64,000 nucleotides of DNA from an uncultured Pseudomonas sp. (GTDB taxonomy: Bacteria > Pseudomonadota > Gammaproteobacteria > Pseudomonadales > Pseudomonadaceae): positions 1 through 64,000 of the forward strand of contig NZ_CAMPHI010000024.1 in assembly GCF_946885955.1 (NCBI RefSeq), written 5' to 3'. The number at the start of each line of letters is the position of its first letter. Positions within the stretch are counted from its first letter, which is position 1. The notes under the pieces are model-generated. The model did no database searches, was not told the origin of the DNA, and was given only the letters and a program-made list of their open reading frames with translations. Shown here piece after piece: positions 1 to 64,000 of this stretch. A program made the position numbers and the translations under genes.

Positions 1-637
1 TCTACGTCAACGCTTATTTCGAACTTTATTCAGCCTTCAGCGTAATACGGCCAAATGCCTTCTTTCCGGCCGGGAATATGGGGGCACATCCAGCCACCAT
101 CTACCGCATATGCATATTATGTTCAGCCAGTACCCTGCCCTGGACTACCGTGGTATGCCGAAGGCATGTTGCGCCGCACAATAGTAGTAGCGCCCTACCA
201 GAAGCCTCCGGTCAAACCCGTGCTCTTCAGCAAGACCGCCAATACCCGCAACGACCACGACCATCCGACGGGGTTCCCTGCCGGCGTCGAATACCTGCAG
301 CCAGGCCCGGCCTTGCGCGGTTTTACGCAATACCGCCTTATTATTGAATTCAGCTCACTTGCCACCGCGCGCCATCTGGCACCAAGGGGTGACTGTGATG
401 CACACCCTGTCCTCGTCCAACCTTGCTACGAGCCAGCAACCGGCGGCGTCTAAGAACTGATCGCGCTCAATCAGAGCGGCCACAAGCAACCCGATCGCAG
501 TCGCAGGACTTGATCTGGTTCGCAGCGTTCACCTGCGACCGGCAGCAGGTGCCGTGAAGGGGAACTATCAGAAACTACCTTCCTCTTACTAACTCAAGCC
601 CGGGCCGCTGGCGAACTCGGTCCGGCTGAAACGGAGA
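1..637. other. Left-edge stretch without a recognisable gene
   Basis: I see no open frame here with recognisable protein motifs; the frames that stay open (for example 55-453) have low-complexity, proline-rich translations and no good ribosome binding site. A hairpin lies at 530-551, with stem CACCTGC/GCAGGTG and an 8-nt loop. It sits about 90 nt upstream of the kinase gene and is probably in its leader. No terminator or promoter can be assigned with confidence. Confidence 0.5.
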
Positions 638-2260
638 ATGCTCACTCAGCGGATGTATACGGACTTTTCCATGGACGAACGATTACCCGATATCCCCAGC
701 TATAGCGTGCATAGCCGGCTTGGCAAGGGTGGGATGGCCGAGGTCTACCTGGCAACCCAAGAATCGCTGCACCGCAAGGTGGCCGTGAAAGTGCTGCTCA
801 GCGCCAATGACGAGGCGTTCAGTAAGCGTTTTATCCGCGAAGGGCATATCGTCGCCTCGTTGCACCACCCCGCAATCATCACCATCCACGACATCGACAA
901 ACTGGCCGATGGCCGCTACTACCTGGCCATGGAATTCGTCGGCGGTGGCGATCTGGCCCAACACAAGGGCGAGGTATTCGAGCCCAAGCGCGCCCTCGAC
1001 ATCGTCCGGCAGATCGCCGGTGGCCTCGCCGTGGTGCATGACCAGGGCCTGATACACCGCGATATCAAACCGGCGAATATCCTCTTTCGTAATGACGGTT
1101 CCGTGGTCATCACCGATTTCGGTATCGCCAAGGCATTGGAAATGGACAGCGAGCTCACCGGTCTAGGCGTCATGGTCGGTAGCCCGGCTTACAGCAGCCC
1201 GGAGCAGGCGCAGTGCCTGCCGCTGGATATCCGCACCGACATCTACAGCCTGGGGGTCATCCTTCTGGAGATGCTGATCGGCACCAACCCATATCGCGGC
1301 GCCAGCTATACCCAGACTGTAATGAACCATGTACAGATGCCACCGCCTAGCCTGCCGGCGCATATCGGCCCCTACGCTCCGCTGCTTGAACGGATGCTGG
1401 CCAAAGACCCGAATGACCGCTTTGCGAACTGCCGAGCACTGCTGCAGGCGCTGGACGAACTGGGCGAACCCGAGCCCCAGCCAGAACCTGAACCAACGGC
1501 CGAGCCGCGCGATGCGGAGCAGGACCTCACCCGAATAGCACCGGGAGTGGTGGACTACCCACGCCCCCAGGCAGAGCCCACCCGCGGCCCTCGCCGGGGC
1601 GTGCGCCTGCTGCTGACCGGGCTTGGCGGCTTGCTGCTGGTCGGCGCGGCGAGCGGCACGGGTCTGTACATTCAGCAGCAAATCGAGATTGCCGATCTGC
1701 TGGCGCGTGCCGAACAGCGTCTGGCCGAAGGCACGCTGGTCGAGCCGGCCCAGAACAACGCCACGTACTTCTTCAACCAGGCACTACAACTCGACGAAGA
1801 CAACGAAAATGCCCGTCAGGGGCTGCAACGTGTACTCGAAGCGCAACTCGCCGGCTACCGCCAACTGGCCGAGCAACGGATCACCGAGGTACATCTGCTG
1901 GAACCGGAGAACGACAGCGCGGTGTTCTATTATCGGCAGATGCTCAACCTGGCTCCGGGCGATACCGAAGCCCTGGCCGGCTTGAACCAAGTAGCGCTGA
2001 TTTATGCCGACTTGAGCAAAAAAGCCTATGCCAGAGGTGACTACGATCTGGCACGGGCCTACACCAAACACGGGCTGGAAGCCTATCCAGACAGCCCAGA
2101 ACTGCTCGCGCTGCGCGACCAGCAGCAGAAGCGCGGGCGCAGCAGCCCGGAGCCGCACCCAGCCCCCTCATCCATCCCGCCAATTGAAGAGCCACGCCCG
2201 GTGATAGAAGAACCGGAAAAGCCGAGTGCTATCAGACGGATATGGAACCGCCTGTTCTAA
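638..2260 (+). CDS. Membrane-anchored Ser/Thr protein kinase with periplasmic repeat domain
   Basis: A Hanks-type serine/threonine kinase. The N-terminal 275 residues form the kinase domain: glycine loop LGKGGMAEVY (28-37), catalytic lysine K51, catalytic loop HRDIKPAN (140-147), DFG at 160-162 and an SPEQA substrate loop near 187. A Pro/Glu-rich linker (277-290) leads to one membrane segment (about 322-345). A C-terminal domain of about 195 residues follows, with TPR-like repeats (for example ALQLDEDNENARQGL) that should lie in the periplasm. GGAG lies 4 nt upstream of the chosen ATG; an internal ATG at 671 is the alternative. The gene converges on tagQ. It is distinct from ppkA in this cluster because it lacks the von Willebrand A domain. 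A role in tuning the T6SS threonine-phosphorylation pathway is an inference from position only. Confidence 0.88.
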   Translation: MLTQRMYTDFSMDERLPDIPSYSVHSRLGKGGMAEVYLATQESLHRKVAVKVLLSANDEAFSKRFIREGHIVASLHHPAIITIHDIDKLADGRYYLAMEFVGGGDLAQHKGEVFEPKRALDIVRQIAGGLAVVHDQGLIHRDIKPANILFRNDGSVVITDFGIAKALEMDSELTGLGVMVGSPAYSSPEQAQCLPLDIRTDIYSLGVILLEMLIGTNPYRGASYTQTVMNHVQMPPPSLPAHIGPYAPLLERMLAKDPNDRFANCRALLQALDELGEPEPQPEPEPTAEPRDAEQDLTRIAPGVVDYPRPQAEPTRGPRRGVRLLLTGLGGLLLVGAASGTGLYIQQQIEIADLLARAEQRLAEGTLVEPAQNNATYFFNQALQLDEDNENARQGLQRVLEAQLAGYRQLAEQRITEVHLLEPENDSAVFYYRQMLNLAPGDTEALAGLNQVALIYADLSKKAYARGDYDLARAYTKHGLEAYPDSPELLALRDQQQKRGRSSPEPHPAPSSIPPIEEPRPVIEEPEKPSAIRRIWNRLF

Positions 2261-2357
2261 CCGACTTCACACAAGGCCTCCCCCCACCGCCTTCAGTCAA
2301 CCAACGCCCAGGTCGATCCACTTGCGGATCTTTTGGCTGACGACATACCCATTTCAT

Positions 2358-3236
2358 TCATGCGCTGCCGCACGCATCGCCGCCCCAGTCGCCGATGTCG
2401 GGATTGTTGCAGGCGCTGCTGACGATGGTCGTGCCGCGGCTGCTGACGGCCTTCGCTTCACTGCGCTTGGTTGCGGCTTGTTGCAGTTTCTTCTCGGTGG
2501 CCAACGCTTCTTGCGGTACTGCTTTAGCTTTGACGGCTGGTTTGCTGGCGGCGACCGTCACGGTTCGACGTTCGACGCCGACTTCTTGCAGGTCCTTCTC
2601 GTACGCCTGGGTGTATGTCTCAATGTCCTCGCCGGTGCGACCGTCCACTGCCGCCAGCAAGGCGTTGGTTTCCTGTAGCCCGCTGACGATTTCGGCGAAA
2701 CGGCTGCGGCCTTCGCTGTCGCTGATGCTCCTGGCCCGGTGCGCCGCCTGCAGATTGTGGAATTCTCGTTGATAACAATCCTGGGCAGCTTTGGCATAGA
2801 CGATGCTGCGATCCAGATCCTCGCTGCTGCGTTCGAAGTCGCCAGCGTAGGATGCGATCCGTTGTCTGTCGTCGGCGATCTGTTTCTGCCGTTCGCTGTA
2901 ATAGCCGGCCGCGCCACCGACCAAGGCGCCGGCGGCTGCGCCGATCAGTGCATTGCGCCCAGCGTTGTCGCCGCCGCCCAGAGCGCCCGCCAAGCCACCG
3001 ATCAGCCCACCGGCTACGGCGCCGGTAGCGACGGTTTTTTGCATCGCCGCGTCGGAGCTGCGCAACTGGCTGACCGGCTCGTAGCACGCCGGGTAGTAAT
3101 TGGCTTTGGTCGTGGCCGCGACCTTGGAACTGACGCCGCCACCGAAATTGGCGCAGCCGCTGATCAACACGGCTGAAAAGGCTGCACTGCAAAGCAAGGT
3201 GGAATGCAACAACGAATGCTTATGACAATGTTCCAT
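2358..3236 (-). CDS. tagQ: TagQ-like outer membrane lipoprotein
   Basis: The product starts with a lipoprotein signal peptide ending in the lipobox LISGC (about residues 21-25). A glycine-zipper segment follows (AVAGGLIGGLAGALGGG and ALIGAAAGALVGGAAG), then a mainly helical, charged C-terminal half. In P. aeruginosa TagQ is the outer-membrane lipoprotein that anchors TagR in the TagQRST-PpkA sensing pathway that activates the H1-T6SS. The position as the last gene of the tagT-tagS-tagR-tagQ series supports this name. The frame is open further upstream to 3341, but only the ATG at 3236 gives a signal peptide, and GAGAG lies about 8 nt before it. The 94 nt to tagR hold nothing else obvious. Confidence 0.82.
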   Translation of the reverse strand: MEHCHKHSLLHSTLLCSAAFSAVLISGCANFGGGVSSKVAATTKANYYPACYEPVSQLRSSDAAMQKTVATGAVAGGLIGGLAGALGGGDNAGRNALIGAAAGALVGGAAGYYSERQKQIADDRQRIASYAGDFERSSEDLDRSIVYAKAAQDCYQREFHNLQAAHRARSISDSEGRSRFAEIVSGLQETNALLAAVDGRTGEDIETYTQAYEKDLQEVGVERRTVTVAASKPAVKAKAVPQEALATEKKLQQAATKRSEAKAVSSRGTTIVSSACNNPDIGDWGGDACGSA

Positions 3237-3330
3237 GGTCGTTCTCTCATGCTTGAGTGTGTTGATCCCTTCCTGGTTCGATCCGGTGCATCTCACCCTC
3301 ACCCGACGACCAACTACTAAGGGGGACGTT

Positions 3331-5163
3331 TCAAGGGGCAAGCAGCTCCTTCAAAATGTCTGCCGGGGCTGCTCTGGTTTGTTGGCGGTATTCGCCAACA
3401 TGACGCACGAACAGAGTGGCTCGTTTCACTAAACTCTTACCCAATACCGGGTTGCGATTGAGTTCTTCACGGGTGCGCTGGAACTGGGTCTGGATCACTT
3501 CATCGGAATAACGCGTTCCCGTGTTCAGGTTGTCGATATAGATCGCCACTGCACCGTCCAGCGCCGTGCGCCCATTGGCGATGGCCGACTCGTAGAGTTG
3601 CACCGCGCTCCGGTCGTTGGCGGTGCGGGCCTTGGCCAGGCTGTTCTGCAGATTGGTAAGACGGATGTTGTAGTTGTTGACGGTTTCCGCGACCAACGCC
3701 GCCGATTGGATCAGGTTGGCCGCCGCCTCCTGGCGCTGCTGAGCGATCAGCGAAACGTTGCGTTTGAGCTCTTCGTTGACCAGCGCCAAGCGGGCTTGCA
3801 GGTCCGGGTCCTGGCTGTCGGCGATGATGTTGTCGAGCAATTGGGTGGTGTCGTCGGCGTCGGCGATTTCATCGGTCAACCCGGCCAGGCGGCCCTCTCT
3901 TTGCCACTGGGCGAACAACTCCTGATAGCGTGAACGCGGTGCCGACAAGGCCCCCAAAGCAACCCGAAAACCGGTGGTTTCATTGCGCTGTTCGCTGCCT
4001 TGGGCGGTGAATAGCGGGTACTCACGACGCATGCCGGTGAACAGGGTCAGCTCGCCTTCCAGGTAGTTGCCGCCCTTGACCACGAAACCGCCGTAAGTGC
4101 CCTGACGACGCCCGCCATGCACCATCTGGAATGGGTCGTAAACCATTTCCGCGGCATTGCCGATTACATCGTGTAGCCCCAACGGATTGGCCTTGCGCAT
4201 ACCTATCGGCAACAGCCGTGAGCCCTGCCCCGTGCCGCCGGCCACTTGGTTATAAACCGCCCAGTCGGCCAACGGGCCGTCGCCGTCGCTGCCCTCCTCC
4301 TTGCGCGGAAACAACCGCCCCTCCAGCTCCTGGCGGCTGACCGCTTGGCCGCCGCGGGCGGCGTATTCCCACTCCACTTCAGTGGGCAAACGGACGAACG
4401 CCATGCCGCCGTCTTCCGGCTTGTCACCACGCCCGCTGATCGGCAATCGCTCGCGGTGATGCTCGAGTAGCCAGGCGCTATAGACCGCGGCGAAACGTTC
4501 CGCGTCGAAGCGGGAGATGCTGACCTTGGGTCGCCGCGCCGATACGCCGCTGGGCATTTGCGCGCAGCCCGGCGGTTCGTCTCCGCCTGCCAATGCCGCG
4601 GCTTGCGCCATGACCGTTTGATACTGACGTTCGGTGACCTCGTACTTGCCGACGAAATACAGCATGGGCTTGAGCAATGCGTCGTCCTGAGTCTTGGGCA
4701 GGATGGGGCCGATGCGGCCTTGCCAGTCAACCGGCAGGTCCTCAAGGAGGAACTGGCCGTTGATGTAGTCGCGGCGGTACCCGGAAATGAACGACTGCTG
4801 ATAACCCGGATCGCCCTCGCTGAAGGGGTAACCGAGGCTGACTTCCTTATCGTCCAGGGTGCCACGGGCGAGGATATAGACGTAGCGGAACACCATCTCA
4901 CCACCGCACGGCAGCGGCAGGCTGACATCGTCGGCCAAGGGTTTCGGATTATCCAAGTCGGCTGTGCTGGCGGCTGGCACTTCTTGCTGTGATACCTCTA
5001 CGACAGACTGTTGTTCCGCCTCTTGAGGTTGTTGTGGTTGCTGAATCGGCTGCGCAGCCGTCGATTGCGGATTTGAGGGCTTGCTCGCTGGTTCATCAGC
5101 CTTGGAACAACCTAGCAGCGACAGCAATGCGCAGCAGGCGAGCCACCGTAGTGCAATCGGCAC
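3331..5163 (-). CDS. tagR: TagR, formylglycine-generating-enzyme-like activator of T6SS
   Basis: The central region has the FGE-sulfatase/SUMF1-like fold signature: YEVTERQYQTVM, RLPTEVEWEYAARGG, NPLGLHDVIGNAAEMVYDP and TTGFRVAL. In H1-T6SS, TagR acts in the periplasm upstream of PpkA to promote kinase activation. The C-terminal 190 residues are helical. The start is uncertain: the frame is open from an ATG at 5400 that overlaps tagS, but residues 1-79 of that version read through repetitive intergenic DNA. A GTG at 5163 would begin exactly at a lipoprotein-type signal peptide with lipobox LLGC. No Shine-Dalgarno precedes the GTG; GAAGG does lie before the 5400 ATG. A lipobox would suggest lipid anchoring of TagR in this strain. 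Confidence 0.8.
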   Translation of the reverse strand: MPIALRWLACCALLSLLGCSKADEPASKPSNPQSTAAQPIQQPQQPQEAEQQSVVEVSQQEVPAASTADLDNPKPLADDVSLPLPCGGEMVFRYVYILARGTLDDKEVSLGYPFSEGDPGYQQSFISGYRRDYINGQFLLEDLPVDWQGRIGPILPKTQDDALLKPMLYFVGKYEVTERQYQTVMAQAAALAGGDEPPGCAQMPSGVSARRPKVSISRFDAERFAAVYSAWLLEHHRERLPISGRGDKPEDGGMAFVRLPTEVEWEYAARGGQAVSRQELEGRLFPRKEEGSDGDGPLADWAVYNQVAGGTGQGSRLLPIGMRKANPLGLHDVIGNAAEMVYDPFQMVHGGRRQGTYGGFVVKGGNYLEGELTLFTGMRREYPLFTAQGSEQRNETTGFRVALGALSAPRSRYQELFAQWQREGRLAGLTDEIADADDTTQLLDNIIADSQDPDLQARLALVNEELKRNVSLIAQQRQEAAANLIQSAALVAETVNNYNIRLTNLQNSLAKARTANDRSAVQLYESAIANGRTALDGAVAIYIDNLNTGTRYSDEVIQTQFQRTREELNRNPVLGKSLVKRATLFVRHVGEYRQQTRAAPADILKELLAP

Positions 5164-5169
5164 CGAATC

Positions 5170-5225
5170 GTAGGTTGGTGCTGAGGAACGAAGCCCAACC
5201 AGGTTGCCCGGTTGGGTATTCTTGT
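5170..5225. repeat. Nested GGTTGG/CCAACC stem-loops between tagS and tagR
   Basis: Two overlapping inverted repeats occur here: GGTTGG-t-GCT with AGC-CCAACC, and CCCAACC with GGTTGGG around a 9-nt loop. The segment resembles the short dispersed intergenic palindromes common in Pseudomonas genomes. It lies inside the open frame upstream of tagR, which argues that the frame is fortuitously open here. Confidence 0.5.
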
Positions 5226-5290
5226 GCGCTGTACCCGTTGCCTGTTGCATGACTTGCGCAAAGAGCACCTCAGGAAAAAGCACACGCGAT

Positions 5291-5317
5291 CTGTAGGAGC
5301 CAGCTTGCTGGCGATCC
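5291..5317 (+). repeat. REP palindrome (GTAGGAGCCAGC-TT-GCTGGC type)
   Basis: GTAGGAGCCAGCTTGCTGGC followed by GATCC is a Pseudomonas repetitive extragenic palindrome, with stem GCCAGC/GCTGGC and a TT loop. A near-identical copy is at 53114-53138. Its presence inside the T6SS operon, between tagS and tagR, is unusual because REPs normally sit outside coding sequence. It supports a tagR start downstream of it. Confidence 0.75.
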
Positions 5318-5392
5318 GGGTCGGCAAGCAGAGCAACAGCATCGGTTGCATGCAGCACATCACCGGGGCGAAGCCTATTTTTTGCCAGTCCA

Positions 5393-6604
5393 TCAGACAT
5401 CGCGCAGCCCTTCCGAAGCTTCGATTTGCGCCGCCCGCCAGCCGCCAGACGCAGCGGCCAGGCTGCTGCACAGCAAGGTCGCCAGCAGTGCGAGCAGGTA
5501 GTGACCCGGCAGCAGGCGGCAGGCGTACTCGCCCGGGGTTTGCTGGAACAAGCGGTTCAGGCCGACCTCGGCGGCGCCATACAGCCCCCAGGCCAAGAGC
5601 AAGCCGAACATGCCGGTGTAGAGCGCCTGCCACACGACGAACGCGACCAGCGCGGTGGACGAAAAACCCAGCAGTCGCAACACCGACAAAGCCCGACGCT
5701 TGCGTTCCACCGCGGCCAGGGCGCTGGCGGTCATGGCGGCGAAGGCACCGCCCAGGGCCAAGCCGGCGATGATCCAGAACACCACGCTGAGGTTGCGGCT
5801 GAGCGAGCGGACCTGGGCGATGGCATCGGCCTGGGTGGCCACTTCCAGATTGCGCGCGGCGAAATAGCGGCGCAGCACTTCGACCCCTTCCAGGTCTTCG
5901 GCATACAGGCGAAAGCTGGGATAGATCCTGGCGTTCTCCTGCGCCTGGCTCCTTCCCGACCAGCCCAACGCCGGCACCGCCAGACCGTCGCGATAGTCTT
6001 CCGCCGCCTCCAGAAGCTGCAGAGGGGCGAACAGCGCATCGCGCGCAAAGGCTCTGAGCGGCAGAACGCCTTGCACCTTCAGCTCGGTACGCTGGTATTC
6101 CGGGCGACCGTCGACTTGCCGGCCAAAGGCCGCGCTCAGGCGATCGCCGGCTTTCACCCCGAGTTTTTCCGCAGCCCGCTGGCTGAGCAGCACGCTATCC
6201 GCGGGCAGCGGCAATAGCTGCGGCGGCACCAGCGGATCGCCAGCGGCGGTGGGAATCATCTCCACCGTCACACTCCGTTCGTCGGCGGATGGTTCTGCGA
6301 TGGACAGCTCTGCAGTGGCGGCGATCTGTCGGGTGCGCGGCAAGGCGAAGGCCACGTCGGCGCGTGCAGCCAGTTCGGCAATCGTCTCGGCGCTGAAGCG
6401 CGCGCCACCCAAGGGCACGATTTCGCGCACCGCCGGGTCGCGCTCCAGGCGCTCGGTCAGGCTGCTGATCAGGCCGAACTTGAGGCCGAACAACACCAGC
6501 AAGGGTGCCAGCACCGCGACCAGGGCCAATATCGCACAGGCCGACAGGCGAGCATCGGCGCGGTAGTCGTGCCAGGCCAGCTGGCTCATCAGCGCCAATC
6601 CCAT
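5393..6604 (-). CDS. tagS: TagS, ABC transporter permease (FtsX/LolCE-like)
   Basis: A four-helix permease of the FtsX/MacB/LolCE type: one N-terminal membrane segment (about residues 20-42), a large periplasmic domain, and three C-terminal segments (around 270-300, 315-345 and 365-390). With TagT it should form an inner-membrane ATP-driven complex that passes a periplasmic signal to PpkA in the TagQRST pathway; the substrate is not known. The start ATG overlaps the tagT stop by one base, so translation is coupled. The order tagT-tagS-tagR-tagQ is that of HSI-I. Confidence 0.88.
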   Translation of the reverse strand: MGLALMSQLAWHDYRADARLSACAILALVAVLAPLLVLFGLKFGLISSLTERLERDPAVREIVPLGGARFSAETIAELAARADVAFALPRTRQIAATAELSIAEPSADERSVTVEMIPTAAGDPLVPPQLLPLPADSVLLSQRAAEKLGVKAGDRLSAAFGRQVDGRPEYQRTELKVQGVLPLRAFARDALFAPLQLLEAAEDYRDGLAVPALGWSGRSQAQENARIYPSFRLYAEDLEGVEVLRRYFAARNLEVATQADAIAQVRSLSRNLSVVFWIIAGLALGGAFAAMTASALAAVERKRRALSVLRLLGFSSTALVAFVVWQALYTGMFGLLLAWGLYGAAEVGLNRLFQQTPGEYACRLLPGHYLLALLATLLCSSLAAASGGWRAAQIEASEGLRDV

Positions 6605-7311
6605 CAGTCGGCCTCCAGCAGGGTTGCGACTACTGCGCCAGCGTTGTCGCGTTGTACCTGCAAGCGTCGCAACTGCAGCCCGACCCGCTGCGCCAGGGTC
6701 TCATCGTGGGTGGCGACGACGATGCAGGCGCCCTGCTCCTCGGCCTGGGCCACCAGCAACTGCATGACCCGCTCGGCATTCAGAGGGTCGAGCGACGCGG
6801 TGGGTTCGTCGGCCAGCACTAGCGCCGGCCCATGAGCCAGGGCCCGGGCGATGCCGACGCGCTGGCGTTGGCCAACCGAAAGCGCCGCCGGCAGTTTATG
6901 CAACTGATCGGCGATCTCCAGGCGCTCGGCCAGGCGTTGCACGCCGGCATCCTCGGTCATACCCAGCAGCGCACGGGACAGGCCGATATTGCGGCGTACA
7001 TCGAGAAAGCCGAGCAAGCCACCGGTTTGCAGCACGTAGCCCATGGCCCGGCTGCGTAATGCGGCGAGCTGATCATGGCGGCCATGGCGCCAGAGTCCGG
7101 CGATATCGCTGATACGGCCGTTGAGGGTCAGCTCCAGGGTGCCGCCCGGATCCGGGCTGAGCGCCAGGGCCAGCAGGTCCAGCAAGGTGCTTTTGCCGCT
7201 GCCGCTGGCGCCCACCAGGGCCAGGCGTTGCCCCGGCTGCAAGTCCAGACGCGGCACCAGCAGGCTATAGCCGGCGCCGCGGCTTTTGCGGATATCGCGC
7301 AGGCGCAACAT
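6604..7311 (-). CDS. tagT: TagT, ABC transporter ATP-binding protein
   Basis: A 235-residue ABC ATPase. It has Walker A GASGSGKST (34-42), a signature region LSVGQRQRVGIARAL, Walker B ALVLADEPTASLD, and a switch histidine in VVATHDE. The size and the LolD/MacB-like sequence match the partner of an FtsX-type permease, here TagS. The ATG at 7311 overlaps the ppkA stop codon as ATGA. A longer upstream open frame exists but runs inside ppkA and is not needed. It acts with TagS at the inner membrane as part of the H1-type activation pathway. Confidence 0.9.
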   Translation of the reverse strand: MLRLRDIRKSRGAGYSLLVPRLDLQPGQRLALVGASGSGKSTLLDLLALALSPDPGGTLELTLNGRISDIAGLWRHGRHDQLAALRSRAMGYVLQTGGLLGFLDVRRNIGLSRALLGMTEDAGVQRLAERLEIADQLHKLPAALSVGQRQRVGIARALAHGPALVLADEPTASLDPLNAERVMQLLVAQAEEQGACIVVATHDETLAQRVGLQLRRLQVQRDNAGAVVATLLEAD

Positions 7312-10300
7312 CAGGGCAACGTCGCCAGCGGCACGCGATAGAGCGCGTCGCCAGGTTGTGCATCGCCGAACCGCACCCAATTGGCGATGTCGTTGTGGAA
7401 GGTTTCGTAGAGGCGGATCTTCGATTCCAGTTCGTCGATAAAATCCTCTTGCTCGGCCACGCTCAGCGACAGCCAGAGATCCTGGGTCATGTTCAGCGAC
7501 TTGCTGCGGTATGGCAGCCCCTCCAGATATTCGCCGAGCACGCCGGACTCGGCCAGGTTGCGGCCCTGTGTGAGGCCGGTAGGATCGCGGCTCATGTAAG
7601 CGCTGGCGCTGGCGATTTCCGCGAAGAAGTCCTTGGGCGCCGATTGGCTGCGCCGCGCCGCATCGACGATCAGCTTGAGCGATTGTTGCAGATCGTTGAG
7701 CTGCAACTTGGTCAGCAGCACGCAAACCTGAAAGGCCGGCAGCGAGGGGTTGGTCAGGTCGTGATCGGCGGTCCAGGCGGTGACCAGCTGCGGCGCCTGC
7801 ACGGCGTTGCGCCGGCCGAGAAAGTCCATGTGCATGGCGTAACCGATGGCCGCGCTCTTGCCCGCGATGCTGCGCGAAACCTGCGGCGCGCTGGGTTCCA
7901 GCCCCTGGTCGTTACCAACCTGATGCACCAGTTCGGCAAAGCTGCTGCCGATTTCGGCGACGCTCTGTCCGAACTTGCCCACCTCGCCTTCGGCTACGGG
8001 AATATACAGGTCACCGATCTGCGGGTTGGCGTCGGCGCTGAGGCTGCGGTATTGCTGCTCGGCGAAAGCGTGGTTGTCCTTGCCCAGCGGCGTGCGCAGG
8101 TGCAGGACGTAGATCTTGATCTGCTTCCCCAGCGCCGCCTCGCGCACCTCGGCCTCGTTCATCTGAGTGTGGCTCAGCGGATCGCTCTTGCGCAGCGCCC
8201 CGGCGTCGGTGACCAGCAGGATCAGACGGCCGCTGTAAGGCGACCAGTCCATGCCTTCGATCGCTTCCATCACTCCGGCGAAGGCGTCTTCGTTGAATGC
8301 ATGGCTGGAAATGTCGGTGGCCCTGACCTGGCGAGCCAACTCGGCGAAGCGCTGCGGGTCGCTGCCCTCCTCCAGCGTTACCAGGGTGCGGCTGACGTAT
8401 TCCAATCCCGGGGTTTTGTCGACATTGCTGCGAAAGCCGACCAGACCGAAGCTGACGTTGTCCAGGTCGCCACGCTCGGCTATTCGCCGATATAGCTCCT
8501 GCACCACTTGGTTGACCCGGTCGATATAGGGCTGCATCGACACCGAGGTGTCGACCACCAGGACGATGCCGGTGCGGAATCTGTCGTGCCGCTGGACCTG
8601 GCCGCCATCGCCCTGCCGTTCGGCATCGCCAGGGTCGATCGAGGCGATATTGAGCACCTGCACGGGCAGGCCGTCGCCATCGAAGCCCTCACGCGACTCG
8701 AAGATCGGCAGCAGGTAGAACTGCTCCTGGGGAATGGCTTGGTCGACTGGTTCCAAGGCCACTATCTGGGGGGCGACCTTATCCTCGTAGCGCGCCTGAT
8801 GCAGCGCCGTCCGGGCCGCAGCGGTGTCGCCGAGAAACTGCTCCACCGCTGCGGCCGAATCCAAGAACATCACCGGCGAGCGCCCGGAACGTTCGGTGAA
8901 CTTGAGCACCAGGCTTTGCTTCCAGTCGCTCACCATGGCGGCCGCCAGCCAGCCATCACGCTGGCCATCGCTGGATGCGCCGATCTCCAGCCAATCCTGA
9001 CCGTCGACCTGTTGCCGGCGATAGACATAGAACACCGAGAACGCCGGTACCGGCTCGCCCTGCCCTGCTGCTCCCGCCTGGTTGGCCAAGCGTGCCCCTG
9101 GCTTGCTCAGTACGCGCTGGAACAGGGTTTTCTTGCCCGGCAGCAGCAGCGGCCGTTCACCGCCATCGGCGGTGTCGGCCTGGGCTGTCGTGGCATCGCT
9201 GTGCGACATGGCGCCATTGTCCTTTGGCGCTTCGACCTCGGCGCGTTCCAACGGGTTCGAGGGTGGACTGGTAAACCACCAGTAACCGCCGCCGAGCAGG
9301 GCCAGCAGCACAACCACTATCCCGGCGAGCGCCAGCATGGGTCCACGCGCCTGGATCGAGGGCTGATCGCCCACCGGCGGCACAACGGCCCGACGTTCGC
9401 TGGCGTCGGTTCCGCTTGCCTCGCCGTTCGGCATTTCGGCCGCCAACGGCGGCATATTCACCGACACCGGTGACAGGCCGCCGAGGTCGGTGCTGGTGGG
9501 CTGCGGCGCCTCGATATCGACAGGCAGCGGGCGGAACTGGGTCGCTTGGTTGTCGTCCTGCATTGATGCGGCGGCTGGCAGGTTGTCGAGCGCCGCTATC
9601 AGCTCCGCCGTGTTGGCGAAGCGCTCGGCCGGGTCCTTGGCCAGCAACTTGGCGAGGATCGCCTGATAACGGCCCTGCTCGATCGGCAGCGACGGCAGCG
9701 GCTCGGTCAGGTGCGCCAGAGCCGTGGACAGCGAATCGGCGCCGACATAGGGCAGCTTGCCGGTGAGGATTTCATAGAACACCACGCCCAGGGCATAGAG
9801 GTCGGCGCGCCCGTCGATCTGCTGACCGCGCGCCTGTTCCGGGCTCATGTAGCTGGGCGTGCCGACGGCGAAGCCGGCCTGGGTGAACTGGGTGCGATCC
9901 TCCAGGGATTTGGCGATGCCGAAATCGGAGAGCACCGCCGTACCATCGGCGCGGAACAGAATATTGGCCGGTTTCACATCGCGATGGACCAACCCCAGGT
10001 CGTGGGCATAGCCCAGGGCCGAGGCGATTTGGCGCAGGTAGAGCAAGCCCTGCTCGACGCTCAGGCCCGCGGCGATACGCTCCTTGAGCGTGCCGTTGGG
10101 CAGGTATTCCATGGCCATGTAGTAGTGAGTGCCTACATTGCCGATATCGTAGATGGTCACCGTATGAGGGTGGGACAGCCGGGCCAGGGTTTTGCCCTCG
10201 CGCAAGAACCGCTCGCAGAAGCTGCGGTCGGCCGCCAGCGCCGCCGCCATGATCTTCAGCGCGACCTTGCGCTCCAGCGAGCGTTGGGTTGCCAGGTACA

Positions 10301-10364
10301 CGGTGGCCATGGCGCCATCGCCGAGTTCGCGCTCGATCTGGTAACCGGGGATCTCGATATCCAT
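7311..10364 (-). CDS. ppkA: PpkA, T6SS Ser/Thr kinase with von Willebrand A domain
   Basis: A 1017-residue kinase that, in the H1 system, phosphorylates Fha1 and triggers T6SS assembly. The kinase domain covers residues 1-265: glycine loop LGDGAMATVYLA, lysine K37, HRDVKPAN at 127-134 and DFG at 147-149. A flexible linker is followed by one membrane helix (about 342-364) and a long periplasmic part. That part contains a von Willebrand A domain from about 598 with the MIDAS motif DTSVS (605-609), followed by about 240 further residues. The start at 10364 lies 16 nt after the pppA stop; the frame extends 20 codons upstream, but those overlap pppA. The domain order matches P. aeruginosa PpkA. 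Confidence 0.95.
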   Translation of the reverse strand: MDIEIPGYQIERELGDGAMATVYLATQRSLERKVALKIMAAALAADRSFCERFLREGKTLARLSHPHTVTIYDIGNVGTHYYMAMEYLPNGTLKERIAAGLSVEQGLLYLRQIASALGYAHDLGLVHRDVKPANILFRADGTAVLSDFGIAKSLEDRTQFTQAGFAVGTPSYMSPEQARGQQIDGRADLYALGVVFYEILTGKLPYVGADSLSTALAHLTEPLPSLPIEQGRYQAILAKLLAKDPAERFANTAELIAALDNLPAAASMQDDNQATQFRPLPVDIEAPQPTSTDLGGLSPVSVNMPPLAAEMPNGEASGTDASERRAVVPPVGDQPSIQARGPMLALAGIVVVLLALLGGGYWWFTSPPSNPLERAEVEAPKDNGAMSHSDATTAQADTADGGERPLLLPGKKTLFQRVLSKPGARLANQAGAAGQGEPVPAFSVFYVYRRQQVDGQDWLEIGASSDGQRDGWLAAAMVSDWKQSLVLKFTERSGRSPVMFLDSAAAVEQFLGDTAAARTALHQARYEDKVAPQIVALEPVDQAIPQEQFYLLPIFESREGFDGDGLPVQVLNIASIDPGDAERQGDGGQVQRHDRFRTGIVLVVDTSVSMQPYIDRVNQVVQELYRRIAERGDLDNVSFGLVGFRSNVDKTPGLEYVSRTLVTLEEGSDPQRFAELARQVRATDISSHAFNEDAFAGVMEAIEGMDWSPYSGRLILLVTDAGALRKSDPLSHTQMNEAEVREAALGKQIKIYVLHLRTPLGKDNHAFAEQQYRSLSADANPQIGDLYIPVAEGEVGKFGQSVAEIGSSFAELVHQVGNDQGLEPSAPQVSRSIAGKSAAIGYAMHMDFLGRRNAVQAPQLVTAWTADHDLTNPSLPAFQVCVLLTKLQLNDLQQSLKLIVDAARRSQSAPKDFFAEIASASAYMSRDPTGLTQGRNLAESGVLGEYLEGLPYRSKSLNMTQDLWLSLSVAEQEDFIDELESKIRLYETFHNDIANWVRFGDAQPGDALYRVPLATLP

Positions 10365-10380
10365 GGCCTGGCCGCATCCC

Positions 10381-11106
10381 TCAATAGGCTTTGACGACGA
10401 CTGCGGTGATGTTGTCCGGCGCACCCCGGGTCAACCCCAGGTGCACCAGGCTACGCACCATGTCATAGGGCTCTTCGTGGCCCAGCACATCCTGCAGCTC
10501 GCGATCCTCGACGGTCCTGTTGAGGCCATCGCTGCACAACAGAAAACAGTCGCCCGGCCGCACGTCGAGGTGGATCTCGGCCAGTTCCAGATAATCCTGG
10601 GCACCGACGGCGCGGGTGACCATGTTGCCCATGGGGTGACTGCGCGCCTCCTCCTCGCCCAGCGCACCTTTGTCGACCAGCTCCTGCACATAGCTGTGGT
10701 CGTGGCTGAGGATGCTCAACTGACCGTCGCGCAGGCGGTATAAGCGACTGTCGCCGGCCCACAGACAGGTGGCCTGGCTACCCCGCGCCGCCAACAACAC
10801 CAGGGTGCTGCCCATCATGCCGACGCCGCGCCGCGCCGCCTCTTCGCGCACCGCCTGGTTAACTTCGGCAAGCCCAATGCGCAGGGCGTGCACATAGGCC
10901 GCCAGGGACTCCCTTGGGGTAATACCGCTCAGGCTGTCGATGATCAGGCTGCTGACGAAATCGCCGGCGGCGTGGCCACCCATGCCGTCTGCCACAGCCC
11001 AGAGCCCGGCGTGCTGGGCGTCCAGGCAAGCGTCCTCGTTGATCTGACGCACCATGCCGACATGGCTGTGGCTGGCGGACTGGTAATGCTCGACTGCGCT
11101 CATCAT
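10381..11106 (-). CDS. pppA: PppA, PP2C-family Ser/Thr phosphatase
   Basis: A 241-residue metal-dependent PP2C phosphatase. Motifs seen are the early acidic motif NEDA (near 22), VADGMGGHAAG (near 39), LWAGDSRLYRL, LLCSDGLNRTV and a C-terminal APDNITAVVV. In H1-T6SS it reverses PpkA phosphorylation of Fha1. The start ATG at 11106 overlaps the end of tagF, and an alternative ATG lies one codon downstream. It sits between tagF and ppkA as in P. aeruginosa. Confidence 0.95.
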   Translation of the reverse strand: MMSAVEHYQSASHSHVGMVRQINEDACLDAQHAGLWAVADGMGGHAAGDFVSSLIIDSLSGITPRESLAAYVHALRIGLAEVNQAVREEAARRGVGMMGSTLVLLAARGSQATCLWAGDSRLYRLRDGQLSILSHDHSYVQELVDKGALGEEEARSHPMGNMVTRAVGAQDYLELAEIHLDVRPGDCFLLCSDGLNRTVEDRELQDVLGHEEPYDMVRSLVHLGLTRGAPDNITAVVVKAY

Positions 11107-11795
11107 GGGTTCTCGAAATCCAGTTGCACCGGTAATGGCAAAGGTGCTGATCCACTCCCACCAAGCAGGAAAACACTGAACGCCTGGGGTTGCGGTAGAC
11201 CGAGGCAACGCAGCAAACCGGCGGCGACCCGCTCGGAGCCCATGCCCCACCACAGGCTGGCCTCCTCGCAGCCCAGTTGCGCGAGCGCGGCGGTGCGTTC
11301 TGTAGGGCTGTCCGCCTTGAAATAGCACTGAGCGAACGCCGCATCATGCGGCGCTTTAAGGCGATAGTGCGGCGTGCCCAGGGCGTCGACCGCCGCTTCG
11401 AACGAGTCGAAATCGGCATCGGCGTCGAGGCTCGAAAGCAATAAGGCTTCGGCCGCCTCGAACCAGTCTTGCGGCCCGCCGACCAGCGCAGCCAGGTCGG
11501 CTTCGGGTTCCAGCAGATGGGCGATGCACAGCGGGAAGTAGCGCCCGACCCGGTCGATGCTCGGCATCATCACCCCGGTCACAGCCTCGCGGCCGAGTAG
11601 TCCAGGCGACACCGCGAAACGCCATAACGGGCTGACCAGGTAGAAATCGAGCCAGGCCGCGCCGAGTTCGGCCCGACTGGCGGCGATGCCGGCGGACAGC
11701 CACGCATCCCAGGGCTCGATAAAACTGTTGGGCAGGCCGCGGTGGATAAAGTCGCCGCGCCCCGCCAATTTGCCGTAGAAACCGCTTTCGCTCAT
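11103..11795 (-). CDS. tagF: TagF, T6SS post-translational repressor
   Basis: A 230-residue protein beginning SGFYGKLAGRGDFIHRGLP, the signature of the TagF/ImpM family. TagF restrains H1-T6SS activity independently of the kinase/phosphatase pair. The protein ends in PVQLDFENP. Its ATG overlaps the tssM stop (ATGA) and its stop overlaps the pppA start, so tssM-tagF-pppA are probably translationally coupled. Here TagF is separate from PppA; in some bacteria the two are fused. Confidence 0.93.
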   Translation of the reverse strand: MSESGFYGKLAGRGDFIHRGLPNSFIEPWDAWLSAGIAASRAELGAAWLDFYLVSPLWRFAVSPGLLGREAVTGVMMPSIDRVGRYFPLCIAHLLEPEADLAALVGGPQDWFEAAEALLLSSLDADADFDSFEAAVDALGTPHYRLKAPHDAAFAQCYFKADSPTERTAALAQLGCEEASLWWGMGSERVAAGLLRCLGLPQPQAFSVFLLGGSGSAPLPLPVQLDFENP

Positions 11796-14700
11796 AGCCG
11801 CTCCGGTAGGCTGAAGCCGCTCAGCACGCGGCTCTTGAACGGATTGAAGGCGCTGCTCGCGCGCAGCTCGCAGGACAGGCTGGCGTTGTCCACGCGCAGA
11901 CGCAGGGTGAATCGATCTGGCGAGCTGCCCTGGGTCAGATCGGACTGTTCGAGCAAATGGAACCAGGCCCAGGGGCCTTCCAGGGTCAGCCCCGAACGCC
12001 CGGCGCTGGTTGGCGGGGTGACCGTGAGGCGAACCACGCCGAGACTGTTGGGGCTTGGCCATTGCATCGCCACCGGGCGGCTGGGGCCGTGGTCGTAGCT
12101 CAGTTGCTGGCCATCCAGATCGAGCAGGAACTGGCTGATGCTCGCGTCCATGGTCACCGGCTTGAGTTCGAAGCGTACCGTCGGTTGGGTGCCGCCAGCA
12201 CGGAAGTAGGCGTCGCGAATGGCTGCGGCGCGCTGGAAGGTCTGCAGCACGCCGGAGCCTATGCCGAGTTTCTCGGCCGCGCCCGGCTGCCAGCGCCAGT
12301 TGCTGGTCGAGGTGTTGACGTAGGCTTGCAGGTATTTGCGAAAGTAGCTGTCCATCACCCCGCCGACGCCGAAGAAGTTGCCGAAATCTTCGAGCGTGGC
12401 CTCCCGCGAGCTGCCGTTGACCAAGGGATAGCGGCCAGCGAGGGACTGGCGGTAGATGTTGACTACCTCGGCGACCCAGGCCGCGTTCAACTGGGTACGG
12501 ATACCGCCCATCATGCTGTTGGTGGTGGCGCTGACCACCGAGTCGACCAGGTTTTGCACCAGTGGCGGTTGGCGTTCGGCACCGAGTTTGACCCGTGAAG
12601 CGGTAGCCACCGCCTGGTTCTTCGCCTCGCCAAGCAAGGCCTCGCCGCTGGCACCGCTCATGGCGCTGACCTGCACATAGAGTTCGTTGAGCTGGGCCAG
12701 CAGATCGTCGATCGGCGCTGCGCCGTCCTCACTCTTGGTTACCAGGCTGTTGAGCTCGGCGAAGCGCGCGGTGATGGGGTCGACCTGCGGGGTTGCCGGC
12801 GAATTTTCCCGGTTCGATTGACCGACCAGCGAGCCGAGCTGCTGCTTGAGTTTGTCCACGGTGCCGTCGGCGGACTTGAGTTTCTCGGCCAGCAGGCGGT
12901 CCTCCTGTTGCAGGTCGGTTTCCCTGGCCACAGCATCGAGCAGTTTCTTCAGTGGCGAATTCGCCCCGGAGAGCACCCGCAGCACATCGGCGGCCTGGGC
13001 GATGCTGCTGATGGCGACGAAGTCGATATCGCCGAGCAGGGTTTCCCACTGGTTGAGGAAGTCCTGGAAGTACAGGCCGCGTACCTCCAGGGCCAGGCTG
13101 GCGGCGTCCTGATTGTCGTTCAGCGGTCGGCCGAGCACCCATTGTTCCTCGGCCAGGGCGCCGGACTGGCTGAGGCTGGCGGCCATGAACGCCTGGCGAT
13201 AGCCGCGGTAGGTATAGAAGCCGCTCAATGGATCGTTCAGCGGCTTGCCGCTCTTGCGCGAAAACACCAGGGCGGCATCGCGCCCGGCCGCTTCGCTGAT
13301 GCGAAAGTCCGCCACGCCCTCGGGCAGCTTCTGCCGTTTCACCCGGTTGTAGACCCGCTGCGCCACGGACATCTGCTGCAACTGCCGACGCAGATCGGCG
13401 ATCAGCGCTTCGTCCAACCGTGCGGGAGGCGGCTTACGGACGAACAGCGCGTCGAGGTGCTCGGTCAGGGCCACACGCTGCTCCGGGGCCAGGTCGCGCG
13501 GCAGGCTGTGGTCCCAGTCGAGGTTGATCCAGGCCTTGATGGCGTCGGCATCATAGTGCTCGGCACTGGCCAGCATCAGGTAGACCTTGAGCCCCTCGTA
13601 GAGAAACTCCGAATTGCCGCCGTTGCGCAACTGTTCCTCGATACGCGTCAGCAGGCGCGGCGCCAGCACCGCGATCAGCAGCTTGCGGTACACACTGGCG
13701 GCTTCGGCGCCGAGCATGTCGCCCTGATACAGGCCATAGCCTTCGGCCCAGGACGGCGGATTATCGGCAACATGGCGAATGGCGTTGAGCAACGGCAGCA
13801 CGGCGAACACCTCGCGCTGCGCCGGGCTGAGCGATTCGACCTGTTCCTCGAGCGGCGCCAGGCGCGCATCCACCTCGGCGATATAGCCCTGGTTGGCGCG
13901 GTAGCTGGCCAGCCAGACGGCTGTCACCGTGAGCAATACCAGCGCGCTAGTCGCAAGTACGCCACGGCTGATCCACAGACGCCGGCGCTCGACCTTGGGG
14001 TTGTTGCCGACCAAACCGCGCTCGCCGAAGGCGACATCGCGGAACAAGCGCTCGATGAAGTAACTGCGGCCGCTGCCCGTCTGTCGCGCCAGGTGCTGGC
14101 GGTCGAGATTCATGCTTTGCGCCATGGCGCCGATCAGGCGGTCAATGGGGCTGCCTTCCTGAGTGCCGCTGGTGAAATAAAGGCCGCGCAACAACGCCCG
14201 CTCTTCGTAGGCGTTGGGCTTGAACACCCCATTAAGGAAGGACGACAGGTTATTGCGCAGCGCCGCGAACTGTTGAATGAAGCCGTAGATCAGATCGCGG
14301 CGGCTGGGGTCGCGCTCCTGTTGCAGACGCTCGACCAGGCGTTCGGTCAGACGCGCCTCAAGGGCGGTGAACTCCTCGTCGAACCGTGCCAACGGGTCCT
14401 GTGGGTTCTTGTCGTCGTCCAGGGGAAAAGTGACGCCCCAGACCTGGGCCCGTTCTTCCTTGTTCAGCGCGTCGAAGAACTCCATAAACCCCGGCACCAG
14501 GTCGAACTTGGTGAGCATCACGTAGATCGGGAAACGCACGCCGAGCTGGCTATACAACTCCTGCACCCGCGCACGGATGGCGCGGGCATGGGCGGTGCGC
14601 TCGGCCTCGCTGCCCAACAGCAGATCGGACAGGCTGATGGCGACGAAGGCGCCATCGATCGGCCGGCGCTTGCGCTGGTTCTTCAACAGGTCGAGAAAGC

Positions 14701-15304
14701 CCAGCCAGGCCGCCTTGTCCACCGCCGCATGGCTGTCCTGGGTGGTGTAGCGCCCGGCGGTGTCGAGCAGCACCGCTTCGTCGGTGAACCACCAGTCGCA
14801 GTTGCGCGTACCGCCGACCCCGCGAATCGCCCCAGCGCCCATGTGTTCGGCTAGCGGAAAGTGCAGCCCGGAGTTGACCAACGCGGTGGTCTTCCCCGAG
14901 CCCGGCGGGCCGATGATCACGTACCAGGGCAATTCATAAAGGTTGCGCCGCTCGCTGCCGCCGAGCTTGCTGCGTTTGAGCAATTGCAGCGCCTCATCCA
15001 TGCGCTGCTTGAGGGTCGCCAACTCTTCGGCGGTGGCGACGCTGGCCGCATCCGGTGCCACCGCCACCAGGCCCTGCATGACTTTGGCGGCGTTACGCCG
15101 GGCCTGGACAATGCGCAACACGCGCACCCCGATCCAGCCTAAAAACAACAGCGCGATCAACACCCAGCGTACGCCCGCCGAGGCCAAGGGTTCATAGCCG
15201 GCGATGGCGATCAGCGGGCCGAGAAACCAGATCACCAGACTCAGCGCGAGCAGGCCGAGCAGCGGCACCACCCAGCGCACCAGGAAATTGAAAAAGGCCT
15301 TCAC
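11792..15304 (-). CDS. tssM: TssM (IcmF-like), T6SS inner membrane complex
   Basis: A 1170-residue protein with two N-terminal membrane helices (about 8-32 and 44-62). A cytoplasmic P-loop domain follows with Walker A GPPGSGKTTA (132-141) and a Walker-B-like VLLDTAGRY. A third membrane helix lies near 435-465, then a large periplasmic domain with the IcmF-related and C-terminal DUF1215-like regions. TssM bridges the inner membrane to the TssJ lipoprotein and, with TssL and TssJ, forms the envelope-spanning complex. It overlaps tssL by 4 nt (ATGA). The length is normal for the family and I see no disruption. Confidence 0.97.
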   Translation of the reverse strand: MKAFFNFLVRWVVPLLGLLALSLVIWFLGPLIAIAGYEPLASAGVRWVLIALLFLGWIGVRVLRIVQARRNAAKVMQGLVAVAPDAASVATAEELATLKQRMDEALQLLKRSKLGGSERRNLYELPWYVIIGPPGSGKTTALVNSGLHFPLAEHMGAGAIRGVGGTRNCDWWFTDEAVLLDTAGRYTTQDSHAAVDKAAWLGFLDLLKNQRKRRPIDGAFVAISLSDLLLGSEAERTAHARAIRARVQELYSQLGVRFPIYVMLTKFDLVPGFMEFFDALNKEERAQVWGVTFPLDDDKNPQDPLARFDEEFTALEARLTERLVERLQQERDPSRRDLIYGFIQQFAALRNNLSSFLNGVFKPNAYEERALLRGLYFTSGTQEGSPIDRLIGAMAQSMNLDRQHLARQTGSGRSYFIERLFRDVAFGERGLVGNNPKVERRRLWISRGVLATSALVLLTVTAVWLASYRANQGYIAEVDARLAPLEEQVESLSPAQREVFAVLPLLNAIRHVADNPPSWAEGYGLYQGDMLGAEAASVYRKLLIAVLAPRLLTRIEEQLRNGGNSEFLYEGLKVYLMLASAEHYDADAIKAWINLDWDHSLPRDLAPEQRVALTEHLDALFVRKPPPARLDEALIADLRRQLQQMSVAQRVYNRVKRQKLPEGVADFRISEAAGRDAALVFSRKSGKPLNDPLSGFYTYRGYRQAFMAASLSQSGALAEEQWVLGRPLNDNQDAASLALEVRGLYFQDFLNQWETLLGDIDFVAISSIAQAADVLRVLSGANSPLKKLLDAVARETDLQQEDRLLAEKLKSADGTVDKLKQQLGSLVGQSNRENSPATPQVDPITARFAELNSLVTKSEDGAAPIDDLLAQLNELYVQVSAMSGASGEALLGEAKNQAVATASRVKLGAERQPPLVQNLVDSVVSATTNSMMGGIRTQLNAAWVAEVVNIYRQSLAGRYPLVNGSSREATLEDFGNFFGVGGVMDSYFRKYLQAYVNTSTSNWRWQPGAAEKLGIGSGVLQTFQRAAAIRDAYFRAGGTQPTVRFELKPVTMDASISQFLLDLDGQQLSYDHGPSRPVAMQWPSPNSLGVVRLTVTPPTSAGRSGLTLEGPWAWFHLLEQSDLTQGSSPDRFTLRLRVDNASLSCELRASSAFNPFKSRVLSGFSLPERL

Positions 15305-16668
15305 TGGTTGCCCTCCGCTAGCACGGTGATCTCCACGCGCCTATTCCTGGCGCGCCCGGCGGCGCTGTCGTTCGAGGCGACCGGTTCGGTGTCGCTGCGC
15401 CCTTCGGCGGTGAAACGCTCGGGTTGCCCGCTGCGTGCGGCGAGAATGTCCATCACCTGCTGCGCCCGGTCCTGGGATAGTTTCCAGTTCGAGGGGTAGC
15501 GCAAGGTGGCGATCGGTCGGTTGTCGCTGTGCCCGGTGACCTGCACCGTGCCCTTGACCTGGCGAATGGCATCGGCGATGCGCAGCAGCAGCGGCTCCAG
15601 CTGATCGGAAATGCTCGCGCTGCCCGAGGCGAACAACTCGTCGCCACGGATGGTTACCACCGAACGGTCCACCGCATCCTCCACGGCCACTCGTTGCGCC
15701 TTGATGTCCTCCGCGAGGAAGCGTGCCAGGCGTGGGCGTTCGATCAATTTGGGCTGCAGCGGCGGACGGTCGATGGTCTGCACCGGAATCTCGCCCAGGG
15801 CATGGATATTGCGAAACACCGGTTCGGCATCAGCCGCCAATTTCAGGCGCAAGCCCAGCAGCAGCAATAGCAACAGCGCCAGGCAGATGGCCATGCCGAC
15901 CCAGGGCGGCAGCAACTTCGACAGGTGATCGCGCGCCACCCTGAGCCCGCGCCAGTGCGGCGACAGCTCGCGCTCGAATTCGCCGCGCACGCTGCGAATG
16001 GTGGCACTGGTGCGTTCGCGCAAGGCCTCCAGTTGGCTGCGACCGTCGTTCATTACCCGGTAACGACCCTCGAAACCCAGACACAGACATAGGTACAGCA
16101 GCTCGAGAATATGCAGACGCTGACGCGGGTTCTGCAGGCAGTGTTCGAGCAGCTGGAAGACTTTCTCGCCGCCCCAGGCTTCGTTGTGCAGGGTGATCAG
16201 CAGGCTTTGCTTGCCCCAGTCGCTGGTACTGCCCCAGGGCGTGCTGAGCACCGCCTCGTCCAGCGCCGTACAGAGCACATAGCGGCTAAGCATCACCTCG
16301 TCCTGCGCTACACCAGCGGCGCGCGCCTGTTCCTCGAACTGGCGCAGATAGGCCAACAACTGCGCGCGCAGGCTAGCCGGTTGCGGGTGGGCGATGGTGC
16401 TGCGCAAACGGGTCAGCAGCGCCAACAGGGGGCCTGCTGCCCGCTCCAGGGGATTAAGGCCCTGGGCCAGGCTGCTCGCAACCGGTGCGCCCGGCATCGC
16501 CATGGTCGGATCGGCGGCGCTGGCGGTGTCCGCCCTTGGCGCAGCGGTATCGGCGGAGCGCCCGCCGGGCCGCGGCATGATCAGGGTGCGGTCGTTGCCG
16601 CCCGCCGCAGCGCCGCCTGAAGTGCCACCTACGGCAGAGCCGCCGAAGGGATCATCGATCGGGTGCAT
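15301..16668 (-). CDS. tssL: TssL (DotU-like) with C-terminal OmpA peptidoglycan-binding domain
   Basis: A 455-residue "evolved" TssL. A Gly/Pro-rich N-terminal extension (1-70) precedes the cytoplasmic DotU domain (about 75-240, containing LCTALDEAVLSTPWG). One membrane helix (about 255-274) and a periplasmic OmpA-like domain (335-455, with VTGHSDNRP and LSQDRAQQVMDIL) follow. The OmpA part should tether the secretion complex to peptidoglycan. It lies between tssK (6 nt away) and tssM (overlapping), as in HSI-I. Confidence 0.96.
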   Translation of the reverse strand: MHPIDDPFGGSAVGGTSGGAAAGGNDRTLIMPRPGGRSADTAAPRADTASAADPTMAMPGAPVASSLAQGLNPLERAAGPLLALLTRLRSTIAHPQPASLRAQLLAYLRQFEEQARAAGVAQDEVMLSRYVLCTALDEAVLSTPWGSTSDWGKQSLLITLHNEAWGGEKVFQLLEHCLQNPRQRLHILELLYLCLCLGFEGRYRVMNDGRSQLEALRERTSATIRSVRGEFERELSPHWRGLRVARDHLSKLLPPWVGMAICLALLLLLLLGLRLKLAADAEPVFRNIHALGEIPVQTIDRPPLQPKLIERPRLARFLAEDIKAQRVAVEDAVDRSVVTIRGDELFASGSASISDQLEPLLLRIADAIRQVKGTVQVTGHSDNRPIATLRYPSNWKLSQDRAQQVMDILAARSGQPERFTAEGRSDTEPVASNDSAAGRARNRRVEITVLAEGNQ

Positions 16669-16674
16669 GACGAA

Positions 16675-18009
16675 CTATCCTCGGATGGCCCAGAAGGCCA
16701 GATTCAGGCCCGGGAACTGGCCGGCAATGTGGAAGGCGAAACCACCGGAGTTGGCCAGCTGTTTCCAGTGTTCGCTGCCGCGATCCAGTTCGAAATAGCT
16801 CGAGCCGGCGTGATAGGGAATCTGCCGTGGCGCCACGGGCATGGGCAGCAAGGCGATGCCAGGCAGCTGCAGGTTGACCAGGTCGCGGATGTGTTCCACC
16901 GAGCCGACCTTGGCTTGCTGGGGCAAACGTGTGCGCAGGGTCTCGGCCGGCACTTCGGCGCGCACCACGAGAACGAAACTGGCCAGCTCCAGCAGACTCT
17001 TGTCGGCCAACATCGCCACGTGCACACCGTAGGATTTCTCGACGATGGGGATCGGCGTGGCGCGGGTATCGATGACCATCGAAAGCGCTTGTCGCAGATC
17101 CTGCATCACCGGCGCGAAGCTGCTCGCCAGGTCGTCGTGGGCATAGGCCGGGTAGTCGGCGGGACGGCGCCCGGCCACGGAGAAGGTGGCGAACTCGCCC
17201 GCCAGGCAAACCGCCTCACGGTAGAAGTCCTGCGGGTGCAGGGGGCTCAGCCGGGCCAGATGGCTGATCAGCGGCTCAGCGCGGTTGACCAGTTGCAGCA
17301 GCAGAAAGTCGGCGATCTCCGAGGCACCACCGGCCCCCGAGGCCACCACCCGCCCCGCCAGGGCTTCGCCGCGCTGGTGCAACAGCCCTTGCAGCTCGCT
17401 GCGAAAGGCAGCCAGTACGCTGGAGGCGACCACGTCGAGCAACGGCGGGATATAGTCGTCGTCCACTTGCAGGGCGTTGTCCGCGCGCTTTTCCAGCACC
17501 CGGATCAAACCGAGGCAGGCATATTCGCCAAGGCCATCGCGCTCGGTCAGCAGGCGTAGCGCCTTGCCGCCGATCGCCAGCGGCGCCCGGCTCTCGAAGG
17601 CGGCGTTGTCGTCACGTACCTCGCGCACCTGGCTGATATAGCGCGCACCGCCGGGTGCTTCGCCCTCCCCCACGGTGTCGCGGCTGCCGGCACGCTTGAG
17701 CGGCAGAGCCAGATAGACCAGCGCATCGCGCAGGTTGTCATCCACGTTCAGCGGCGGCGGCGGAAGATCGTCGCCGGGAATGTCGAAAGGCGTGCCATCG
17801 GGCAGCACCCCGCGGGCACTGACAATCGCCACCTTGCCCTGGCTGAGCAAGGACTCGTCGATGCGCAGCTCGGAAAACCCCCAGCCACCAGCGATCAGCG
17901 GTCGGCAACGGCCATCGATCAAGGCCTCCATGTAGCGATCATGCTGCTGGAGATGCTGCGGCCGCAGGAACATTCCTTCTGACCACACCACACGGTTATT
18001 CCAGGACAT
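16675..18009 (-). CDS. tssK: TssK, T6SS baseplate-membrane complex adaptor
   Basis: A 444-residue protein with the diagnostic N-terminus VVWSEGMFLRPQHLQQHDRY of the TssK/ImpJ family. TssK is a trimeric cytoplasmic adaptor that connects the baseplate (TssEFG-VgrG) to TssL/TssM. Motifs, length and operon position are all typical. The start ATG lies 20 nt after tssJ. Confidence 0.96.
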   Translation of the reverse strand: MSWNNRVVWSEGMFLRPQHLQQHDRYMEALIDGRCRPLIAGGWGFSELRIDESLLSQGKVAIVSARGVLPDGTPFDIPGDDLPPPPLNVDDNLRDALVYLALPLKRAGSRDTVGEGEAPGGARYISQVREVRDDNAAFESRAPLAIGGKALRLLTERDGLGEYACLGLIRVLEKRADNALQVDDDYIPPLLDVVASSVLAAFRSELQGLLHQRGEALAGRVVASGAGGASEIADFLLLQLVNRAEPLISHLARLSPLHPQDFYREAVCLAGEFATFSVAGRRPADYPAYAHDDLASSFAPVMQDLRQALSMVIDTRATPIPIVEKSYGVHVAMLADKSLLELASFVLVVRAEVPAETLRTRLPQQAKVGSVEHIRDLVNLQLPGIALLPMPVAPRQIPYHAGSSYFELDRGSEHWKQLANSGGFAFHIAGQFPGLNLAFWAIRG

Positions 18010-18029
18010 GGCTGGCTTCCTCTGCCAAG

Positions 18030-18488
18030 TTATTTTGCAGGTTCCGTGGAGGCCGTGCTGATCGCCCTGGCCGTCAGTGAAACTGTCAATGGGGTGGTTT
18101 CATTGCTCGGGATACTGACCAGTTGGCGCCATACCGCGCTGTCCAGTTCGCGGTAGGACACCACCAGACCGAGCAACCGGCTTTGCTCGTCGAGCGTGCG
18201 CTCCAGGCTCAGTTGCTGGCCCGGCTGGATCAGCAGTTCGTCCTGCGCCACCAGGTCCGTGGACAAGGTCGTGCTGGCGGCATCCACCAAGGAGAAATAG
18301 TCGGCGCGACTGAAGGCGGCAGCGCTCTTCAACTCATACAAACGCACCCGCACAGGCGTCGCTTGGCCGTCCGCCGAAGGATTCAGATCGGCAGCGGCCT
18401 GGATATGCATGACAACTACAGTGGGGCGCGGACTCGAAGCACAGGCAGTCAGCAATATTAATGTCGCGAACAACCAGAGCTTTGGCAT
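18030..18488 (-). CDS. tssJ: TssJ, T6SS outer membrane lipoprotein
   Basis: A 152-residue lipoprotein with a short signal peptide and lipobox LTAC (13-16). The mature part carries TssJ-type sequence (VVVMHIQAAADLNPSADG, VRVRLYELKS, LLGLVVSYREL). It anchors the T6SS core complex in the outer membrane by binding the TssM periplasmic domain. GAGGA lies about 8 nt upstream of the ATG. The 134 nt between fha1 and tssJ are markedly AT-rich and contain no recognisable gene; an internal promoter there is possible but not demonstrable. Confidence 0.93.
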   Translation of the reverse strand: MPKLWLFATLILLTACASSPRPTVVVMHIQAAADLNPSADGQATPVRVRLYELKSAAAFSRADYFSLVDAASTTLSTDLVAQDELLIQPGQQLSLERTLDEQSRLLGLVVSYRELDSAVWRQLVSIPSNETTPLTVSLTARAISTASTEPAK

Positions 18489-18622
18489 GTCGTTGTCCTC
18501 AATGACCTTTGTTATTCCAATTTGGAACTATCGATAGCCAAATAAGATTAACTAATAATTTACTGGCAATTAGCCTTTATATATTGATGGCGCCTGGCCT
18601 TTATATAGCGAACTGACATCAC

Positions 18623-20020
18623 TTAGCCTTTACGCAACTTCACACTTTGCTCTTCATAAGCACGACTGAATTCGCGCCCGAACAAATCCTCGAAGTCATC
18701 TTCAGCTTCCCTGGAAATGCTCGAATAGAGTTCCGTGAACAACTCCCAGTATTGCGCTTGGCGTGCACCTGGTAGCAAAAGGCCAATACCCGAAGACTTA
18801 CGCAACTGTGTTTCCAATACTGCCGGTTGAAAGCGTTTGAGCAAGTGCTTAATAGAGGCTTGCACTCCAGCCATCACGGCCAATTGATGGGCTTTCAGGT
18901 CATCGAAGCTTTCCTTGATGGCCTGATCGGCCGGCATGAAGGCCTGATTGCCGGAGCGCAGCAGCAACAACAGCGCCTCATCGACATTGGGGGCGAATTT
19001 GAGGGGGTTGTTCTCCACCGGACGGATCATGGTCTGCGCCATGCGGAACTCGCCCTTGAGGCTGGCACGGGCGCGCAACACCTCGATCAATCCCTCCACC
19101 ATGTGACGGTAGCTACTGCCAATGGCCTCCATTTGAGCGAGGGCTTCGCCTCTGTCGATGCGCAGCTGGGCGAGCCCCGCGCCCCTGAGAAAGGCTTCCA
19201 GCACCTCGTCGCCACTCCCTTTTGCGGCCGCGGGCGGCGATACCGTGGCCAACTGAGCGGCTGGGTTCGGCGCGCTGGCGGCCATGTTTTCCGGTGCCGC
19301 TGGCAGTGGTTGCGGCTGTGCTGACGGAGTCGGCGGCGCTATGGGCACCGGGCTAATGCCCAGTTCGGCGAAGGGGTCCCAATCAGCCGGAATCGCTGGC
19401 GCTGCACCGGCTCCGCTGGCCAAGGGCTCACCCGGATACTGTGGCGCCGGCGGGCGAAAATCATGCCGTTCGGCCGGCACGTGATCGGCCAGGGGCGGCG
19501 GCGGTACTGCCGGGGACGCGAGAAAATCGAACAGGTCGGGTTTGGTATCCAGGGGCGAACCACCCGTCTGGATCTGTACCCTGGCGGGAGGCGCCGGCGC
19601 GGCGCCGGGCATCTCGCCAGGCGCCTGGCGCTTCATCAGCGCATCGAAATCGGTAAAGGGATCGCTCGTCACGGGCGCGGTGTTGATCATCGGTAGGGCG
19701 CCGTCGATCTGCACCAGAATGTCGTACTCGCCCACGCGCAGCAATTCGCCGTCCCGTAAGGGTTCGCTGTTGCCGCGGTGCATGCGCACGCCAGCGTTCA
19801 CCAGCTGCACGCCATTGGTGCTGGTGTCGGTCAGGTAGTAGGTGCCGTCTCGTAATTGGATGACGCAGTGCTGACCGGACACCAGCCGCTCCGGGTCTGG
19901 AAGTATCCAGTCGTTCTCGGGATTGCGGCCGATTTTCAGCTCACCGCGATCAAGCTCGAACTCCGCACGTTGTCCAGGCGTGAGCTTGTGATAACTGGTG
20001 ATTGTCAAACGCAGCGGCAT
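18623..20020 (-). CDS. fha1: Fha1, forkhead-associated T6SS scaffold
   Basis: A 465-residue protein with an N-terminal FHA domain (about residues 1-105: LKIGRNPENDW, SGQHCVIQ and DTSTNGVQL). A proline/alanine-rich linker and the C-terminal domain typical of VI_FHA family proteins (about 270-465) follow. In the H1 system Fha1 is the target of PpkA and PppA, and its phosphorylated form promotes assembly. The frame is open to 20047, but the ATG at 20020 is preceded by AAGGAG at ideal spacing and begins directly with the FHA fold. It is the first gene of the minus-strand operon. Confidence 0.94.
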   Translation of the reverse strand: MPLRLTITSYHKLTPGQRAEFELDRGELKIGRNPENDWILPDPERLVSGQHCVIQLRDGTYYLTDTSTNGVQLVNAGVRMHRGNSEPLRDGELLRVGEYDILVQIDGALPMINTAPVTSDPFTDFDALMKRQAPGEMPGAAPAPPARVQIQTGGSPLDTKPDLFDFLASPAVPPPPLADHVPAERHDFRPPAPQYPGEPLASGAGAAPAIPADWDPFAELGISPVPIAPPTPSAQPQPLPAAPENMAASAPNPAAQLATVSPPAAAKGSGDEVLEAFLRGAGLAQLRIDRGEALAQMEAIGSSYRHMVEGLIEVLRARASLKGEFRMAQTMIRPVENNPLKFAPNVDEALLLLLRSGNQAFMPADQAIKESFDDLKAHQLAVMAGVQASIKHLLKRFQPAVLETQLRKSSGIGLLLPGARQAQYWELFTELYSSISREAEDDFEDLFGREFSRAYEEQSVKLRKG

Positions 20021-20022
20021 TA

Positions 20023-20035
20023 GTACTCCTTGTAC
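20023..20035 (-). promoter_or_regulatory. RsmA-type hairpin sequestering the fha1 ribosome binding site
   Basis: On the minus strand GTAC-AAGGA-GTAC can form a 4-bp stem presenting AGGA in the loop, and that AGGA is the fha1 Shine-Dalgarno. An AGGA/ANGGA loop overlapping the ribosome binding site is the classical RsmA/CsrA repression target. The stem is short, so the call rests on the arrangement and on the known RsmA control of fha1 in P. aeruginosa. Confidence 0.5.
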
Positions 20036-20307
20036 GGTATTACTCAATAACGGCTCGGGTATGCCAACCAGTGCAACTGAGTATAGCTCCCATAAAATGG
20101 TTCAGTGTCGTCGAAGTTTTTGCTGTTGTATTAGCTTTTTTAGAATAAATCTAATAACCAAAGAAACTAAATAGATGTCCACCGGTCACCTATCTTGAAA
20201 TGCCCCAATGCTCATCCCGTTGGTCGGTGAACTTCTTGACAAGAATTAAATAGCGCTAAAACTTTCTTTGAATTGTTGGGTCCAGAGATGACGCCAGAAG
20301 GACCGTT

Positions 20308-20326
20308 AATCCGCAGGAAACGGATT
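20308..20326 (+). promoter_or_regulatory. RsmA-type hairpin in the tssA1 leader
   Basis: AATCCG-CAGGAAA-CGGATT forms a perfect 6-bp stem with CAGGAAA in the loop, a good match to the CANGGA-in-loop consensus for RsmA/CsrA. It lies 46 nt upstream of the tssA1 ATG. A further AGGA at 20299-20302 could be a second contact site. Post-transcriptional repression of H1-T6SS by RsmA is established in P. aeruginosa; that it operates here is an inference from the sequence. Confidence 0.6.
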
Positions 20327-20371
20327 TAAGTCTTACGTTTGCTATGACTGTGTGCCGATTGCCAGGCCGAT

Positions 20372-21409
20372 ATGGAGATCACCTCTGTGGTGGACGTACA
20401 GCAACTGTTGGATACGATTTCCCCTGACGCCCCCTGTGGCGACGACCTCGAGTACGACGCTGCATTTCTTGAGCTTGAACGGGCAGCGCAAGGCCAGCCC
20501 GAACGACAGATGGGCGATGCGGTATTGCCCGCCGCGCCGCCGGAATGGCGTCAGGTGCGCGACCTCTGCGTCGAACTGTTCAAGCGCAGCAAAGACCTGC
20601 GCATCGCCAACTACTTCCTGCAAAGCGCCATTGCCCTGCAAGGCTTGCCCGGCCTGGTGCAAGGGTTACAGCTGATCCGACAGCTGCTCGCTCAGTATTG
20701 GGACGATCTGCATCCCAAGCTGGATGCCGAGGATGACAATGACCCTACTTTTCGCATCAACGCCCTGGCCGGCCTCAACGCCGAGCCGGTAATTCACCTG
20801 CTCTGGGACATGCCGCTGATCAGCTCGCGGGCATTCGGCAGCGTCAGCCTGCGGGCCGCGCTGAATGCAGCAGGCTTGCAGCGTTTCGCCAGCGAAAGCC
20901 TCAGTTCGGAACAGCTTGGCGGCGCCTTTCAGGACTGCGCTGGCGAACAGCTCGAGGCCTGCCGCGCAGCCCTGAACGACGCCCAGGGCACGCTGCTGAC
21001 CATAGAACGCGAGGTCAACGAGCGGGTCGGTTCAGCGCGCGGCGCGGACCTCGGCGCGATCAAACAACTGCTTCGTCATGCCGTGCAAATCCTCACCGAT
21101 CACTCCCCTCAGCCGGGTGTTGCCAGCCCTTTTGCCGGCGCCGCAGGCAATGTCGACGAGGCCATGCCCAGCCTCCCCGCCGTCACTCCGTCGCGTAGCG
21201 GCGGCGAGGTCGGCAACCGCGACGATGTACTGCGCAGCCTCGACCGCATCCTCAGCTATTACGCCAGACACGAGCCCTCCAGCCCCGTCCCGGTGCTGTT
21301 GAGTCGCGCCAAGAGCCTGGTCAGCGCGGATTTCGCCACCATCGTGCGCAACCTGATTCCGGATGGCTTTTCCCAGTTCGAAAAATTGCGAGGACCCGAG
21401 GGCGAATAG
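20372..21409 (+). CDS. tssA: TssA1, T6SS assembly-initiating/cap protein
   Basis: A 345-residue ImpA-family protein. The N-terminal domain has the family hallmark SPDAPCGDDLEYDAAF, followed by WRQVRDLCVELFKRSKDLRI. The C-terminal part (RSGGEVGNRDDVLRSLDRILSYYARHEPSSPVPVLLSRAKSL) is typical of TssA1. TssA coordinates baseplate recruitment and tail-sheath polymerisation. It is the first gene of the plus-strand operon. The ribosome binding site is modest (AGG about 6 nt upstream), which fits a post-transcriptionally controlled leader. Confidence 0.95.
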   Translation: MEITSVVDVQQLLDTISPDAPCGDDLEYDAAFLELERAAQGQPERQMGDAVLPAAPPEWRQVRDLCVELFKRSKDLRIANYFLQSAIALQGLPGLVQGLQLIRQLLAQYWDDLHPKLDAEDDNDPTFRINALAGLNAEPVIHLLWDMPLISSRAFGSVSLRAALNAAGLQRFASESLSSEQLGGAFQDCAGEQLEACRAALNDAQGTLLTIEREVNERVGSARGADLGAIKQLLRHAVQILTDHSPQPGVASPFAGAAGNVDEAMPSLPAVTPSRSGGEVGNRDDVLRSLDRILSYYARHEPSSPVPVLLSRAKSLVSADFATIVRNLIPDGFSQFEKLRGPEGE

Positions 21410-21473
21410 TCCGAGTGAAAACGCGTAACAGACGCCAATCCAACACAGCCGCATAGGCAACGCAGGAGGAAAA

Positions 21474-21989
21474 ATGGCTACCACCAGCAGCCAGAAGTTC
21501 ATCGCCCGTAACCGTGCTCCCCGGGTGCAGATCGAATACGACGTAGAGCTTTACGGTGCGGAGAAGAAGGTGCAATTGCCCTTCGTCATGGGGGTGATGG
21601 CCGACCTTGTCGGCAAGCCCGCCGAACCGCTGCCGGCGGTGGCCGACCGCAAGTTTCTGGAAATCGACGTCGACAACTTCGACTCGCGGCTCAAGGCGAT
21701 GAAACCACGGGTGGCGTTCAATGTGCCCAACGCCTTGACCGGCGAAGGCAACCTGAGCCTGGACATCACCTTCGAGAGCATGGACGACTTCAGCCCCGCC
21801 GCCGTGGCGCGCAAGGTCGATGCCCTCAACCAACTGCTCGAAGCCCGCACCCAGCTGGCCAATCTGCTGACCTACATGGACGGCAAGACCGGCGCCGAGG
21901 ACATGATCATGAAGGCGATCAAAGACCCGGCTCTGTTGCAGGCATTGGCCAGTGCGCCGAAACCGACCGAACCCGAGCCGCAAGCCTGA
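21474..21989 (+). CDS. tssB: TssB1 (VipA), contractile sheath small subunit
   Basis: A 171-residue VipA-family protein. It starts SSQKFIARNRAPRVQIEYDV and has the typical FVMGVMADLVGKP and FLEIDVDNFDSRL motifs. With TssC it forms the contractile sheath recycled by ClpV. A strong AGGAGG lies upstream. It is followed after 15 nt by tssC. Confidence 0.97.
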   Translation: MATTSSQKFIARNRAPRVQIEYDVELYGAEKKVQLPFVMGVMADLVGKPAEPLPAVADRKFLEIDVDNFDSRLKAMKPRVAFNVPNALTGEGNLSLDITFESMDDFSPAAVARKVDALNQLLEARTQLANLLTYMDGKTGAEDMIMKAIKDPALLQALASAPKPTEPEPQA

Positions 21990-22004
21990 TAGAGGACGCA
22001 GATC

Positions 22005-23501
22005 ATGGCCGAATTGATGAAAAACCAGCAGGCCCAGGCAGAGGCCGCCACGGAGCAGCCGAGCGACTTCGCCGCCTTGCTCCTGCAAGAGTTCAAACCC
22101 AAGACCGAGCGCGCCCGCGAGGCGGTGGAAAGCGCCGTGCGTACCCTGGCCGAACAGGCGCTGAGCAAGACCGAGCTGATCTCCAACGATGCGATCAAAT
22201 CCATCGAGTCGATCATCGCCGCCATCGATGCCAAGCTCACTGCGCAGATCAACCTGATCATGCACCACGCCGATTTCCAGCAACTGGAAAGCGCCTGGCG
22301 CGGCCTGAGTTACCTGGTCAACAACACGGAAACCGATGAGCAGCTGAAGATTCGCGTGATGAGCATCGCCAAGGGCGACTTGCACAAGACCCTGAAGAAG
22401 TTCAAGGGTACCGCCTGGGATCAGAGCCCGATCTTCAAGAAGATGTACGAAGAGGAGTACGGACAGTTCGGTGGCGAGCCCTTCGGCTGCCTGGTCGGCG
22501 ATTACTACTTCGACCAGTCGCCACCCGATGTCGAATTGCTCGGCGAGATGGCCAAGGTCTGTGCGGCGATGCATGCGCCCTTCATTGCCGCAGCCTCGCC
22601 GACGGTGATGGGCATGGGTTCCTGGCAGGAACTGTCCAACCCGCGCGACCTGACCAAGATCTTCACCACGCCGGAGTACGCGGCCTGGCGCTCGCTGCGC
22701 GATTCCGAGGATTCGCGCTACATCGGCCTGACCATGCCGCGTTTCCTCGCCCGCCTGCCCTACGGCGCCAAAACCGACCCGGTGGATGCCTTCGCCTTCG
22801 AAGAGGAAACCACCGGCGCCGACAGCGCCAAGTACACCTGGGCCAACTCGGCCTATGCCATGGCGGTGAATATCAACCGCTCGTTCAAGCTCTACGGCTG
22901 GTGTTCGCGGATTCGCGGCGTGGAGTCCGGCGGCGAGGTGCCGAACCTGCCGGCGCACACCTTCCCTACCGACGACGGCGGCGTGGACATGAAGTGCCCG
23001 ACTGAGATCGCCATTTCCGACCGACGCGAGGCGGAGCTGGCGAAGAACGGTTTCATGCCGCTGCTGCACAAGAAGAACACCGACCTGGCCGCGTTCATCG
23101 GCGCGCAATCGCTGCAGAAGCCGGCCGAGTACGACGACCCCGACGCCACCGCCAACGCCAACCTGGCGGCACGCCTGCCCTACCTGTTCGCCACCTGCCG
23201 CTTCGCCCATTACCTGAAGTGCATCGTTCGCGACAAGATCGGCTCGTTCAAGGAAAAGGACGATATGCAGCGCTGGCTGCAGAACTGGATCCTCAACTAC
23301 GTGGACGGCGACCCGGCCCACTCCACCGAAACCACCAAGGCGCAGCACCCCCTGGCAGCGGCGGAAGTGGTGGTCGAGGACGTCGAGGGCAACCCCGGCT
23401 ACTACAACTCGAAATTCTACCTGCGCCCGCACTATCAACTCGAAGGGCTCACGGTATCGCTACGGCTGGTATCCAAACTGCCATCCGCCAAAGCGGTTTG
23501 A
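22005..23501 (+). CDS. tssC: TssC1 (VipB), contractile sheath large subunit
   Basis: A 498-residue VipB-family protein. Signature segments include LESAWRGLSYLVNNTETDEQ, GLTMPRFLARLPYG, the EVPNLPAHTFPTDDGGVDMK region and a C-terminal NPGYYNSKFYLRPHYQLEGL. Together with TssB it builds the sheath that propels the Hcp tube. The length is normal. The 96 nt to hcp contain a GC-rich hairpin around 23514-23536. Confidence 0.98.
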   Translation: MAELMKNQQAQAEAATEQPSDFAALLLQEFKPKTERAREAVESAVRTLAEQALSKTELISNDAIKSIESIIAAIDAKLTAQINLIMHHADFQQLESAWRGLSYLVNNTETDEQLKIRVMSIAKGDLHKTLKKFKGTAWDQSPIFKKMYEEEYGQFGGEPFGCLVGDYYFDQSPPDVELLGEMAKVCAAMHAPFIAAASPTVMGMGSWQELSNPRDLTKIFTTPEYAAWRSLRDSEDSRYIGLTMPRFLARLPYGAKTDPVDAFAFEEETTGADSAKYTWANSAYAMAVNINRSFKLYGWCSRIRGVESGGEVPNLPAHTFPTDDGGVDMKCPTEIAISDRREAELAKNGFMPLLHKKNTDLAAFIGAQSLQKPAEYDDPDATANANLAARLPYLFATCRFAHYLKCIVRDKIGSFKEKDDMQRWLQNWILNYVDGDPAHSTETTKAQHPLAAAEVVVEDVEGNPGYYNSKFYLRPHYQLEGLTVSLRLVSKLPSAKAV

Positions 23502-23597
23502 TTCATCTCAGGTGGCATTCGCCGTGTTGGCGGGTGCAGTACAACGCAGCGTGGCGAGTCGCTGGAACACAGTGACGTCAACCACTAAGGAGGCATG

Positions 23598-24086
23598 ATG
23601 GCTGTTGATATGTTTATCAAGATCGGCGACGTCAAGGGCGAGTCCCAGGACAAGAATCACAAGGAGGAGATCGACGTGCTCTCCTGGAGTTGGGGCATGG
23701 CCCAGTCCGGCAACATGCATGTCGGCGGTGGCGGCGGTGCCGGCAAGGTCAATATCCAGGATCTGACATTGACCAAGTGGGTGGATAAGTCCTCGCCCAA
23801 CCTGATGATGGCTTGCTCCAGCGGCAAGCATTACGACGAGGCCAAGCTGACGGTGCGCAAGGCCGGCGGCGACGATCCGGTCGAGTACCTGACCATCACT
23901 CTCAAGGAGGTGCTGGTGTCCTCGATCGGAACCGGTGGCAGTGGCGGCGAAGATCGCCTGACCGAGAACGTCTCGCTGAATTTCGGCCAGGTGCTGGTCG
24001 ATTACCAGCCGCAGAAACAGGACGGTTCCAAGGACGGCGGCCCGGTCAAATACGGCTGGAATATCCGCGAAAACGTCAAGGTGTGA
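23598..24086 (+). CDS. hcp: Hcp1, T6SS inner tube protein and effector chaperone
   Basis: A 162-residue Hcp nearly identical in pattern to P. aeruginosa Hcp1: MAVDMFIKIGDVKGES, VLSWSWGMAQSGNMHVGGGG, LMMACSSGKHY and C-terminal GPVKYGWNIRENV. It forms hexameric rings stacked as the inner tube, and in the H1 system it binds small effectors inside the lumen. A strong AAGGAGG at 23588-23594 and two consecutive ATGs occur; the second (23598) gives best spacing. The adjacent Tae4-like amidase is a plausible Hcp-lumen cargo. Confidence 0.98.
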   Translation: MAVDMFIKIGDVKGESQDKNHKEEIDVLSWSWGMAQSGNMHVGGGGGAGKVNIQDLTLTKWVDKSSPNLMMACSSGKHYDEAKLTVRKAGGDDPVEYLTITLKEVLVSSIGTGGSGGEDRLTENVSLNFGQVLVDYQPQKQDGSKDGGPVKYGWNIRENVKV

Positions 24087-24091
24087 CGACG

Positions 24092-24155
24092 GCCACCCTG
24101 CCGCCATGCTGCAGGGTGCCGGCTTGTATCAGCAGGTAGTTTTTCAACTGCCTGC
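24092..24155 (+). terminator. Tandem hairpins downstream of hcp
   Basis: The first stem is CACCCTGC/GCAGGGTG (24094-24118). The second is GCAGGTAGTT/AACTGCCTGC with one G-U pair and a TTTC loop (24132-24155). Neither has a U-tract immediately 3', so they are more likely mRNA-stabilising or partial-termination structures than full terminators. Such structures would favour high hcp mRNA relative to the downstream genes. Confidence 0.5.
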
Positions 24156-24184
24156 GAGGGCCAAAGCGCACAGGAGGTTCGATG

Positions 24185-24616
24185 ATGGCCAGCCCCGCGT
24201 TCATCAATCTGTGGAACAACTACCCGACCGAGAGCCAACCCTGCGATGGCGGTTGGGACAATCAATGTGCGATTCGCATGAGCATCACCCTCAACGCCGA
24301 GCGAACCATCCGCGTGGATGACCATACCTATTCCGAGCCGCGTTGCAGCCATGGTCATGCCCGTGGTGCCGAGTCGCTGGCGAATTGGCTGTGGCGGCAT
24401 CATCTGGGCCGGCCGAACATCTTTACCGACGGTGCCGAGGCAAAGCGTCAGCTCAACGGCAAGAACGGCATCATTTTTTTCAAGGATTGCTTTACCCGCA
24501 GTGGCGAGAGCCGCGCGGCCGGCGACCATATCGATCTGTGGAGTCGCGGTTTCACCAAGACCTACGACGACCCGGCCAACCATTCCGCCCAGGTCTGGTT
24601 CTGGGAGTTGTCATGA
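24185..24616 (+). CDS. tae4: Tae4-like T6SS peptidoglycan amidase effector
   Basis: A 143-residue protein with the pattern of the Tae4 family of cysteine-dependent amidases. The nucleophile-region motif NQCAIRMSITLN is followed by GKNGIIFFKD and AGDHIDLW, supplying the Cys and His of a Cys-His catalytic pair. Tae4 enzymes cleave the gamma-D-Glu-mDAP bond in the peptidoglycan of target cells. There is no signal peptide, as expected for a T6SS cargo. AGGAGG lies 7 nt before ATG 24185; ATG 24182 is also possible. It sits between hcp and tagJ, directly overlapping its immunity gene (ATGA). The small size and position suggest loading in the Hcp lumen. Confidence 0.87.
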   Translation: MASPAFINLWNNYPTESQPCDGGWDNQCAIRMSITLNAERTIRVDDHTYSEPRCSHGHARGAESLANWLWRHHLGRPNIFTDGAEAKRQLNGKNGIIFFKDCFTRSGESRAAGDHIDLWSRGFTKTYDDPANHSAQVWFWELS

Positions 24617-25053
24617 ATCAGCACCTGCTTCCCTCCATCGTTGCTGGCTTGTTGTGCCTGAGTCTTCCCGCCTGCGCACAGAGCCCGGCCGATAGCGCCA
24701 CCCGGGCGCACTTCCTTGCCCAGGATCTGCAGCTGGAGGAGCGCAATGGCAACTGTCGGTTGGTCGTCCCAGAGCAACCCGGCATCGACCTGCGCCTGAA
24801 ATGGCCTTGCCAGTTCCATCGTGACGCCACTGGCAAGCTGCGCACCAAGCAGGTTGGCGAGCGTCAGGTGCTGCTGGTGGAAAACAGCGAGCAACTGCCC
24901 TCGCCCAGCAAGGATTGCCGCACCGAGATCCAGGCGATACGCAGCACCGAACAAGGCCTGGAAGCGTCGACGGCAGTCAGCCGGGTGGCCGCCTGCCCGC
25001 CGTTCCAGTGGGATGAGAAAGTTTTTATCGGTCTGTTCGAACCCGATGCTTGA
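24613..25053 (+). CDS. tai4: Probable periplasmic immunity protein for the Tae4-like amidase
   Basis: A 146-residue secreted protein. The N-terminal signal peptide (HLLPSIVAGLLCLSLPACA) could be cleaved after ACA; PAC is only a poor lipobox. The mature part has several cysteines. It overlaps the effector by the ATGA junction, the usual arrangement of amidase/immunity pairs, and periplasmic export matches the compartment where the amidase would act. I do not recognise a detailed family signature beyond this, so the name follows context. Confidence 0.7.
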   Translation: MNQHLLPSIVAGLLCLSLPACAQSPADSATRAHFLAQDLQLEERNGNCRLVVPEQPGIDLRLKWPCQFHRDATGKLRTKQVGERQVLLVENSEQLPSPSKDCRTEIQAIRSTEQGLEASTAVSRVAACPPFQWDEKVFIGLFEPDA

Positions 25054-25099
25054 ACGCACACAACGGCTCGGCTCGACGCCGACGCATAAGGAGATCGCG

Positions 25100-25885
25100 A
25101 TGAACGCCGAAGAGCTGGTGCGCGCCGGTAAGCTGGGCGAAGCCCTCGCCGCCCTGCAGGATCAGGTGCGCAGCCAGGCCTCCAACGCCAGCCTGCGGGT
25201 ATTCCTGTTCCAGCTACTGGCGGTGATGGGGCAATGGGGCCGCGCGCAAAACCAACTGAAGGTTGTCGGTGAACTGGATGCCGGCGCCCTGGCGATGGTG
25301 CAGACCTACCGCGCCGCTCTGGAATGCGAGGCGCTGCGTGCCGAAGTGTTCGCTGGGCGCTTGACCCCGGTATTGCTGGGCCAACCGACCGCCTGGATGG
25401 CCCAGTTGGTCAAGGCCCTGCAGTTGGACGGCCAAGGCCAAGCGGAAGCCGCGCAGCACTTGCGCGAACAGGCCTTCGAGGCCGCGCCCGCTGTGCCCGG
25501 CGAACTCAACGGCGAAGCCTTCGCCTGGTGTGCCGATGTCGACCCACGACTCGGCCCGACCCTGGAGTTGATCGTCAACGGCCGCTATGTCTGGTTGCCG
25601 ATGGAAAACCTCGCCAGCCTGCGCTGCGAAGCGCCGAGCGACCTGCGCGATCTGGTCTGGCTGCCCGCCGAGCTGACCCTGCGTAACGGCGGCAGCACGG
25701 TGGCGCTGATCCCCAGCCGCTACCCGGACACCCTGGGCAGCCACGACGACGCCGCGCTGCTGGCGCGCAAAGTCGACTGGCTGGACAACGGCTACCCCAT
25801 CGGTCAGCGCCTGCTGGCCACCGACAAGGGCGAGGTCGGGCTGTTCGAACTGCGCAGCCTCAGCTTCGCCGACGGGGATAACTGA
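25100..25885 (+). CDS. tagJ: TagJ (ImpE-like) T6SS accessory protein
   Basis: A 261-residue ImpE-family protein, starting [19 protein letters not shown] with TPR-like helices. Its C-terminal half contains [18 protein letters not shown] and [17 protein letters not shown]. TagJ binds the sheath subunit TssB and is found in H1-type clusters; it may assist sheath recycling with ClpV. AAGGAG lies 6 nt upstream. In P. aeruginosa it directly follows hcp1; here the amidase/immunity pair separates them. Confidence 0.9.
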
Positions 25886-25887
25886 AG

Positions 25888-26403
25888 ATGGCCGAGCTGA
25901 CCCTGCAAGAACGCCTGCAACCCTCGTTGCTCGATCGCCTGACCGACGATGACCCGCACAACCCGCAAGAAGCCGCCGAGCGCCGCGTCATGTCGATGAC
26001 CCAGTTGAAGGCCTCGGTGTTGCGCGATCTGGCCTGGCTGTTCAATACCTGCGCGCTGTTCGAACCGGAGCATGTCGCACAGATGCCGGCGGGCAACTCG
26101 GTGCTGAATTTCGGCCTGCCGCCCCTGGCCGGGCATACGGCCTCGAGCATCGACGTACAGGCCATCGAAGCCTTGTTCAGCGACACCATCGCTGCTTTCG
26201 AACCGCGCATTCTCAAAGGCTCGTTGAAGGTACGCGCGCAACTCGCCGGCAATGAAATGAACCACAACGCCCTGAGTTTCGAGATCGAGGGCGATCTGTG
26301 GGCCGAGCCGGTGCCGTTGCGCCTGCTGCTGAGTACCGCCCTCGACCTGGAAACCGGACACGTCAAGGTAACGCCGACCGAGCCCGCGAGGAGACGCCGA
26401 TGA
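25888..26403 (+). CDS. tssE: TssE, T6SS baseplate gp25-like protein
   Basis: A 171-residue gp25-like baseplate component. It has [49 protein letters not shown] and the C-terminal [18 protein letters not shown]. It should lie at the baseplate wedge with TssF and TssG. It begins two bases after tagJ and ends overlapping tssF by 4 nt. Confidence 0.94.
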
Positions 26404-28259
26404 ATCCGCGCATGCTCGAGTACTACAACCAGGAGCTGCAGCACATCCGCGAGAGCGCTGCCGAATTCGCCCAGGAATTCCCGAAGATCGCCAGCCGCCT
26501 GACGTTGTCCGGCATCGACTGCGCCGACCCCTATGTCGAACGCCTGCTGGAGGGCTTCGCCTACCTGAGCGCGCGCGTGCACCTGAAGCTGGATGCCGAG
26601 TATCCGACCTTTACTCACAACCTGCTGGAAATCGCCTACCCCCACTACCTGGCGCCGACGCCCTCGGTGGTGGTGGTGCAGCTGGTCGCCGACCCCGACG
26701 AGGGCTCGCTGACCAGCGGTTTCACGGTCGAACGTAACGCTGCCCTGCGCGGCCAACTCGGCCATGGCGAGCAGACCGCCTGCGAATACCGCAGCGCCCA
26801 TGCGGTGACGCTCTGGCCGTTGCAGGTCAGCCGCGCCGAATACTTCGGCAACCCGACCGCCACCCTCGGCCGACTCGCCGCCAGCGAACCCAGGGCCAAA
26901 GCCGGGCTGCGACTACGTTTGCGCTGCGGCGCCGGCTTGCCGTTCAACGCCCTGCAACTGGATAACCTGCCGCTCTACCTCAACGGCGCCGACGAGCAAC
27001 CTTTCCGTCTTTACGAACAGCTGCTCGGCAATGCCTGCGCCCTGTTCATCAAGAGCGTCGACGGCGACTGGGTCGAGCGCTTGCCCCTGACATGCCTCAA
27101 AACGCGCGGCTTCGATGACCAGGATGCGCTGTTGCCCGTGGTGCCCCGTGCCTTTCAGGGTTATCGCCTGCTGCAGGAGTACTTCGCCCTGCCCAACCGC
27201 TTCCTGTTCGTCGACTTCACGGGGCTGAGCGCAGGCGTGCAGCGTTGCACTGGCCAAGAGTTGGAACTGGTGGTGCTATTCGATCGCCTCGACAGCACCC
27301 TGGAAGGCACGGTGTCGGCTGCCCAGTTCGTGCCCTTCTGCACCCCGGCGGTGAACCTGTTTCCGCGCCGCGCCGACCGCATCCATCTGAGCGAACGGGT
27401 GCACGAGCATCAGGTGATCGCCGACCGCACCCGGCCGCTGGATTTCGAGATTCATTCACTGACCCAGGTCGCCGGCCATGGCAGCGGCCCGGAACAACCG
27501 TTCCAGCCGTTCTATGCGATCCGCGACCCGCTGCGTTATGGCCGCGAGCAGGCCTACTACATCGTCCGCCGCGAGCCACGTCGGTTGTCCAGCCAGCAAC
27601 GGCGGCGCGGGCCACGTTCGACCTATGTCGGCAGCGAAACCTTCGTCTCCCTGGTGGACGCCAACCAGGCACCCTACCGCCATGACCTGCGCCAGCTCGG
27701 CCTCAGCGCCCTGTGCACCAACCGCGACCTGCCGCTGCTGATGCCGGTGGGTTCCGGCAAGAGCGATTTCACTCTGGAAGACAGCGCCCCGGTGCTGGCC
27801 GTGCGTTGCCTGGCCGGCCCCAGTCGGCCGCGGCCAAGCCGCGCCCACGATGCCAGCGCCTGGCGGCTGATCAGTCAGTTGTCGCTGAACTACTTGTCGC
27901 TGAGCGAACAGGGCCAGGGCGCCGCCGCGTTGCGCGAGCTGTTGCGCCTGTACGGCGACCCCGGCGACTCGGCGCTGCAATTGCAGATCGAAGGCTTGCG
28001 CCAGGTGCGCAGTACACCTTGCACCCGCAGGTTGCCGATGCCGGGACCAATCGTCTTTGGCCGTGGCCTGGAAATCAGCCTGGAGTTCGACGAGAACGCC
28101 TTCCGCGGCACCGGTGTGTACCTGCTGGGCGCGGTGTTCGAGCGTTTTCTCGCGCGTTATGTGTCGATCAACAGCTTTACCGAAACCGTACTGCGCACCA
28201 CCGAGCGCGGCGAAATCATGCGATGGCAGGCGCACCCCGGATGTCGACCGAACCTCTGA
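26400..28259 (+). CDS. tssF: TssF, T6SS baseplate protein
   Basis: A 619-residue TssF/ImpG protein. It starts [20 protein letters not shown] and has [16 protein letters not shown] and [20 protein letters not shown]. The C-terminus ([31 protein letters not shown]) is characteristic. The ATG at 26400 overlaps the tssE stop. The stop lies inside tssG (19-nt overlap). TssF and TssG form the baseplate wedge that recruits VgrG and TssK. Confidence 0.97.
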
Positions 28260-29272
28260 ATTCGCTGGAGAGCATCGCCCGAATGGCCGACGAGCCCTGG
28301 GCCTACGACTTCTTCCAGGCCCTGCGACGCATCGAGTGCGAGGCCGCAGATCGCCCACGCATCGGCCATTCCCTGCGCCTGGGCGACGACCCGCTGCGCT
28401 TGGGACAGAAACCCGACTGCGGCTTCGCCCCATCCACCCTGGCCAGCATCGAAGCCGGCGCCGAGGGTGCTGCGCCACGCGTCGAGCAATTCTTCTTCGG
28501 CCTGACCGGGCCCAATGGCCCACTGCCGCTGCACCTGACCGAGTACGCCCGCGAACGTCAGCGCAACAACGGCGACGCCACCTTCACGCGCTTTCTCGAT
28601 GTGTTCAATCACCGCTTGTTGTGCCTGTTCTACCGCGCCTGGGCCGAAGCACGGCCGACCGTCAGCCATGACCGCCCCGATCACGATTACTGGTCGATGC
28701 GCCTTGCCGCGCTGTCCGGGCGCGGCATGACCAGCCTGCTTGGCCAAGGTCCGATCGCCGATTCGGCGTGTTACCACTTCACCGGTCACCTGGCGGCGCA
28801 GACCCGCTACCCGGACGGCTTGCGCGCCATTCTGGAAGGCTACTTCGGCGTGCCGGTAAGCATCGAGGAGTACGTTGGCCAGTGGCTGGAGCTGCCGCAG
28901 CGTAGCCAGGTGGGCGTGGCGCTTTGCTCGCTCGGCAGCGACCTGAGCCTGGGGACCCACGTTTGGGATCGCCAGCATAAATTCCGCATCCGTCTCGGCC
29001 CTTTGAGCCTGGAGCAATACCAACGCTTGTTGCCCGGGCAGGAAAGCTTCGTTGAGCTGGCCGCTTGGGTCGCCGAGTACCAGGGCGACGAGCTGGATTG
29101 GGAGGTCAATCTATTGCTGCGGCGCGAGGAAGTTCCGCGCATCGACCTCGACGGCCAAACCCGACTGGGCTTCGATACCTGGCTCGGCAGCCCGCCGACG
29201 GATACCGACGACCTGCTGCTGGCCCGCGAATACGCCGGCCACTCCACCCCCTCCGAGGAGCAGCGACCATGA
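28241..29272 (+). CDS. tssG: TssG, T6SS baseplate protein
   Basis: A 343-residue TssG/ImpH protein: PWAYDFFQALRRIECEA, GFAPSTLASIEAG, FFGLTGPNGPLPLHLTEYAR and FLDVFNHRLLCLFYRAWAEA. The ATG at 28241 lies within the end of tssF, and the frame upstream of it is only the tssF shadow. The stop overlaps the clpV start (ATGA). It functions with TssF in the baseplate wedge. Confidence 0.97.
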   Translation: MSTEPLNSLESIARMADEPWAYDFFQALRRIECEAADRPRIGHSLRLGDDPLRLGQKPDCGFAPSTLASIEAGAEGAAPRVEQFFFGLTGPNGPLPLHLTEYARERQRNNGDATFTRFLDVFNHRLLCLFYRAWAEARPTVSHDRPDHDYWSMRLAALSGRGMTSLLGQGPIADSACYHFTGHLAAQTRYPDGLRAILEGYFGVPVSIEEYVGQWLELPQRSQVGVALCSLGSDLSLGTHVWDRQHKFRIRLGPLSLEQYQRLLPGQESFVELAAWVAEYQGDELDWEVNLLLRREEVPRIDLDGQTRLGFDTWLGSPPTDTDDLLLAREYAGHSTPSEEQRP

Positions 29273-31989
29273 GTGAGATCAGCCGCGCCGCGCTGTTCGG
29301 CAAATTGAACAGCCTGGCCTACAAGGCCATCGAAGCCGCCACCGTATTCTGCAAATTGCGCGGCAACCCTTATGTGGAACTGGTGCACTGGCTGCATCAG
29401 CTTCTGCAGTTGCAGGACTCCGACCTGCACCGCCTGATCCGCCAGTTCAATCTCGACCCGGCGCGCCTGGCCAGGGACATCACCGAGGTGCTGGACCGAC
29501 TGCCGCGCGGCTCCACCTCGATCACCGACCTGTCCTCCCATGTCGAGGAAGCGGTCGAGCGCGGCTGGGTCTACGGCAGCCTGATGTTCGGCGAGAGCCA
29601 GGTGCGCAGCGCCTACCTGATCGTCGGCATGCTCAAGACACCGAGCCTGCGTCATGCGCTCTCGGCAATCTCCCGCGAGTTCGACAAGATCAAGGTGGAG
29701 AGTCTCACCGAACGCTTCGACGAATACCTCGACGGCTCGCCGGAGAACGGCCTGAGCGCCAGCGACGGATTTCAAGCCGGCAGCCCCGGCGAGGCCAGCG
29801 GCGCCGTGCCCCCCGGCGCCATGGGCAAACAGGAGGCGCTCAAACGCTTTACCGTCGACCTCACCGAACAGGCGCGCAGCGGCAAGCTCGACCCCATAGT
29901 CGGGCGCGACGAAGAGATTCGCCAACTGGTGGACATCCTCATGCGTCGTCGGCAGAACAACCCGATCCTCACCGGCGAGGCCGGCGTGGGCAAGACCGCG
30001 GTGGTCGAGGGTTTCGCCCTGCGTATCGTCGCCGGCGACGTGCCGCCGAGCCTCAAGGACGTCGAGCTGCGTGCCCTGGATGTCGGCCTGCTGCAAGCCG
30101 GCGCGAGCATGAAGGGCGAGTTCGAGCAGCGCCTGCGTCAGGTGATCGAGGACGTGCAGGCCTCTCCCAAGCCAATCATCCTGTTTATCGACGAGGCCCA
30201 TACCCTGGTCGGTGCTGGTGGCGCGGCCGGCACCGGCGATGCCGCCAACCTACTCAAGCCGGCTTTGGCACGGGGCACCTTGCGCACGGTGGCGGCAACC
30301 ACCTGGGCCGAATACAAAAAGCACATCGAAAAAGACCCGGCCCTGACCCGACGCTTCCAGGTGGTGCAGGTCGACGAGCCATCGGAACCCAAGGCGATCC
30401 TGATGATGCGCGGCGTCGCCTCGACCATGGAGCAGCACCACAAGGTGCAGATCCTCGACGAGGCGCTGGAGGCCTCGGTCAAGCTGTCGCACCGCTATAT
30501 CCCGGCCCGCCAGTTGCCGGATAAGTCCGTCAGCTTGCTCGACACCGCCTGCGCCCGGGTCGCTATCAGCCTGCATGCGGTGCCAGCCGAGGTGGACGAC
30601 AGCCGGCGGCGCATCGAGGCGTTGAGTACCGAGCAGGCGATCATCGCTCGCGAGCAGGCCATTGGCATTGCCATCGGCACTCGCCAACAGGATGTCGAGG
30701 CGGCCCTTAGCGAGGAACGCGCACGCCTGGCGACCCTGGAAAATCGCTGGAACGAAGAGAAGGCCCTGGTCGACGAACTGCTGGCGACCCGCGCCAGCTT
30801 GCGCGCCGCCGCCGAACCCGTGGATGACACCAGCAGCGAGGTCGGCGCGCCATCGCCGCGCCTGGACGAGGCCGAACGCCTGGCACTGCGTGACAAGCTC
30901 AGCGATCTGCAAAGCCGCCTCGCTGCCTTGCAGGGCGAAAACCCGCTGATTCTGCCGACCGTGGATTACCAGGCGGTGGCCGCGGTGGTCGCCGACTGGA
31001 CCGGCATCCCGGTCGGGCGCATGGCGCGCAACGAGATCGACACCGTGCTCAGGCTCGACGAGCACATGAAGAAACGCATCATCGGCCAGGACCACGCCCT
31101 GGCGATGATCGCCAAACGCATCCAGACCTCCCGCGCCGGCCTGGACAACCCGAGCAAGCCGATCGGCGTGTTTCTGTTGGCCGGCACCTCTGGCGTGGGC
31201 AAGACCGAAACCGCCCTGGCCCTGGCCGAGGCCATGTACGGCGGCGAGCAGAACATCATCACCATCAACATGAGCGAGTTCCAGGAGGCGCACACCGTCT
31301 CCACCCTCAAGGGCGCGCCGCCCGGCTATGTCGGCTACGGCGAAGGCGGCGTGCTGACCGAGGCGGTGCGGCGCAAACCCTACAGCGTGGTACTGCTCGA
31401 CGAGGTGGAAAAAGCCCACCCGGACGTGCACGAGATTTTCTTTCAGGTGTTCGACAAGGGCGTGATGGAGGACGGCGAAGGTCGACTGATCGACTTCAAG
31501 AACTGCCTGATCCTGCTCACCACCAATGCCGGCACCGAGATGATCGCCAGCCTGTGCAGCGACCCGGAACTGATGCCCGATCCCGATGCCATCGCCAAGG
31601 CTCTGCGCGAGCCATTGCTCAAGGTATTCCCGCCGGCCCTGCTCGGGCGCCTGGTGACCATCCCCTACTACCCACTGAGCGACGAGATGCTCAAAGCCAT
31701 CACCCGCCTGCAACTGGAACGGATCAAGAAACGCGTGGAAAGCGGGCACAAAGTGCCGTTCGTCTACGACGACAGCGTGGTCGAGCTGATCGTCTCGCGC
31801 TGCACCGAGATCGAGAGCGGCGGGCGGATGATCGACGCCATCCTGACCAATACCCTGCTGCCGGATATGAGCCGGGAATTTCTCACCCGCATGCTCGAGG
31901 GCAAGCCACTGGCTGGGGTGCGCATCAGCCAACGGGACAATGCGCTGCACTATGTTTTCGACCCGCATATTGCCGAGACGGCCGACTGA
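29269..31989 (+). CDS. clpV: ClpV1, T6SS sheath-disassembling AAA+ ATPase
   Basis: A 906-residue Clp/Hsp100 ATPase of the ClpV class. The N-terminal domain (1-165) should bind the TssC helix. The first AAA module has Walker A GEAGVGKTA and Walker B IILFIDEAH. A coiled middle domain follows. The second module has GTSGVGKTET and VVLLDEVEKAHPDV. It disassembles contracted TssB/TssC sheath for reuse. The start at 29269 overlaps the tssG stop. Confidence 0.97.
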   Translation: MSEISRAALFGKLNSLAYKAIEAATVFCKLRGNPYVELVHWLHQLLQLQDSDLHRLIRQFNLDPARLARDITEVLDRLPRGSTSITDLSSHVEEAVERGWVYGSLMFGESQVRSAYLIVGMLKTPSLRHALSAISREFDKIKVESLTERFDEYLDGSPENGLSASDGFQAGSPGEASGAVPPGAMGKQEALKRFTVDLTEQARSGKLDPIVGRDEEIRQLVDILMRRRQNNPILTGEAGVGKTAVVEGFALRIVAGDVPPSLKDVELRALDVGLLQAGASMKGEFEQRLRQVIEDVQASPKPIILFIDEAHTLVGAGGAAGTGDAANLLKPALARGTLRTVAATTWAEYKKHIEKDPALTRRFQVVQVDEPSEPKAILMMRGVASTMEQHHKVQILDEALEASVKLSHRYIPARQLPDKSVSLLDTACARVAISLHAVPAEVDDSRRRIEALSTEQAIIAREQAIGIAIGTRQQDVEAALSEERARLATLENRWNEEKALVDELLATRASLRAAAEPVDDTSSEVGAPSPRLDEAERLALRDKLSDLQSRLAALQGENPLILPTVDYQAVAAVVADWTGIPVGRMARNEIDTVLRLDEHMKKRIIGQDHALAMIAKRIQTSRAGLDNPSKPIGVFLLAGTSGVGKTETALALAEAMYGGEQNIITINMSEFQEAHTVSTLKGAPPGYVGYGEGGVLTEAVRRKPYSVVLLDEVEKAHPDVHEIFFQVFDKGVMEDGEGRLIDFKNCLILLTTNAGTEMIASLCSDPELMPDPDAIAKALREPLLKVFPPALLGRLVTIPYYPLSDEMLKAITRLQLERIKKRVESGHKVPFVYDDSVVELIVSRCTEIESGGRMIDAILTNTLLPDMSREFLTRMLEGKPLAGVRISQRDNALHYVFDPHIAETAD

Positions 31990-32019
31990 CGTCCGAACGC
32001 GAGCCTAAGGAAGCTGTAT

Positions 32020-34245
32020 ATGGCAATCACGCAAAACAATCGCTTGGTACAGGTCGACAGTCCCCTCGGCGGCGATGTCCTGCTGTTGCAGAGCATGGAC
32101 GGCAGCGAGGAGCTGGGGCGGTTGTTCCACTACGAACTGGATCTCACCTCCGAAGATCGGGCGATCAAGTTCGACCAGTTGCTGGGCAAGCCGATGGGCC
32201 TGACCCTGGAGCTGCACGACGGCGGTAAGCGCTACTTCCACGGCATTGCCTGCAGCTGCCGACAATTGACCGGCCACGGCCAGTTCGCTGGCTATCGGGT
32301 CAGCCTGCGGCCCTGGTTCTGGCTGCTCACACGCACCTCGGACTGCCGGATTTTCCAGAACAAGACAGTGCCGGACATCATCAAACAGGTGTTCCGCGAC
32401 CTCGGCTTCTCCGATTTCGAAGACAGTCTGAGCGGCAGTTACCGCGAGTGGGAATACTGCGTGCAATACCGCGAAACCAGCTTCGACTTCGTCAGCCGGT
32501 TGATGGAGCAGGAAGGCATCTACTACTACTTCCGTCATGAGAAAACGCGTCATGTGCTGGTGTTGGCCGACGCCTACGGCGCCCATTCCACGGTCGACGA
32601 TTACGCCTCGGTGCCCTTCTACCCGCCCGACCAACAGATGCGCGAGCGCGATCATTTCTACGATTGGCAACTGGCGCGGGAGGTCCAGCCCGGCTCGTTG
32701 GCGCTGAACGACTACGACTTCCAGCGCCCCAGCGCCAGCCTCGAGGTGCGCTCCAGCGTGTCGCGCAGCCACAGCAACGGCGACCACCCGCTCTACGACT
32801 ATCCCGGCGAATACGTGCAGAGCAAGGATGGCGAGCACTACGCGCGCACCCGCATCGAAGCCATCCACAGCCAGTTCGAGCGCGTGCAGCTACGCGGCCG
32901 CGCCCGCGGGTTGGGCTCAGGGCACCTGTTCAAGCTGACCGACTACGACCGCGCGGACCAGAACCGCGAATACCTGGTGGTGGTCGCGCGCTACCAGATT
33001 CGCCAGGAACTTTATGAAAGCGGGCAGCTGGATTTGGCCGAGCAGTTCACCAGCGAACTGGACTGCATGGACGCCAGCCAGGCTTTCCGTCCCCTGCCTC
33101 TGACGCCCATGCCTATCGTCCGCGGGCCGCAGACCGCGGTGGTGGTCGGCCCCGGCGGCGAGGAGATTTGGACCGACCAGTACGGCCGGGTCAAGGTGCA
33201 CTTCTATTGGGATCGCCACGACCAGTCCAACGAAAACAGCTCCTGCTGGATGCGCGTGTCCCAGGCCTGGGCCGGCAAGAACTGGGGCTCGGTGCAGATT
33301 CCGCGGATCGGCCAGGAAGTGATCGTCAGCTTCCTCGAAGGCGACCCGGACCGGCCGATCATCACCGGCCGCGTCTATAACGCCGAACAGACGGTGCCCT
33401 ACGAGCTACCCGCCAACGCCACCCAGAGCGGCGTGAAGAGCCGTTCGAGCAAGGACGGCTCGCCGGCCAACTTCAATGAAATCCGCATGGAGGACAAAAA
33501 AGGCGCCGAGCAGCTGTTTATCCACGCCGAGAAGAACCAGGACATCGAGGTCGAGAACGACGAGACCCACTGGGTCGGCCACGACCGCAGCAAGACCATC
33601 GATAACGACGAAACCGTACACGTCAAACACGACCGCACCGAGACGGTGGACAACAACGAAACCATCAAAATCGGCGTGGACCGCAAGGAAACGGTCGGCA
33701 ATAACGAGACCATCTCCATCGGCGTGAACCGTACCGAGGATGTCGGCAGCGACGAGAAGATCACCATCGGCGCCAACCGTACCGAGGACGTCGGCAGCAA
33801 CGAGACCATCACCATAGGCGCGGACCGCACGGAAAAGGTCGGCGCCAACGAAAACATCACCATCGTCAGCAACCGCACCGAAGACGTCGGCGGCAACGAG
33901 ACCATCGGCATCAGCGGCAACCGCAACGAAACGGTCAAGGGCAACGAAGGCATCGAGATCAATGGCAATCAAAATACCCAGATTGGCCAGAACGAATCGC
34001 GCGACGTCGGTCAAAACCGCACCACCGGCATCAAACAGAACGACAGCCTGGACGTCGGCAAGAACTTTTCCCTCACCGCCGGCGACTCCATCACCCTGAC
34101 CACGGGGGCGGCCAGCATCACCATGAAGAAGGACGGCACCATCATGATTCGCGGCAAGGACATCACCATCGACGGCTCCGGCGCGATCAATATCAAGGCC
34201 AACCGCAACGTCGTCATCAAGGGTCAGAAGATTCTGCAGAACTGA
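32020..34245 (+). CDS. vgrG: VgrG spike protein with a long 16-residue repeat blade
   Basis: A 741-residue VgrG. It has the gp27/gp5-like head, the linker segment QTAVVVGPGGEEIWTDQYGR, and the OB-fold motif KVHFYWDRHDQSNENSSCWM. A C-terminal triple-stranded beta-helix carries about nine tandem 16-residue repeats of the form NETI-x-IG-x-(D/N)RTE-x-VG, ending in GTIMIRGKDITIDGSGAINI. No extra enzymatic domain follows. It should form the tip trimer of the T6SS dart and carry the PAAR-like effector encoded downstream. It lies 30 nt after clpV, with AAGGA upstream. Confidence 0.96.
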   Translation: MAITQNNRLVQVDSPLGGDVLLLQSMDGSEELGRLFHYELDLTSEDRAIKFDQLLGKPMGLTLELHDGGKRYFHGIACSCRQLTGHGQFAGYRVSLRPWFWLLTRTSDCRIFQNKTVPDIIKQVFRDLGFSDFEDSLSGSYREWEYCVQYRETSFDFVSRLMEQEGIYYYFRHEKTRHVLVLADAYGAHSTVDDYASVPFYPPDQQMRERDHFYDWQLAREVQPGSLALNDYDFQRPSASLEVRSSVSRSHSNGDHPLYDYPGEYVQSKDGEHYARTRIEAIHSQFERVQLRGRARGLGSGHLFKLTDYDRADQNREYLVVVARYQIRQELYESGQLDLAEQFTSELDCMDASQAFRPLPLTPMPIVRGPQTAVVVGPGGEEIWTDQYGRVKVHFYWDRHDQSNENSSCWMRVSQAWAGKNWGSVQIPRIGQEVIVSFLEGDPDRPIITGRVYNAEQTVPYELPANATQSGVKSRSSKDGSPANFNEIRMEDKKGAEQLFIHAEKNQDIEVENDETHWVGHDRSKTIDNDETVHVKHDRTETVDNNETIKIGVDRKETVGNNETISIGVNRTEDVGSDEKITIGANRTEDVGSNETITIGADRTEKVGANENITIVSNRTEDVGGNETIGISGNRNETVKGNEGIEINGNQNTQIGQNESRDVGQNRTTGIKQNDSLDVGKNFSLTAGDSITLTTGAASITMKKDGTIMIRGKDITIDGSGAINIKANRNVVIKGQKILQN
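33600..34030 (+). repeat. Tandem 48-bp repeats encoding the VgrG beta-helix
   Basis: About nine imperfect 48-bp units each encode one 16-residue rung (for example GNNETISIGVNRTEDV and GSNETITIGADRTEKV). Divergence rises toward the 3' end. The repeats set the spike length, and unequal recombination could change it. Confidence 0.85.
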
Positions 34246-34261
34246 GCACGGAGCGCAGAGC

Positions 34262-34714
34262 ATGAGCGTCAAACAGCATATTCCCGTCAAAGCCCCCGCG
34301 CGCCTGGATGGTGTGGTCATCGGCATTCTGCTGGACGTCCCCCAGGCCGGCTCGCCGGTGGTGGCGTTTCCCGGCTGCCCCAGCGAAACCGGTATCGCCG
34401 CCCGCACCACCAGCCAACTCAGCCGCGACGACATAGGCGCCCAGGTCGCACTGATGTTCGAGGCAGGCGACCCCGGCCGTCCCCTGGTAATCGGGCGTAT
34501 TCAGCGCGGGCTGGAAGCAGCCGAGCCCGTAAGCGTCGCCCGCCTGGATGGTGAACGCCTGGAACTGAGTGCCGAGCACGAAATCGTGCTGCGTTGCGGC
34601 AAGGCCAGCATCACCCTGACCCGCGCCGGCAAAGTGATCATTCAGGGCGCCTACCTGTCCAGCCGTTCCAGCGGGGCCAACCGCATCAAGGGTGGCTCGG
34701 TGCAGATCAACTAG
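34262..34714 (+). CDS. DUF6484-type VgrG-associated protein
   Basis: A 150-residue protein of the DUF6484 type, seen in VgrG cargo modules. The N-terminal half contains ARLDGVVIGILLDVPQAGSPVVAFPG, and the C-terminal strands (SAEHEIVLRCGKASITLTRAG) resemble the end of the VgrG beta-helix. It probably caps or extends the spike or assists loading of the PAAR-like effector; the exact role is unknown. GGAG lies upstream. The module order vgrG, DUF6484, DUF2169, ketosynthase-like, PAAR effector parallels my recollection of the vgrG1b region of P. aeruginosa. Confidence 0.8.
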   Translation: MSVKQHIPVKAPARLDGVVIGILLDVPQAGSPVVAFPGCPSETGIAARTTSQLSRDDIGAQVALMFEAGDPGRPLVIGRIQRGLEAAEPVSVARLDGERLELSAEHEIVLRCGKASITLTRAGKVIIQGAYLSSRSSGANRIKGGSVQIN

Positions 34715-34729
34715 ACAGGTATTCGGCAT

Positions 34730-35842
34730 ATGGAACTGCTCAACGCCAGCAAATTGGTCGCCGCCTATACCCAGGGCATGAACCCCGATGGCCGCGAATC
34801 CTTGGTGGTGGTGGCCAAAGGCACCTTCAATCTGCCGCTGGACGGCCGCGCCGCGACCCTGGCTGATACCCAACAACCGCTGCTGATGGCCGATACCTTC
34901 CTCGGCGAACCGGGCCTCAGCCCCCCGCTGCAGGAAATGGACTTCGCCCCGGTAAAACCCTTCTGCGATGTGCTGGTGCGCGGCAAGGCTTACGCCCCTG
35001 GCGGGCGAGCCGTGACACAGGTGACCGCGGGTATTCGCGTCGGTAAGGTCAGCAAGGCTTTTTCCGTCCTCGGCCCACGGCAATGGCAACCGGGACTATT
35101 GGGCGTTTCACCTGGCTTACCGCAGCCTTTTACCGAGCAGGACATTTCCTACGCCCAGGCCTTTGGTGGCTCTCATCCGATGGCCAACGACCCCGAAATG
35201 CGTCACTGCTATCTGGATAACCCGGTCGGGCTGGGCTGGTATCCCAGCGCCATTGCCACTGCGGAAATCGTCGGCATGCCGTTGCCCAATACAGAGGAAC
35301 TGGGCAAGCCCGTCGACAGCCCAAACGGCGACTACAAACCAATGGCGCTAGGGCCCATCGGCCGCAGCTGGCCATTGCGTGCGAGTTTCGCGGGTACCTA
35401 CGACGAGGCCTGGCTGGCCAATTGCTTCCCCTTTCTGCCGGCGGATTTCGACAACCGCTACTTCCAGGCTGCGCCCGTTGATCAACAGACCGATTACCTG
35501 CGTGGTGGCGAAGACGTGCTGCTGTTGAACCTCACCCCCCAGGAGCGCGCAGGCTTTCGCATCCCCGAAATGGACGTGCCGGTGACCTTCTTTCTGAAAA
35601 AAGGCGGACACGAGACCGTGCAGGCGGTGATCGATACCCTGCTGATCGACACGGATATGCAGCAGGTCGAGATCACCTGGCGCACCAGCCGCCCGCTCAA
35701 ACGCAATATGTTCGAAATCGCCCAGGTACTGGTCGGCACCATGTCCACCGGCTGGTGGCGCGCCCGCGAACTGGGCAAGGATTACTACCCGTCGCTCTCC
35801 GCCCTGGTAAAAGCCAAACGCGCACCCGAGGAAACGCACTGA
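34730..35842 (+). CDS. DUF2169-family T6SS effector adaptor
   Basis: A 370-residue DUF2169 protein: NPDGRESLVVVAKGTFNLPL near the N-terminus, a central ISYAQAFGGSHPMANDPEMR, NPVGLGWYPSA and LQEMDFAPVKPFCDVLVRG. DUF2169 proteins act as chaperones or adaptors that load PAAR-like toxins onto VgrG, and the PAAR-like toxin lies two genes downstream. It overlaps the next gene by one base (TGATG). Confidence 0.88.
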   Translation: MELLNASKLVAAYTQGMNPDGRESLVVVAKGTFNLPLDGRAATLADTQQPLLMADTFLGEPGLSPPLQEMDFAPVKPFCDVLVRGKAYAPGGRAVTQVTAGIRVGKVSKAFSVLGPRQWQPGLLGVSPGLPQPFTEQDISYAQAFGGSHPMANDPEMRHCYLDNPVGLGWYPSAIATAEIVGMPLPNTEELGKPVDSPNGDYKPMALGPIGRSWPLRASFAGTYDEAWLANCFPFLPADFDNRYFQAAPVDQQTDYLRGGEDVLLLNLTPQERAGFRIPEMDVPVTFFLKKGGHETVQAVIDTLLIDTDMQQVEITWRTSRPLKRNMFEIAQVLVGTMSTGWWRARELGKDYYPSLSALVKAKRAPEETH

Positions 35843-36879
35843 TGGCCGCGCTTTGCATCATCGGCTCCGGCATGGTCAGCGCTGTCGGTCTTAGCGCACC
35901 CGCGAGTTGCGCGGCGATCCGCTGCGCTATCGATAACTTCCAGGAAACCCGCTTTATCGACCGCGGCGGCGAATGGCTGATCGCCGCCAGCGTGCCCCTG
36001 GAACAGCCCTGGCGCGGTCGCGCCAAGCTGATCAAAATGGCCGCCCGCGCCATCGCCGAGGCGCTGCAGAGCACTCCCGAGGTTGACCCGGAAAAAACCC
36101 CGCTGCTGCTCGGAATCGCCGAAACCGACCGCCCCGGCCGCCTCGACGGTCTCGACAAAGGGCTGCTGCACGCCATCGAAACCGAACTGGGCCTGCGCTT
36201 TCACCCCAGCTCCAACGTCATCGCCCGAGGCCGGGTCAGCGCCGCGGTGGCGCTGCTCAACGCGCGCACTTTGATCTACCAAGGCGGCCATCGGCATGTA
36301 CTGATCGCCGGCGTCGACTCCTTCCTCAGCGGGCCGACCCTGGCCGCTTTCGAAGAACGCGAACGCCTGCTCACCAGCCAGAATTCCAACGGCTTCATCC
36401 CCGGCGAAGGCGCCGCCGCCGTGGTGGTCAACGCCCCGACCGCCAGCGAAACGCCGCAGCTCGCTTGCATCGGTCTGGGTTTTGGCCTGGAAAAGGCTAC
36501 GGTGGAGGCTGAAGACACTCCCCTACGCGCCGACGGCCTGACCCAAGCCGTACGCGCCGCCCTGAGCGAAGCCGGCTGCGGGCTGGAACAGATGGATTAT
36601 CGACTCACCGATATCTCCGGCGAGCAGTACTACTTCAAGGAGGCCTCCCTGGCCCTGAGCCGCAGCCTGCGCGTGCGCAAGGAGTTCTTCCATCTCTGGC
36701 ACCCGGCCGACTGCATCGGCGAAGTCGGCGCCGCCATCGGCCCAGCCATGCTCGCCGTGGCCCTGGCCGCCAGCCGCAAGGGCTATGGCGAAGGCCCGAA
36801 TATCTTCTGCCACCTCGGCAACGACGCCGGCCAACGCGCCGCCGCCCTGCTCAGCTACCAACCGGTGAGGGCTGCCTGA
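35842..36879 (+). CDS. Ketosynthase-like (thiolase-fold) pseudo-enzyme of the VgrG module
   Basis: A 345-residue protein with a condensing-enzyme fold: IIGSGMVSAVGL, HVLIAGVDSFLSGPTL, FIPGEGAAAVVV and IGEVGAAIGPAMLAVALA. The position where 3-oxoacyl-ACP synthases carry the nucleophilic cysteine (before SAAVALLNAR) has no cysteine, so it is unlikely to condense acyl chains. Homologues accompany DUF2169 and PAAR-like toxins in Pseudomonas T6SS modules; a structural or chaperone role is inferred. It overlaps both neighbours by one base. Confidence 0.78.
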   Translation: MAALCIIGSGMVSAVGLSAPASCAAIRCAIDNFQETRFIDRGGEWLIAASVPLEQPWRGRAKLIKMAARAIAEALQSTPEVDPEKTPLLLGIAETDRPGRLDGLDKGLLHAIETELGLRFHPSSNVIARGRVSAAVALLNARTLIYQGGHRHVLIAGVDSFLSGPTLAAFEERERLLTSQNSNGFIPGEGAAAVVVNAPTASETPQLACIGLGFGLEKATVEAEDTPLRADGLTQAVRAALSEAGCGLEQMDYRLTDISGEQYYFKEASLALSRSLRVRKEFFHLWHPADCIGEVGAAIGPAMLAVALAASRKGYGEGPNIFCHLGNDAGQRAAALLSYQPVRAA

Positions 36880-37958
36880 TGGCCAACCAGGTCTTTGCCA
36901 ACAACATGGAAATCTCCTGCAAGTCGGCGGATGGCAAATCCATCGCATGCTTCCCGGACGTCTGCTTCACCCCGCCCCAGGCGCCGCCAACACCGCCGGG
37001 CGTGCCGATTCCCTACCCCAACACCGGCATGGCCAAGGACACCACTCGGGGCACACGGACGGTCAAGATCAGCGGCAAGGAGGTGATGCTCAAGGACAAG
37101 AGCTATTTCAAGACCAGCACCGGTGACGAAGCCGGAAATGCACCGAAGAAAGGCGTAGTCACTAGCAAGATCAAGGGCAAGGTGTACTTCACCGCCTGGT
37201 CGATGGATGTGAAGTTCGAGGGGGAAAATGTAGTCAGGAATATGGATCTGACTACCCATAATCATGCATCGCAGCCGGGCAATAGCCCAACCTGGCCCTA
37301 TATTGATACGGCCGCGGCGGCCAACAGCTCCCATCCCTGCAACAACGTAGTGAAGGGGTTGAAGGATAACAATTGCCAGCGCCATGTTGATGCAAACACC
37401 TACTCCACAGGCGCTGTCAATCGGGCCGGCGCATCCGAAGCCTTGTGTGGCGATTCAAAATGTAAAAAGGCAATGGAGTGCGTGCTTACACCCTATGCAC
37501 CATCGAACTGTTGCGAGGGGAAAACACCACACCATGTAGTGCCTAAATCACAATTCAAGGAGAGAGGAAAAAGTGGTAACGCGCTCCTGCTCGATGCGCT
37601 AGGAGCCAATAAGTACGACCCCGACAAGGCGCCGTGCATTTGTGAAGATGGCCATAGCCATTCCACTGGAACGCACGGTGACATTCATGAAGAGACGAAC
37701 CTCCTCACGGTGAACCATCCGAGCGTTGCGCCGCATGTCACTGGCAAGACCATCGACCCAAATGCACGCTGGAGTGTTGCCGAAGCCGAAGCAGTTGGAG
37801 CGGAAGCCGCCCAGAAAGGTGGCAGCAAATGCGATAAGGAATGCACGAAAAGCCAGGTACGAGAAGGCCATCAAAAGATGAATATCGGTCCGACGGACCG
37901 AATCCGCCCGTCAACGGCCGGACGCGTTCCAGAACCTTCAAACCCGACAACTTTCTGA
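36879..37958 (+). CDS. tse7: PAAR-like (DUF4150) effector with C-terminal HNH/GHH-type nuclease, Tse7-like
   Basis: A 359-residue effector. Residues 1-125 form a PAAR-like DUF4150 tip domain (SADGKSIACFPDVCFTPP, NTGMAKDTTRGTRTVKISGK). The C-terminal region carries TPHHVVPKSQF (HH at 218-219) and a second histidine cluster TGTHGDIH (H266, H270). This is the HNH/Endo VII-like pattern of GHH2 toxins, which predicts DNase activity. In P. aeruginosa the VgrG1b-dependent DNase Tse7 (PA0099) has this architecture. Base composition becomes noticeably more AT-rich from about 37200, at the toxin domain, suggesting exchange of the toxin tail. It is followed by its presumed immunity gene. Confidence 0.85.
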   Translation: MANQVFANNMEISCKSADGKSIACFPDVCFTPPQAPPTPPGVPIPYPNTGMAKDTTRGTRTVKISGKEVMLKDKSYFKTSTGDEAGNAPKKGVVTSKIKGKVYFTAWSMDVKFEGENVVRNMDLTTHNHASQPGNSPTWPYIDTAAAANSSHPCNNVVKGLKDNNCQRHVDANTYSTGAVNRAGASEALCGDSKCKKAMECVLTPYAPSNCCEGKTPHHVVPKSQFKERGKSGNALLLDALGANKYDPDKAPCICEDGHSHSTGTHGDIHEETNLLTVNHPSVAPHVTGKTIDPNARWSVAEAEAVGAEAAQKGGSKCDKECTKSQVREGHQKMNIGPTDRIRPSTAGRVPEPSNPTTF

Positions 37959-37987
37959 TATTGCCCTCCACAATGAAGGATATCTAA

Positions 37988-38884
37988 ATGCCAGACACTC
38001 CATTGAATGGTCTTGTCATACGCACAGCTATAGCTCGCCAGCAGGGGATGGGTTTCATTTATGCAGCCGATCCTCAGAAAGAAGCCGATGAGATCCCCCA
38101 TGCCATTATCTTCAAATATAAGGATGGCGTATTTATTCGAACCGACGCCAACTACGACGCCCATTCGCTAGCCATAGTCTCGCAGCCTGGACCTGGCCTC
38201 ATTGACGTATCCGGCTCCGGTTATTATTCAGCCATCATGGCAAGCGGTACGAGTAGTGGTGACATCTTCGACGACAGCACACCGGCGCCACAAAAACCTA
38301 GAACGGGTGGCGTCCGCTCCGTGGCAGAAATTGGCGGCGTTGCTTTCGCCGTTGGCTTAAGGGGAATGGTGTATCGCTTTGAAGGCCCTAAACGCTGGAC
38401 ACGTATCGACGATGGTCTGCCGGAAACTTTCAATGCGCAGGCAATTCATGGTTTCTCAAATACTGAAATCTATGCGGTTGGCCGTGAGGGCGCTATATGG
38501 CGTTTCGATGGTCATCACTGGGAACCTTGCGAGTCACCAACATCGGTGACTCTCACATCGGTCAAATGCGCGCCTAATGGCATGGCATACATAGCGGGCC
38601 ATCGCGGTGTATTGCTGCAAGGGCGCAATGATATGTGGAGCGTCGTCGATCAAACGGAAACTTCCGACGATATCTGGGATTTGGAATGGTTTAGCGATGC
38701 TCTTTACATCTCCACCATGTCGAATGTTTATCGGCTGAAACAATCGCAACTGGAACCTGTGGATTTTGGTGATGATCGTCCAGAGTCCTGTTACCAACTG
38801 AGCGCTGGCAAGGACGTCATGTGGTCGAATGGTGAGTTCGATCTCATGTCTTTCGATGGAATTGAATGGACGAGGATCGTTTGA
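37988..38884 (+). CDS. tsi7: Probable immunity protein to the Tse7-like nuclease (beta-propeller-like)
   Basis: A 298-residue cytoplasmic protein without a signal peptide. Several repeated blades of the kind AxGxxGxVYRFEG--RWTRID and AVGREGAIWRFDGHHWEPC indicate a beta-propeller-like fold. The gene begins 29 nt after the PAAR-nuclease effector with GAAGGA upstream, and it shares the lower GC of the toxin tail. A cytoplasmic immunity protein is expected for a DNase effector. Assignment as Tsi7 is by position and size; I recall the P. aeruginosa counterpart (PA0100) as similar in length. Confidence 0.72.
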   Translation: MPDTPLNGLVIRTAIARQQGMGFIYAADPQKEADEIPHAIIFKYKDGVFIRTDANYDAHSLAIVSQPGPGLIDVSGSGYYSAIMASGTSSGDIFDDSTPAPQKPRTGGVRSVAEIGGVAFAVGLRGMVYRFEGPKRWTRIDDGLPETFNAQAIHGFSNTEIYAVGREGAIWRFDGHHWEPCESPTSVTLTSVKCAPNGMAYIAGHRGVLLQGRNDMWSVVDQTETSDDIWDLEWFSDALYISTMSNVYRLKQSQLEPVDFGDDRPESCYQLSAGKDVMWSNGEFDLMSFDGIEWTRIV

Positions 38885-38933
38885 GCAATCGTCTGGTTTT
38901 GAACAATGGGACTCACCTGGCAGGCTTCTTGTG

Positions 38934-40208
38934 ATGCCTTCGATTGTGAATATGATTAGCCAACATGCCGAAGAAGCCGCCTTCCTGGCCGGCCTGCGTG
39001 ACTACGCCGTTCGGGCGCCCCACTACGACCTCCAACACCTGACCGCCCTGGACAATCGCATCGAAGCCCACCTCGACGGCCTGCGCATCGCTGGCTCCAG
39101 CGGTCTGGAAATCCTGCTGGCTCAGCTCGGCCCACATGCCATCGGCGAGATGTTCGCCAGTGTGGTGCTGGCTTTCGAGTCGGGCAATGCGCAGGTGCTG
39201 ACACGGCTGAGTGAGCACTTGCACAGTGCCGAAGAAACGGAGCGCAGCTATCTGATGGCCTTGGGTTGGCTCGACTGGGAGCGGATATCGCCCTGGATCG
39301 AGCGTATGCTCGCCTCCCCCGAGCCGCTGTTCCGCCGCCTCGGCCTGGCCACCTGCGGCATGCACCGCCGCGATCCGGGACCAATGCTGATCGCCGGGTT
39401 GTCCCATGCCGACCCCGGCGTGCTGGCCCGCGCCGCACGCACGGCCGGGGAGTTACGGCGGCGCGATCTGATGCCGACGATTCGTGCGCATCGCCTGCAT
39501 GGCGACGACAACGTGCGTTTCTGGGCCAATTGGGCGACAGCGCAGATGGGCGACGAGGAAGCACTGGAACCGCTTCGGCAGTTCGCCGAACAACTGGGTG
39601 AGCAGCAAGGTCGTGCCCTCAATGTGTTGCTCTGCTGGCAAAAGCGCGAGACATCCATGGCCTGGCTACGCAGCCTTGCCCAGAATCCCGAACAACGCCG
39701 CCTGGTAATCCAGGGCACCGGCCTACTGGGCGATCCGGTAAGCATTCCCTGGCTGATCCAGCAGATGCGGGATGTGCCCATGGCAAGAATCGCTGGTGAA
39801 GCTTTCAGTCGGATCACCGGCGCCGATCTGGCCTTGCTCGACTTGGAGCTGGAGAGCTACCCGAACTACGACGCCGGCCCCAACGACGATCCGAATGACC
39901 CGAACGTGGCAATGGACCCCGATCAGGACCTGCCTTGGCCAGATCCACCTTTGGTGGAAGCCTGGTGGCAGTGCAACGGAGCAGGCTTCCAAGCGGGAAC
40001 GACCTACCTGTTGGGCGCTCCACTGAGCGAGGGTCGCTGTCTCGAGGTGCTCGATAGCGGCCAGCAGCGCCAGCGCATCGCCGCCGCCACAGCCCTGGCC
40101 CGCTTTCGGCCAACCGAAGCACTTTTCCCCACCAGCGCCCCGGCCTGGCGACAAAAGATATTGCTGGGGAAGTCGGCAGGGTTCGGTCGGGGTGAGGAGA
40201 ACCCCTAA
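38934..40208 (+). CDS. TIGR02270-like HEAT-repeat protein of the T6SS module
   Basis: A protein of about 424 residues built of helical HEAT-like repeats (RRLGLATCGMHRRDPGPMLI, RAARTAGELRRRDLMPTIRA). It resembles the TIGR02270 family, often found at the ends of VgrG/DUF2169 modules. Function is unknown. The frame is open from 38829, inside the immunity gene, but an ATG at 38934 is the first outside it; there is no strong ribosome binding site, and 38952 is an alternative. GC returns to the high genomic level here, unlike in the immunity gene. Confidence 0.72.
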   Translation: MPSIVNMISQHAEEAAFLAGLRDYAVRAPHYDLQHLTALDNRIEAHLDGLRIAGSSGLEILLAQLGPHAIGEMFASVVLAFESGNAQVLTRLSEHLHSAEETERSYLMALGWLDWERISPWIERMLASPEPLFRRLGLATCGMHRRDPGPMLIAGLSHADPGVLARAARTAGELRRRDLMPTIRAHRLHGDDNVRFWANWATAQMGDEEALEPLRQFAEQLGEQQGRALNVLLCWQKRETSMAWLRSLAQNPEQRRLVIQGTGLLGDPVSIPWLIQQMRDVPMARIAGEAFSRITGADLALLDLELESYPNYDAGPNDDPNDPNVAMDPDQDLPWPDPPLVEAWWQCNGAGFQAGTTYLLGAPLSEGRCLEVLDSGQQRQRIAAATALARFRPTEALFPTSAPAWRQKILLGKSAGFGRGEENP

Positions 40209-40253
40209 TCTGCCGAATACTCTTGGAATCGCACCGATCAGCCAATACAAAAA

Positions 40254-40269
40254 CCGGCCAAAGGACCGG
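40254..40269 (-). terminator. Hairpin with minus-strand U-run
   Basis: On the minus strand CCGGTCC-TTT-GGCCGG forms a stem with one bulged T, followed directly by TTTTTG. This is a plausible intrinsic terminator for leftward transcription. On the plus strand the hairpin is followed by CTTCAG, so it would terminate the HEAT-repeat gene only weakly. Confidence 0.6.
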
Positions 40270-40390
40270 CTTCAGGGGCTTCCAGAGCATTCAGCAGACT
40301 GCTGTGGAAGGGGCGCAAGCGGCACCCGACCTGGATATAAGCGAAATCGCCGGAGAATAGTTTTGCGCGCATTTTGCGCAGGACAGAAAC

Positions 40391-40420
40391 AAAAACAGCC
40401 AGTGATCGCTCAACTGGCTG
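40391..40420 (-). terminator. Intrinsic terminator for a minus-strand transcript
   Basis: A perfect 8-bp stem CAGCCAGT/ACTGGCTG with a 9-nt loop is followed on the minus strand by TTTTTGTTTC. It lies immediately 3' of the tRNA-like T-arm on that strand, as a tRNA terminator would. Confidence 0.75.
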
Positions 40421-40431
40421 TGTCTAATTAT

Positions 40432-40465
40432 GATCGGGACGGAGTGATTCGAACACTCGCCCCCT
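40432..40465 (-). other. tRNA 3'-end remnant (T-arm plus acceptor strand)
   Basis: On the minus strand GAGTG-TTCGAAT-CACTC forms a canonical T-arm, followed by a CGTCCCG acceptor-like strand and A. The 5' acceptor partner, D-arm and a credible anticodon arm are missing upstream, and TCA replaces CCA. This looks like the 3' end of a tRNA gene left by integrase-mediated recombination, or a badly decayed tRNA. The family cannot be named; a CGGGACG acceptor would be closest to a proline tRNA. Confidence 0.45.
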
Positions 40466-40819
40466 AGCACCCCACATGGTTAAAAAGCACTCCCTTTATA
40501 GGCGCCTTAGCCGTTGCGGACGTCAAGAAATGCCACATCACCGAAGTAACGGAGTTCCTCGCCCGCGGGGTCAATCGGGCAGCCAAAATAGCCTTTCTCT
40601 TTGCGTCAGATGTTTCGCTTCGCGGTCGATCGCGACCTGATTGAGCACGCCCCCTACAGCAGCAAATCGTCAGACTGCTGAAGTGCCGCTGAAGGCGGCA
40701 GGGTCATCGTGCTAATTGGTGGCCATTGCCGTACGATTACGCACAAATATTACCTTCTCCAGCACGGAACCACTGGCAAGCCCCTTCCACGAGCGACTAT
40801 TGGGCGAAGCGAAGTACAA

Positions 40820-43800
40820 ATGATGCGTTCTATTGAAACAAGCGCCCTAACCGTGCAGGCAGCACAATCCCAACTAATCGAGGCCACCTTCGGCCTGGTG
40901 TCCTCCGCTCTGGTTCTGCTTGATGAGCAAGGGCGGATATTGAAAATCAATGGCGCTTTCGAAGAGTTGCTTGGCTACACCCTGCCGGAGCTGCTCGACA
41001 ACCTTTTTGTCGATCTGCTTCAGTGCGCTGAACGCGAGAACCTGCAGACCTTGTATGGTCAAGCTTTGCCAGCTTGCCTCACTGACCGGCCCCTTGAGCT
41101 GTGCTATGAACACAAGGATGGCAGCCTGTTGCATGGCCGCAGCAAGCTGGTAGCCGTCGGCCAGTTGTTACTGGGTGAAATCGTTCGGATCGAGCCCCCA
41201 AAGAGCCTGGATAAACAGCTCGAGCAGAATCAGTGGCTGCAACGAATCGTCGAAACAGCCCCAGGCATTATCGGTACCTTTCGCTTAACCAAAGAAGGCG
41301 AGGTTTCCATGCCATGGGCCTCGCCTGGCTACGAACAATACTATGGCGTGACCGTGGAGGAACTGAAGCGCGACGCTGGCATTCTATTCGAGCGCATCCA
41401 CCCAGAGGATGTCGCACGGGTGCGGGCGTCGATCGCCGAATCGGCACGTACGCTACAACCCTGGCAATGCGAATACCGGGTTCGTCATCCGCAAAAGGGC
41501 GAAATCTGGCTCGAGGGCCGCTCCAAGCCGACGCCTGAAGCCGACGGTTCAATACTCTGGTTCGGCTTCCTACACGATGTCAGCGAACGCAAGCGTATCG
41601 AACATGCTTTGCGGGAAAGCGAAGAACGCTTCCGCAAGGCTTTCGATTCCGCCGCTATCGGCATGGCCCTGCTGACCCTAGACGGTCGCTGGCTGCGAGC
41701 CAACCGCTATCTCTGCGAACTGCTCGGTTACAGCGAGGAGGAGCTACTGCAGACATCCAGCCAGGCGCTGACCCATCCGGACGATCTACCTGGTGAACTT
41801 ATCGGTAGCCGAGCCCTGGTAACCGGAGAAGTACCCTACTTGCATCTGGAAAAGCGCTACCGTAACAGCGACGGCCAATATCTACCGATGCGCCTGACCG
41901 TCAGCGCGGCGCATGCACATGACGGCACCCCCGCGTATCTGGTCGCCCAGATAGAAGACCTCAGCCGCCTCGTCGAGGCCGAAGAACGCCTCTCGCTGAT
42001 GGCCATAGCCCTCAGCCACGTACACGAGGCCGCCTACCTGATCGACCGCCAGGCACGCCTGTGCTATGTCAACGAAGAGGCCTGCCGCAGCCTGGGCTAC
42101 AGCCGTGAAGAATTGCTGAGCATGACCGTCGGCGAAATCGATCCCGACTGGACCAACGAGCAAATCCTGGCGGATTGGCACGACAACCCGGAACGCCCGC
42201 CGGAGATCATCGAAAGCCGCCACCAAACCAAGGACGGCCGTATCTTCCCGGTCGAACTCAGCGTCACCTACCTCGAACTCGATGGTCAGAGCTACAGCCT
42301 GGAACTGGCCCGGGATATCACCGAACGCAAACGCCTGCAGGCGGCGCAGCGGGAAAGCGAAAGACGCTACCGAGAGGTCTTCGATAACTCCGCAGACGGC
42401 CTCTATCTGGTGGAGGTGGCCGAAAATCAACAGTTCCGCTACATCGAGACCAATAGGGCCTTCGAGCGCGCGATAGGGATCCCTCGCCAGCAACTGATAG
42501 GGCGTTTTCTCGGCGAGGCCACCCCCGAAGCCGGCCGAATGGTTAAAAGTGCTTTTGCGGATTGCCTGGCCTGCGGCGAAATTATCGAAAGAGAACACAA
42601 ACTCGATTTACTGGTCGGGACTATTGCCGTCCACTCGATATTCATTCCCGTGCGTAACGAACAGGGGAGCATCTACCGTATCGTCGGCATCAGCCGCGAC
42701 ATCAGCGAACGCAAAGAGATGGAAAACCGTCTGCTGGCCAGCGAACAACAGTTCCGCGCCCTGGCGGAAAACTCGCTGAACCTGATCGTTCGCTATGACC
42801 TGAATTGCCAACGCACTTACGTCAACCCGGCGTTCGAACGGGAAACCGGTATTCCGGCCGCCAAGGCCCTGCACTGCCCACTCGAACGCTGTTGGCATGG
42901 GGGTGACCTTACGGCCGCCGAACACGAAACGTTGCTACGCCAGGTGATCGCCACCGGAGAACCTCTGGAAACCGTCCAGGAATGGTTATGCCCGCAGACA
43001 GGAGAAATGGTCATCCATGCCATTCAACTCATCGCCGAACGCGGTGTGAATGGTGAAGTGGTCAGCGTTCTGGCCAAGGGCTATGACATTACCGCGTTGA
43101 AACGTCATGAGCGCCTGGAGGAGGCCCGCCTGCGGATTTTCGAGCAACTGGCGCACGGGGCTCGGCTACCGGAAGTGTTAACGCTGGTAGCGCAATATGT
43201 CGAGCAAGTACGTCCTGATTTCCTGGCCAGCATCATGCTGGCGGATGAAGACTCCCGCTATCTGATCCCTGGCTCTGCCCCCAGTCTGCCGCTGGAGTAT
43301 ATCGAGGCACTCGGTCGTATCGAGATCGGTGAAGGCGTCGGTATCTGCGGCACCGCCGCCTGGCGCGGAACCACGGTGATCGCCGAAGACCTGCTCACCC
43401 ACCCGGATTGCACCACCTTCAGCGAACAGGCAAGACGGGCCGGGCTACGCGCCTGCTGGTCTGAACCGATGCTGGACTCCACCGGCAAGGTACTGGGTAC
43501 CTTCTGCATCTATCTGCACCAACCGGGGTTGCCGACCGATGACGACCTCAGGCTGGTTCACCAAGCCAGCCACCTGGCGGCCATCGCCATCGAGCGCAAA
43601 CGCGCCGAAGCACTGCTGCTCGAGAGCGAACAACGCTACCGGGATATCTTCGATAACTCCTTGGACCCCTTGTTTCTCCTGGAGGTGACCGAGGAGGGAC
43701 ACTTCCGCATCATCGAGGTAAACCCGGCGCTCGAGCGCGGCGCGAGCATGGAGCGCGCCGAACTGATCGGCAAGACCATTGAGGAAACGTTGCCCGCGGC

Positions 43801-45079
43801 CGCAGCAGCCAGCGCCATCGCCAAGTTTCAACACTGCGTGGACAGTTGGGCGCCGATCGATGAGGAAATACAACTCCACCTGCCCATCGGACAACGGATC
43901 TTCCACTCCACGCTGATTCCGGTATGCGGCGCTTCCGGACGCATCCAGAGGATCGTCGGGATCTTCCGCGACATCACCGAGCGCAAGCATGCGGAGCGCA
44001 TCCTGCACGTCCGCGAGCAGGAGTTTCGCGCGCTGGTGGAGAACAGCCCAGATGTCATCGCCCGCTTCGATCTGCAAGGTCGCTTCATCTACGCCAATCC
44101 GGTCACCCAGAGCATCCTTGGCAAAACCTTGGACAAACTGCTCGGCAAAGGCCCAGATGAAGTACTGCCCCACCTGAACGCAACTCACGCCTTTCGCAAA
44201 ACCCTCGCACAGATAGCACGAACCGGTGAAGCAGCTGAAGAAGAAGTCGTCATCAATGCCGTACCCGGCACCGATGCGGCCCGCTTCGAGGCCCGCTTGG
44301 TGCCCGAGCGCGACAGGGAGGGGCAGCTCGTCAGCATTCTCTCGATCGGCCGCGACATCAGCGCCATGCGCGCGGCGGAACGACGTCTGAAGGAATCCCA
44401 TGCACAACTGCGCTTGCTCTCCAGCCGCCGCGAAACCACAAAGGAAGAAGAACGCAAACACATGGCCCGGGAGGTTCACGACGAACTGGGTCAGCAACTC
44501 ACCGCGCTGCGCATGAGCATTTCCGTGCTACGCCTGCAATTCGGCAAAGACCAGCCGCTGCTGGTAGAACACATCCAAACGCTGATGACACGGATCGACG
44601 ATATCATCCAGGTAGTACGCAACGTAGCGACCAGCCTGCGCCCCGCCGCCCTTGATATGGGGCTGACTTCGGCACTCGAATGGCTGGTTGCCGAATTCTC
44701 CCGCAATACCGGCATTGCTTGCCGGTTGAAAGCGCCGGAGGCACGCCTGGAGCTCGATAACGAACGGGCCACTGCGGCCTTCCGGGTGATTCAGGAATCC
44801 TTGACCAACGTCGCTCGCCACGCGCACGCCAGCTACGTGGAGATCCACTTGAAATCCAGTCGCAATCAGGTATTGATCGAGGTTCGCGACGACGGCCGGG
44901 GCTTCGATCCGGAGCAGACGCGCCAAGGCACGCTGGGCATGCTCGGAATGCGTGAACGCGGCCATATGCTTGGAGGTGCAGTGACAATAGACAGTACCCC
45001 TGGCCAGGGTACTTGTGTTCAATTACAGATCCCTTTGCAGGCATCCCCGAGGCCCCACGACTCGACGAATGATCGCTGA
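40820..45079 (+). CDS. Soluble multi-PAS/GAF sensor histidine kinase (HisKA_3 type)
   Basis: A kinase of about 1419 residues with no membrane segment. By position it carries about eight PAS/PAC-like units (roughly 40880-43110 and 43620-44390). These are marked by recurring ESEERFRKAFDSAA, ESERRYREVFDNSADGLYL and QEFRALVENSPDVIARFDL motifs. A GAF domain (about 43125-43600) interrupts the series. The C-terminal transmitter is of the NarX/HisKA_3 class: H-box REVHDELGQQLTALR (His about residue 1220), N-box FRVIQESLTNVARHAHA and DDGRGFD. Such kinases pair with NarL-type regulators; a broken one overlaps the 3' end and an intact one lies at 54057-54698. The signal is unknown. The start is uncertain (frame open from 40709; no strong Shine-Dalgarno). 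Confidence 0.88.
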   Translation: MMRSIETSALTVQAAQSQLIEATFGLVSSALVLLDEQGRILKINGAFEELLGYTLPELLDNLFVDLLQCAERENLQTLYGQALPACLTDRPLELCYEHKDGSLLHGRSKLVAVGQLLLGEIVRIEPPKSLDKQLEQNQWLQRIVETAPGIIGTFRLTKEGEVSMPWASPGYEQYYGVTVEELKRDAGILFERIHPEDVARVRASIAESARTLQPWQCEYRVRHPQKGEIWLEGRSKPTPEADGSILWFGFLHDVSERKRIEHALRESEERFRKAFDSAAIGMALLTLDGRWLRANRYLCELLGYSEEELLQTSSQALTHPDDLPGELIGSRALVTGEVPYLHLEKRYRNSDGQYLPMRLTVSAAHAHDGTPAYLVAQIEDLSRLVEAEERLSLMAIALSHVHEAAYLIDRQARLCYVNEEACRSLGYSREELLSMTVGEIDPDWTNEQILADWHDNPERPPEIIESRHQTKDGRIFPVELSVTYLELDGQSYSLELARDITERKRLQAAQRESERRYREVFDNSADGLYLVEVAENQQFRYIETNRAFERAIGIPRQQLIGRFLGEATPEAGRMVKSAFADCLACGEIIEREHKLDLLVGTIAVHSIFIPVRNEQGSIYRIVGISRDISERKEMENRLLASEQQFRALAENSLNLIVRYDLNCQRTYVNPAFERETGIPAAKALHCPLERCWHGGDLTAAEHETLLRQVIATGEPLETVQEWLCPQTGEMVIHAIQLIAERGVNGEVVSVLAKGYDITALKRHERLEEARLRIFEQLAHGARLPEVLTLVAQYVEQVRPDFLASIMLADEDSRYLIPGSAPSLPLEYIEALGRIEIGEGVGICGTAAWRGTTVIAEDLLTHPDCTTFSEQARRAGLRACWSEPMLDSTGKVLGTFCIYLHQPGLPTDDDLRLVHQASHLAAIAIERKRAEALLLESEQRYRDIFDNSLDPLFLLEVTEEGHFRIIEVNPALERGASMERAELIGKTIEETLPAAAAASAIAKFQHCVDSWAPIDEEIQLHLPIGQRIFHSTLIPVCGASGRIQRIVGIFRDITERKHAERILHVREQEFRALVENSPDVIARFDLQGRFIYANPVTQSILGKTLDKLLGKGPDEVLPHLNATHAFRKTLAQIARTGEAAEEEVVINAVPGTDAARFEARLVPERDREGQLVSILSIGRDISAMRAAERRLKESHAQLRLLSSRRETTKEEERKHMAREVHDELGQQLTALRMSISVLRLQFGKDQPLLVEHIQTLMTRIDDIIQVVRNVATSLRPAALDMGLTSALEWLVAEFSRNTGIACRLKAPEARLELDNERATAAFRVIQESLTNVARHAHASYVEIHLKSSRNQVLIEVRDDGRGFDPEQTRQGTLGMLGMRERGHMLGGAVTIDSTPGQGTCVQLQIPLQASPRPHDSTNDR

Positions 45080-45472
45080 TGACCATGCCATCTTGCGCGA
45101 AGGGTTGAAACAGCTTTTGCCCTGGCTGGCGACCTGCACGTAGTTGGTAACGCGGAGCACGGCGCGGCGTTGCTCAAACGGCTGCGGCGCAACGATATGG
45201 ATCTGCGGCTAGACATGAGCATGCCGGGCATCAGTGGCGAGGATCTGCTGTCTCGCGTCCACAGCCGCGAGCCGCAACTGCCGATCCTGGTACCGAGCAT
45301 GCGCAATGACGTACCCATTGCCCAGCGTGCGCTCAAGGCCGATGCAACGGGCTATCTGACCAAGAACCACGATCCGGAAACTCTGCTGATGGCCTGCCGC
45401 CGAGTGGCTGCCGGCGGGCGCATCATCGATGCCCAGCTCGCCGAGCCGCTCCCACAAAACGCGGCAGATTAG
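45069..45472 (+). pseudogene. Frameshifted, truncated NarL-type response regulator
   Basis: The start ATG overlaps the end of the kinase. The first 20 codons read as a receiver start (IADDHAILREGLKQLL). The frame then stops near 45150, and the receiver continues in another frame (DLHVVGNAEHGAALLKRLRR, DMSMPGISGEDLLSRV, YLTKNHDPETLLMACRRVAA). The shift lies near 45115-45130. The LRLDMSMPG segment lacks one residue relative to the intact paralogue's LLLLDMNMPG, and no DNA-binding helix-turn-helix follows. It is a paralogous relic of the regulator at 54057-54698. Confidence 0.8.
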
Positions 45473-45518
45473 TGGTTTCGCGACACCAGCAGCCTGACTC
45501 GCTACATCCGTCTTTCGA

Positions 45519-45992
45519 TCAGCGCCGCCAACATGCGGCAAGGCTGGCACCCGCAGCCTGCCCCTTGGCCCCCGTATTGCTCAGGGTCAAGGTTCCGCAG
45601 GTATCACCTGTCATGGAGCCCTTGGGTACCGCCCGCAAGGTGTAGCCGCTGGCCGTCGGTTTGGCGACGAAACTCAGGTCGTAGTTGCTGTTGGTGCCAT
45701 CCTTGGGCGCTGCGGTGAACGGCAAGTCGGGAGCTTTATCATCGGCGGTCAGGTAGGTGCCGTTGGCGGTGTAGTGCCGCTCCATGAATTGCGCCAACTC
45801 CAGCAATACGGCCTGGGCGTCCGCCCGCTTGGCCCGGCGCACATACTCCTGATAGGAGGGATAGGAGATCGCGGCCAGGATGCCGATGACGACTATCACG
45901 ATCATCATTTCGATCAGCGTGAAGCCCCTGTTTCGTAATACCGGGCTCCGCGACGTCGAACCCAGAATGGACCTGCCGATAGAGCTGATCAT
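45519..45992 (-). CDS. pilE: PilE-like minor pilin
   Basis: A 157-residue type IV minor pilin. The leader is long (about 23 residues), ending in the prepilin peptidase site RG|FTLIEMMIVIVVIGILAA with Glu5 present. The C-terminal region has the paired cysteines of the disulphide loop (GDTCGTL and AACW). It is the last gene of the operon, and its ATG overlaps the pilY1 stop (ATGA). It should join the minor-pilin priming complex at the pilus tip. Confidence 0.9.
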   Translation of the reverse strand: MISSIGRSILGSTSRSPVLRNRGFTLIEMMIVIVVIGILAAISYPSYQEYVRRAKRADAQAVLLELAQFMERHYTANGTYLTADDKAPDLPFTAAPKDGTNSNYDLSFVAKPTASGYTLRAVPKGSMTGDTCGTLTLSNTGAKGQAAGASLAACWRR

Positions 45993-48900
45993 CAGTTGGT
46001 CCTCACTTCATGCCAGGATTGGCGGCCATATCTCCGTGACCCGGGCGCTGGCTTACAGGTTGGCGCCCCGCTGGAACCGGCGAAGCACAGCAACGCCTCA
46101 TCTTCATCAGTGACCGAGGTCACACCTTTAATCACGCCAGCATCCTTATCGGAGAGGCCTGTCCAAGGAATGCCATCGTCCGTGGGAATCAGATCGCCCT
46201 CTGTTGGAACGATATCGCCCTCTTCGGTGACCGTGGCCGCATCTCTACGAGTCAACGTACCGTCGTCGTCGGTATCGAAGAACAAGTCGTTGAACCGGCC
46301 GCCACTGGATAAATCAACGGCCATGATCCAACTGGTTCCGCCGAACTCACAAGGATCTGCGGACGGGATCATGGAGGTAAAAATCACCCGCTCATTGCGC
46401 AAAGTGGCCTTGGCAACCACGCGCTCGCCCTGAGCACCGGAGGCACCCTCCCCCGTCTGCCAGGCAAGATCCAGATACCAACCCTTGTCGTCATCCTGCA
46501 ACGCGTTCTGCGTAGTAGCGCGCACCTTATCGCCGCTGCTCAGTGTGGCTTCCTTGATAATGTCCTGCTCCAACAAATCACTGCGCCCATCGATAAGCAG
46601 CCCGTTATCGATAATCCCGTAGAAGGTCTCTACCGCCGGATTATCCGGAATCTCGTTATCGCCGGTACGGTAAAAACTCCCGGTACCGAAGAACACCATG
46701 TGCTGATTCCGATCGTTGAAGGCGGATGTCAAAGGCGCGGTGATGGCTTGCCGCGCACCCGCATCGTCCTTGGCAATGAACAGCGGATTAGCATTGAGCG
46801 AGCCCGGAATGCCCCAACTGACAGTGCTGTTACCGTTCAGGTCCAGCCGCCAGAGATTGCCCTGGGTATCGCCCACATAGATGCGATCGGCAACTTGGTC
46901 CGCATCTATATCGGCGACCAACGGAGTACCCAAATCGCCCGTGGTGGCCAGGGTGAACTCCTTGATCACGCTGCCGTCGGCGGCGTCCAGGATCCACACC
47001 TTGCCATTCGCTGGCGTACTGTCGTGATAGCCGCTGCTGACGATTACCCCGAACTTCTGGTTGGGCAGAGCGACCAGCGCCGGCTGGCCAACGGTATAGC
47101 CCATGCTCGGATGAGTGAACTCCCACATCACGTTTTCACTGGACATGCTGCCAGGGTCGGTAATGTCCAGAGCGAATACGCTGTTACCGCCCGCCCCCGT
47201 AGTACCTACGACCATGGTGCGCCAACCGTCGCTGCCCAACCAGGCATCGGAAATACGCGGCGTGCCATCGACGTAATAGCGGTGGGAATAGGCCGGTTCG
47301 GTCAGATCGATCAATGTGTCCAGTACGTTGTTGGGCACATAGGCGAATAGCTCGCCGCCACCGTTTTTCGCCGATTCTGTGCTGACCCTGGCGTCGAAGC
47401 CGTGCAACATGCCATCGTTGGCGCCGACGACGATCATTGGCGTACGGCTTTTATAGGCATCGGATGCGCGGAATGCGGCATAGGCTTCGCCCACAGCGCC
47501 ATCGTTCCAAGCCAGGCCGGCGTAACCGAAATTTTGCTGATGGATGAACTGGGGGTCAGAGTTGATTATGTCTCCCAGGCGGCTGGTACGTTGCCGAAAT
47601 GGCTGACTGCCATCCTTGTCGGTCATTTCCAACGAGCGATCACCACGCAGGAATGCCAGACGCTGCTTTGCCTTGGAACTATCCGCCTCACCCGCTTTGG
47701 TAAACCAGGCGCGCTGGGTTTCGTCCAGATCGTCCCAGGTGAAATCGATTCCCTCGATTGAAATTAGCGGGCCGTTGGCACCGTCTTCTGTGGGTGACGC
47801 GCTGCTGAAGATTTTCCGACTGGCCACGTCGCTGAGCGCATCCAGTACGCCAGCGGCGTTCCAACTGGCTTTTGCCGCCACCTCGCCACCGACGACTTGT
47901 TTTGCCAGAAGGTCGCCGCTCCAACGTTTGCTATTGAGTTGTGGTTGGAATACTGCGGTATCGGTACTCAGGCGACTGGAGTTGGTCGCCAGCGAAGTCA
48001 GGGTGCTTTGCGCCTCGTTGGCGATATTCGCGAATGCGCGCTTCAGGCTTTCAACCATATTGGCGGCATCGCTCGCCACATAGAAGTTATCGGGACGGGG
48101 ATAATCGCTGCCCAACATATCCGTTGTGCTGTGCCACCACTCCTCAGGCAGCTCCTCACTACGCTCGTAGGGCTCACCGAAATTTTTCGGCACTTTGAAA
48201 CCACCGTATTTGGCGGCGAGCCAGTACTGGTTGCGGGTTTTTCCAGCCAGCTTTTCGTCCTCGCGAACGTCGACCCAATAGGTGGAAACGGTCTGGTTTC
48301 CCTTCCAATCGTTACGTAGATCCTTGGTGTGGGCATCGTAGGCAAGGCCAGCGATATAGGCAGAGCTCAGGCGATTAGTGTTGAAGGGAGTATTGATAGT
48401 GATGCCTTCGAGCTCGGCTACCTTCTGCGTCGCCTTTACCACATCGATGGTACCGTCCTTGCTGACCTCATCTGGTTCAGTCGGCTCTTGGTCTCTAACA
48501 GTGTTCTTCGGAAGGTTCTTATCTCGATGCGTATTGGTGTCGCCGATGCCGAGAATCACGTTTTTCTGACAGGCATATTGAATAGGGTCTTTGTTCGTCC
48601 AATCTGCAATAACCGGGAAGCCATCGGCCAGCTCATAGTGAATGGACGTATCGGCACCGAGGTTTGAATAGGCCGATACATTACTTTGACCCTTAAAATA
48701 ACGCAGCGCCGCATAGAACAGCTCGCTGACCGGATCATAATGCTTATGATCCTTGGCGGTCATCTGACCGAACTTATTCAGATAATTTATAACCCCGCTA
48801 TCGAGAATGCCGGCATTGGTATTGGTCGCATCATCTTTGTCAGGATTGCGTATAAACACACCGGTGGTTGCGTTCCACTCACTAGCACTATTGTCTTGGT

Positions 48901-49807
48901 TACCGGCCACCCCCGGCGTGCGGACGGCCTGGCCAACAAACCTTTGCCGAGCGCGCAATACACCACCGTCACGCCATACGCTATGGTCGTTCAAGTAACC
49001 GAAGACACTGTAACGAAGATCACCGGAATACTGTTGTATCAAACCCTCGGGCTTGTAGGATTCCGCATAGCGTTTGCAGTTCGCTTCCAGGCCGATCTTT
49101 GAATCGCATACTTTTACCCGCATATAAACTTCATATACGGTACTTCCGTTGATGGAAAGATCGGTATCCGATGTGTACTCGCTAGCCTCTCCGCTCAGGT
49201 CACCATCCAGGGTAAAGCGCATACGATTACCCAAGCCGGCGAGACGCACCCTGAACCCATACCAGCTCGCTGGAGTTGCACTACTTACTGTGGCGCCGTC
49301 CCAAATAGCTCGCCAACCGCTTTGATTCTGACCTGTATGCCTAGCCTTCTCCAGCCAGGTTTCTTTTTTCGTATCCTTGACACGATAACCACCGGTCAGC
49401 GCACTACGAAAAGGGTCGATGGTCTGGGTTGCCGCCCAGTTAAGAAAGTTGCCACTCCATAACTTACCGGTGCAGCTACGATTACTGGTTTTAGACTTTG
49501 GGAAAAAATGGCTATTGCGGTGATCTTCATGCTTCGAATCATGTGCATAGTCGTAGCACTTATCCGCATCGAAATAGCCGACATATTTATTGCTGACGGA
49601 GTAGTCACCAAGATTAGCCATACTGAGAATGGTTGGCCATTCCACCGAAGGCACCAATGCCAGATTACCCGGCACGCTGCCCCCACCCAATAACAAAGGC
49701 GACTGCGAAACGTCCGCCCGGGCGGTCGAAGCGAAGGTGATCGCCAACGACATGGTGAAAGCCAGGCCTGTGTGCAGCAGTTTGTATCGAGGTGCGAGGC
49801 TGGTCAT
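45992..49807 (-). CDS. pilY1: PilY1-like pilus tip adhesin
   Basis: A protein of about 1271 residues with a signal peptide (LLHTGLAFTMSLAITFASTARA). It has a variable N-terminal half and a C-terminal PilY1 beta-propeller (about 620-1150, for example PMIVVGANDGMLHGFDARVS and WRTMVVGTTGAGGNSVFALD). A calcium-binding loop DTDDDGTLTRRD lies near the C-terminus. I do not see an obvious MIDAS motif in the N-terminal half. PilY1 sits at the pilus tip, controls extension and retraction, and can act in surface sensing. The ATG at 49807 has GGGAG about 8 nt upstream; an earlier ATG (49852) overlaps pilX but would add 15 residues before the signal peptide. Confidence 0.92.
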   Translation of the reverse strand: MTSLAPRYKLLHTGLAFTMSLAITFASTARADVSQSPLLLGGGSVPGNLALVPSVEWPTILSMANLGDYSVSNKYVGYFDADKCYDYAHDSKHEDHRNSHFFPKSKTSNRSCTGKLWSGNFLNWAATQTIDPFRSALTGGYRVKDTKKETWLEKARHTGQNQSGWRAIWDGATVSSATPASWYGFRVRLAGLGNRMRFTLDGDLSGEASEYTSDTDLSINGSTVYEVYMRVKVCDSKIGLEANCKRYAESYKPEGLIQQYSGDLRYSVFGYLNDHSVWRDGGVLRARQRFVGQAVRTPGVAGNQDNSASEWNATTGVFIRNPDKDDATNTNAGILDSGVINYLNKFGQMTAKDHKHYDPVSELFYAALRYFKGQSNVSAYSNLGADTSIHYELADGFPVIADWTNKDPIQYACQKNVILGIGDTNTHRDKNLPKNTVRDQEPTEPDEVSKDGTIDVVKATQKVAELEGITINTPFNTNRLSSAYIAGLAYDAHTKDLRNDWKGNQTVSTYWVDVREDEKLAGKTRNQYWLAAKYGGFKVPKNFGEPYERSEELPEEWWHSTTDMLGSDYPRPDNFYVASDAANMVESLKRAFANIANEAQSTLTSLATNSSRLSTDTAVFQPQLNSKRWSGDLLAKQVVGGEVAAKASWNAAGVLDALSDVASRKIFSSASPTEDGANGPLISIEGIDFTWDDLDETQRAWFTKAGEADSSKAKQRLAFLRGDRSLEMTDKDGSQPFRQRTSRLGDIINSDPQFIHQQNFGYAGLAWNDGAVGEAYAAFRASDAYKSRTPMIVVGANDGMLHGFDARVSTESAKNGGGELFAYVPNNVLDTLIDLTEPAYSHRYYVDGTPRISDAWLGSDGWRTMVVGTTGAGGNSVFALDITDPGSMSSENVMWEFTHPSMGYTVGQPALVALPNQKFGVIVSSGYHDSTPANGKVWILDAADGSVIKEFTLATTGDLGTPLVADIDADQVADRIYVGDTQGNLWRLDLNGNSTVSWGIPGSLNANPLFIAKDDAGARQAITAPLTSAFNDRNQHMVFFGTGSFYRTGDNEIPDNPAVETFYGIIDNGLLIDGRSDLLEQDIIKEATLSSGDKVRATTQNALQDDDKGWYLDLAWQTGEGASGAQGERVVAKATLRNERVIFTSMIPSADPCEFGGTSWIMAVDLSSGGRFNDLFFDTDDDGTLTRRDAATVTEEGDIVPTEGDLIPTDDGIPWTGLSDKDAGVIKGVTSVTDEDEALLCFAGSSGAPTCKPAPGSRRYGRQSWHEVRTN

Positions 49808-49848
49808 CACTACGACTCCCGAAAAGGACTGATAAGGCGGTTGGCCGT

Positions 49849-50328
49849 TCATTGTTCAACCAGAAAAACCGAGCGGAGTTTGATTTTGGATGCAGCGCTG
49901 TTATCGGAATTGAGCGCCATGCCATAACCGTCGGCCTCCACTCGCACCAAGGCACCTTGATCGTCGATAGGCGTTGCGGCTTCAGTGCTGGTGCGCAGCT
50001 TGGCCAGCAGCGTAATGCTGTAGGCCGGTGCGGTCGTGACGCCGGGAAACTTGCTGTAGGTGCCTGACAGCGGCGTGCCAGAAAGCATGTCCAGGGTATT
50101 GGTCATGAACTTTTTATTGACGACGTTTTCACCCTGGCGTAGTGCCGCTTCCGCGGCTTGAAGGGCGAGGCTGCCGTCACGCATATTGCCGGCCATACTT
50201 TCCTGCAGCGAGGTTCCGCGCATGCTGCTCAAACCAATGATGGTCAGCAACAACAACATGATCAGGGCGATAATCAAAATCGCCCCGCGTTGATTATTGA
50301 CAGGTAATGCGATCATGGATTTATTCAT
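49849..50328 (-). CDS. pilX: PilX-like minor pilin
   Basis: A 159-residue PilX-type protein. A short leader ends in RG, followed by the hydrophobic AILIIALIMLLLLTIIGLSS and then the characteristic SMRGTSLQESMAGNMRD and AAEAALRQGE. It overlaps pilW by 4 nt. It belongs to the minor-pilin complex that primes pilus assembly with PilY1 at the tip. Confidence 0.92.
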   Translation of the reverse strand: MNKSMIALPVNNQRGAILIIALIMLLLLTIIGLSSMRGTSLQESMAGNMRDGSLALQAAEAALRQGENVVNKKFMTNTLDMLSGTPLSGTYSKFPGVTTAPAYSITLLAKLRTSTEAATPIDDQGALVRVEADGYGMALNSDNSAASKIKLRSVFLVEQ

Positions 50329-51320
50329 GGCAGGCGATTACGAATTCCGATAGTTGTCGAGAACACTTGCGCCAGGCGGCGATTCTGAATGGTTACGTCT
50401 TTTCCGTTAAACTTGATAAGTTGATTTTCCGGGACCACGTTTGTATCGGTACTGACGAGCAATAGATTGACACGAACGGATACGACGTTATCCCAATTGG
50501 ACACACTGCTTGCCGACACATAACTGTCGACTTGCCTATCGCTGCCCGCAATACCGTACAAGATCTGCATATCTTGCACCCCTTCGACCAACTCTTCGTC
50601 GAATTTGGCTCCATTGGTAAAGCTGACGCGACGGAGGGAAGGCAGGCCTTTTATCCCATTGCCGATGTAATAGCTGGCACTTTCCAATCTGAGAATTTCC
50701 ATCGCCGAGTTATAGGCGTGGCTGAAGTTATTTTTGGCGGAATTCTTATTGCCCGGTTTCCCGCCATTACCGCGAGACAAGGTACTGGCGCTGGCATTGC
50801 TGCGATTCTGAAACATATCGCAGCCCATGGGATCGGCGACAACGATGATCGTATCCTGAGCCACACCACTAGCCGCATTCAGAGTGATGGCGTTTGCGTT
50901 GACCGTGGTATTTCCGCTTGCCGTCACCCCCGGGATATTGGCGGCATACTTGATATTAATCACGTCGCCCGCAGTGCGGTTATCCACCCATGACGGGGAC
51001 GCATTAGCTTTACCACTTATAGGCTGACTCAAATCGAATAAGTCGGCGCTATAGCCACTACCCTTTTCATTGAGCAGATTATTCAATGCCGAAACACATT
51101 CACCCTTGTATCCAGCGTTGTGAATATCGTTGGTGAGAAACTCCATGGCGAAGCGACCGCTTTCCTGAACGCGGGCAAGTGCGTTATTGGTACTGTAGGT
51201 TTGCTTGCTCGAGAGAAACGTCTGCAATACGCCAGCCATCAGCAACAGGCCAAGAACCATGGAGATCATTAATTCGACGAGCGAAAAGCCTTGCTGGCGA
51301 GGCGTCGATGAACGAGTCAT
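50325..51320 (-). CDS. pilW: PilW-like minor pilin
   Basis: A 331-residue minor pilin. The prepilin site QG|FSLVELMISMVLGLLLMAG carries Glu5, and the family motif ALARVQESGRFAMEFLTNDI follows. It is large for a pilin, as is typical of PilW. It overlaps pilV and pilX by ATGA junctions. Confidence 0.93.
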   Translation of the reverse strand: MTRSSTPRQQGFSLVELMISMVLGLLLMAGVLQTFLSSKQTYSTNNALARVQESGRFAMEFLTNDIHNAGYKGECVSALNNLLNEKGSGYSADLFDLSQPISGKANASPSWVDNRTAGDVINIKYAANIPGVTASGNTTVNANAITLNAASGVAQDTIIVVADPMGCDMFQNRSNASASTLSRGNGGKPGNKNSAKNNFSHAYNSAMEILRLESASYYIGNGIKGLPSLRRVSFTNGAKFDEELVEGVQDMQILYGIAGSDRQVDSYVSASSVSNWDNVVSVRVNLLLVSTDTNVVPENQLIKFNGKDVTIQNRRLAQVFSTTIGIRNRLP

Positions 51321-51796
51321 ATTTCGGTCCGATAGACGAAGGTTTCAATGCCGGTATCGGTGCTGCCGGCTTTCTCGGTGCTAGCGGTTTTTTTTATCCG
51401 GCCACGGTTATCGTTCCAGCGCACGGATATGGTCACCAGGGTTCCGCTTTTTTCGACTTTGCCGGTGCCTTCCGGTAGCGCCTGGGCAAGTGTGTTCAGC
51501 CACTCGGCTTTATCTTTCTGCGCTTGGGTGCCACTCACCGAATGGGGACCGGATGAGGTCGGATAATCGAATACGTAGGCGTCGGTCAGCGCGGCGGTGC
51601 GGTTCGCACGCATCCGGTCGGCCAGATCGCTGGCGAGTATGCTCACCTGCGAGCGGTAATAAGCGCTGTGGTTACTCTGCACGCTGGTGACCTGCAGCAG
51701 CGCCATCCCGAGCAGGCCGATGGCAAGCACGACAAGGGCTATAAGAACTTCGATCAGCGTGGTACCACGCTGGGCGGCAGGAGAGAACGCGATCAT
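51317..51796 (-). CDS. pilV: PilV-like minor pilin
   Basis: A 159-residue minor pilin with cleavage site RG|TTLIEVLIALVVLAIGLLG and the conserved SDLADRMRANR. It is coupled by overlap to fimU upstream and pilW downstream. It belongs to the minor-pilin tip complex. Confidence 0.93.
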   Translation of the reverse strand: MIAFSPAAQRGTTLIEVLIALVVLAIGLLGMALLQVTSVQSNHSAYYRSQVSILASDLADRMRANRTAALTDAYVFDYPTSSGPHSVSGTQAQKDKAEWLNTLAQALPEGTGKVEKSGTLVTISVRWNDNRGRIKKTASTEKAGSTDTGIETFVYRTEI

Positions 51797-52269
51797 TCGC
51801 AGGCCTCCTGTCCCAGGGTGCTGGAGCCGGTCACAGAGACGGCAATTTCCCGTCTCTGCTTACCGCTGCAGTCACTGGGCGTCACCGCAAAATTGCTAGC
51901 GCTACCGGCCATGCCGTTGCTGCGAAAGGTCACCCCGGCATTCGGGCCGACAACAGCCAGCCCCTGCGCGCTGTCCCAGACCTTGATCACGTCACCGCCG
52001 CTTTGCTGCACCAGCCAGCCAGAGGCCCAATCCGCACCGTTTTGACAAATGCTTTCGCCAGGCTTTCTGCGGCACACCACAACGCTTTGACGACGCTTGA
52101 CGGCCTCCGAGCGGGCGAGTTGCAGTGCCCCTTGCAGCTCGCTGGCCAGGGTCGAAGCCCGGCTATCGCGGATCATGCTGCCGAACGAGGGAACGGCGAT
52201 GCCGAGCAAGATCGCAAGGACGGCAAGGGTCACCATCAGCTCAATCAGGGTGAAACCTTTCTGCGACAT
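51793..52269 (-). CDS. fimU: FimU/FimT-like (GspH family) minor pilin
   Basis: A 158-residue pseudopilin-like protein, starting SQKG|FTLIELMVTLAVLAILLGI, with a GspH C-terminal domain and four cysteines (VCRRK, ICQNG, DCSGK, EACE). The start at 52269 has TAGGAG at good spacing; a GTG nine bases upstream overlaps that site and is less likely. It is the first gene of the minor-pilin operon, so fimU is preferred over fimT by synteny. Confidence 0.88.
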   Translation of the reverse strand: MSQKGFTLIELMVTLAVLAILLGIAVPSFGSMIRDSRASTLASELQGALQLARSEAVKRRQSVVVCRRKPGESICQNGADWASGWLVQQSGGDVIKVWDSAQGLAVVGPNAGVTFRSNGMAGSASNFAVTPSDCSGKQRREIAVSVTGSSTLGQEACE

Positions 52270-52607
52270 CGCAGCCACTCCTACCTGTCATCAAGAACGT
52301 GCACGGATCGGATATTCGGCGCCCTGGTAAGGGTCGAAACTCCAGATCGTCTGCTCTTTTCGCTCCCGGGCGGGATACACCGGGAGCTACGGTCTGTTTA
52401 ATATCGCTAGGGCAAAGAACTGCGACCGCACAACACATCGAAATGTGGCAAGCATGGGCTTTCCAGGCTTTACGGACGCAAGGCTAAGTCCGTATAGCGC
52501 TCTTCATAACCGAGCCAATTCCACTCGGCTTCGAATGCCGGCACTTCGAATTACAGAAGAGCTCGTTGCAAGCGAGAACAGAGAATGCATCCGCGCAAAC
52601 TCGACGA
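52270..52607 (-). promoter_or_regulatory. Long structured leader of the minor-pilin operon
   Basis: This is the 338 nt between the CCTAC element (minus strand) and fimU. It has no credible small gene. Two clear stems occur: TACGGAC/GTCCGTA (52471-52494) and GCTCCCGG/CCGGGAGC (52362-52387). Neither is followed by a U-run, so they are leader structures rather than terminators. No AlgR-like CCGTTTGTC box was noticed. Confidence 0.45.
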
Positions 52608-52661
52608 CCATCGGCGGAGGCTGATTCTTCAGTAGGGGGAAAAACAGGAATAGGTAGGGGG
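52608..52661 (-). promoter_or_regulatory. CCTAC composite element, copy E (toward fimU operon)
   Basis: On the minus strand CCCCCTAC boxes lie at 52654-52661 and 52632-52639 (22 nt apart). The spacer TGAAGAATCAGC and 5 further nt follow, then CCGATGG at 52608-52614, exactly 17 nt after the second CCTAC. It is oriented toward the pilin operon 338 nt away. Confidence 0.72.
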
Positions 52662-53317
52662 TGACTGACTATGACCGCAACCAATACAACCAACGATCCG
52701 CCGACCAGCAGGTCGGCACCACGCATCGACTTGCCCATGCAAGCACTTCAGGACGAATCAATAGGACCCGCGACAAACCCCTGCACGCGGCAATGCCCCG
52801 CAGCCAACTTGCCGAGGCGGCCCCACTGGGATTTGGATCGCCAGCAACAACCCGGAGCCTGTCCGAGAAGGGCGATTTTCAACGACATGCTAATGGCCTG
52901 CAGGACCAGTTGGTTGACTCAAGTGCGGATGGCCGAGGTTCTGAGACAAGGAGCCGCGACCAGTCGTAGCCAGCCATGGTCAGGAGCGGCAACGCAGCAT
53001 CAGGCTCAGGCGTCGAAATTGACTAACTGCACCAGCCGCACGCCAAACAAATGCGTCTGGCAGTCAAAAATATCTCATTGTTTTATATAAGAATTAAATC
53101 GGCACCAAGCTTGGTAGAAGCCAGCTTGCTGGCGATCCCGGCAAATCAAAAGCATCGCCGGGACGCCGGACCGCAGCAAGGACTTGCCCTCCCCCGGCCC
53201 CTACACCCTGTGCCGCGCGACGATGCCCCTTTGAAGCCGGAACTTGCCCTACAGGTAGTTTGTGCTCTTTTTACAAATGGCTGCGCCTGAAAACCGTTCG
53301 CCGGCCCGTATCGGCAA
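52662..53317. other. Spacer with no recognised gene
   Basis: Frames open here (for example 52671-53090) have irregular translations with no motif and I do not accept them. The stretch contains a REP palindrome (listed separately) and an AT-rich patch around 53075-53100. It separates oppositely oriented copies of the CCTAC element. Confidence 0.5.
53114..53138 (+). repeat. REP palindrome, second copy
   Basis: GTAGAAGCCAGCTTGCTGGC followed by GATCCC differs from the copy at 5291-5317 by one base in the core. It forms the same GCCAGC/GCTGGC hairpin. A CGCCGGGACGCCGG segment about 20 nt downstream may be the partner half of a REP pair. Confidence 0.72.
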
Positions 53318-53370
53318 CCCCCTACCCATCAAAGCAAACCCCCTACCGAAGAATCAGCCCTCACCGATGG
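53318..53370 (+). promoter_or_regulatory. CCTAC composite element, copy A (toward candidate sRNA)
   Basis: CCCCCTAC boxes lie at 53318-53325 and 53339-53346 (21 nt apart). CGAAGAATCAGC and 5 nt follow, then CCGATGG at 53364-53370, 17 nt after the second CCTAC. There is no open frame of note downstream; a strong terminator follows at 53528-53559. Confidence 0.72.
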
Positions 53371-53375
53371 TCGCT

Positions 53376-53559
53376 GAAGCTACTTGGTTGCATCCTTGCC
53401 CCCACTGTCTCGCCACACGATTGCCTATACACCCTGTAGGGCAATTGGCAGACATTTGCTGCTCCTGGAAAATAGGAGCCCGTGCTTCGCTGGCTAAGCG
53501 TCCCCCGCATAGTCAGGTCGATCATGGATCCCCGCTCCACTGCGGGGATAGCTTTTTTT
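53376..53559 (+). ncRNA. Candidate small RNA with three hairpins
   Basis: Between CCTAC element A and a strong intrinsic terminator lie about 185 nt with no coding frame. Stem 1 is ATTGCC/GGCAAT (53420-53445). Stem 2 is a perfect GCTCCT/AGGAGC with loop GGAAAAT (53461-53479). Stem 3 is the terminator. The loop GGA and other GGA triplets could bind RsmA, but this is speculative. The start (about 53376) is inferred from the CCGATG box and is not observed. Expression data would decide this. Confidence 0.5.
53528..53559 (+). terminator. Strong intrinsic terminator
   Basis: A perfect stem ATCCCCGC/GCGGGGAT (53528-53549) with a 6-nt loop is followed by AGC and seven T residues (53553-53559). No protein gene ends nearby on the plus strand, which is why a non-coding transcript is suspected. 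Confidence 0.85.
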
Positions 53560-53632
53560 GTTCGCCGTGCGGCGCTGCCATGCAGGGATATATTCATCGA
53601 ACGCCGCAAGCCTCGCGATCAACCCCCCAAGT

Positions 53633-53821
53633 ATCTACGACATAGCTGCGCAGACCGCCCCGGACTGCGAAGAGCACAGCTGCACGACCGAGGATATTGC
53701 GCGCAACACTCACGACATCCGCAAGCAGTCCAATGAAGCGGCACAAACCTCGGAACAGAACAACCAGGTCAGCGCGAACCTACCCGCGTCGGTCCATGAC
53801 CTCGCCCAGCTGGTCGACGGT
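53633..53821 (+). pseudogene. Remnant of an MCP signalling-domain C-terminus
   Basis: One frame reads IYDIAAQTAPDCEEHSCTTE, DIARNTHDIRKQSNEAAQTS and ASVHDLAQLVDG. This clearly matches the usual MCP tail of the form IA-x-QTA-x-ACEEQSATTEEIARNI...ASVHDLA-x-LVD. There is no MCP sequence upstream (the terminator at 53528 is just before it) and no start. It is a decayed tail fragment and evidence of an earlier, larger chemoreceptor gene here. Confidence 0.8.
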
Positions 53822-53919
53822 TCCGCATGTAACAAGCCGGCAGGCAGTACCCCATCAGAGCGATCCAACGCCCGACAGCGAAACTCGCCCTCACTGTGTC
53901 TCGCACACAAGGTCAGCCA

Positions 53920-53972
53920 ACCGCCTACCCCCAACCGGAAACCCCCTACCCAAAAAGCAGCGGCAGCCGATG
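53920..53972 (+). promoter_or_regulatory. CCTAC composite element, copy B (toward response regulator)
   Basis: CCGCCTAC is at 53920-53927 and CCCCCTAC at 53941-53948 (21 nt apart). CCAAAAAGCAGC and 5 nt follow, then CCGATGG at 53966-53972, 17 nt after the second CCTAC. It ends 85 nt before the response regulator ATG, a normal promoter-to-gene distance. Confidence 0.75.
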
Positions 53973-54056
53973 GTTTTATCCGCAACAGGCAAACACTCTA
54001 TTGAGCATCCTGCCCGCCATAGATATTGGAATCCCCTATCCAAGCAGCGAGGAACC

Positions 54057-54698
54057 ATGCTCAGAAAAATTCGTCTGCTGATTGTCGATGACCACGCCAT
54101 TATGCGTGGGGGATTGAAGGAACTGTTCGCCCTGACCAATGACCTGCTGGTAGTCGCCGAGGCCGAAAGCGGTGTAACGGCATTGGAACGACTACGGGAG
54201 GGCGATATCGACCTGCTGCTGCTCGACATGAATATGCCCGGTCTCAGCGGCGAGGATCTGATCGCACGCATCCGCACCCATCACCCAACGCAAAAAATAC
54301 TGATGCTGAGCATGCACAACGAACCGCAGATCGCCCAGCGCATGCTCAGGGCCGGCGCCAACGGCTACCTATGCAAAACCTGCACGCCAGAGACCCTGTT
54401 CGGAGCGATCCACCGCGTCGCTTCCGGCGCACGCGTCATTGATCCGCAGATTGCCGAAGACATCGCCCTCGAAGCCAGCAACCTGACGCAACAGAGCCAC
54501 CACGACAAACTCACCGAGCGCGAACGCCAGGTGCTACGCCTGTTCGCCCTTGGCACCAGCGTGAACGGAATCGCCGAGGCCCTAGCGATCAGTAGCAAGA
54601 CAGTCAGCACCCATAAGGCGCGACTGATGGAAAAAATGGGTTTCTCCAGCAATGCCGATATCGTCCGCTACGCCGTGAGCCAAAACCTTATAGAGTGA
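54057..54698 (+). CDS. NarL/FixJ-family response regulator
   Basis: A 213-residue regulator. The receiver domain has VDDHAIMRGG (acidic pair D11-D12), phospho-acceptor D57 in LLLLDMNMPGLSGED, and the conserved lysine in YLCKT. The C-terminal LuxR-type helix-turn-helix (about 150-213) has LTERERQVLRLFALG and SSKTVSTHKARLMEKMGF. All key residues are present. The ATG at 54057 follows GAGGAA; the upstream open frame is not coding. A CCTAC element lies 85 nt upstream and another just after the stop. The large HisKA_3 kinase at 40820-45079 is the likely partner by class, since the adjacent regulator there is broken; this is an inference. Confidence 0.92.
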   Translation: MLRKIRLLIVDDHAIMRGGLKELFALTNDLLVVAEAESGVTALERLREGDIDLLLLDMNMPGLSGEDLIARIRTHHPTQKILMLSMHNEPQIAQRMLRAGANGYLCKTCTPETLFGAIHRVASGARVIDPQIAEDIALEASNLTQQSHHDKLTERERQVLRLFALGTSVNGIAEALAISSKTVSTHKARLMEKMGFSSNADIVRYAVSQNLIE

Positions 54699-54806
54699 CG
54701 TTATAAGCCCCTCTATATCGCAACTGCTCACAGACCCAGACCTGCCACCCCATTTACCAAGTGCGTCAACAGCCCCTCCGAGCCGCCACACAGCACCAGT
54801 AGGGGG

Positions 54807-54859
54807 CCGCCTACCACAGCCACCACTATGCCTACTCAAAAACCAGCATAGGCCGATGC
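54807..54859 (+). promoter_or_regulatory. CCTAC composite element, copy C (toward MCP-like gene)
   Basis: CCGCCTAC is at 54807-54814 and ATGCCTAC at 54828-54835 (21 nt apart). TCAAAAACCAGC and 5 nt follow, then CCGATGC at 54853-54859, 17 nt after the second CCTAC. The first box is also half of an inverted repeat GTAGG-N6-CCTAC (54799-54814). It ends 113 nt before the MCP-like gene. Confidence 0.72.
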
Positions 54860-54972
54860 CCGTCCAGCCACAGGGCCCGCATCATGCGCCAATGCCGGCA
54901 TGCCGCCGTCAACTTTTCAACGCAGACAAACCGGCGCTGCGCTGCAGTCAAAGCCGACACCGGAGAACGAGA

Positions 54973-56040
54973 TTGAGAGAAACCACTTACGCCTCCAAAC
55001 AATCCCCCATGGGCGCATCCTCGATCATCCTGGCCATGGCCGCGCTCGGTGCCGCCTGCGTGCTGGCCACCGGGGAGCCGCAACTCCTGCCCGACAGGCT
55101 CGCCATGCTGATCCTGACATTGGGCGCGCTTGCGGCTTTCTATTACCACTGGCACAACCGCAGCCTGCACGGCGTGAAGCCACAAGCAACCAGAAATGGG
55201 GGCATCGAAGGCAGCTGTGGTTGCGCACAGGCATCGACATACCGCGATGCGTTACCAGTCTGGGCCGGACAAGTCGAGGCTGCCCGCGACCTTACCGAAG
55301 AGGCCATCACCTCCCTGACCAGCCATTTCAGCAGAATGTCCCAGCGGGTTGAGCGCGCCGCCGACGCAGCCCGGAACGGTACTCCGATGAATGGCAGGTT
55401 GGCCTTGCTGCTCGGTGACAGCCGACAGGAACTGGAAGCAACCGTCGTCTCGCTGGGCGCGGCCTTGGCCACCAAAGAAGCGCTGCAACAAGAGGTAATG
55501 GAACTGTCCGGTCTCACCGAACAGCTACGAGCGATGGCCCAGGATCTCGCGAGCATTGCCATACAGACCAATCAGGTAGCGTTCAACGCCGCACTGGCCG
55601 ACCAAGGGCGCAACGGTATGGCGGTGGTAGTCGCGCATGAAATTGGCAAGCTCTGCAGCCTGACCAGCGAAACCGGCAGACGTATCGGCGAAACCGTGGA
55701 CGCGGTGAATACTGCCATCACCAACACCCTGGCTGCCTCCCGCCAATATGCCGAGCAGGATGGGGCCACGGTGAACGACTCCAGGCAGGTCATCGAACAC
55801 GTCATCAAGCGTTTTCGCGGCGCAACCAACACACTTCTCGAGTCCTCCCGCGAGCTGCGCGAGGAAAGCCATGCCGTCAGCAAGGAAATCACTCAGGTGC
55901 TGGTCAGCCTGGAGTTCCAGGAGCGCGTCACCCAAGTGCTCGGCCTGGTCCGCAACGATATGGAAAAACTGCACCGCAATCTTGCCCAGACCGCTCGACA
56001 CGCCCCGGCGCCCGGCTCACGCCCGCGCCGAGCGGCATAA
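54973..56040 (+). CDS. Membrane-anchored MCP-like chemotaxis protein
   Basis: A protein of about 355 residues. Two short hydrophobic segments near the N-terminus (ASSIILAMAALGAACVLA and LAMLILTLGALAAFYYHW) form a hairpin anchor without a sizeable periplasmic sensor. A helical signalling domain follows with a diverged MCP tip (IAIQTNQVAFNAALADQG, VVVAHEIGKLCSLTSETGRR). It ends in VSLEFQERVTQVLGLVRNDM, typical of a class of cytoplasmic-sensing MCPs. A TTG at 54973 preceded by GGAG is proposed as the start because the paralogue at 56363 shares TTG, GGAG and the following residues; ATG 55009 is the alternative. The diverged tip may bind CheA/CheW poorly. Confidence 0.75.
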   Translation: MRETTYASKQSPMGASSIILAMAALGAACVLATGEPQLLPDRLAMLILTLGALAAFYYHWHNRSLHGVKPQATRNGGIEGSCGCAQASTYRDALPVWAGQVEAARDLTEEAITSLTSHFSRMSQRVERAADAARNGTPMNGRLALLLGDSRQELEATVVSLGAALATKEALQQEVMELSGLTEQLRAMAQDLASIAIQTNQVAFNAALADQGRNGMAVVVAHEIGKLCSLTSETGRRIGETVDAVNTAITNTLAASRQYAEQDGATVNDSRQVIEHVIKRFRGATNTLLESSRELREESHAVSKEITQVLVSLEFQERVTQVLGLVRNDMEKLHRNLAQTARHAPAPGSRPRRAA

Positions 56041-56188
56041 GCGCAATGCCCTGAGCGTTGCCCCCACGCTCGGAGCCGTCCAACGGGCCGGCGCGGGGAT
56101 TACGCTACCGCGCGTAGCCAAGAGCTTCGCGGCGGCTCATCGACCAGCCACCGCCGCGACCCAAGCCCGCGCGAGAAAGGGTAGGAAA

Positions 56189-56241
56189 CCCCCTACTACC
56201 ACCACCTGCACGCCTACCTCAAAACCAGCATCGACCGATGG
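56189..56241 (+). promoter_or_regulatory. CCTAC composite element, copy D (toward MCP-like remnant)
   Basis: CCCCCTAC is at 56189-56196 and ACGCCTAC at 56210-56217 (21 nt apart). CTCAAAACCAGC and 5 nt follow, then CCGATGG at 56235-56241, 17 nt after the second CCTAC. As in copy C, the first CCTAC is half of GTAGG-N6-CCTAC. It ends 121 nt before the downstream TTG start. The rest of the 320-nt gap shows nothing else. Confidence 0.72.
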
Positions 56242-56362
56242 CCGGCTATCCCGCATGGTCTGCATCATTTGCGCCCACTGGCATTCTGACACCTTCCCTT
56301 CGATGCGGAACGAATCGGTGCATGGCTTAGAACATCGCCGGCCAATGGATGGAGAATCGGCA

Positions 56363-56662
56363 TTGAGCGAAACAACCACCCCCTCTGAACCCCCTCCAAG
56401 CAGAGCCCCCTGGGCATTCCTGGCCCTCGCGGGGCTGGGCGCCGTCTGCGTGCTGGCAACGGAAGGGGCGAACCTTCTGCCCATGGGGCTGGCCGCCACC
56501 GCCGAGGAAATGAGCGGCCAGGCCGAGCAACTACAGCAGCTGATGGGCTTCTTCACCTTGGCTGCGCACTCCATAGGCGAGCGCGATAAGGCGGCCGTTG
56601 CCCGACAGGATAGCGCAGCCCCTTGGCTCGGCCGTACCGGCTGGTTTCGTGCACGTCCATGA
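56363..56662 (+). pseudogene. Internally deleted MCP-like gene
   Basis: The 99-residue frame starts like its upstream paralogue (SETTTPSEPPPSRAPW, then the membrane segment LALAGLGAVCVLATEGANLL). It then jumps directly to an MCP tail, ATAEEMSGQAEQLQQLMGFF. Everything between (second membrane helix and signalling domain) is missing, consistent with a large in-frame deletion. A TTG at 56363 with GGAGA upstream parallels the start proposed for the paralogue; an in-frame ATG lies at 56345. It may still be expressed as a small membrane peptide from element D. Confidence 0.65.
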
Positions 56663-56737
56663 GTGAGCCATGGGCCAGCGGACCGAGACAGCGACCAGCA
56701 CCGGCTCGCCAATGCCAAGCCAGTGGGGCGCTAGCAA

Positions 56738-57733
56738 ATGAGCATTGAACTGCCCCCGTTATTGGCATCCGCGAGCGGTCTGCTGCTGGAGCCGCTCGCA
56801 AGCCTTACGGGCAAAGGGCCTTTCGGCGACAGCTACATGCTGTGGATGCTGCTGGCCGTGGCGGCGAGCATCGCGATACTGATCGTTCTTGTTCGCCATC
56901 AACTGCGCGCCTCACGCATCGCTGCCGCAGCGGATGAGGCCGCACCCGAAGACCTGACGCGCCTCATGCGCGAATCCATCGAGCAGCTCAACGGCATCGC
57001 CACGACGCTGCAAACGATCGAACAGCAGCCGGCCTGCAGCGCGGCGGCAACGGTTATCGCCGGACAACTCGATCCGCTCGCCGAATCGGCTTTCCGGACC
57101 GCAGCGCCGCCGCTCGCCAGCGAACCCCGCGGCGTGCGTGCCGAGGCCATCGCCCAGCTCGCCGCCAAGGTAGACAAGCTGAGCGAACTCGCCAGCCGCA
57201 TGCGGGCTGAAGAACAAGCGCTGAAGCGTAACGCCCTGGGTCCGGACGGCCCGGCGCAAAACAGCCATTACCTGGAATTCAGCCTCGGCGACGAGCATTT
57301 CGCGCTAAGCATTCGGCACATCCATAGCGTCGTCAACGCCGTGCAACTGGTCGCCGAACCGAGCATGCCGCCGAAGATTCGCAAGGCGATCAGGCTGCAA
57401 GATGCCCTGATACCGGTGATTGACTTCGGCGCGCGCTTCGCTGGGCAACCCGTCGAACTCGGCCGCAACTCGCGCATCGTCATCCTGGAAGTGCCGAGCG
57501 GCGCCCGTTTGCAGTTGATCGGCGCGCTAGTCGATAGCGTCGGCGAGGTGCTGGAACTGTCGCCAATACACCTCGAATCTCAGGCGGCTTCCGGCAGCCG
57601 GATCCGCGCCCCCTTCACTCATCGCACCCTCATGCTCGACGACCGTGCCGTCACGCTACTCGACATAAGCAGGGAATTTTCGACCAACGAACTCACGCCG
57701 CACCAGGCGAAACAAGAGAACCACTTCGTATGA
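56738..57733 (+). CDS. Membrane-anchored CheW-domain protein
   Basis: A 331-residue protein. An N-terminal membrane helix (about 33-53, YMLWMLLAVAASIAILIVLV) is followed by a helical linker of about 120 residues. A complete C-terminal CheW domain (about 185-315) has YLEFSLGDEHFALSIRHIHS, LQDALIPVIDFGARFAG, GALVDSVGEVLELSP and VTLLDISREF. CheW normally is a free cytoplasmic adaptor coupling receptors to CheA; here it is tethered. No CheA gene is present in the window, so its partner must be elsewhere or lost. The ribosome binding site is weak. Confidence 0.85.
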   Translation: MSIELPPLLASASGLLLEPLASLTGKGPFGDSYMLWMLLAVAASIAILIVLVRHQLRASRIAAAADEAAPEDLTRLMRESIEQLNGIATTLQTIEQQPACSAAATVIAGQLDPLAESAFRTAAPPLASEPRGVRAEAIAQLAAKVDKLSELASRMRAEEQALKRNALGPDGPAQNSHYLEFSLGDEHFALSIRHIHSVVNAVQLVAEPSMPPKIRKAIRLQDALIPVIDFGARFAGQPVELGRNSRIVILEVPSGARLQLIGALVDSVGEVLELSPIHLESQAASGSRIRAPFTHRTLMLDDRAVTLLDISREFSTNELTPHQAKQENHFV

Positions 57734-57879
57734 ACATCTGCCTACGCCTGCCCCCGCTTGTCGACAACCCGTTGTCGCTAGCGTCAGGCGCCATTTCGTA
57801 CCAGATGCACATGCTCGATACCGGCCTATTCGGAACGGCCCGCCAATACCCTGACAGCACTGCGGGAGGTCGCCTGTGA
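57730..57879 (+). CDS. Small translationally coupled ORF of unknown function
   Basis: A 49-codon frame whose ATG overlaps the CheW-protein stop (ATGA) and whose TGA overlaps the GTG start of the next MCP. The translation ([14 protein letters not shown]...) shows no motif. It could be the remnant of a deleted gene in the chemosensory operon or simply fill the spacer. GGGAGG inside its 3' end serves as ribosome binding site for the MCP. Confidence 0.3.
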
Positions 57880-59882
57880 AAGCGCTCGATCGACTTTCCC
57901 TACCCGGCAAGTTCATCTTGCTGGGTCTGCTGGCCCTGACCCTGATCGCCCTGCCGACCGCGCTGTATATCCTCAGCACCCTGGCGAATGACCGCCAGGC
58001 GATCCAGGAGACGCGCGGTCTGCAACCGGTACGGGAGTTGCTCCAACTGATCCGGCTGACACAGCAGCATCGCGGTTTGTCGGCCGCCGTGCTGGGTGGC
58101 GATCGGGCGCTACTGGAGGCCCGTCAGCGCAAGCAGGCCGAGGTGGAGCGGGCGTTCGAACAAACCGCAGGGGCACTCGACGAATCGCAAGCCAGCCCCG
58201 CTATTGCGGGTGCCCTGCGCCAGGCGCACAGGCAATGGCGCACGCTGGTCACTCAGGTCGAGCTGACAGCGCTCGATGGCCCCCAGAGCATGGCGCGCCA
58301 CTCCCAGCTGATCGCGGCCTGCCTGCAGATCGAAGATGCACTGCTCGACCATTTCGAGTTATCGCGGGATCCGGTCTTCGAGACCTACTACCTGATCAGT
58401 GGTGCACTGTTCGAATTGCCGCAGGTCAGCGAACTGCTCGGCCAGTTGCGCGGCACCGGCGCCCTGTACCTGGCCCAAGGGCGCATCCAGCCCGAACAAC
58501 GGGCCGCCCTGAGCGTCCTCACCACCCAGGCGCTGCACGGCTTCGACAAGATGGCACGCTCCTTCGCCAAGGTCGCTAACGCCGACCCGGCGTTCAAGTC
58601 CGTGCTAGACGCTCCGCTGGCGGCATTGCGCCCGCGCATCGAACGCGCGCTGCAGCTGACCGATACGCAACTGGTCGCGGCCAGCGAACCGGGTTATCCG
58701 GCCGACGACTACTTCGCCGCTTATACCGAGACCATCGACGCCCTGTTCGCCGTCAACCAGCCGACATTGAAGGCGCTCGACGAGGCGCTGACGGCGCGCC
58801 ACAAGGGTGACCGCAACGACATCATGCTGATCGGCACGGCTCTGCTGGCTCTGCTGCTGGCCGGCGGCAGTCTGGCCACCTGGATGCTGCTCAGGTTGCT
58901 CAAGCAATTGAATGTCGCCCTGGAGGTCGCCGAACGTATCGCCGAGGGCGACCTGAGCCAACCGATCGAAGCGCTCGGTGCGGATGAGCCGGCCCGCTTG
59001 CTGATCGCCCTGCAGCACATGCAGCACGGCCTGCGCGGCACCGTCCAGCAGATCGTCGGTTCCGCCGAGCGCCTGGCCTCGACCGCCGGGGAACTGAGCG
59101 CGGTCACCACGGAAGCCACCCAAGGCCTGCACCGGCAGAGCGGCGAACTCGACCAGGCGGCCACCGCCGTCACCGAACTGACCAGCGCGATCGAGGAAGT
59201 GGCGCGCAACGCCGTCTCGGCCTCGGAGGTTTCCCAAGCGGCCAACGAGCGCTCCCGCCAAGGCCAGGAGAGCGTCACCCGCACGGTCGACGCCATCGAA
59301 TCGCTGGCCGGCGAGATCGAACATACCGCAGGTGCCCTGCAATCCCTGGCGGGTCAGATAGGCGACATCGGCTCGGTACTGGATGTGATTCGCGGCATCG
59401 CCGAGCAAACCAACCTGCTGGCTTTGAATGCTGCGATCGAAGCGGCCAGGGCTGGCGAAAGCGGCCGCGGCTTCGCCGTGGTGGCGGACGAAGTGCGCGC
59501 TTTGGCGCAAAGAACCCAGGACTCGACCAAGCAGATCGAAACCATCATCGGCACGGTGCAGCAGGGCAGCCAAAGTGCGCTCAGCGCCATGCACAACAGC
59601 AACGGTAAAACCCGCGACACCCTGGAAGTCGCCCGCATCGCGGGCGCCGCGCTGAATGCCATCGCCACCGCCATTGCGCAGATCAACGAACGCAACCTGA
59701 GCATCGCCAGCGCCACCGAAGAGCAGTCCTACGTGGCTCGCGAGGTGGACAGCAACTTGCTGAATATCCGCGACGTTTCCGCGCAGACTTCGGCCGGCGC
59801 CAATCAGACCCAGGCTTCCAGCCGGGAACTCGCCGGCCTGGCTGGCGAGCTGAATGGCATGGTCAAGCATTTCATCGTCTGA
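57876..59882 (+). CDS. Methyl-accepting chemotaxis protein with NIT-like sensor
   Basis: A 668-residue transmembrane MCP: helix 1 (about 13-35), a periplasmic all-helical domain of about 280 residues, helix 2 (about 318-340), HAMP and a full signalling domain. The sensor contains [18 protein letters not shown], the hallmark of NIT-type nitrate/nitrite sensing domains; ligand specificity cannot be read from this. The signalling hairpin tip is canonical ([38 protein letters not shown]). No C-terminal pentapeptide tether for CheR is visible. The start is GTG with GGGAGG 6 nt upstream. It is probably functional, although its neighbours cheR and cheD are broken. Confidence 0.9.
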
Positions 59883-59955
59883 CGGAGCGCCAGAACATCA
59901 TGAAACGCCTGCGCCGGAACCCGCACGATGAATAACCTGGTGCTCTCCGATAAGG

Positions 59956-60396
59956 ATGACCCTGGCCGAGGCCCTCGGCAATCGGCCGTTGGAGCTGCTC
60001 GCCTCGGACCTCAGCACGCGGGTGCTGGAACAGGCCCGCACCGGCCTCTACCCCATGGCCGACGCCGAGAATATTCCGCGCGGGCTGTTGACCAGGTATT
60101 GCCTCAAGGGCGTCGGCGAGCATACCGGCAGCTTGCTGATCGACCCGGTGCTGCGTAAGCGCATGCGCTTCGAGCAGATCAACCTGAACGCGCCGCTCCC
60201 CGACCTGGGCGAGTTCGAGGTGATCTTCCTGCGCAACGTGATGATCTATTTCGACCTCGCAACCAAACGCCAGGTGGTGCGGCGCATGCTGCCGCTGCTC
60301 AGGCCGGGCGGCTACTTCATCGTCAGCCACTCGGAGAGCCTCAACGGCGTCTGCGACGAACTGAAAGTCGTCACGCCTTCGATCTACCGGAAGCCC
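59956..60396 (+). pseudogene. cheR: 5'-truncated cheR (MCP methyltransferase)
   Basis: Only the C-terminal half of CheR is present: ASDLSTRVLEQARTGLYP, IPRGLLTRYCLKG, FEVIFLRNVMIYFD, LLRPGGYFIVSHSESLNG and SIYRKP. The N-terminal helical domain and the upstream part of the S-adenosylmethionine pocket are missing. The frame then stays open to 60705, but residues after SIYRKP (60396) are read out of frame over cheD, showing that the original stop is lost. It cannot be a working methyltransferase. Confidence 0.82.
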
Positions 60397-60397
60397 C

Positions 60398-60616
60398 ATG
60401 CGAAAAACCGCCGGCATCGCCGAGATATTTCTGCAACCGGGAGAGCTGTATTTCGGCGGCCGCCACACGCGCATCCGCACCCTGCTGTGCTCCTGCGTGT
60501 CGCAGGTCAGCTGGCGCCCCGAGCTGCTGGTCGGCGGCATGCGCCATTTAATACTGCCGCTGGGCGATATCCCCACGGCAATTCTCGCCAACATGGCGGG
60601 CAGGAGCAAAGCATGA
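60398..60616 (+). pseudogene. cheD: 3'-truncated cheD (receptor deamidase)
   Basis: A 72-codon frame with the CheD N-terminus: IAEIFLQPGELYFGGRHTRI, RTLLCSCV (catalytic cysteine region) and ELLVGGMRHLILP. The rest of CheD, including its catalytic histidine and threonine surroundings and about 90 residues, is gone; an unrelated tail ends the frame. It follows cheR as in complete chemosensory operons. No cheB follows. Confidence 0.78.
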
Positions 60617-60701
60617 CCTACCACCCCGAAGGGCATGCCGTACAGGCGCCCCAAACGATCCACTCGAGCAATCCCAATGCGGCGAAATGGGGTGACGACA
60701 G

Positions 60702-63575
60702 ATGACCGACAAACTTCATTTCCCCTGCCCACTCGATGGCCACCCGCGCGTCGGACCAGCGGCCAATTGCCTCGGCCTGTACCGCGAGGCATTCGACAGC
60801 AGCACCGATTGCCAAGCGATCTATCGGCTCGGCGAAGGCCAGCGTCTGCGCATCGATGAAATCAATCCGGCGTTCGCGTGGCTGCTCGGCCTGACCAGGC
60901 ACGAACTGCTCGACCGTTGTGTGGACGAACTGCTGCCCCCTGCCATGGCCCGTCTGATCGTCGACGACAGTCACATCTGCATCGCCAGCGGCAAACCGCT
61001 CAACGCCGAGTGCATGCTCGACCTGGCAGTCGGTCAGCGCCACTTCCTGCACAGTCTGATTCCACTGCGCGACGCGGCGGGCCGTATTGCGCGCTTCCTG
61101 CACATCGCCCGCGACATCAGCGCGAGCAAGCGCTACGAGCAGCAACTGCAGAGCGACACGTTGGCCTTCCGCACCCTCGCCGAGCACACCCCGGACACCA
61201 TCGCGCGCTACGACCGCGACTGTCTGCGTACCTATGCCAATCCCGCCTTGGCGCGTATGGCCGGGGTGCCCATGGCGGCCCTGCTCGGCAAACAGCCCAG
61301 CCACTCGTCCAGCGCCGCCGAAATGCTCGCCTACGAGGCCAAACTGCGGGGAGTGCTGGACAGCGGCCAGGCCGGGGAACATGAATTGGCCTGCTGCGCA
61401 GCCGACGGTCGCTTGCTGATCAGCCATATCCGTATCGTGCCCGAGCGCGCGGCCGACGGCGGGGTGGTCAGCGTCCTGGCCATAGGTCGCGATATCACCG
61501 AACTGCGCCGCACCGAGCAGGACCTGCGGATCCGCGAACAGGAGTTCCGCACCCTGGCGGAAAACTCGCCGGATGTCGTCGTGCGCTACGATCTCGAAGG
61601 CCGGCGTCTGTACGTCAACCCCGCCTACGAACGCTTGTTTGGCTTGACCGCCGAAGAAGTGGTGGGAACCCCCATTAGCCACAGAATCCCTATGCCGGCA
61701 GAGATAGCGAGCCGCTATCGCCAGGGCATCTTGAACACCCTGCATAGCGCCCAGCCCTTTACCATGGAGACCCTCTCGATCAAGGTCGACGGCGAGCAGA
61801 TCGCTCATCACATCCGCGCGGTGCCCGAGCTCGACCAGCATGGCCAGGTCACCAGCGCCCTCACCATCGCCCGCGACATCTCCACCCTCAAGGCCACCGA
61901 ACTGCGTCTCGAACAGGCCGAAGCCTTGGCCCGCCTCGGCCATTGGCAACTGGATTATCGGCTCGGCACCCTCCAGCTATCGGCGGAGCTGTGCCGAATG
62001 CTCGGCCACCCCCCCGGCTGGACACCGCGCCCGAAAGAGGTGTTTGCCCTGCTCACGGACGAAGACCGAGGCAAGGTCAATCGCACCATCGAGCAGGCCC
62101 TGGCCACTCGCACTGGCGAGTTTCAATTGGACTACCGCATCGAGGTCGACCAGCAACCGCGACACATGCAATCGCATCTGCGCATCGAGTACGGCGAAGA
62201 CGGCAAGCCCCAGCAAATGCTCGGCACCGCCCAGGACATCAGCGAACTCAAGGCCTACCAGCAGCGCCTGCACAACCTGGCCTTCTACGACACCCTGACC
62301 GAACTGCCCAATCGCGAACTGTTCGGCGAGCGTCTGCAACAGGCGCTGAACCAGGCTCGCCACAGCGGTCGTCAGGTGGCCGTGGCGCTGCTCGACCTGG
62401 ATAATTTCAAGGTGATCAACGACACCCTGGGCCACGGCATCGGCGACGAGCTACTACGGGAAATCGCCAAGCGCCTGCAACGCGCCGTGCGCAAAAGCGA
62501 CACGGTGGCGCGCCTGGGCGGCGACGAGTTCGCCCTGATTTTGCCGCAGATTGCCGCGGGAACCAGCCTGGAGGTGTTGGCCGAGAAACTGCTCAAGGTC
62601 GTCGGTGGAATCTATCCGATCCAAACGCGGGAACTCTTCGTTTCCGGCAGCATAGGTCTGGCCAGCTTTCCGGACGATGCCGATACCATCAGCGAGCTGC
62701 TGCAGTATGCCGACACGGCCATGAACCATGCCAAGGCGCAAGGGCGCAATAACGTCCAGCGCTACTCGCCAAGGCTCACCCAACAAACCACCGAACGCCT
62801 GGCCCTCGCCGCCAGCCTGCGTCATGCACAACGCAACGGCGAACTTGCACTGCACTACCAACCTCAGATCGACTTGGCCAGCGGGCGACTGATCGGCGCC
62901 GAGGCCCTGCTGCGCTGGAACAACCCCGAGCACGGCCTGGTGCCGCCGGATAAATTCATTGCCATCGCCGAAGAAACCGGGCTGATCGTCGGTATCGGCG
63001 AATGGGTATTGCGTAGCGCCTGTGAGGTTGCAGCCGCCTGGAACGGCGACGGCCGCTACCCGTCGCTAAAAATCGCGGTCAACCTGTCGCCACGGCAGTT
63101 CCAGATGAACGACCTGCTTGCCTCCATCCGCAGCATCCTGCGGGACACCGGCTGCCGAGCGGACTGGCTGGAACTGGAGATCACCGAAGGCCTGCTACTG
63201 GACAACAACAGCGCCGTGCGTGAGACCCTGAGCGAACTGAATGCCATGGGCCTGACCATCGCCATCGACGATTTCGGTACCGGTTATTCGGCACTCGGCT
63301 ACTTGAAGCGCTTCCCCATCGAAACCCTGAAGATCGATCGCTCCTTCATCCACGACATCGAGCACAGTCGCGACAGTGCGGAACTGGTCAAGGCGATCGT
63401 TTCCATGGCCCACACCCTGCGCCTGACACTGGTGGCCGAAGGCGTCGAAAACCTCTCCCAGCAAGCGTTCCTCAAGCGTTATGGTTGTCACAACGCTCAG
63501 GGCTGGTTATACGGCAAAGCTATGCCGGCGGAAGAGTTCGAGCGTCTGTTGCTTGATAGGTCCGTCGACCAATGA
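60702..63575 (+). CDS. PAS-GGDEF-EAL cyclic-di-GMP signalling protein
   Basis: A 957-residue cytoplasmic protein with four PAS-like units (about 30-150, 155-270, 280-400 and 405-525). A GGDEF diguanylate cyclase domain follows with intact RLGGDEF and an upstream RKSD inhibitory site. An EAL phosphodiesterase domain carries GAEALLRWN, LELEITEG, IDDFGTGYSAL and a conserved-looking substrate loop. Both active sites look intact, so it may make or degrade c-di-GMP depending on the signal. Its PAS units resemble those of the large kinase at 40820-45079 (IREQEFRTLAENSPDVVVRYDL against VREQEFRALVENSPDVIARFDL). It probably links the sensory region to pilus and surface behaviour; this is an inference. 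Confidence 0.93.
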   Translation: MTDKLHFPCPLDGHPRVGPAANCLGLYREAFDSSTDCQAIYRLGEGQRLRIDEINPAFAWLLGLTRHELLDRCVDELLPPAMARLIVDDSHICIASGKPLNAECMLDLAVGQRHFLHSLIPLRDAAGRIARFLHIARDISASKRYEQQLQSDTLAFRTLAEHTPDTIARYDRDCLRTYANPALARMAGVPMAALLGKQPSHSSSAAEMLAYEAKLRGVLDSGQAGEHELACCAADGRLLISHIRIVPERAADGGVVSVLAIGRDITELRRTEQDLRIREQEFRTLAENSPDVVVRYDLEGRRLYVNPAYERLFGLTAEEVVGTPISHRIPMPAEIASRYRQGILNTLHSAQPFTMETLSIKVDGEQIAHHIRAVPELDQHGQVTSALTIARDISTLKATELRLEQAEALARLGHWQLDYRLGTLQLSAELCRMLGHPPGWTPRPKEVFALLTDEDRGKVNRTIEQALATRTGEFQLDYRIEVDQQPRHMQSHLRIEYGEDGKPQQMLGTAQDISELKAYQQRLHNLAFYDTLTELPNRELFGERLQQALNQARHSGRQVAVALLDLDNFKVINDTLGHGIGDELLREIAKRLQRAVRKSDTVARLGGDEFALILPQIAAGTSLEVLAEKLLKVVGGIYPIQTRELFVSGSIGLASFPDDADTISELLQYADTAMNHAKAQGRNNVQRYSPRLTQQTTERLALAASLRHAQRNGELALHYQPQIDLASGRLIGAEALLRWNNPEHGLVPPDKFIAIAEETGLIVGIGEWVLRSACEVAAAWNGDGRYPSLKIAVNLSPRQFQMNDLLASIRSILRDTGCRADWLELEITEGLLLDNNSAVRETLSELNAMGLTIAIDDFGTGYSALGYLKRFPIETLKIDRSFIHDIEHSRDSAELVKAIVSMAHTLRLTLVAEGVENLSQQAFLKRYGCHNAQGWLYGKAMPAEEFERLLLDRSVDQ

Positions 63576-63898
63576 TGCAACCCTATGCATGGAATCTGTT
63601 GCCGTACGCAACCCTATCAGGTCGTACCTACTTGTAAGTCAGTGGAATATGGCAGATGCCGGAAAAATGGCGGATGAGCCGGGACGATTCGGGATAGGCG
63701 GATAGGCGGGAAAACCGATCCAGGCGTGGGGTTTCTGGGCAGCTCGGAGTAGTGCCAAAGCCGTGCGCATGCAGGGCAAAATAGCCGTCGAGCCGCAGGA
63801 TCAGCCATCGTGCTCAGTAGTGGAAAATTCGCCACGCGCTCACACCACTGGAGAACGTAGCCTGCCCACATGCGCGGGCAGGCCGGTATCAACCAGCC
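63576..63898. other. Spacer with a hairpin, no gene recognised
   Basis: No credible coding frame is seen. A perfect stem GCCTGCCC/GGGCAGGC at 63860-63883 lies just after the stop of the minus-strand partial gene. It could terminate both converging transcripts, but no U-run follows on either strand. Confidence 0.5.
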
Positions 63899-64000
63899 TT
63901 AGCGGCCGACCTCCTGGTCCATCAGTTTGAGGAACTTCGGGGAAAACCCGCTACGTTCAACCGCTATGTCAGGATCAGCAGATGATGCGCTTGCCAGACT
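63899..64000 (-). CDS. 3' end of an unidentified gene running off the right edge
   Basis: On the minus strand an open frame enters from the window edge and ends with TAA at 63899-63901, giving 33 residues ending in FSPKFLKLMDQEVGR. A stem-loop follows within 40 nt. The fragment is too short to name a family, and it could be fortuitous. Confidence 0.4.
   Translation of the reverse strand, partial: SLASASSADPDIAVERSGFSPKFLKLMDQEVGR

Follow-up and report, generated by a model that had tools for sequence, protein, structure and literature searches.

According to the accessible text of the report on BvgA (PMC7250471), dimers of this regulator lie 22 bp apart at Pfha, with a strong upstream site, TAAGAAATTTCCTA, and the nearest dimer abuts the −35 region. 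For the BvgA-activated promoters of Bordetella (Pfha) described there, the inverted heptad TAAG-N6-CCTA is the strongest site and lies furthest upstream. The GacA box is given as TGTAAG-N6-CTTACA in the available part of PMC4950607. For CrbR/ErdR, the accessible portion of PMC5715377 describes an ACTU motif of the TACTACCATCGTCGAAT type, located at −52 to −36 in acs; a CheV gene and an MCP gene are among the results of its motif scan. A search of the mainly open-access literature, including the accessible portions of PMC5715377, PMC4950607, PMC7250471 and PMC12051497, found no description of the element or regulon reported below.

The window analysed here is a whole stretch of Pseudomonas DNA, 64,000 nucleotides (64 kb) long. 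The composite pattern CCTAC-N16/17-CCTAC-N17-CCGATG matched five times in it, at elements A to E (Table 1), and nowhere else. The search recovered every copy listed in the preliminary description, with the CCTAC boxes 21 nt apart in B to E and 22 nt apart in A (a 22-nt spacing had been given for one copy), and with the same N17 before CCGATG in all five. The pattern appeared 0 times in 300 first-order shuffles of the window, compared with the five observed. TAGG-N6-CCTA occurred exactly twice, against 0.23 expected, and these two sites are the GTAGG-N6-CCTAC inverted repeats that had been seen in two copies; within the window, the perfect form of this first site belongs to D and E only (2/5). 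The left half-site before the first CCTA is clear in D and E and weaker in A, B and C. The core of the element held as first described and its length did not: the left half-site and a −10-like hexamer beyond CCGATG have been added. D and E share some letters downstream of CCGATG, as judged by eye, so this one pair may have arisen by duplication.

Table 1. Positions of the promoter-like elements and associated features in the window
Feature	Position	Strand	Pattern core	Parts or basis
Element A	52582–52668	−	52609–52658	Site 1 TCAG-N6-CCTA; box 2 CCTAC, at a spacing of 22 nt; site 3 TCAG-N6-CCGA; −10 CATTCT (52582–52587)
Element B	53311–53396	+	53321–53369	Site 1 TCGG-N6-CCTA; box 2 CCTAC; site 3 TCAG-N6-CCGA; −10 CATCCT (53391–53396)
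Element C	53914–53999	+	53924–53972	Site 1 with a weak left half (TCAG shifted out of register by one base); both CCTAC boxes; site 3 GCAG-N6-CCGA; −10 CACTCT (53994–53999)
Element D	54800–54885	+	54810–54858	Site 1 TAGG-N6-CCTA; box 2 CCTAC; site 3 CCAG-N6-CCGA; −10 CATCAT (54880–54885)
Element E	56182–56268	+	56192–56240	Site 1 TAGG-N6-CCTA; box 2 CCTAC; site 3 CCAG-N6-CCGA; −10 CATCAT (56263–56268)
NarL-family response regulator with receiver and LuxR-type HTH, proposed to bind the elements	54057–54698	+		Domain profiles
PAS-rich sensor kinase, NarX/UhpB-type kinase end, candidate partner	40709–45079	+		Profiles and relatives
Response-regulator remnant (same family) following the kinase	45081–45472	+		Pieces in two frames, HTH part missing
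Putative sRNA, element B to intrinsic terminator	53403–53559	+		Start inferred from −10
MCP-like membrane gene behind D	54973–56040	+		MCPsignal match below Pfam cut-off
Short open frame behind E, 99 codons	56363–56662	+		N-terminal part like the gene behind D

Comparison with relatives resolved the element into three sites: TAGG-N6-CCTA (site 1), a CCTAC half-site 21–22 bp further on (site 2), and TAGG or NCAG, N6 and CCGA 22 bp beyond that (site 3). In each of the five window copies the distance between right halves is 21 or 22 bp at the first step and 22 bp at the second. Letters were counted in a set of 45 elements, picked by patterns that contained TAGG and fixed the spacing at 21 or 22 nt. 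This set holds seven three-mismatch members chosen by eye; the two-mismatch match L126, the matches G003:C11:281049, G015:C1:4166880 and G015:C1:4699781, and elements with a gap one base shorter were left out. Boxes 1 and 2 were 21 nt apart in 36 elements and 22 nt in 9, a range fixed by the search patterns, and variants with either gap one base shorter exist in relatives (the first matches of L048 and L054; L027; L031). The left half of site 3 (TAGG in at least three of four letters, or NCAG), which is absent from the search pattern, stood at its exact place in 43/45 elements and in 0/13 chance matches (L126 and 12 three-mismatch matches). A left half of site 2 was looked for in the 45-element set and was absent, so a dimer at this site is suggested by the spacing.

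The hexamer downstream of CCGATG keeps A2 and T6 of TATAAT at a fixed 21–22 nt. The form NA[TC]NNT was found 21 or 22 nt after CCGATG in 38/45 elements, including all five window copies, and in at most 7/45 at non-overlapping offsets; this form was shaped on the data, and the unshaped TATAAT count peaks at the same offset. Seven diverged elements outside the set (L082, L085–L090) likewise carry it at 21 or 22 nt. Given the predicted −10, the site centres would fall at about −85.5, −64.5 and −42.5, the last of these if the 7-nt distance to the start also holds. No consensus −35 is visible in the elements. A standard sigma-70 scan of 52–57 kb gave one weak match (53445–53473), at none of the elements, as expected since promoters lacking a −35 would be missed. 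CCGATG is conserved beyond the needs of a weak site and may therefore serve another function in the −35 region. Judging from this layout, the elements are probably activator-dependent promoters of the sigma-70 type, with phased sites for a NarL-family response regulator at 21–22 bp and a −10 that lies 21–22 nt past CCGATG.

The candidate regulator matched PF00072 (E 2.5e-29) and PF00196 (E 6.5e-19), which identifies a receiver and a GerE/LuxR-type HTH. None of the named NarL-family equivalogs (NarL, GacA/UvrY, ErdR, EvgA and FimZ among them) exceeded its NCBIfam cut-off among the best 25 of 108 matched families; the best equivalog score among the matches listed was 158.1 bits, against a cut-off of 242. 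The gene had been placed between copies B and C, and in fact lies between C and D. Element C stands before it, through which the regulator may control its own expression. A homologue of the PAS-rich kinase is encoded directly before the regulator in relatives. Several genomes hold more than one response regulator of the family.

Across 298 Pseudomonas genomes, homologues of the regulator form a sharp group (E ≤ 4.6e-63, 56–71% identity) present in 27, and the next group starts at E 2.1e-55 with at most 49% identity. The strict element, that is, the pattern with its left half-site, was found in 9/27 regulator-positive and 0/271 regulator-negative genomes (Fisher 1e-10), which bears out the suggested tie between the elements and a NarL-type regulator encoded among them. 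GTAGG (at least 4/5 letters), which is not in the pattern, stood exactly 11 nt before box 1 in 20/20 matches from regulator-positive genomes and in 0/21 others, 15 of the latter from regulator-negative genomes and 6 from genomes outside the regulator search. With up to three mismatches, the 20-letter pattern gave 37 matches in 30 regulator-positive genomes, 26 of them with at most two mismatches (18 genomes); 30 of the 271 regulator-negative genomes gave 10 matches, 0 with at most two mismatches. The search with 22-nt spacing, run on the 30 regulator-positive genomes, gave 18 matches, 8 with at most two mismatches, one of which (L126) was judged to be chance. The downstream half alone matched 21 stretches in genome contigs; an exact CCTAC, not part of that pattern, lay 21–22 nt upstream in 5/21, and a sixth stretch (PIC25) has CTTACC at this place.

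The reversed-pattern control gave 24 exact matches in 22 of the 298 genomes, compared with 32 in 24 for the pattern itself. With up to three mismatches, and as totals over all mismatch numbers, it gave 27 against 37 in regulator-positive and 40 against 10 in regulator-negative genomes. Raw totals thus show no enrichment over the control; the signal comes from the split by mismatch number, from the left half-sites and from the regulator-positive genomes. In the search of other Pseudomonas genomes that the preliminary description had proposed, the strict form follows the regulator, and the raw totals do not rise above the control. Nine of the 27 regulator-positive genomes had no accepted element in the 20-letter and 22-nt-spacing searches; seven of these nine carry a diverged form beside the regulator, and G009 and G271 none. 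Among G001 and its relatives (61 genomes), the matches outside G001 had no further features. Two single-box matches in viral contigs, with the upstream box missing, were taken as chance.

It is unlikely, on these data, that another regulator reads the element, such as GacA or a response regulator of the second group, which we take to be AgtR-like from a PotA-like ABC-transporter neighbour (by eye). In the three second-group loci examined (L091–L093), the regulator shares the recognition helix core KT[VI]STHKxRLM and TAGG-N6-CCTA lies beside the gene, yet 30 genomes with a second-group regulator only yielded 0 elements with at most two mismatches. Half-sites of the GacA box are likewise N6 apart in the accessible text of PMC4950607, but they read TGTAAG and CTTACA. 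The window regulator scores 154 bits against a GacA-family cut-off of 280. TAAG occurs in 4 and CTTAC in 3 members of the 45-element set, never with its other half, and the commonest halves are TAGG and CCTAC.

That the regulator represses through the element, or does so at some sets of sites and activates at others, has a slightly smaller chance. The weak site 1 of A, B and C would suit repression, but a site 3 at about −42.5 without a consensus −35 is an activator-dependent layout, as for BvgA in the available part of PMC7250471. We infer activation from this layout. The 17-nt gap between CCTAC and CCGATG, constant in all five copies, had been read as that of a −35/−10 pair, possibly of sigma-28, and the upstream CCTAC as a site for an activator. 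Sigma-28 (FliA) promoters have a TAAA −35 and, at standard spacing, a GCCGATAA −10, which CCGAT resembles. This reading of an unusual or sigma-28 promoter was discarded because the half-sites are periodic and a −10-like hexamer lies downstream, and we regard it as very improbable. CCGATG lacks A2 and T6 of a −10; letters of box 2 occupy the TAAA place, and none fits in the 45-element set; CCGATA is present in 8/45 elements, with G next in all 8. CCGAT instead forms the right-hand part of site 3, which is of the dimer type, and has its own left half at N6 in those 43 of 45 elements, and the conserved hexamer lies 21–22 nt further downstream. A mobile or duplicated repeat that plays no part in regulation is hardly credible: it would account for several copies per genome, the closer likeness of D and E than of other copies, and a relative copy (L141) before a transposase-like reading frame (by eye), but not for conserved letters confined to phased half-sites and the −10, for sense-oriented copies upstream of genes of related function in different genomes, or for a strict form restricted to regulator-positive genomes.

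Element A reads towards fimT-like, pilV, pilW-like, pilX-like, pilY1-like and pilE-like pilin genes, the first open reading frame starting at 52278; pilV is above its NCBIfam cut-off. In Pseudomonas sp. PIC25, too, FimT-like and PilV genes follow the element (L123). Element B reads into the putative sRNA, which ends in a terminator stem (53528–53549) followed by a T-run. Its folding gave z −4.58, with 0/200 shuffles equally stable. An Rfam search of 51–58 kb returned only two matches (E 3 and 4.5), both below gathering scores and outside the sRNA, and a known RNA element was rejected on this ground. Relatives of the sRNA at E < 0.1 were absent (best 0.15) from all 12 genomes searched, out of 30 regulator-positive ones. 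Homologues of the MCP-like gene behind D stand behind the element in other genomes. At 17 regulator loci a co-directional MCP-like gene follows the regulator, with an element of the 45-set in between in 11 and a diverged form in 6. The first 44 residues of the frame behind E are 52% like the gene behind D, and the middle signalling part is absent. Of the targets first proposed, the minor pilins, the putative sRNA, the regulator and the MCP-like gene behind D remain candidates, and the second MCP-like gene shrinks to this short frame. Elements in relatives precede FimT-like/PilV, MCP-like, CheV, HD, EAL and BcsE genes. Putative targets range over minor pilins, chemosensory proteins, c-di-GMP enzymes and BcsE, to which the window adds the sRNA.

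For the activator-dependent promoters favoured here, we believe that the binder would be a NarL-family response regulator in its phosphorylated form, most likely that of the window or a paralogue of the same family, and the PAS-rich kinase may phosphorylate it. The regulator would bind as head-to-head dimers at the three sites, two helical turns apart and all on the same side of the DNA. Site 1 would be the strongest, site 2 would be bound through its CCTAC half-site, and site 3 would lie next to RNA polymerase. The hexamer would serve as the −10 and predict the transcription starts, with no consensus −35.

We lean towards an undescribed two-component regulon, whose regulator occurs in 27 of the 298 Pseudomonas genomes sampled and also in a MAG labelled Pseudogulbenkiania. 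Through a BvgA-like code it would co-activate the minor pilins of type IV pili together with dedicated chemosensory arrays, c-di-GMP enzymes and, through BcsE, cellulose synthesis; one species would add a CRP-type regulator and another the terminator-bound sRNA. It would act as a master switch of surface life whose membership varies by species while its grammar is fixed. The regulon had been called local; a promoter-type regulon element is upheld, and strict locality is contradicted by several loci per genome in relatives. If such a regulon exists, a single pattern tells where an unnamed two-component system has its targets and where their transcription starts, and this system ties pilus assembly, chemosensing, c-di-GMP and cellulose together in Pseudomonas. 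Multi-dimer, helically phased activation, as worked out for BvgA, could then be read straight from comparative sequence, and single-site changes across species (class I versus class II, loss of site 2) would make its rules testable.

Compared with the AgtR-like regulators, the window regulator is a paralogue (45–49% identity in the loci examined) with the same helix core and a TAGG-N6-CCTA site beside the gene; the AgtR-like regulators differ in occurring in most sampled Pseudomonas and in having no box 2 or CCGATG array at the three loci examined. CrbR/ErdR is likewise a LuxR-type response regulator of Pseudomonas with an imperfect inverted repeat adjoining an RpoD promoter, but the letters of the element are unlike the ACTU instances, compared by eye, in the accessible portion of PMC5715377. 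The window regulator scores 74 bits against the ErdR cut-off of 390. GacA is also a NarL-family regulator. Its box in Pseudomonas shares the inverted repeat and N6; the half-site letters differ, and a 22-bp tandem array was not found for the GacA box in the accessible text. The elements differ from BvgA promoters, as far as the available report describes these, in a left half that is commonly TAGG, a site 2 with one half only, a site 3 with fixed CCGATG, and other genes and hosts. Both the BvgA-type heptad TANG-N6-CCTA and the BvgA-type spacing of about 22 bp were found in the promoter sequences. In the BvgA-type layout the regulator, once phosphorylated, sits on the DNA as head-to-head dimers, and the alpha-CTD takes another face. 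The likeness to BvgA at Pfha is one of promoter layout, with binding predicted here: TAAGAAATTTCCTA is almost the same word as site 1, the inverted heptad lies furthest upstream in both, and a two-component response regulator would read it.

The preliminary description had placed five composite CCTAC-CCTAC-CCGATG elements between 52608 and 56241. All five were present where stated, and the 64 kb contained no others; the composite pattern was absent from 300 first-order shuffles of the window. The regulator gene, said to lie between copies B and C, was found between C and D. Read from sequence, as is the whole mechanism proposed here (reader, sites and promoter), the elements form a genuine and conserved promoter code, belonging to a NarL-type regulon, as yet unnamed, of pili, chemosensing, c-di-GMP and cellulose. 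Their architecture is unusually legible. Searches of an open-licence literature library turned up no description of the element, which is weak evidence of novelty.

Features of the window, with the -10-like hexamer (NA[TC]NNT at offset 21 or 22 after CCGATG) of each element
Feature	Position	Strand	-10-like	Remark
Cluster like a type VI secretion system	638-36879			Large; includes serine/threonine kinases (ORF list, judged by eye)
PAS-rich kinase	40709-45079
PAS-rich kinase with adjoining regulator copy	40709-45472			Copy is a remnant in two frames, without the HTH part
Element A	52582-52668	minus	CATTCT
Element B	53311-53396		CATCCT
Putative sRNA	53403-53559			About 157 nt behind element B, ending in a terminator
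Element C	53914-53999		CACTCT
Regulator	54057-54698			Receiver and LuxR-type HTH
Element D	54800-54885		CATCAT
Element E	56182-56268		CATCAT
MCP-like frame	56363-56662			99 codons behind element E; N-terminal part, signalling part absent

To avoid circularity, genome_contigs (84,980 species) was scanned with the downstream half only, CCTACNNNNNAANCAGCNNNNNCCGATG. The scan matched 21 stretches. An exact second CCTAC stood 21-22 nt upstream in five of them, from a Pseudogulbenkiania MAG (L004), P. batumici (L005), P. citri (L013 and L019) and Pseudomonas sp. RGM2987 (L018). Pseudomonas sp. PIC25 (L023) had CTTACC at this place, and the other 15 stretches, mostly from other phyla, had neither word there. 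The P. citri and RGM2987 contigs also encode proteins P0042, P0096 and P0111, which are among the best 120 homologues of the window's regulator.

Close homologues of this regulator occurred in 27 of 298 Pseudomonas genomes (E<=4.6e-63, 56-71% identity). After a gap, a second group (E>=2.1e-55, <=49%) was found in most of the 298. The exact two-box pattern was present in 24 genomes, namely 9 of the 27 regulator-positive and 15 of the 271 regulator-negative ones, and only the matches from the 9 resembled one another. In 20/20 elements from regulator-positive genomes, the first CCTAC had a left half-site, GTAGG (at least 4 of 5 letters; not part of the search pattern), exactly 11 nt upstream. This half-site was found in 0/21 other matches (15 from regulator-negative genomes and 6 from genomes outside the regulator search). 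A relaxed search used a 20-letter version of the pattern with up to 3 mismatches. Thirty regulator-positive genomes (the 27 plus G001, G004 and G005) gave 37 matches, 26 of them with at most 2 mismatches and in 18 genomes; 30 of the 271 regulator-negative genomes gave 10, all with three mismatches (Fisher 1.9e-7, counted on genomes). By raw match totals the pattern did no better than its reversed control, and the argument therefore depends on the mismatch class and the extra features. These sequence comparisons indicate that the element accompanies the regulator across Pseudomonas genomes.

Phased sites were seen in an alignment of 45 elements, five from the window and 40 from relatives. Site 1 is TAGG-N6-CCTA, with TAGG or TAAG in 42/45, partly through selection. 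Box 2, CCTAC or near, follows the first box by 21 nt in 36 elements and by 22 nt in 9; no left half was visible for it in the alignment. The left half of site 3 lies at the same 10-nt offset before CCGA, as TAGG or one letter off (23 elements), as NCAG (20) or as neither (2), and was present in 0/13 chance matches. Class I elements, the window type, have CCTAC and then AAAAN-CAGC-N5-CCGATG. Class II elements, from other Pseudomonas, typically have TAGGGATTTTCCTA as site 1 and TAGG-N6-CCGA as site 3, and because of the latter CCGAT was recognised as a half-site. The 17-nt gap previously likened to a -35/-10 pair is thus upheld as a spacing but acquires another meaning, a 22-bp start-to-start period of two helix turns.

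Downstream of CCGATG, TATAAT likeness peaked at offset 21-22 (best-of-two mean 3.47/6, against at most 2.62 at non-overlapping offsets elsewhere). The shape NA[TC]NNT, derived from these same data, occurred at offset 21 or 22 in 38/45 elements, including all five window copies. Seven diverged elements outside the 45, each beside a regulator gene (L082, L085-L090), had it at the same offset. With a predicted +1 about 7 nt past the -10, the sites would be centred at about -85.5, -64.5 and -42.5.

For each of the 25 NCBIfam families listed, the window's regulator fell short of the cut-off. The aligned family members, one clade excepted, retain its recognition helix, KTVSTHKxRLMEKM. The distant second group, which we take from its PotA-like neighbour to be AgtR, keeps KT[VI]STHKxRLM. 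TAGG-N6-CCTA lies between the regulator and PotA-like ABC transporter genes in 3/3 such loci examined (L091-L093), which suggests a candidate AgtR site. The exceptional clade comprises six regulators (L085-L090), in which I-N replaces [AGST]-R in the helix. Beside their genes box 2 is absent, and the first right half is CCTAG (five) or degraded (one), with CAG[CT]-N5-C[CT]GATG and the -10 retained. Co-variation of helix and element letters is suggestive here, although CCTAG is also seen in some class II elements where the helix is ordinary. Over a C-terminal alignment of 496 columns, the PAS-rich kinase shares 60% identity with the kinase preceding the regulator in P. citri L013; with that adjoining the regulator in PIC25, the figure is 57% over 472. 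An intact family member lies 9 kb from its remnant regulator, at 54057, and we infer that the kinase may phosphorylate it.

The P. citri order is kinase, regulator, element, MCP-like, CheY, STAS and CheA. At its second locus (L019), cellulose genes, regulator and element precede an MCP-like gene split over two frames, CheY and STAS (first-locus names other than MCP-like, and this second order, by eye). A co-directional MCP-like gene follows the regulator at 17 loci, with one of the 45 elements between them in 11 and a diverged form in six. The PIC25 order is regulator, element, CRP-type gene, element, FimT-like and PilV (TIGR02523, E 5.2e-29), pilin targets of the kind also seen behind window element A. 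The CRP-type product is above the NCBIfam CRP cut-off, and the element before its gene may link the two regulons. This element and the CRP-type global regulator gene, directly behind the response regulator, are at L123:1501-2762.

Eighteen downstream genes, picked to span the different kinds and several truncated at the locus end, were searched against Pfam. They comprised 7 MCP or MCP-like, 2 CheW-like, 1 CheV, 1 EAL, 1 PAS-GGDEF-EAL, 1 HD/DUF3391, 2 BcsE, 1 FimT/GspH-like, 1 CRP and 1 TonB receptor. A transposase-like frame (L141) or a short MCP-like piece (L065) intervened between element and tested gene in two cases; in G015, the genome of L065, a short MCP-like frame stands behind the element, as it does behind window element E. 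Translations judged by eye pointed to a kinase gene (L031) and a catalase-like gene (L030). In four class II genomes (L044, L048, L052, L054) a pair of elements is separated by about 0.7-1.4 kb. One element of the pair precedes an HD-type phosphodiesterase-like gene; the other lies further along, and in L048 an MCP-like gene follows it (by eye).

The putative sRNA folded at -70.2 kcal/mol (163 nt folded; z -4.58), and 0/200 shuffles were as stable. Its sequence was not conserved in the 12 genomes searched, and it is therefore only a candidate. It contains a hairpin with GGA at the loop, GCUCCUGGAAAAUAGGAGC.

At Pfha, three BvgA~P dimers are reported to bind head-to-head along one helix face at 22-bp intervals. 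One dimer sits on a far upstream high-affinity inverted heptad, TAAGAAATTTCCTA, and the nearest abuts the -35 region (PMC7250471). The predicted geometry of our elements is the same, and the heptad word is nearly that of class II site 1. BvgA is the closest worked example, by a likeness of working rather than membership that rests on DNA sites, not proteins.
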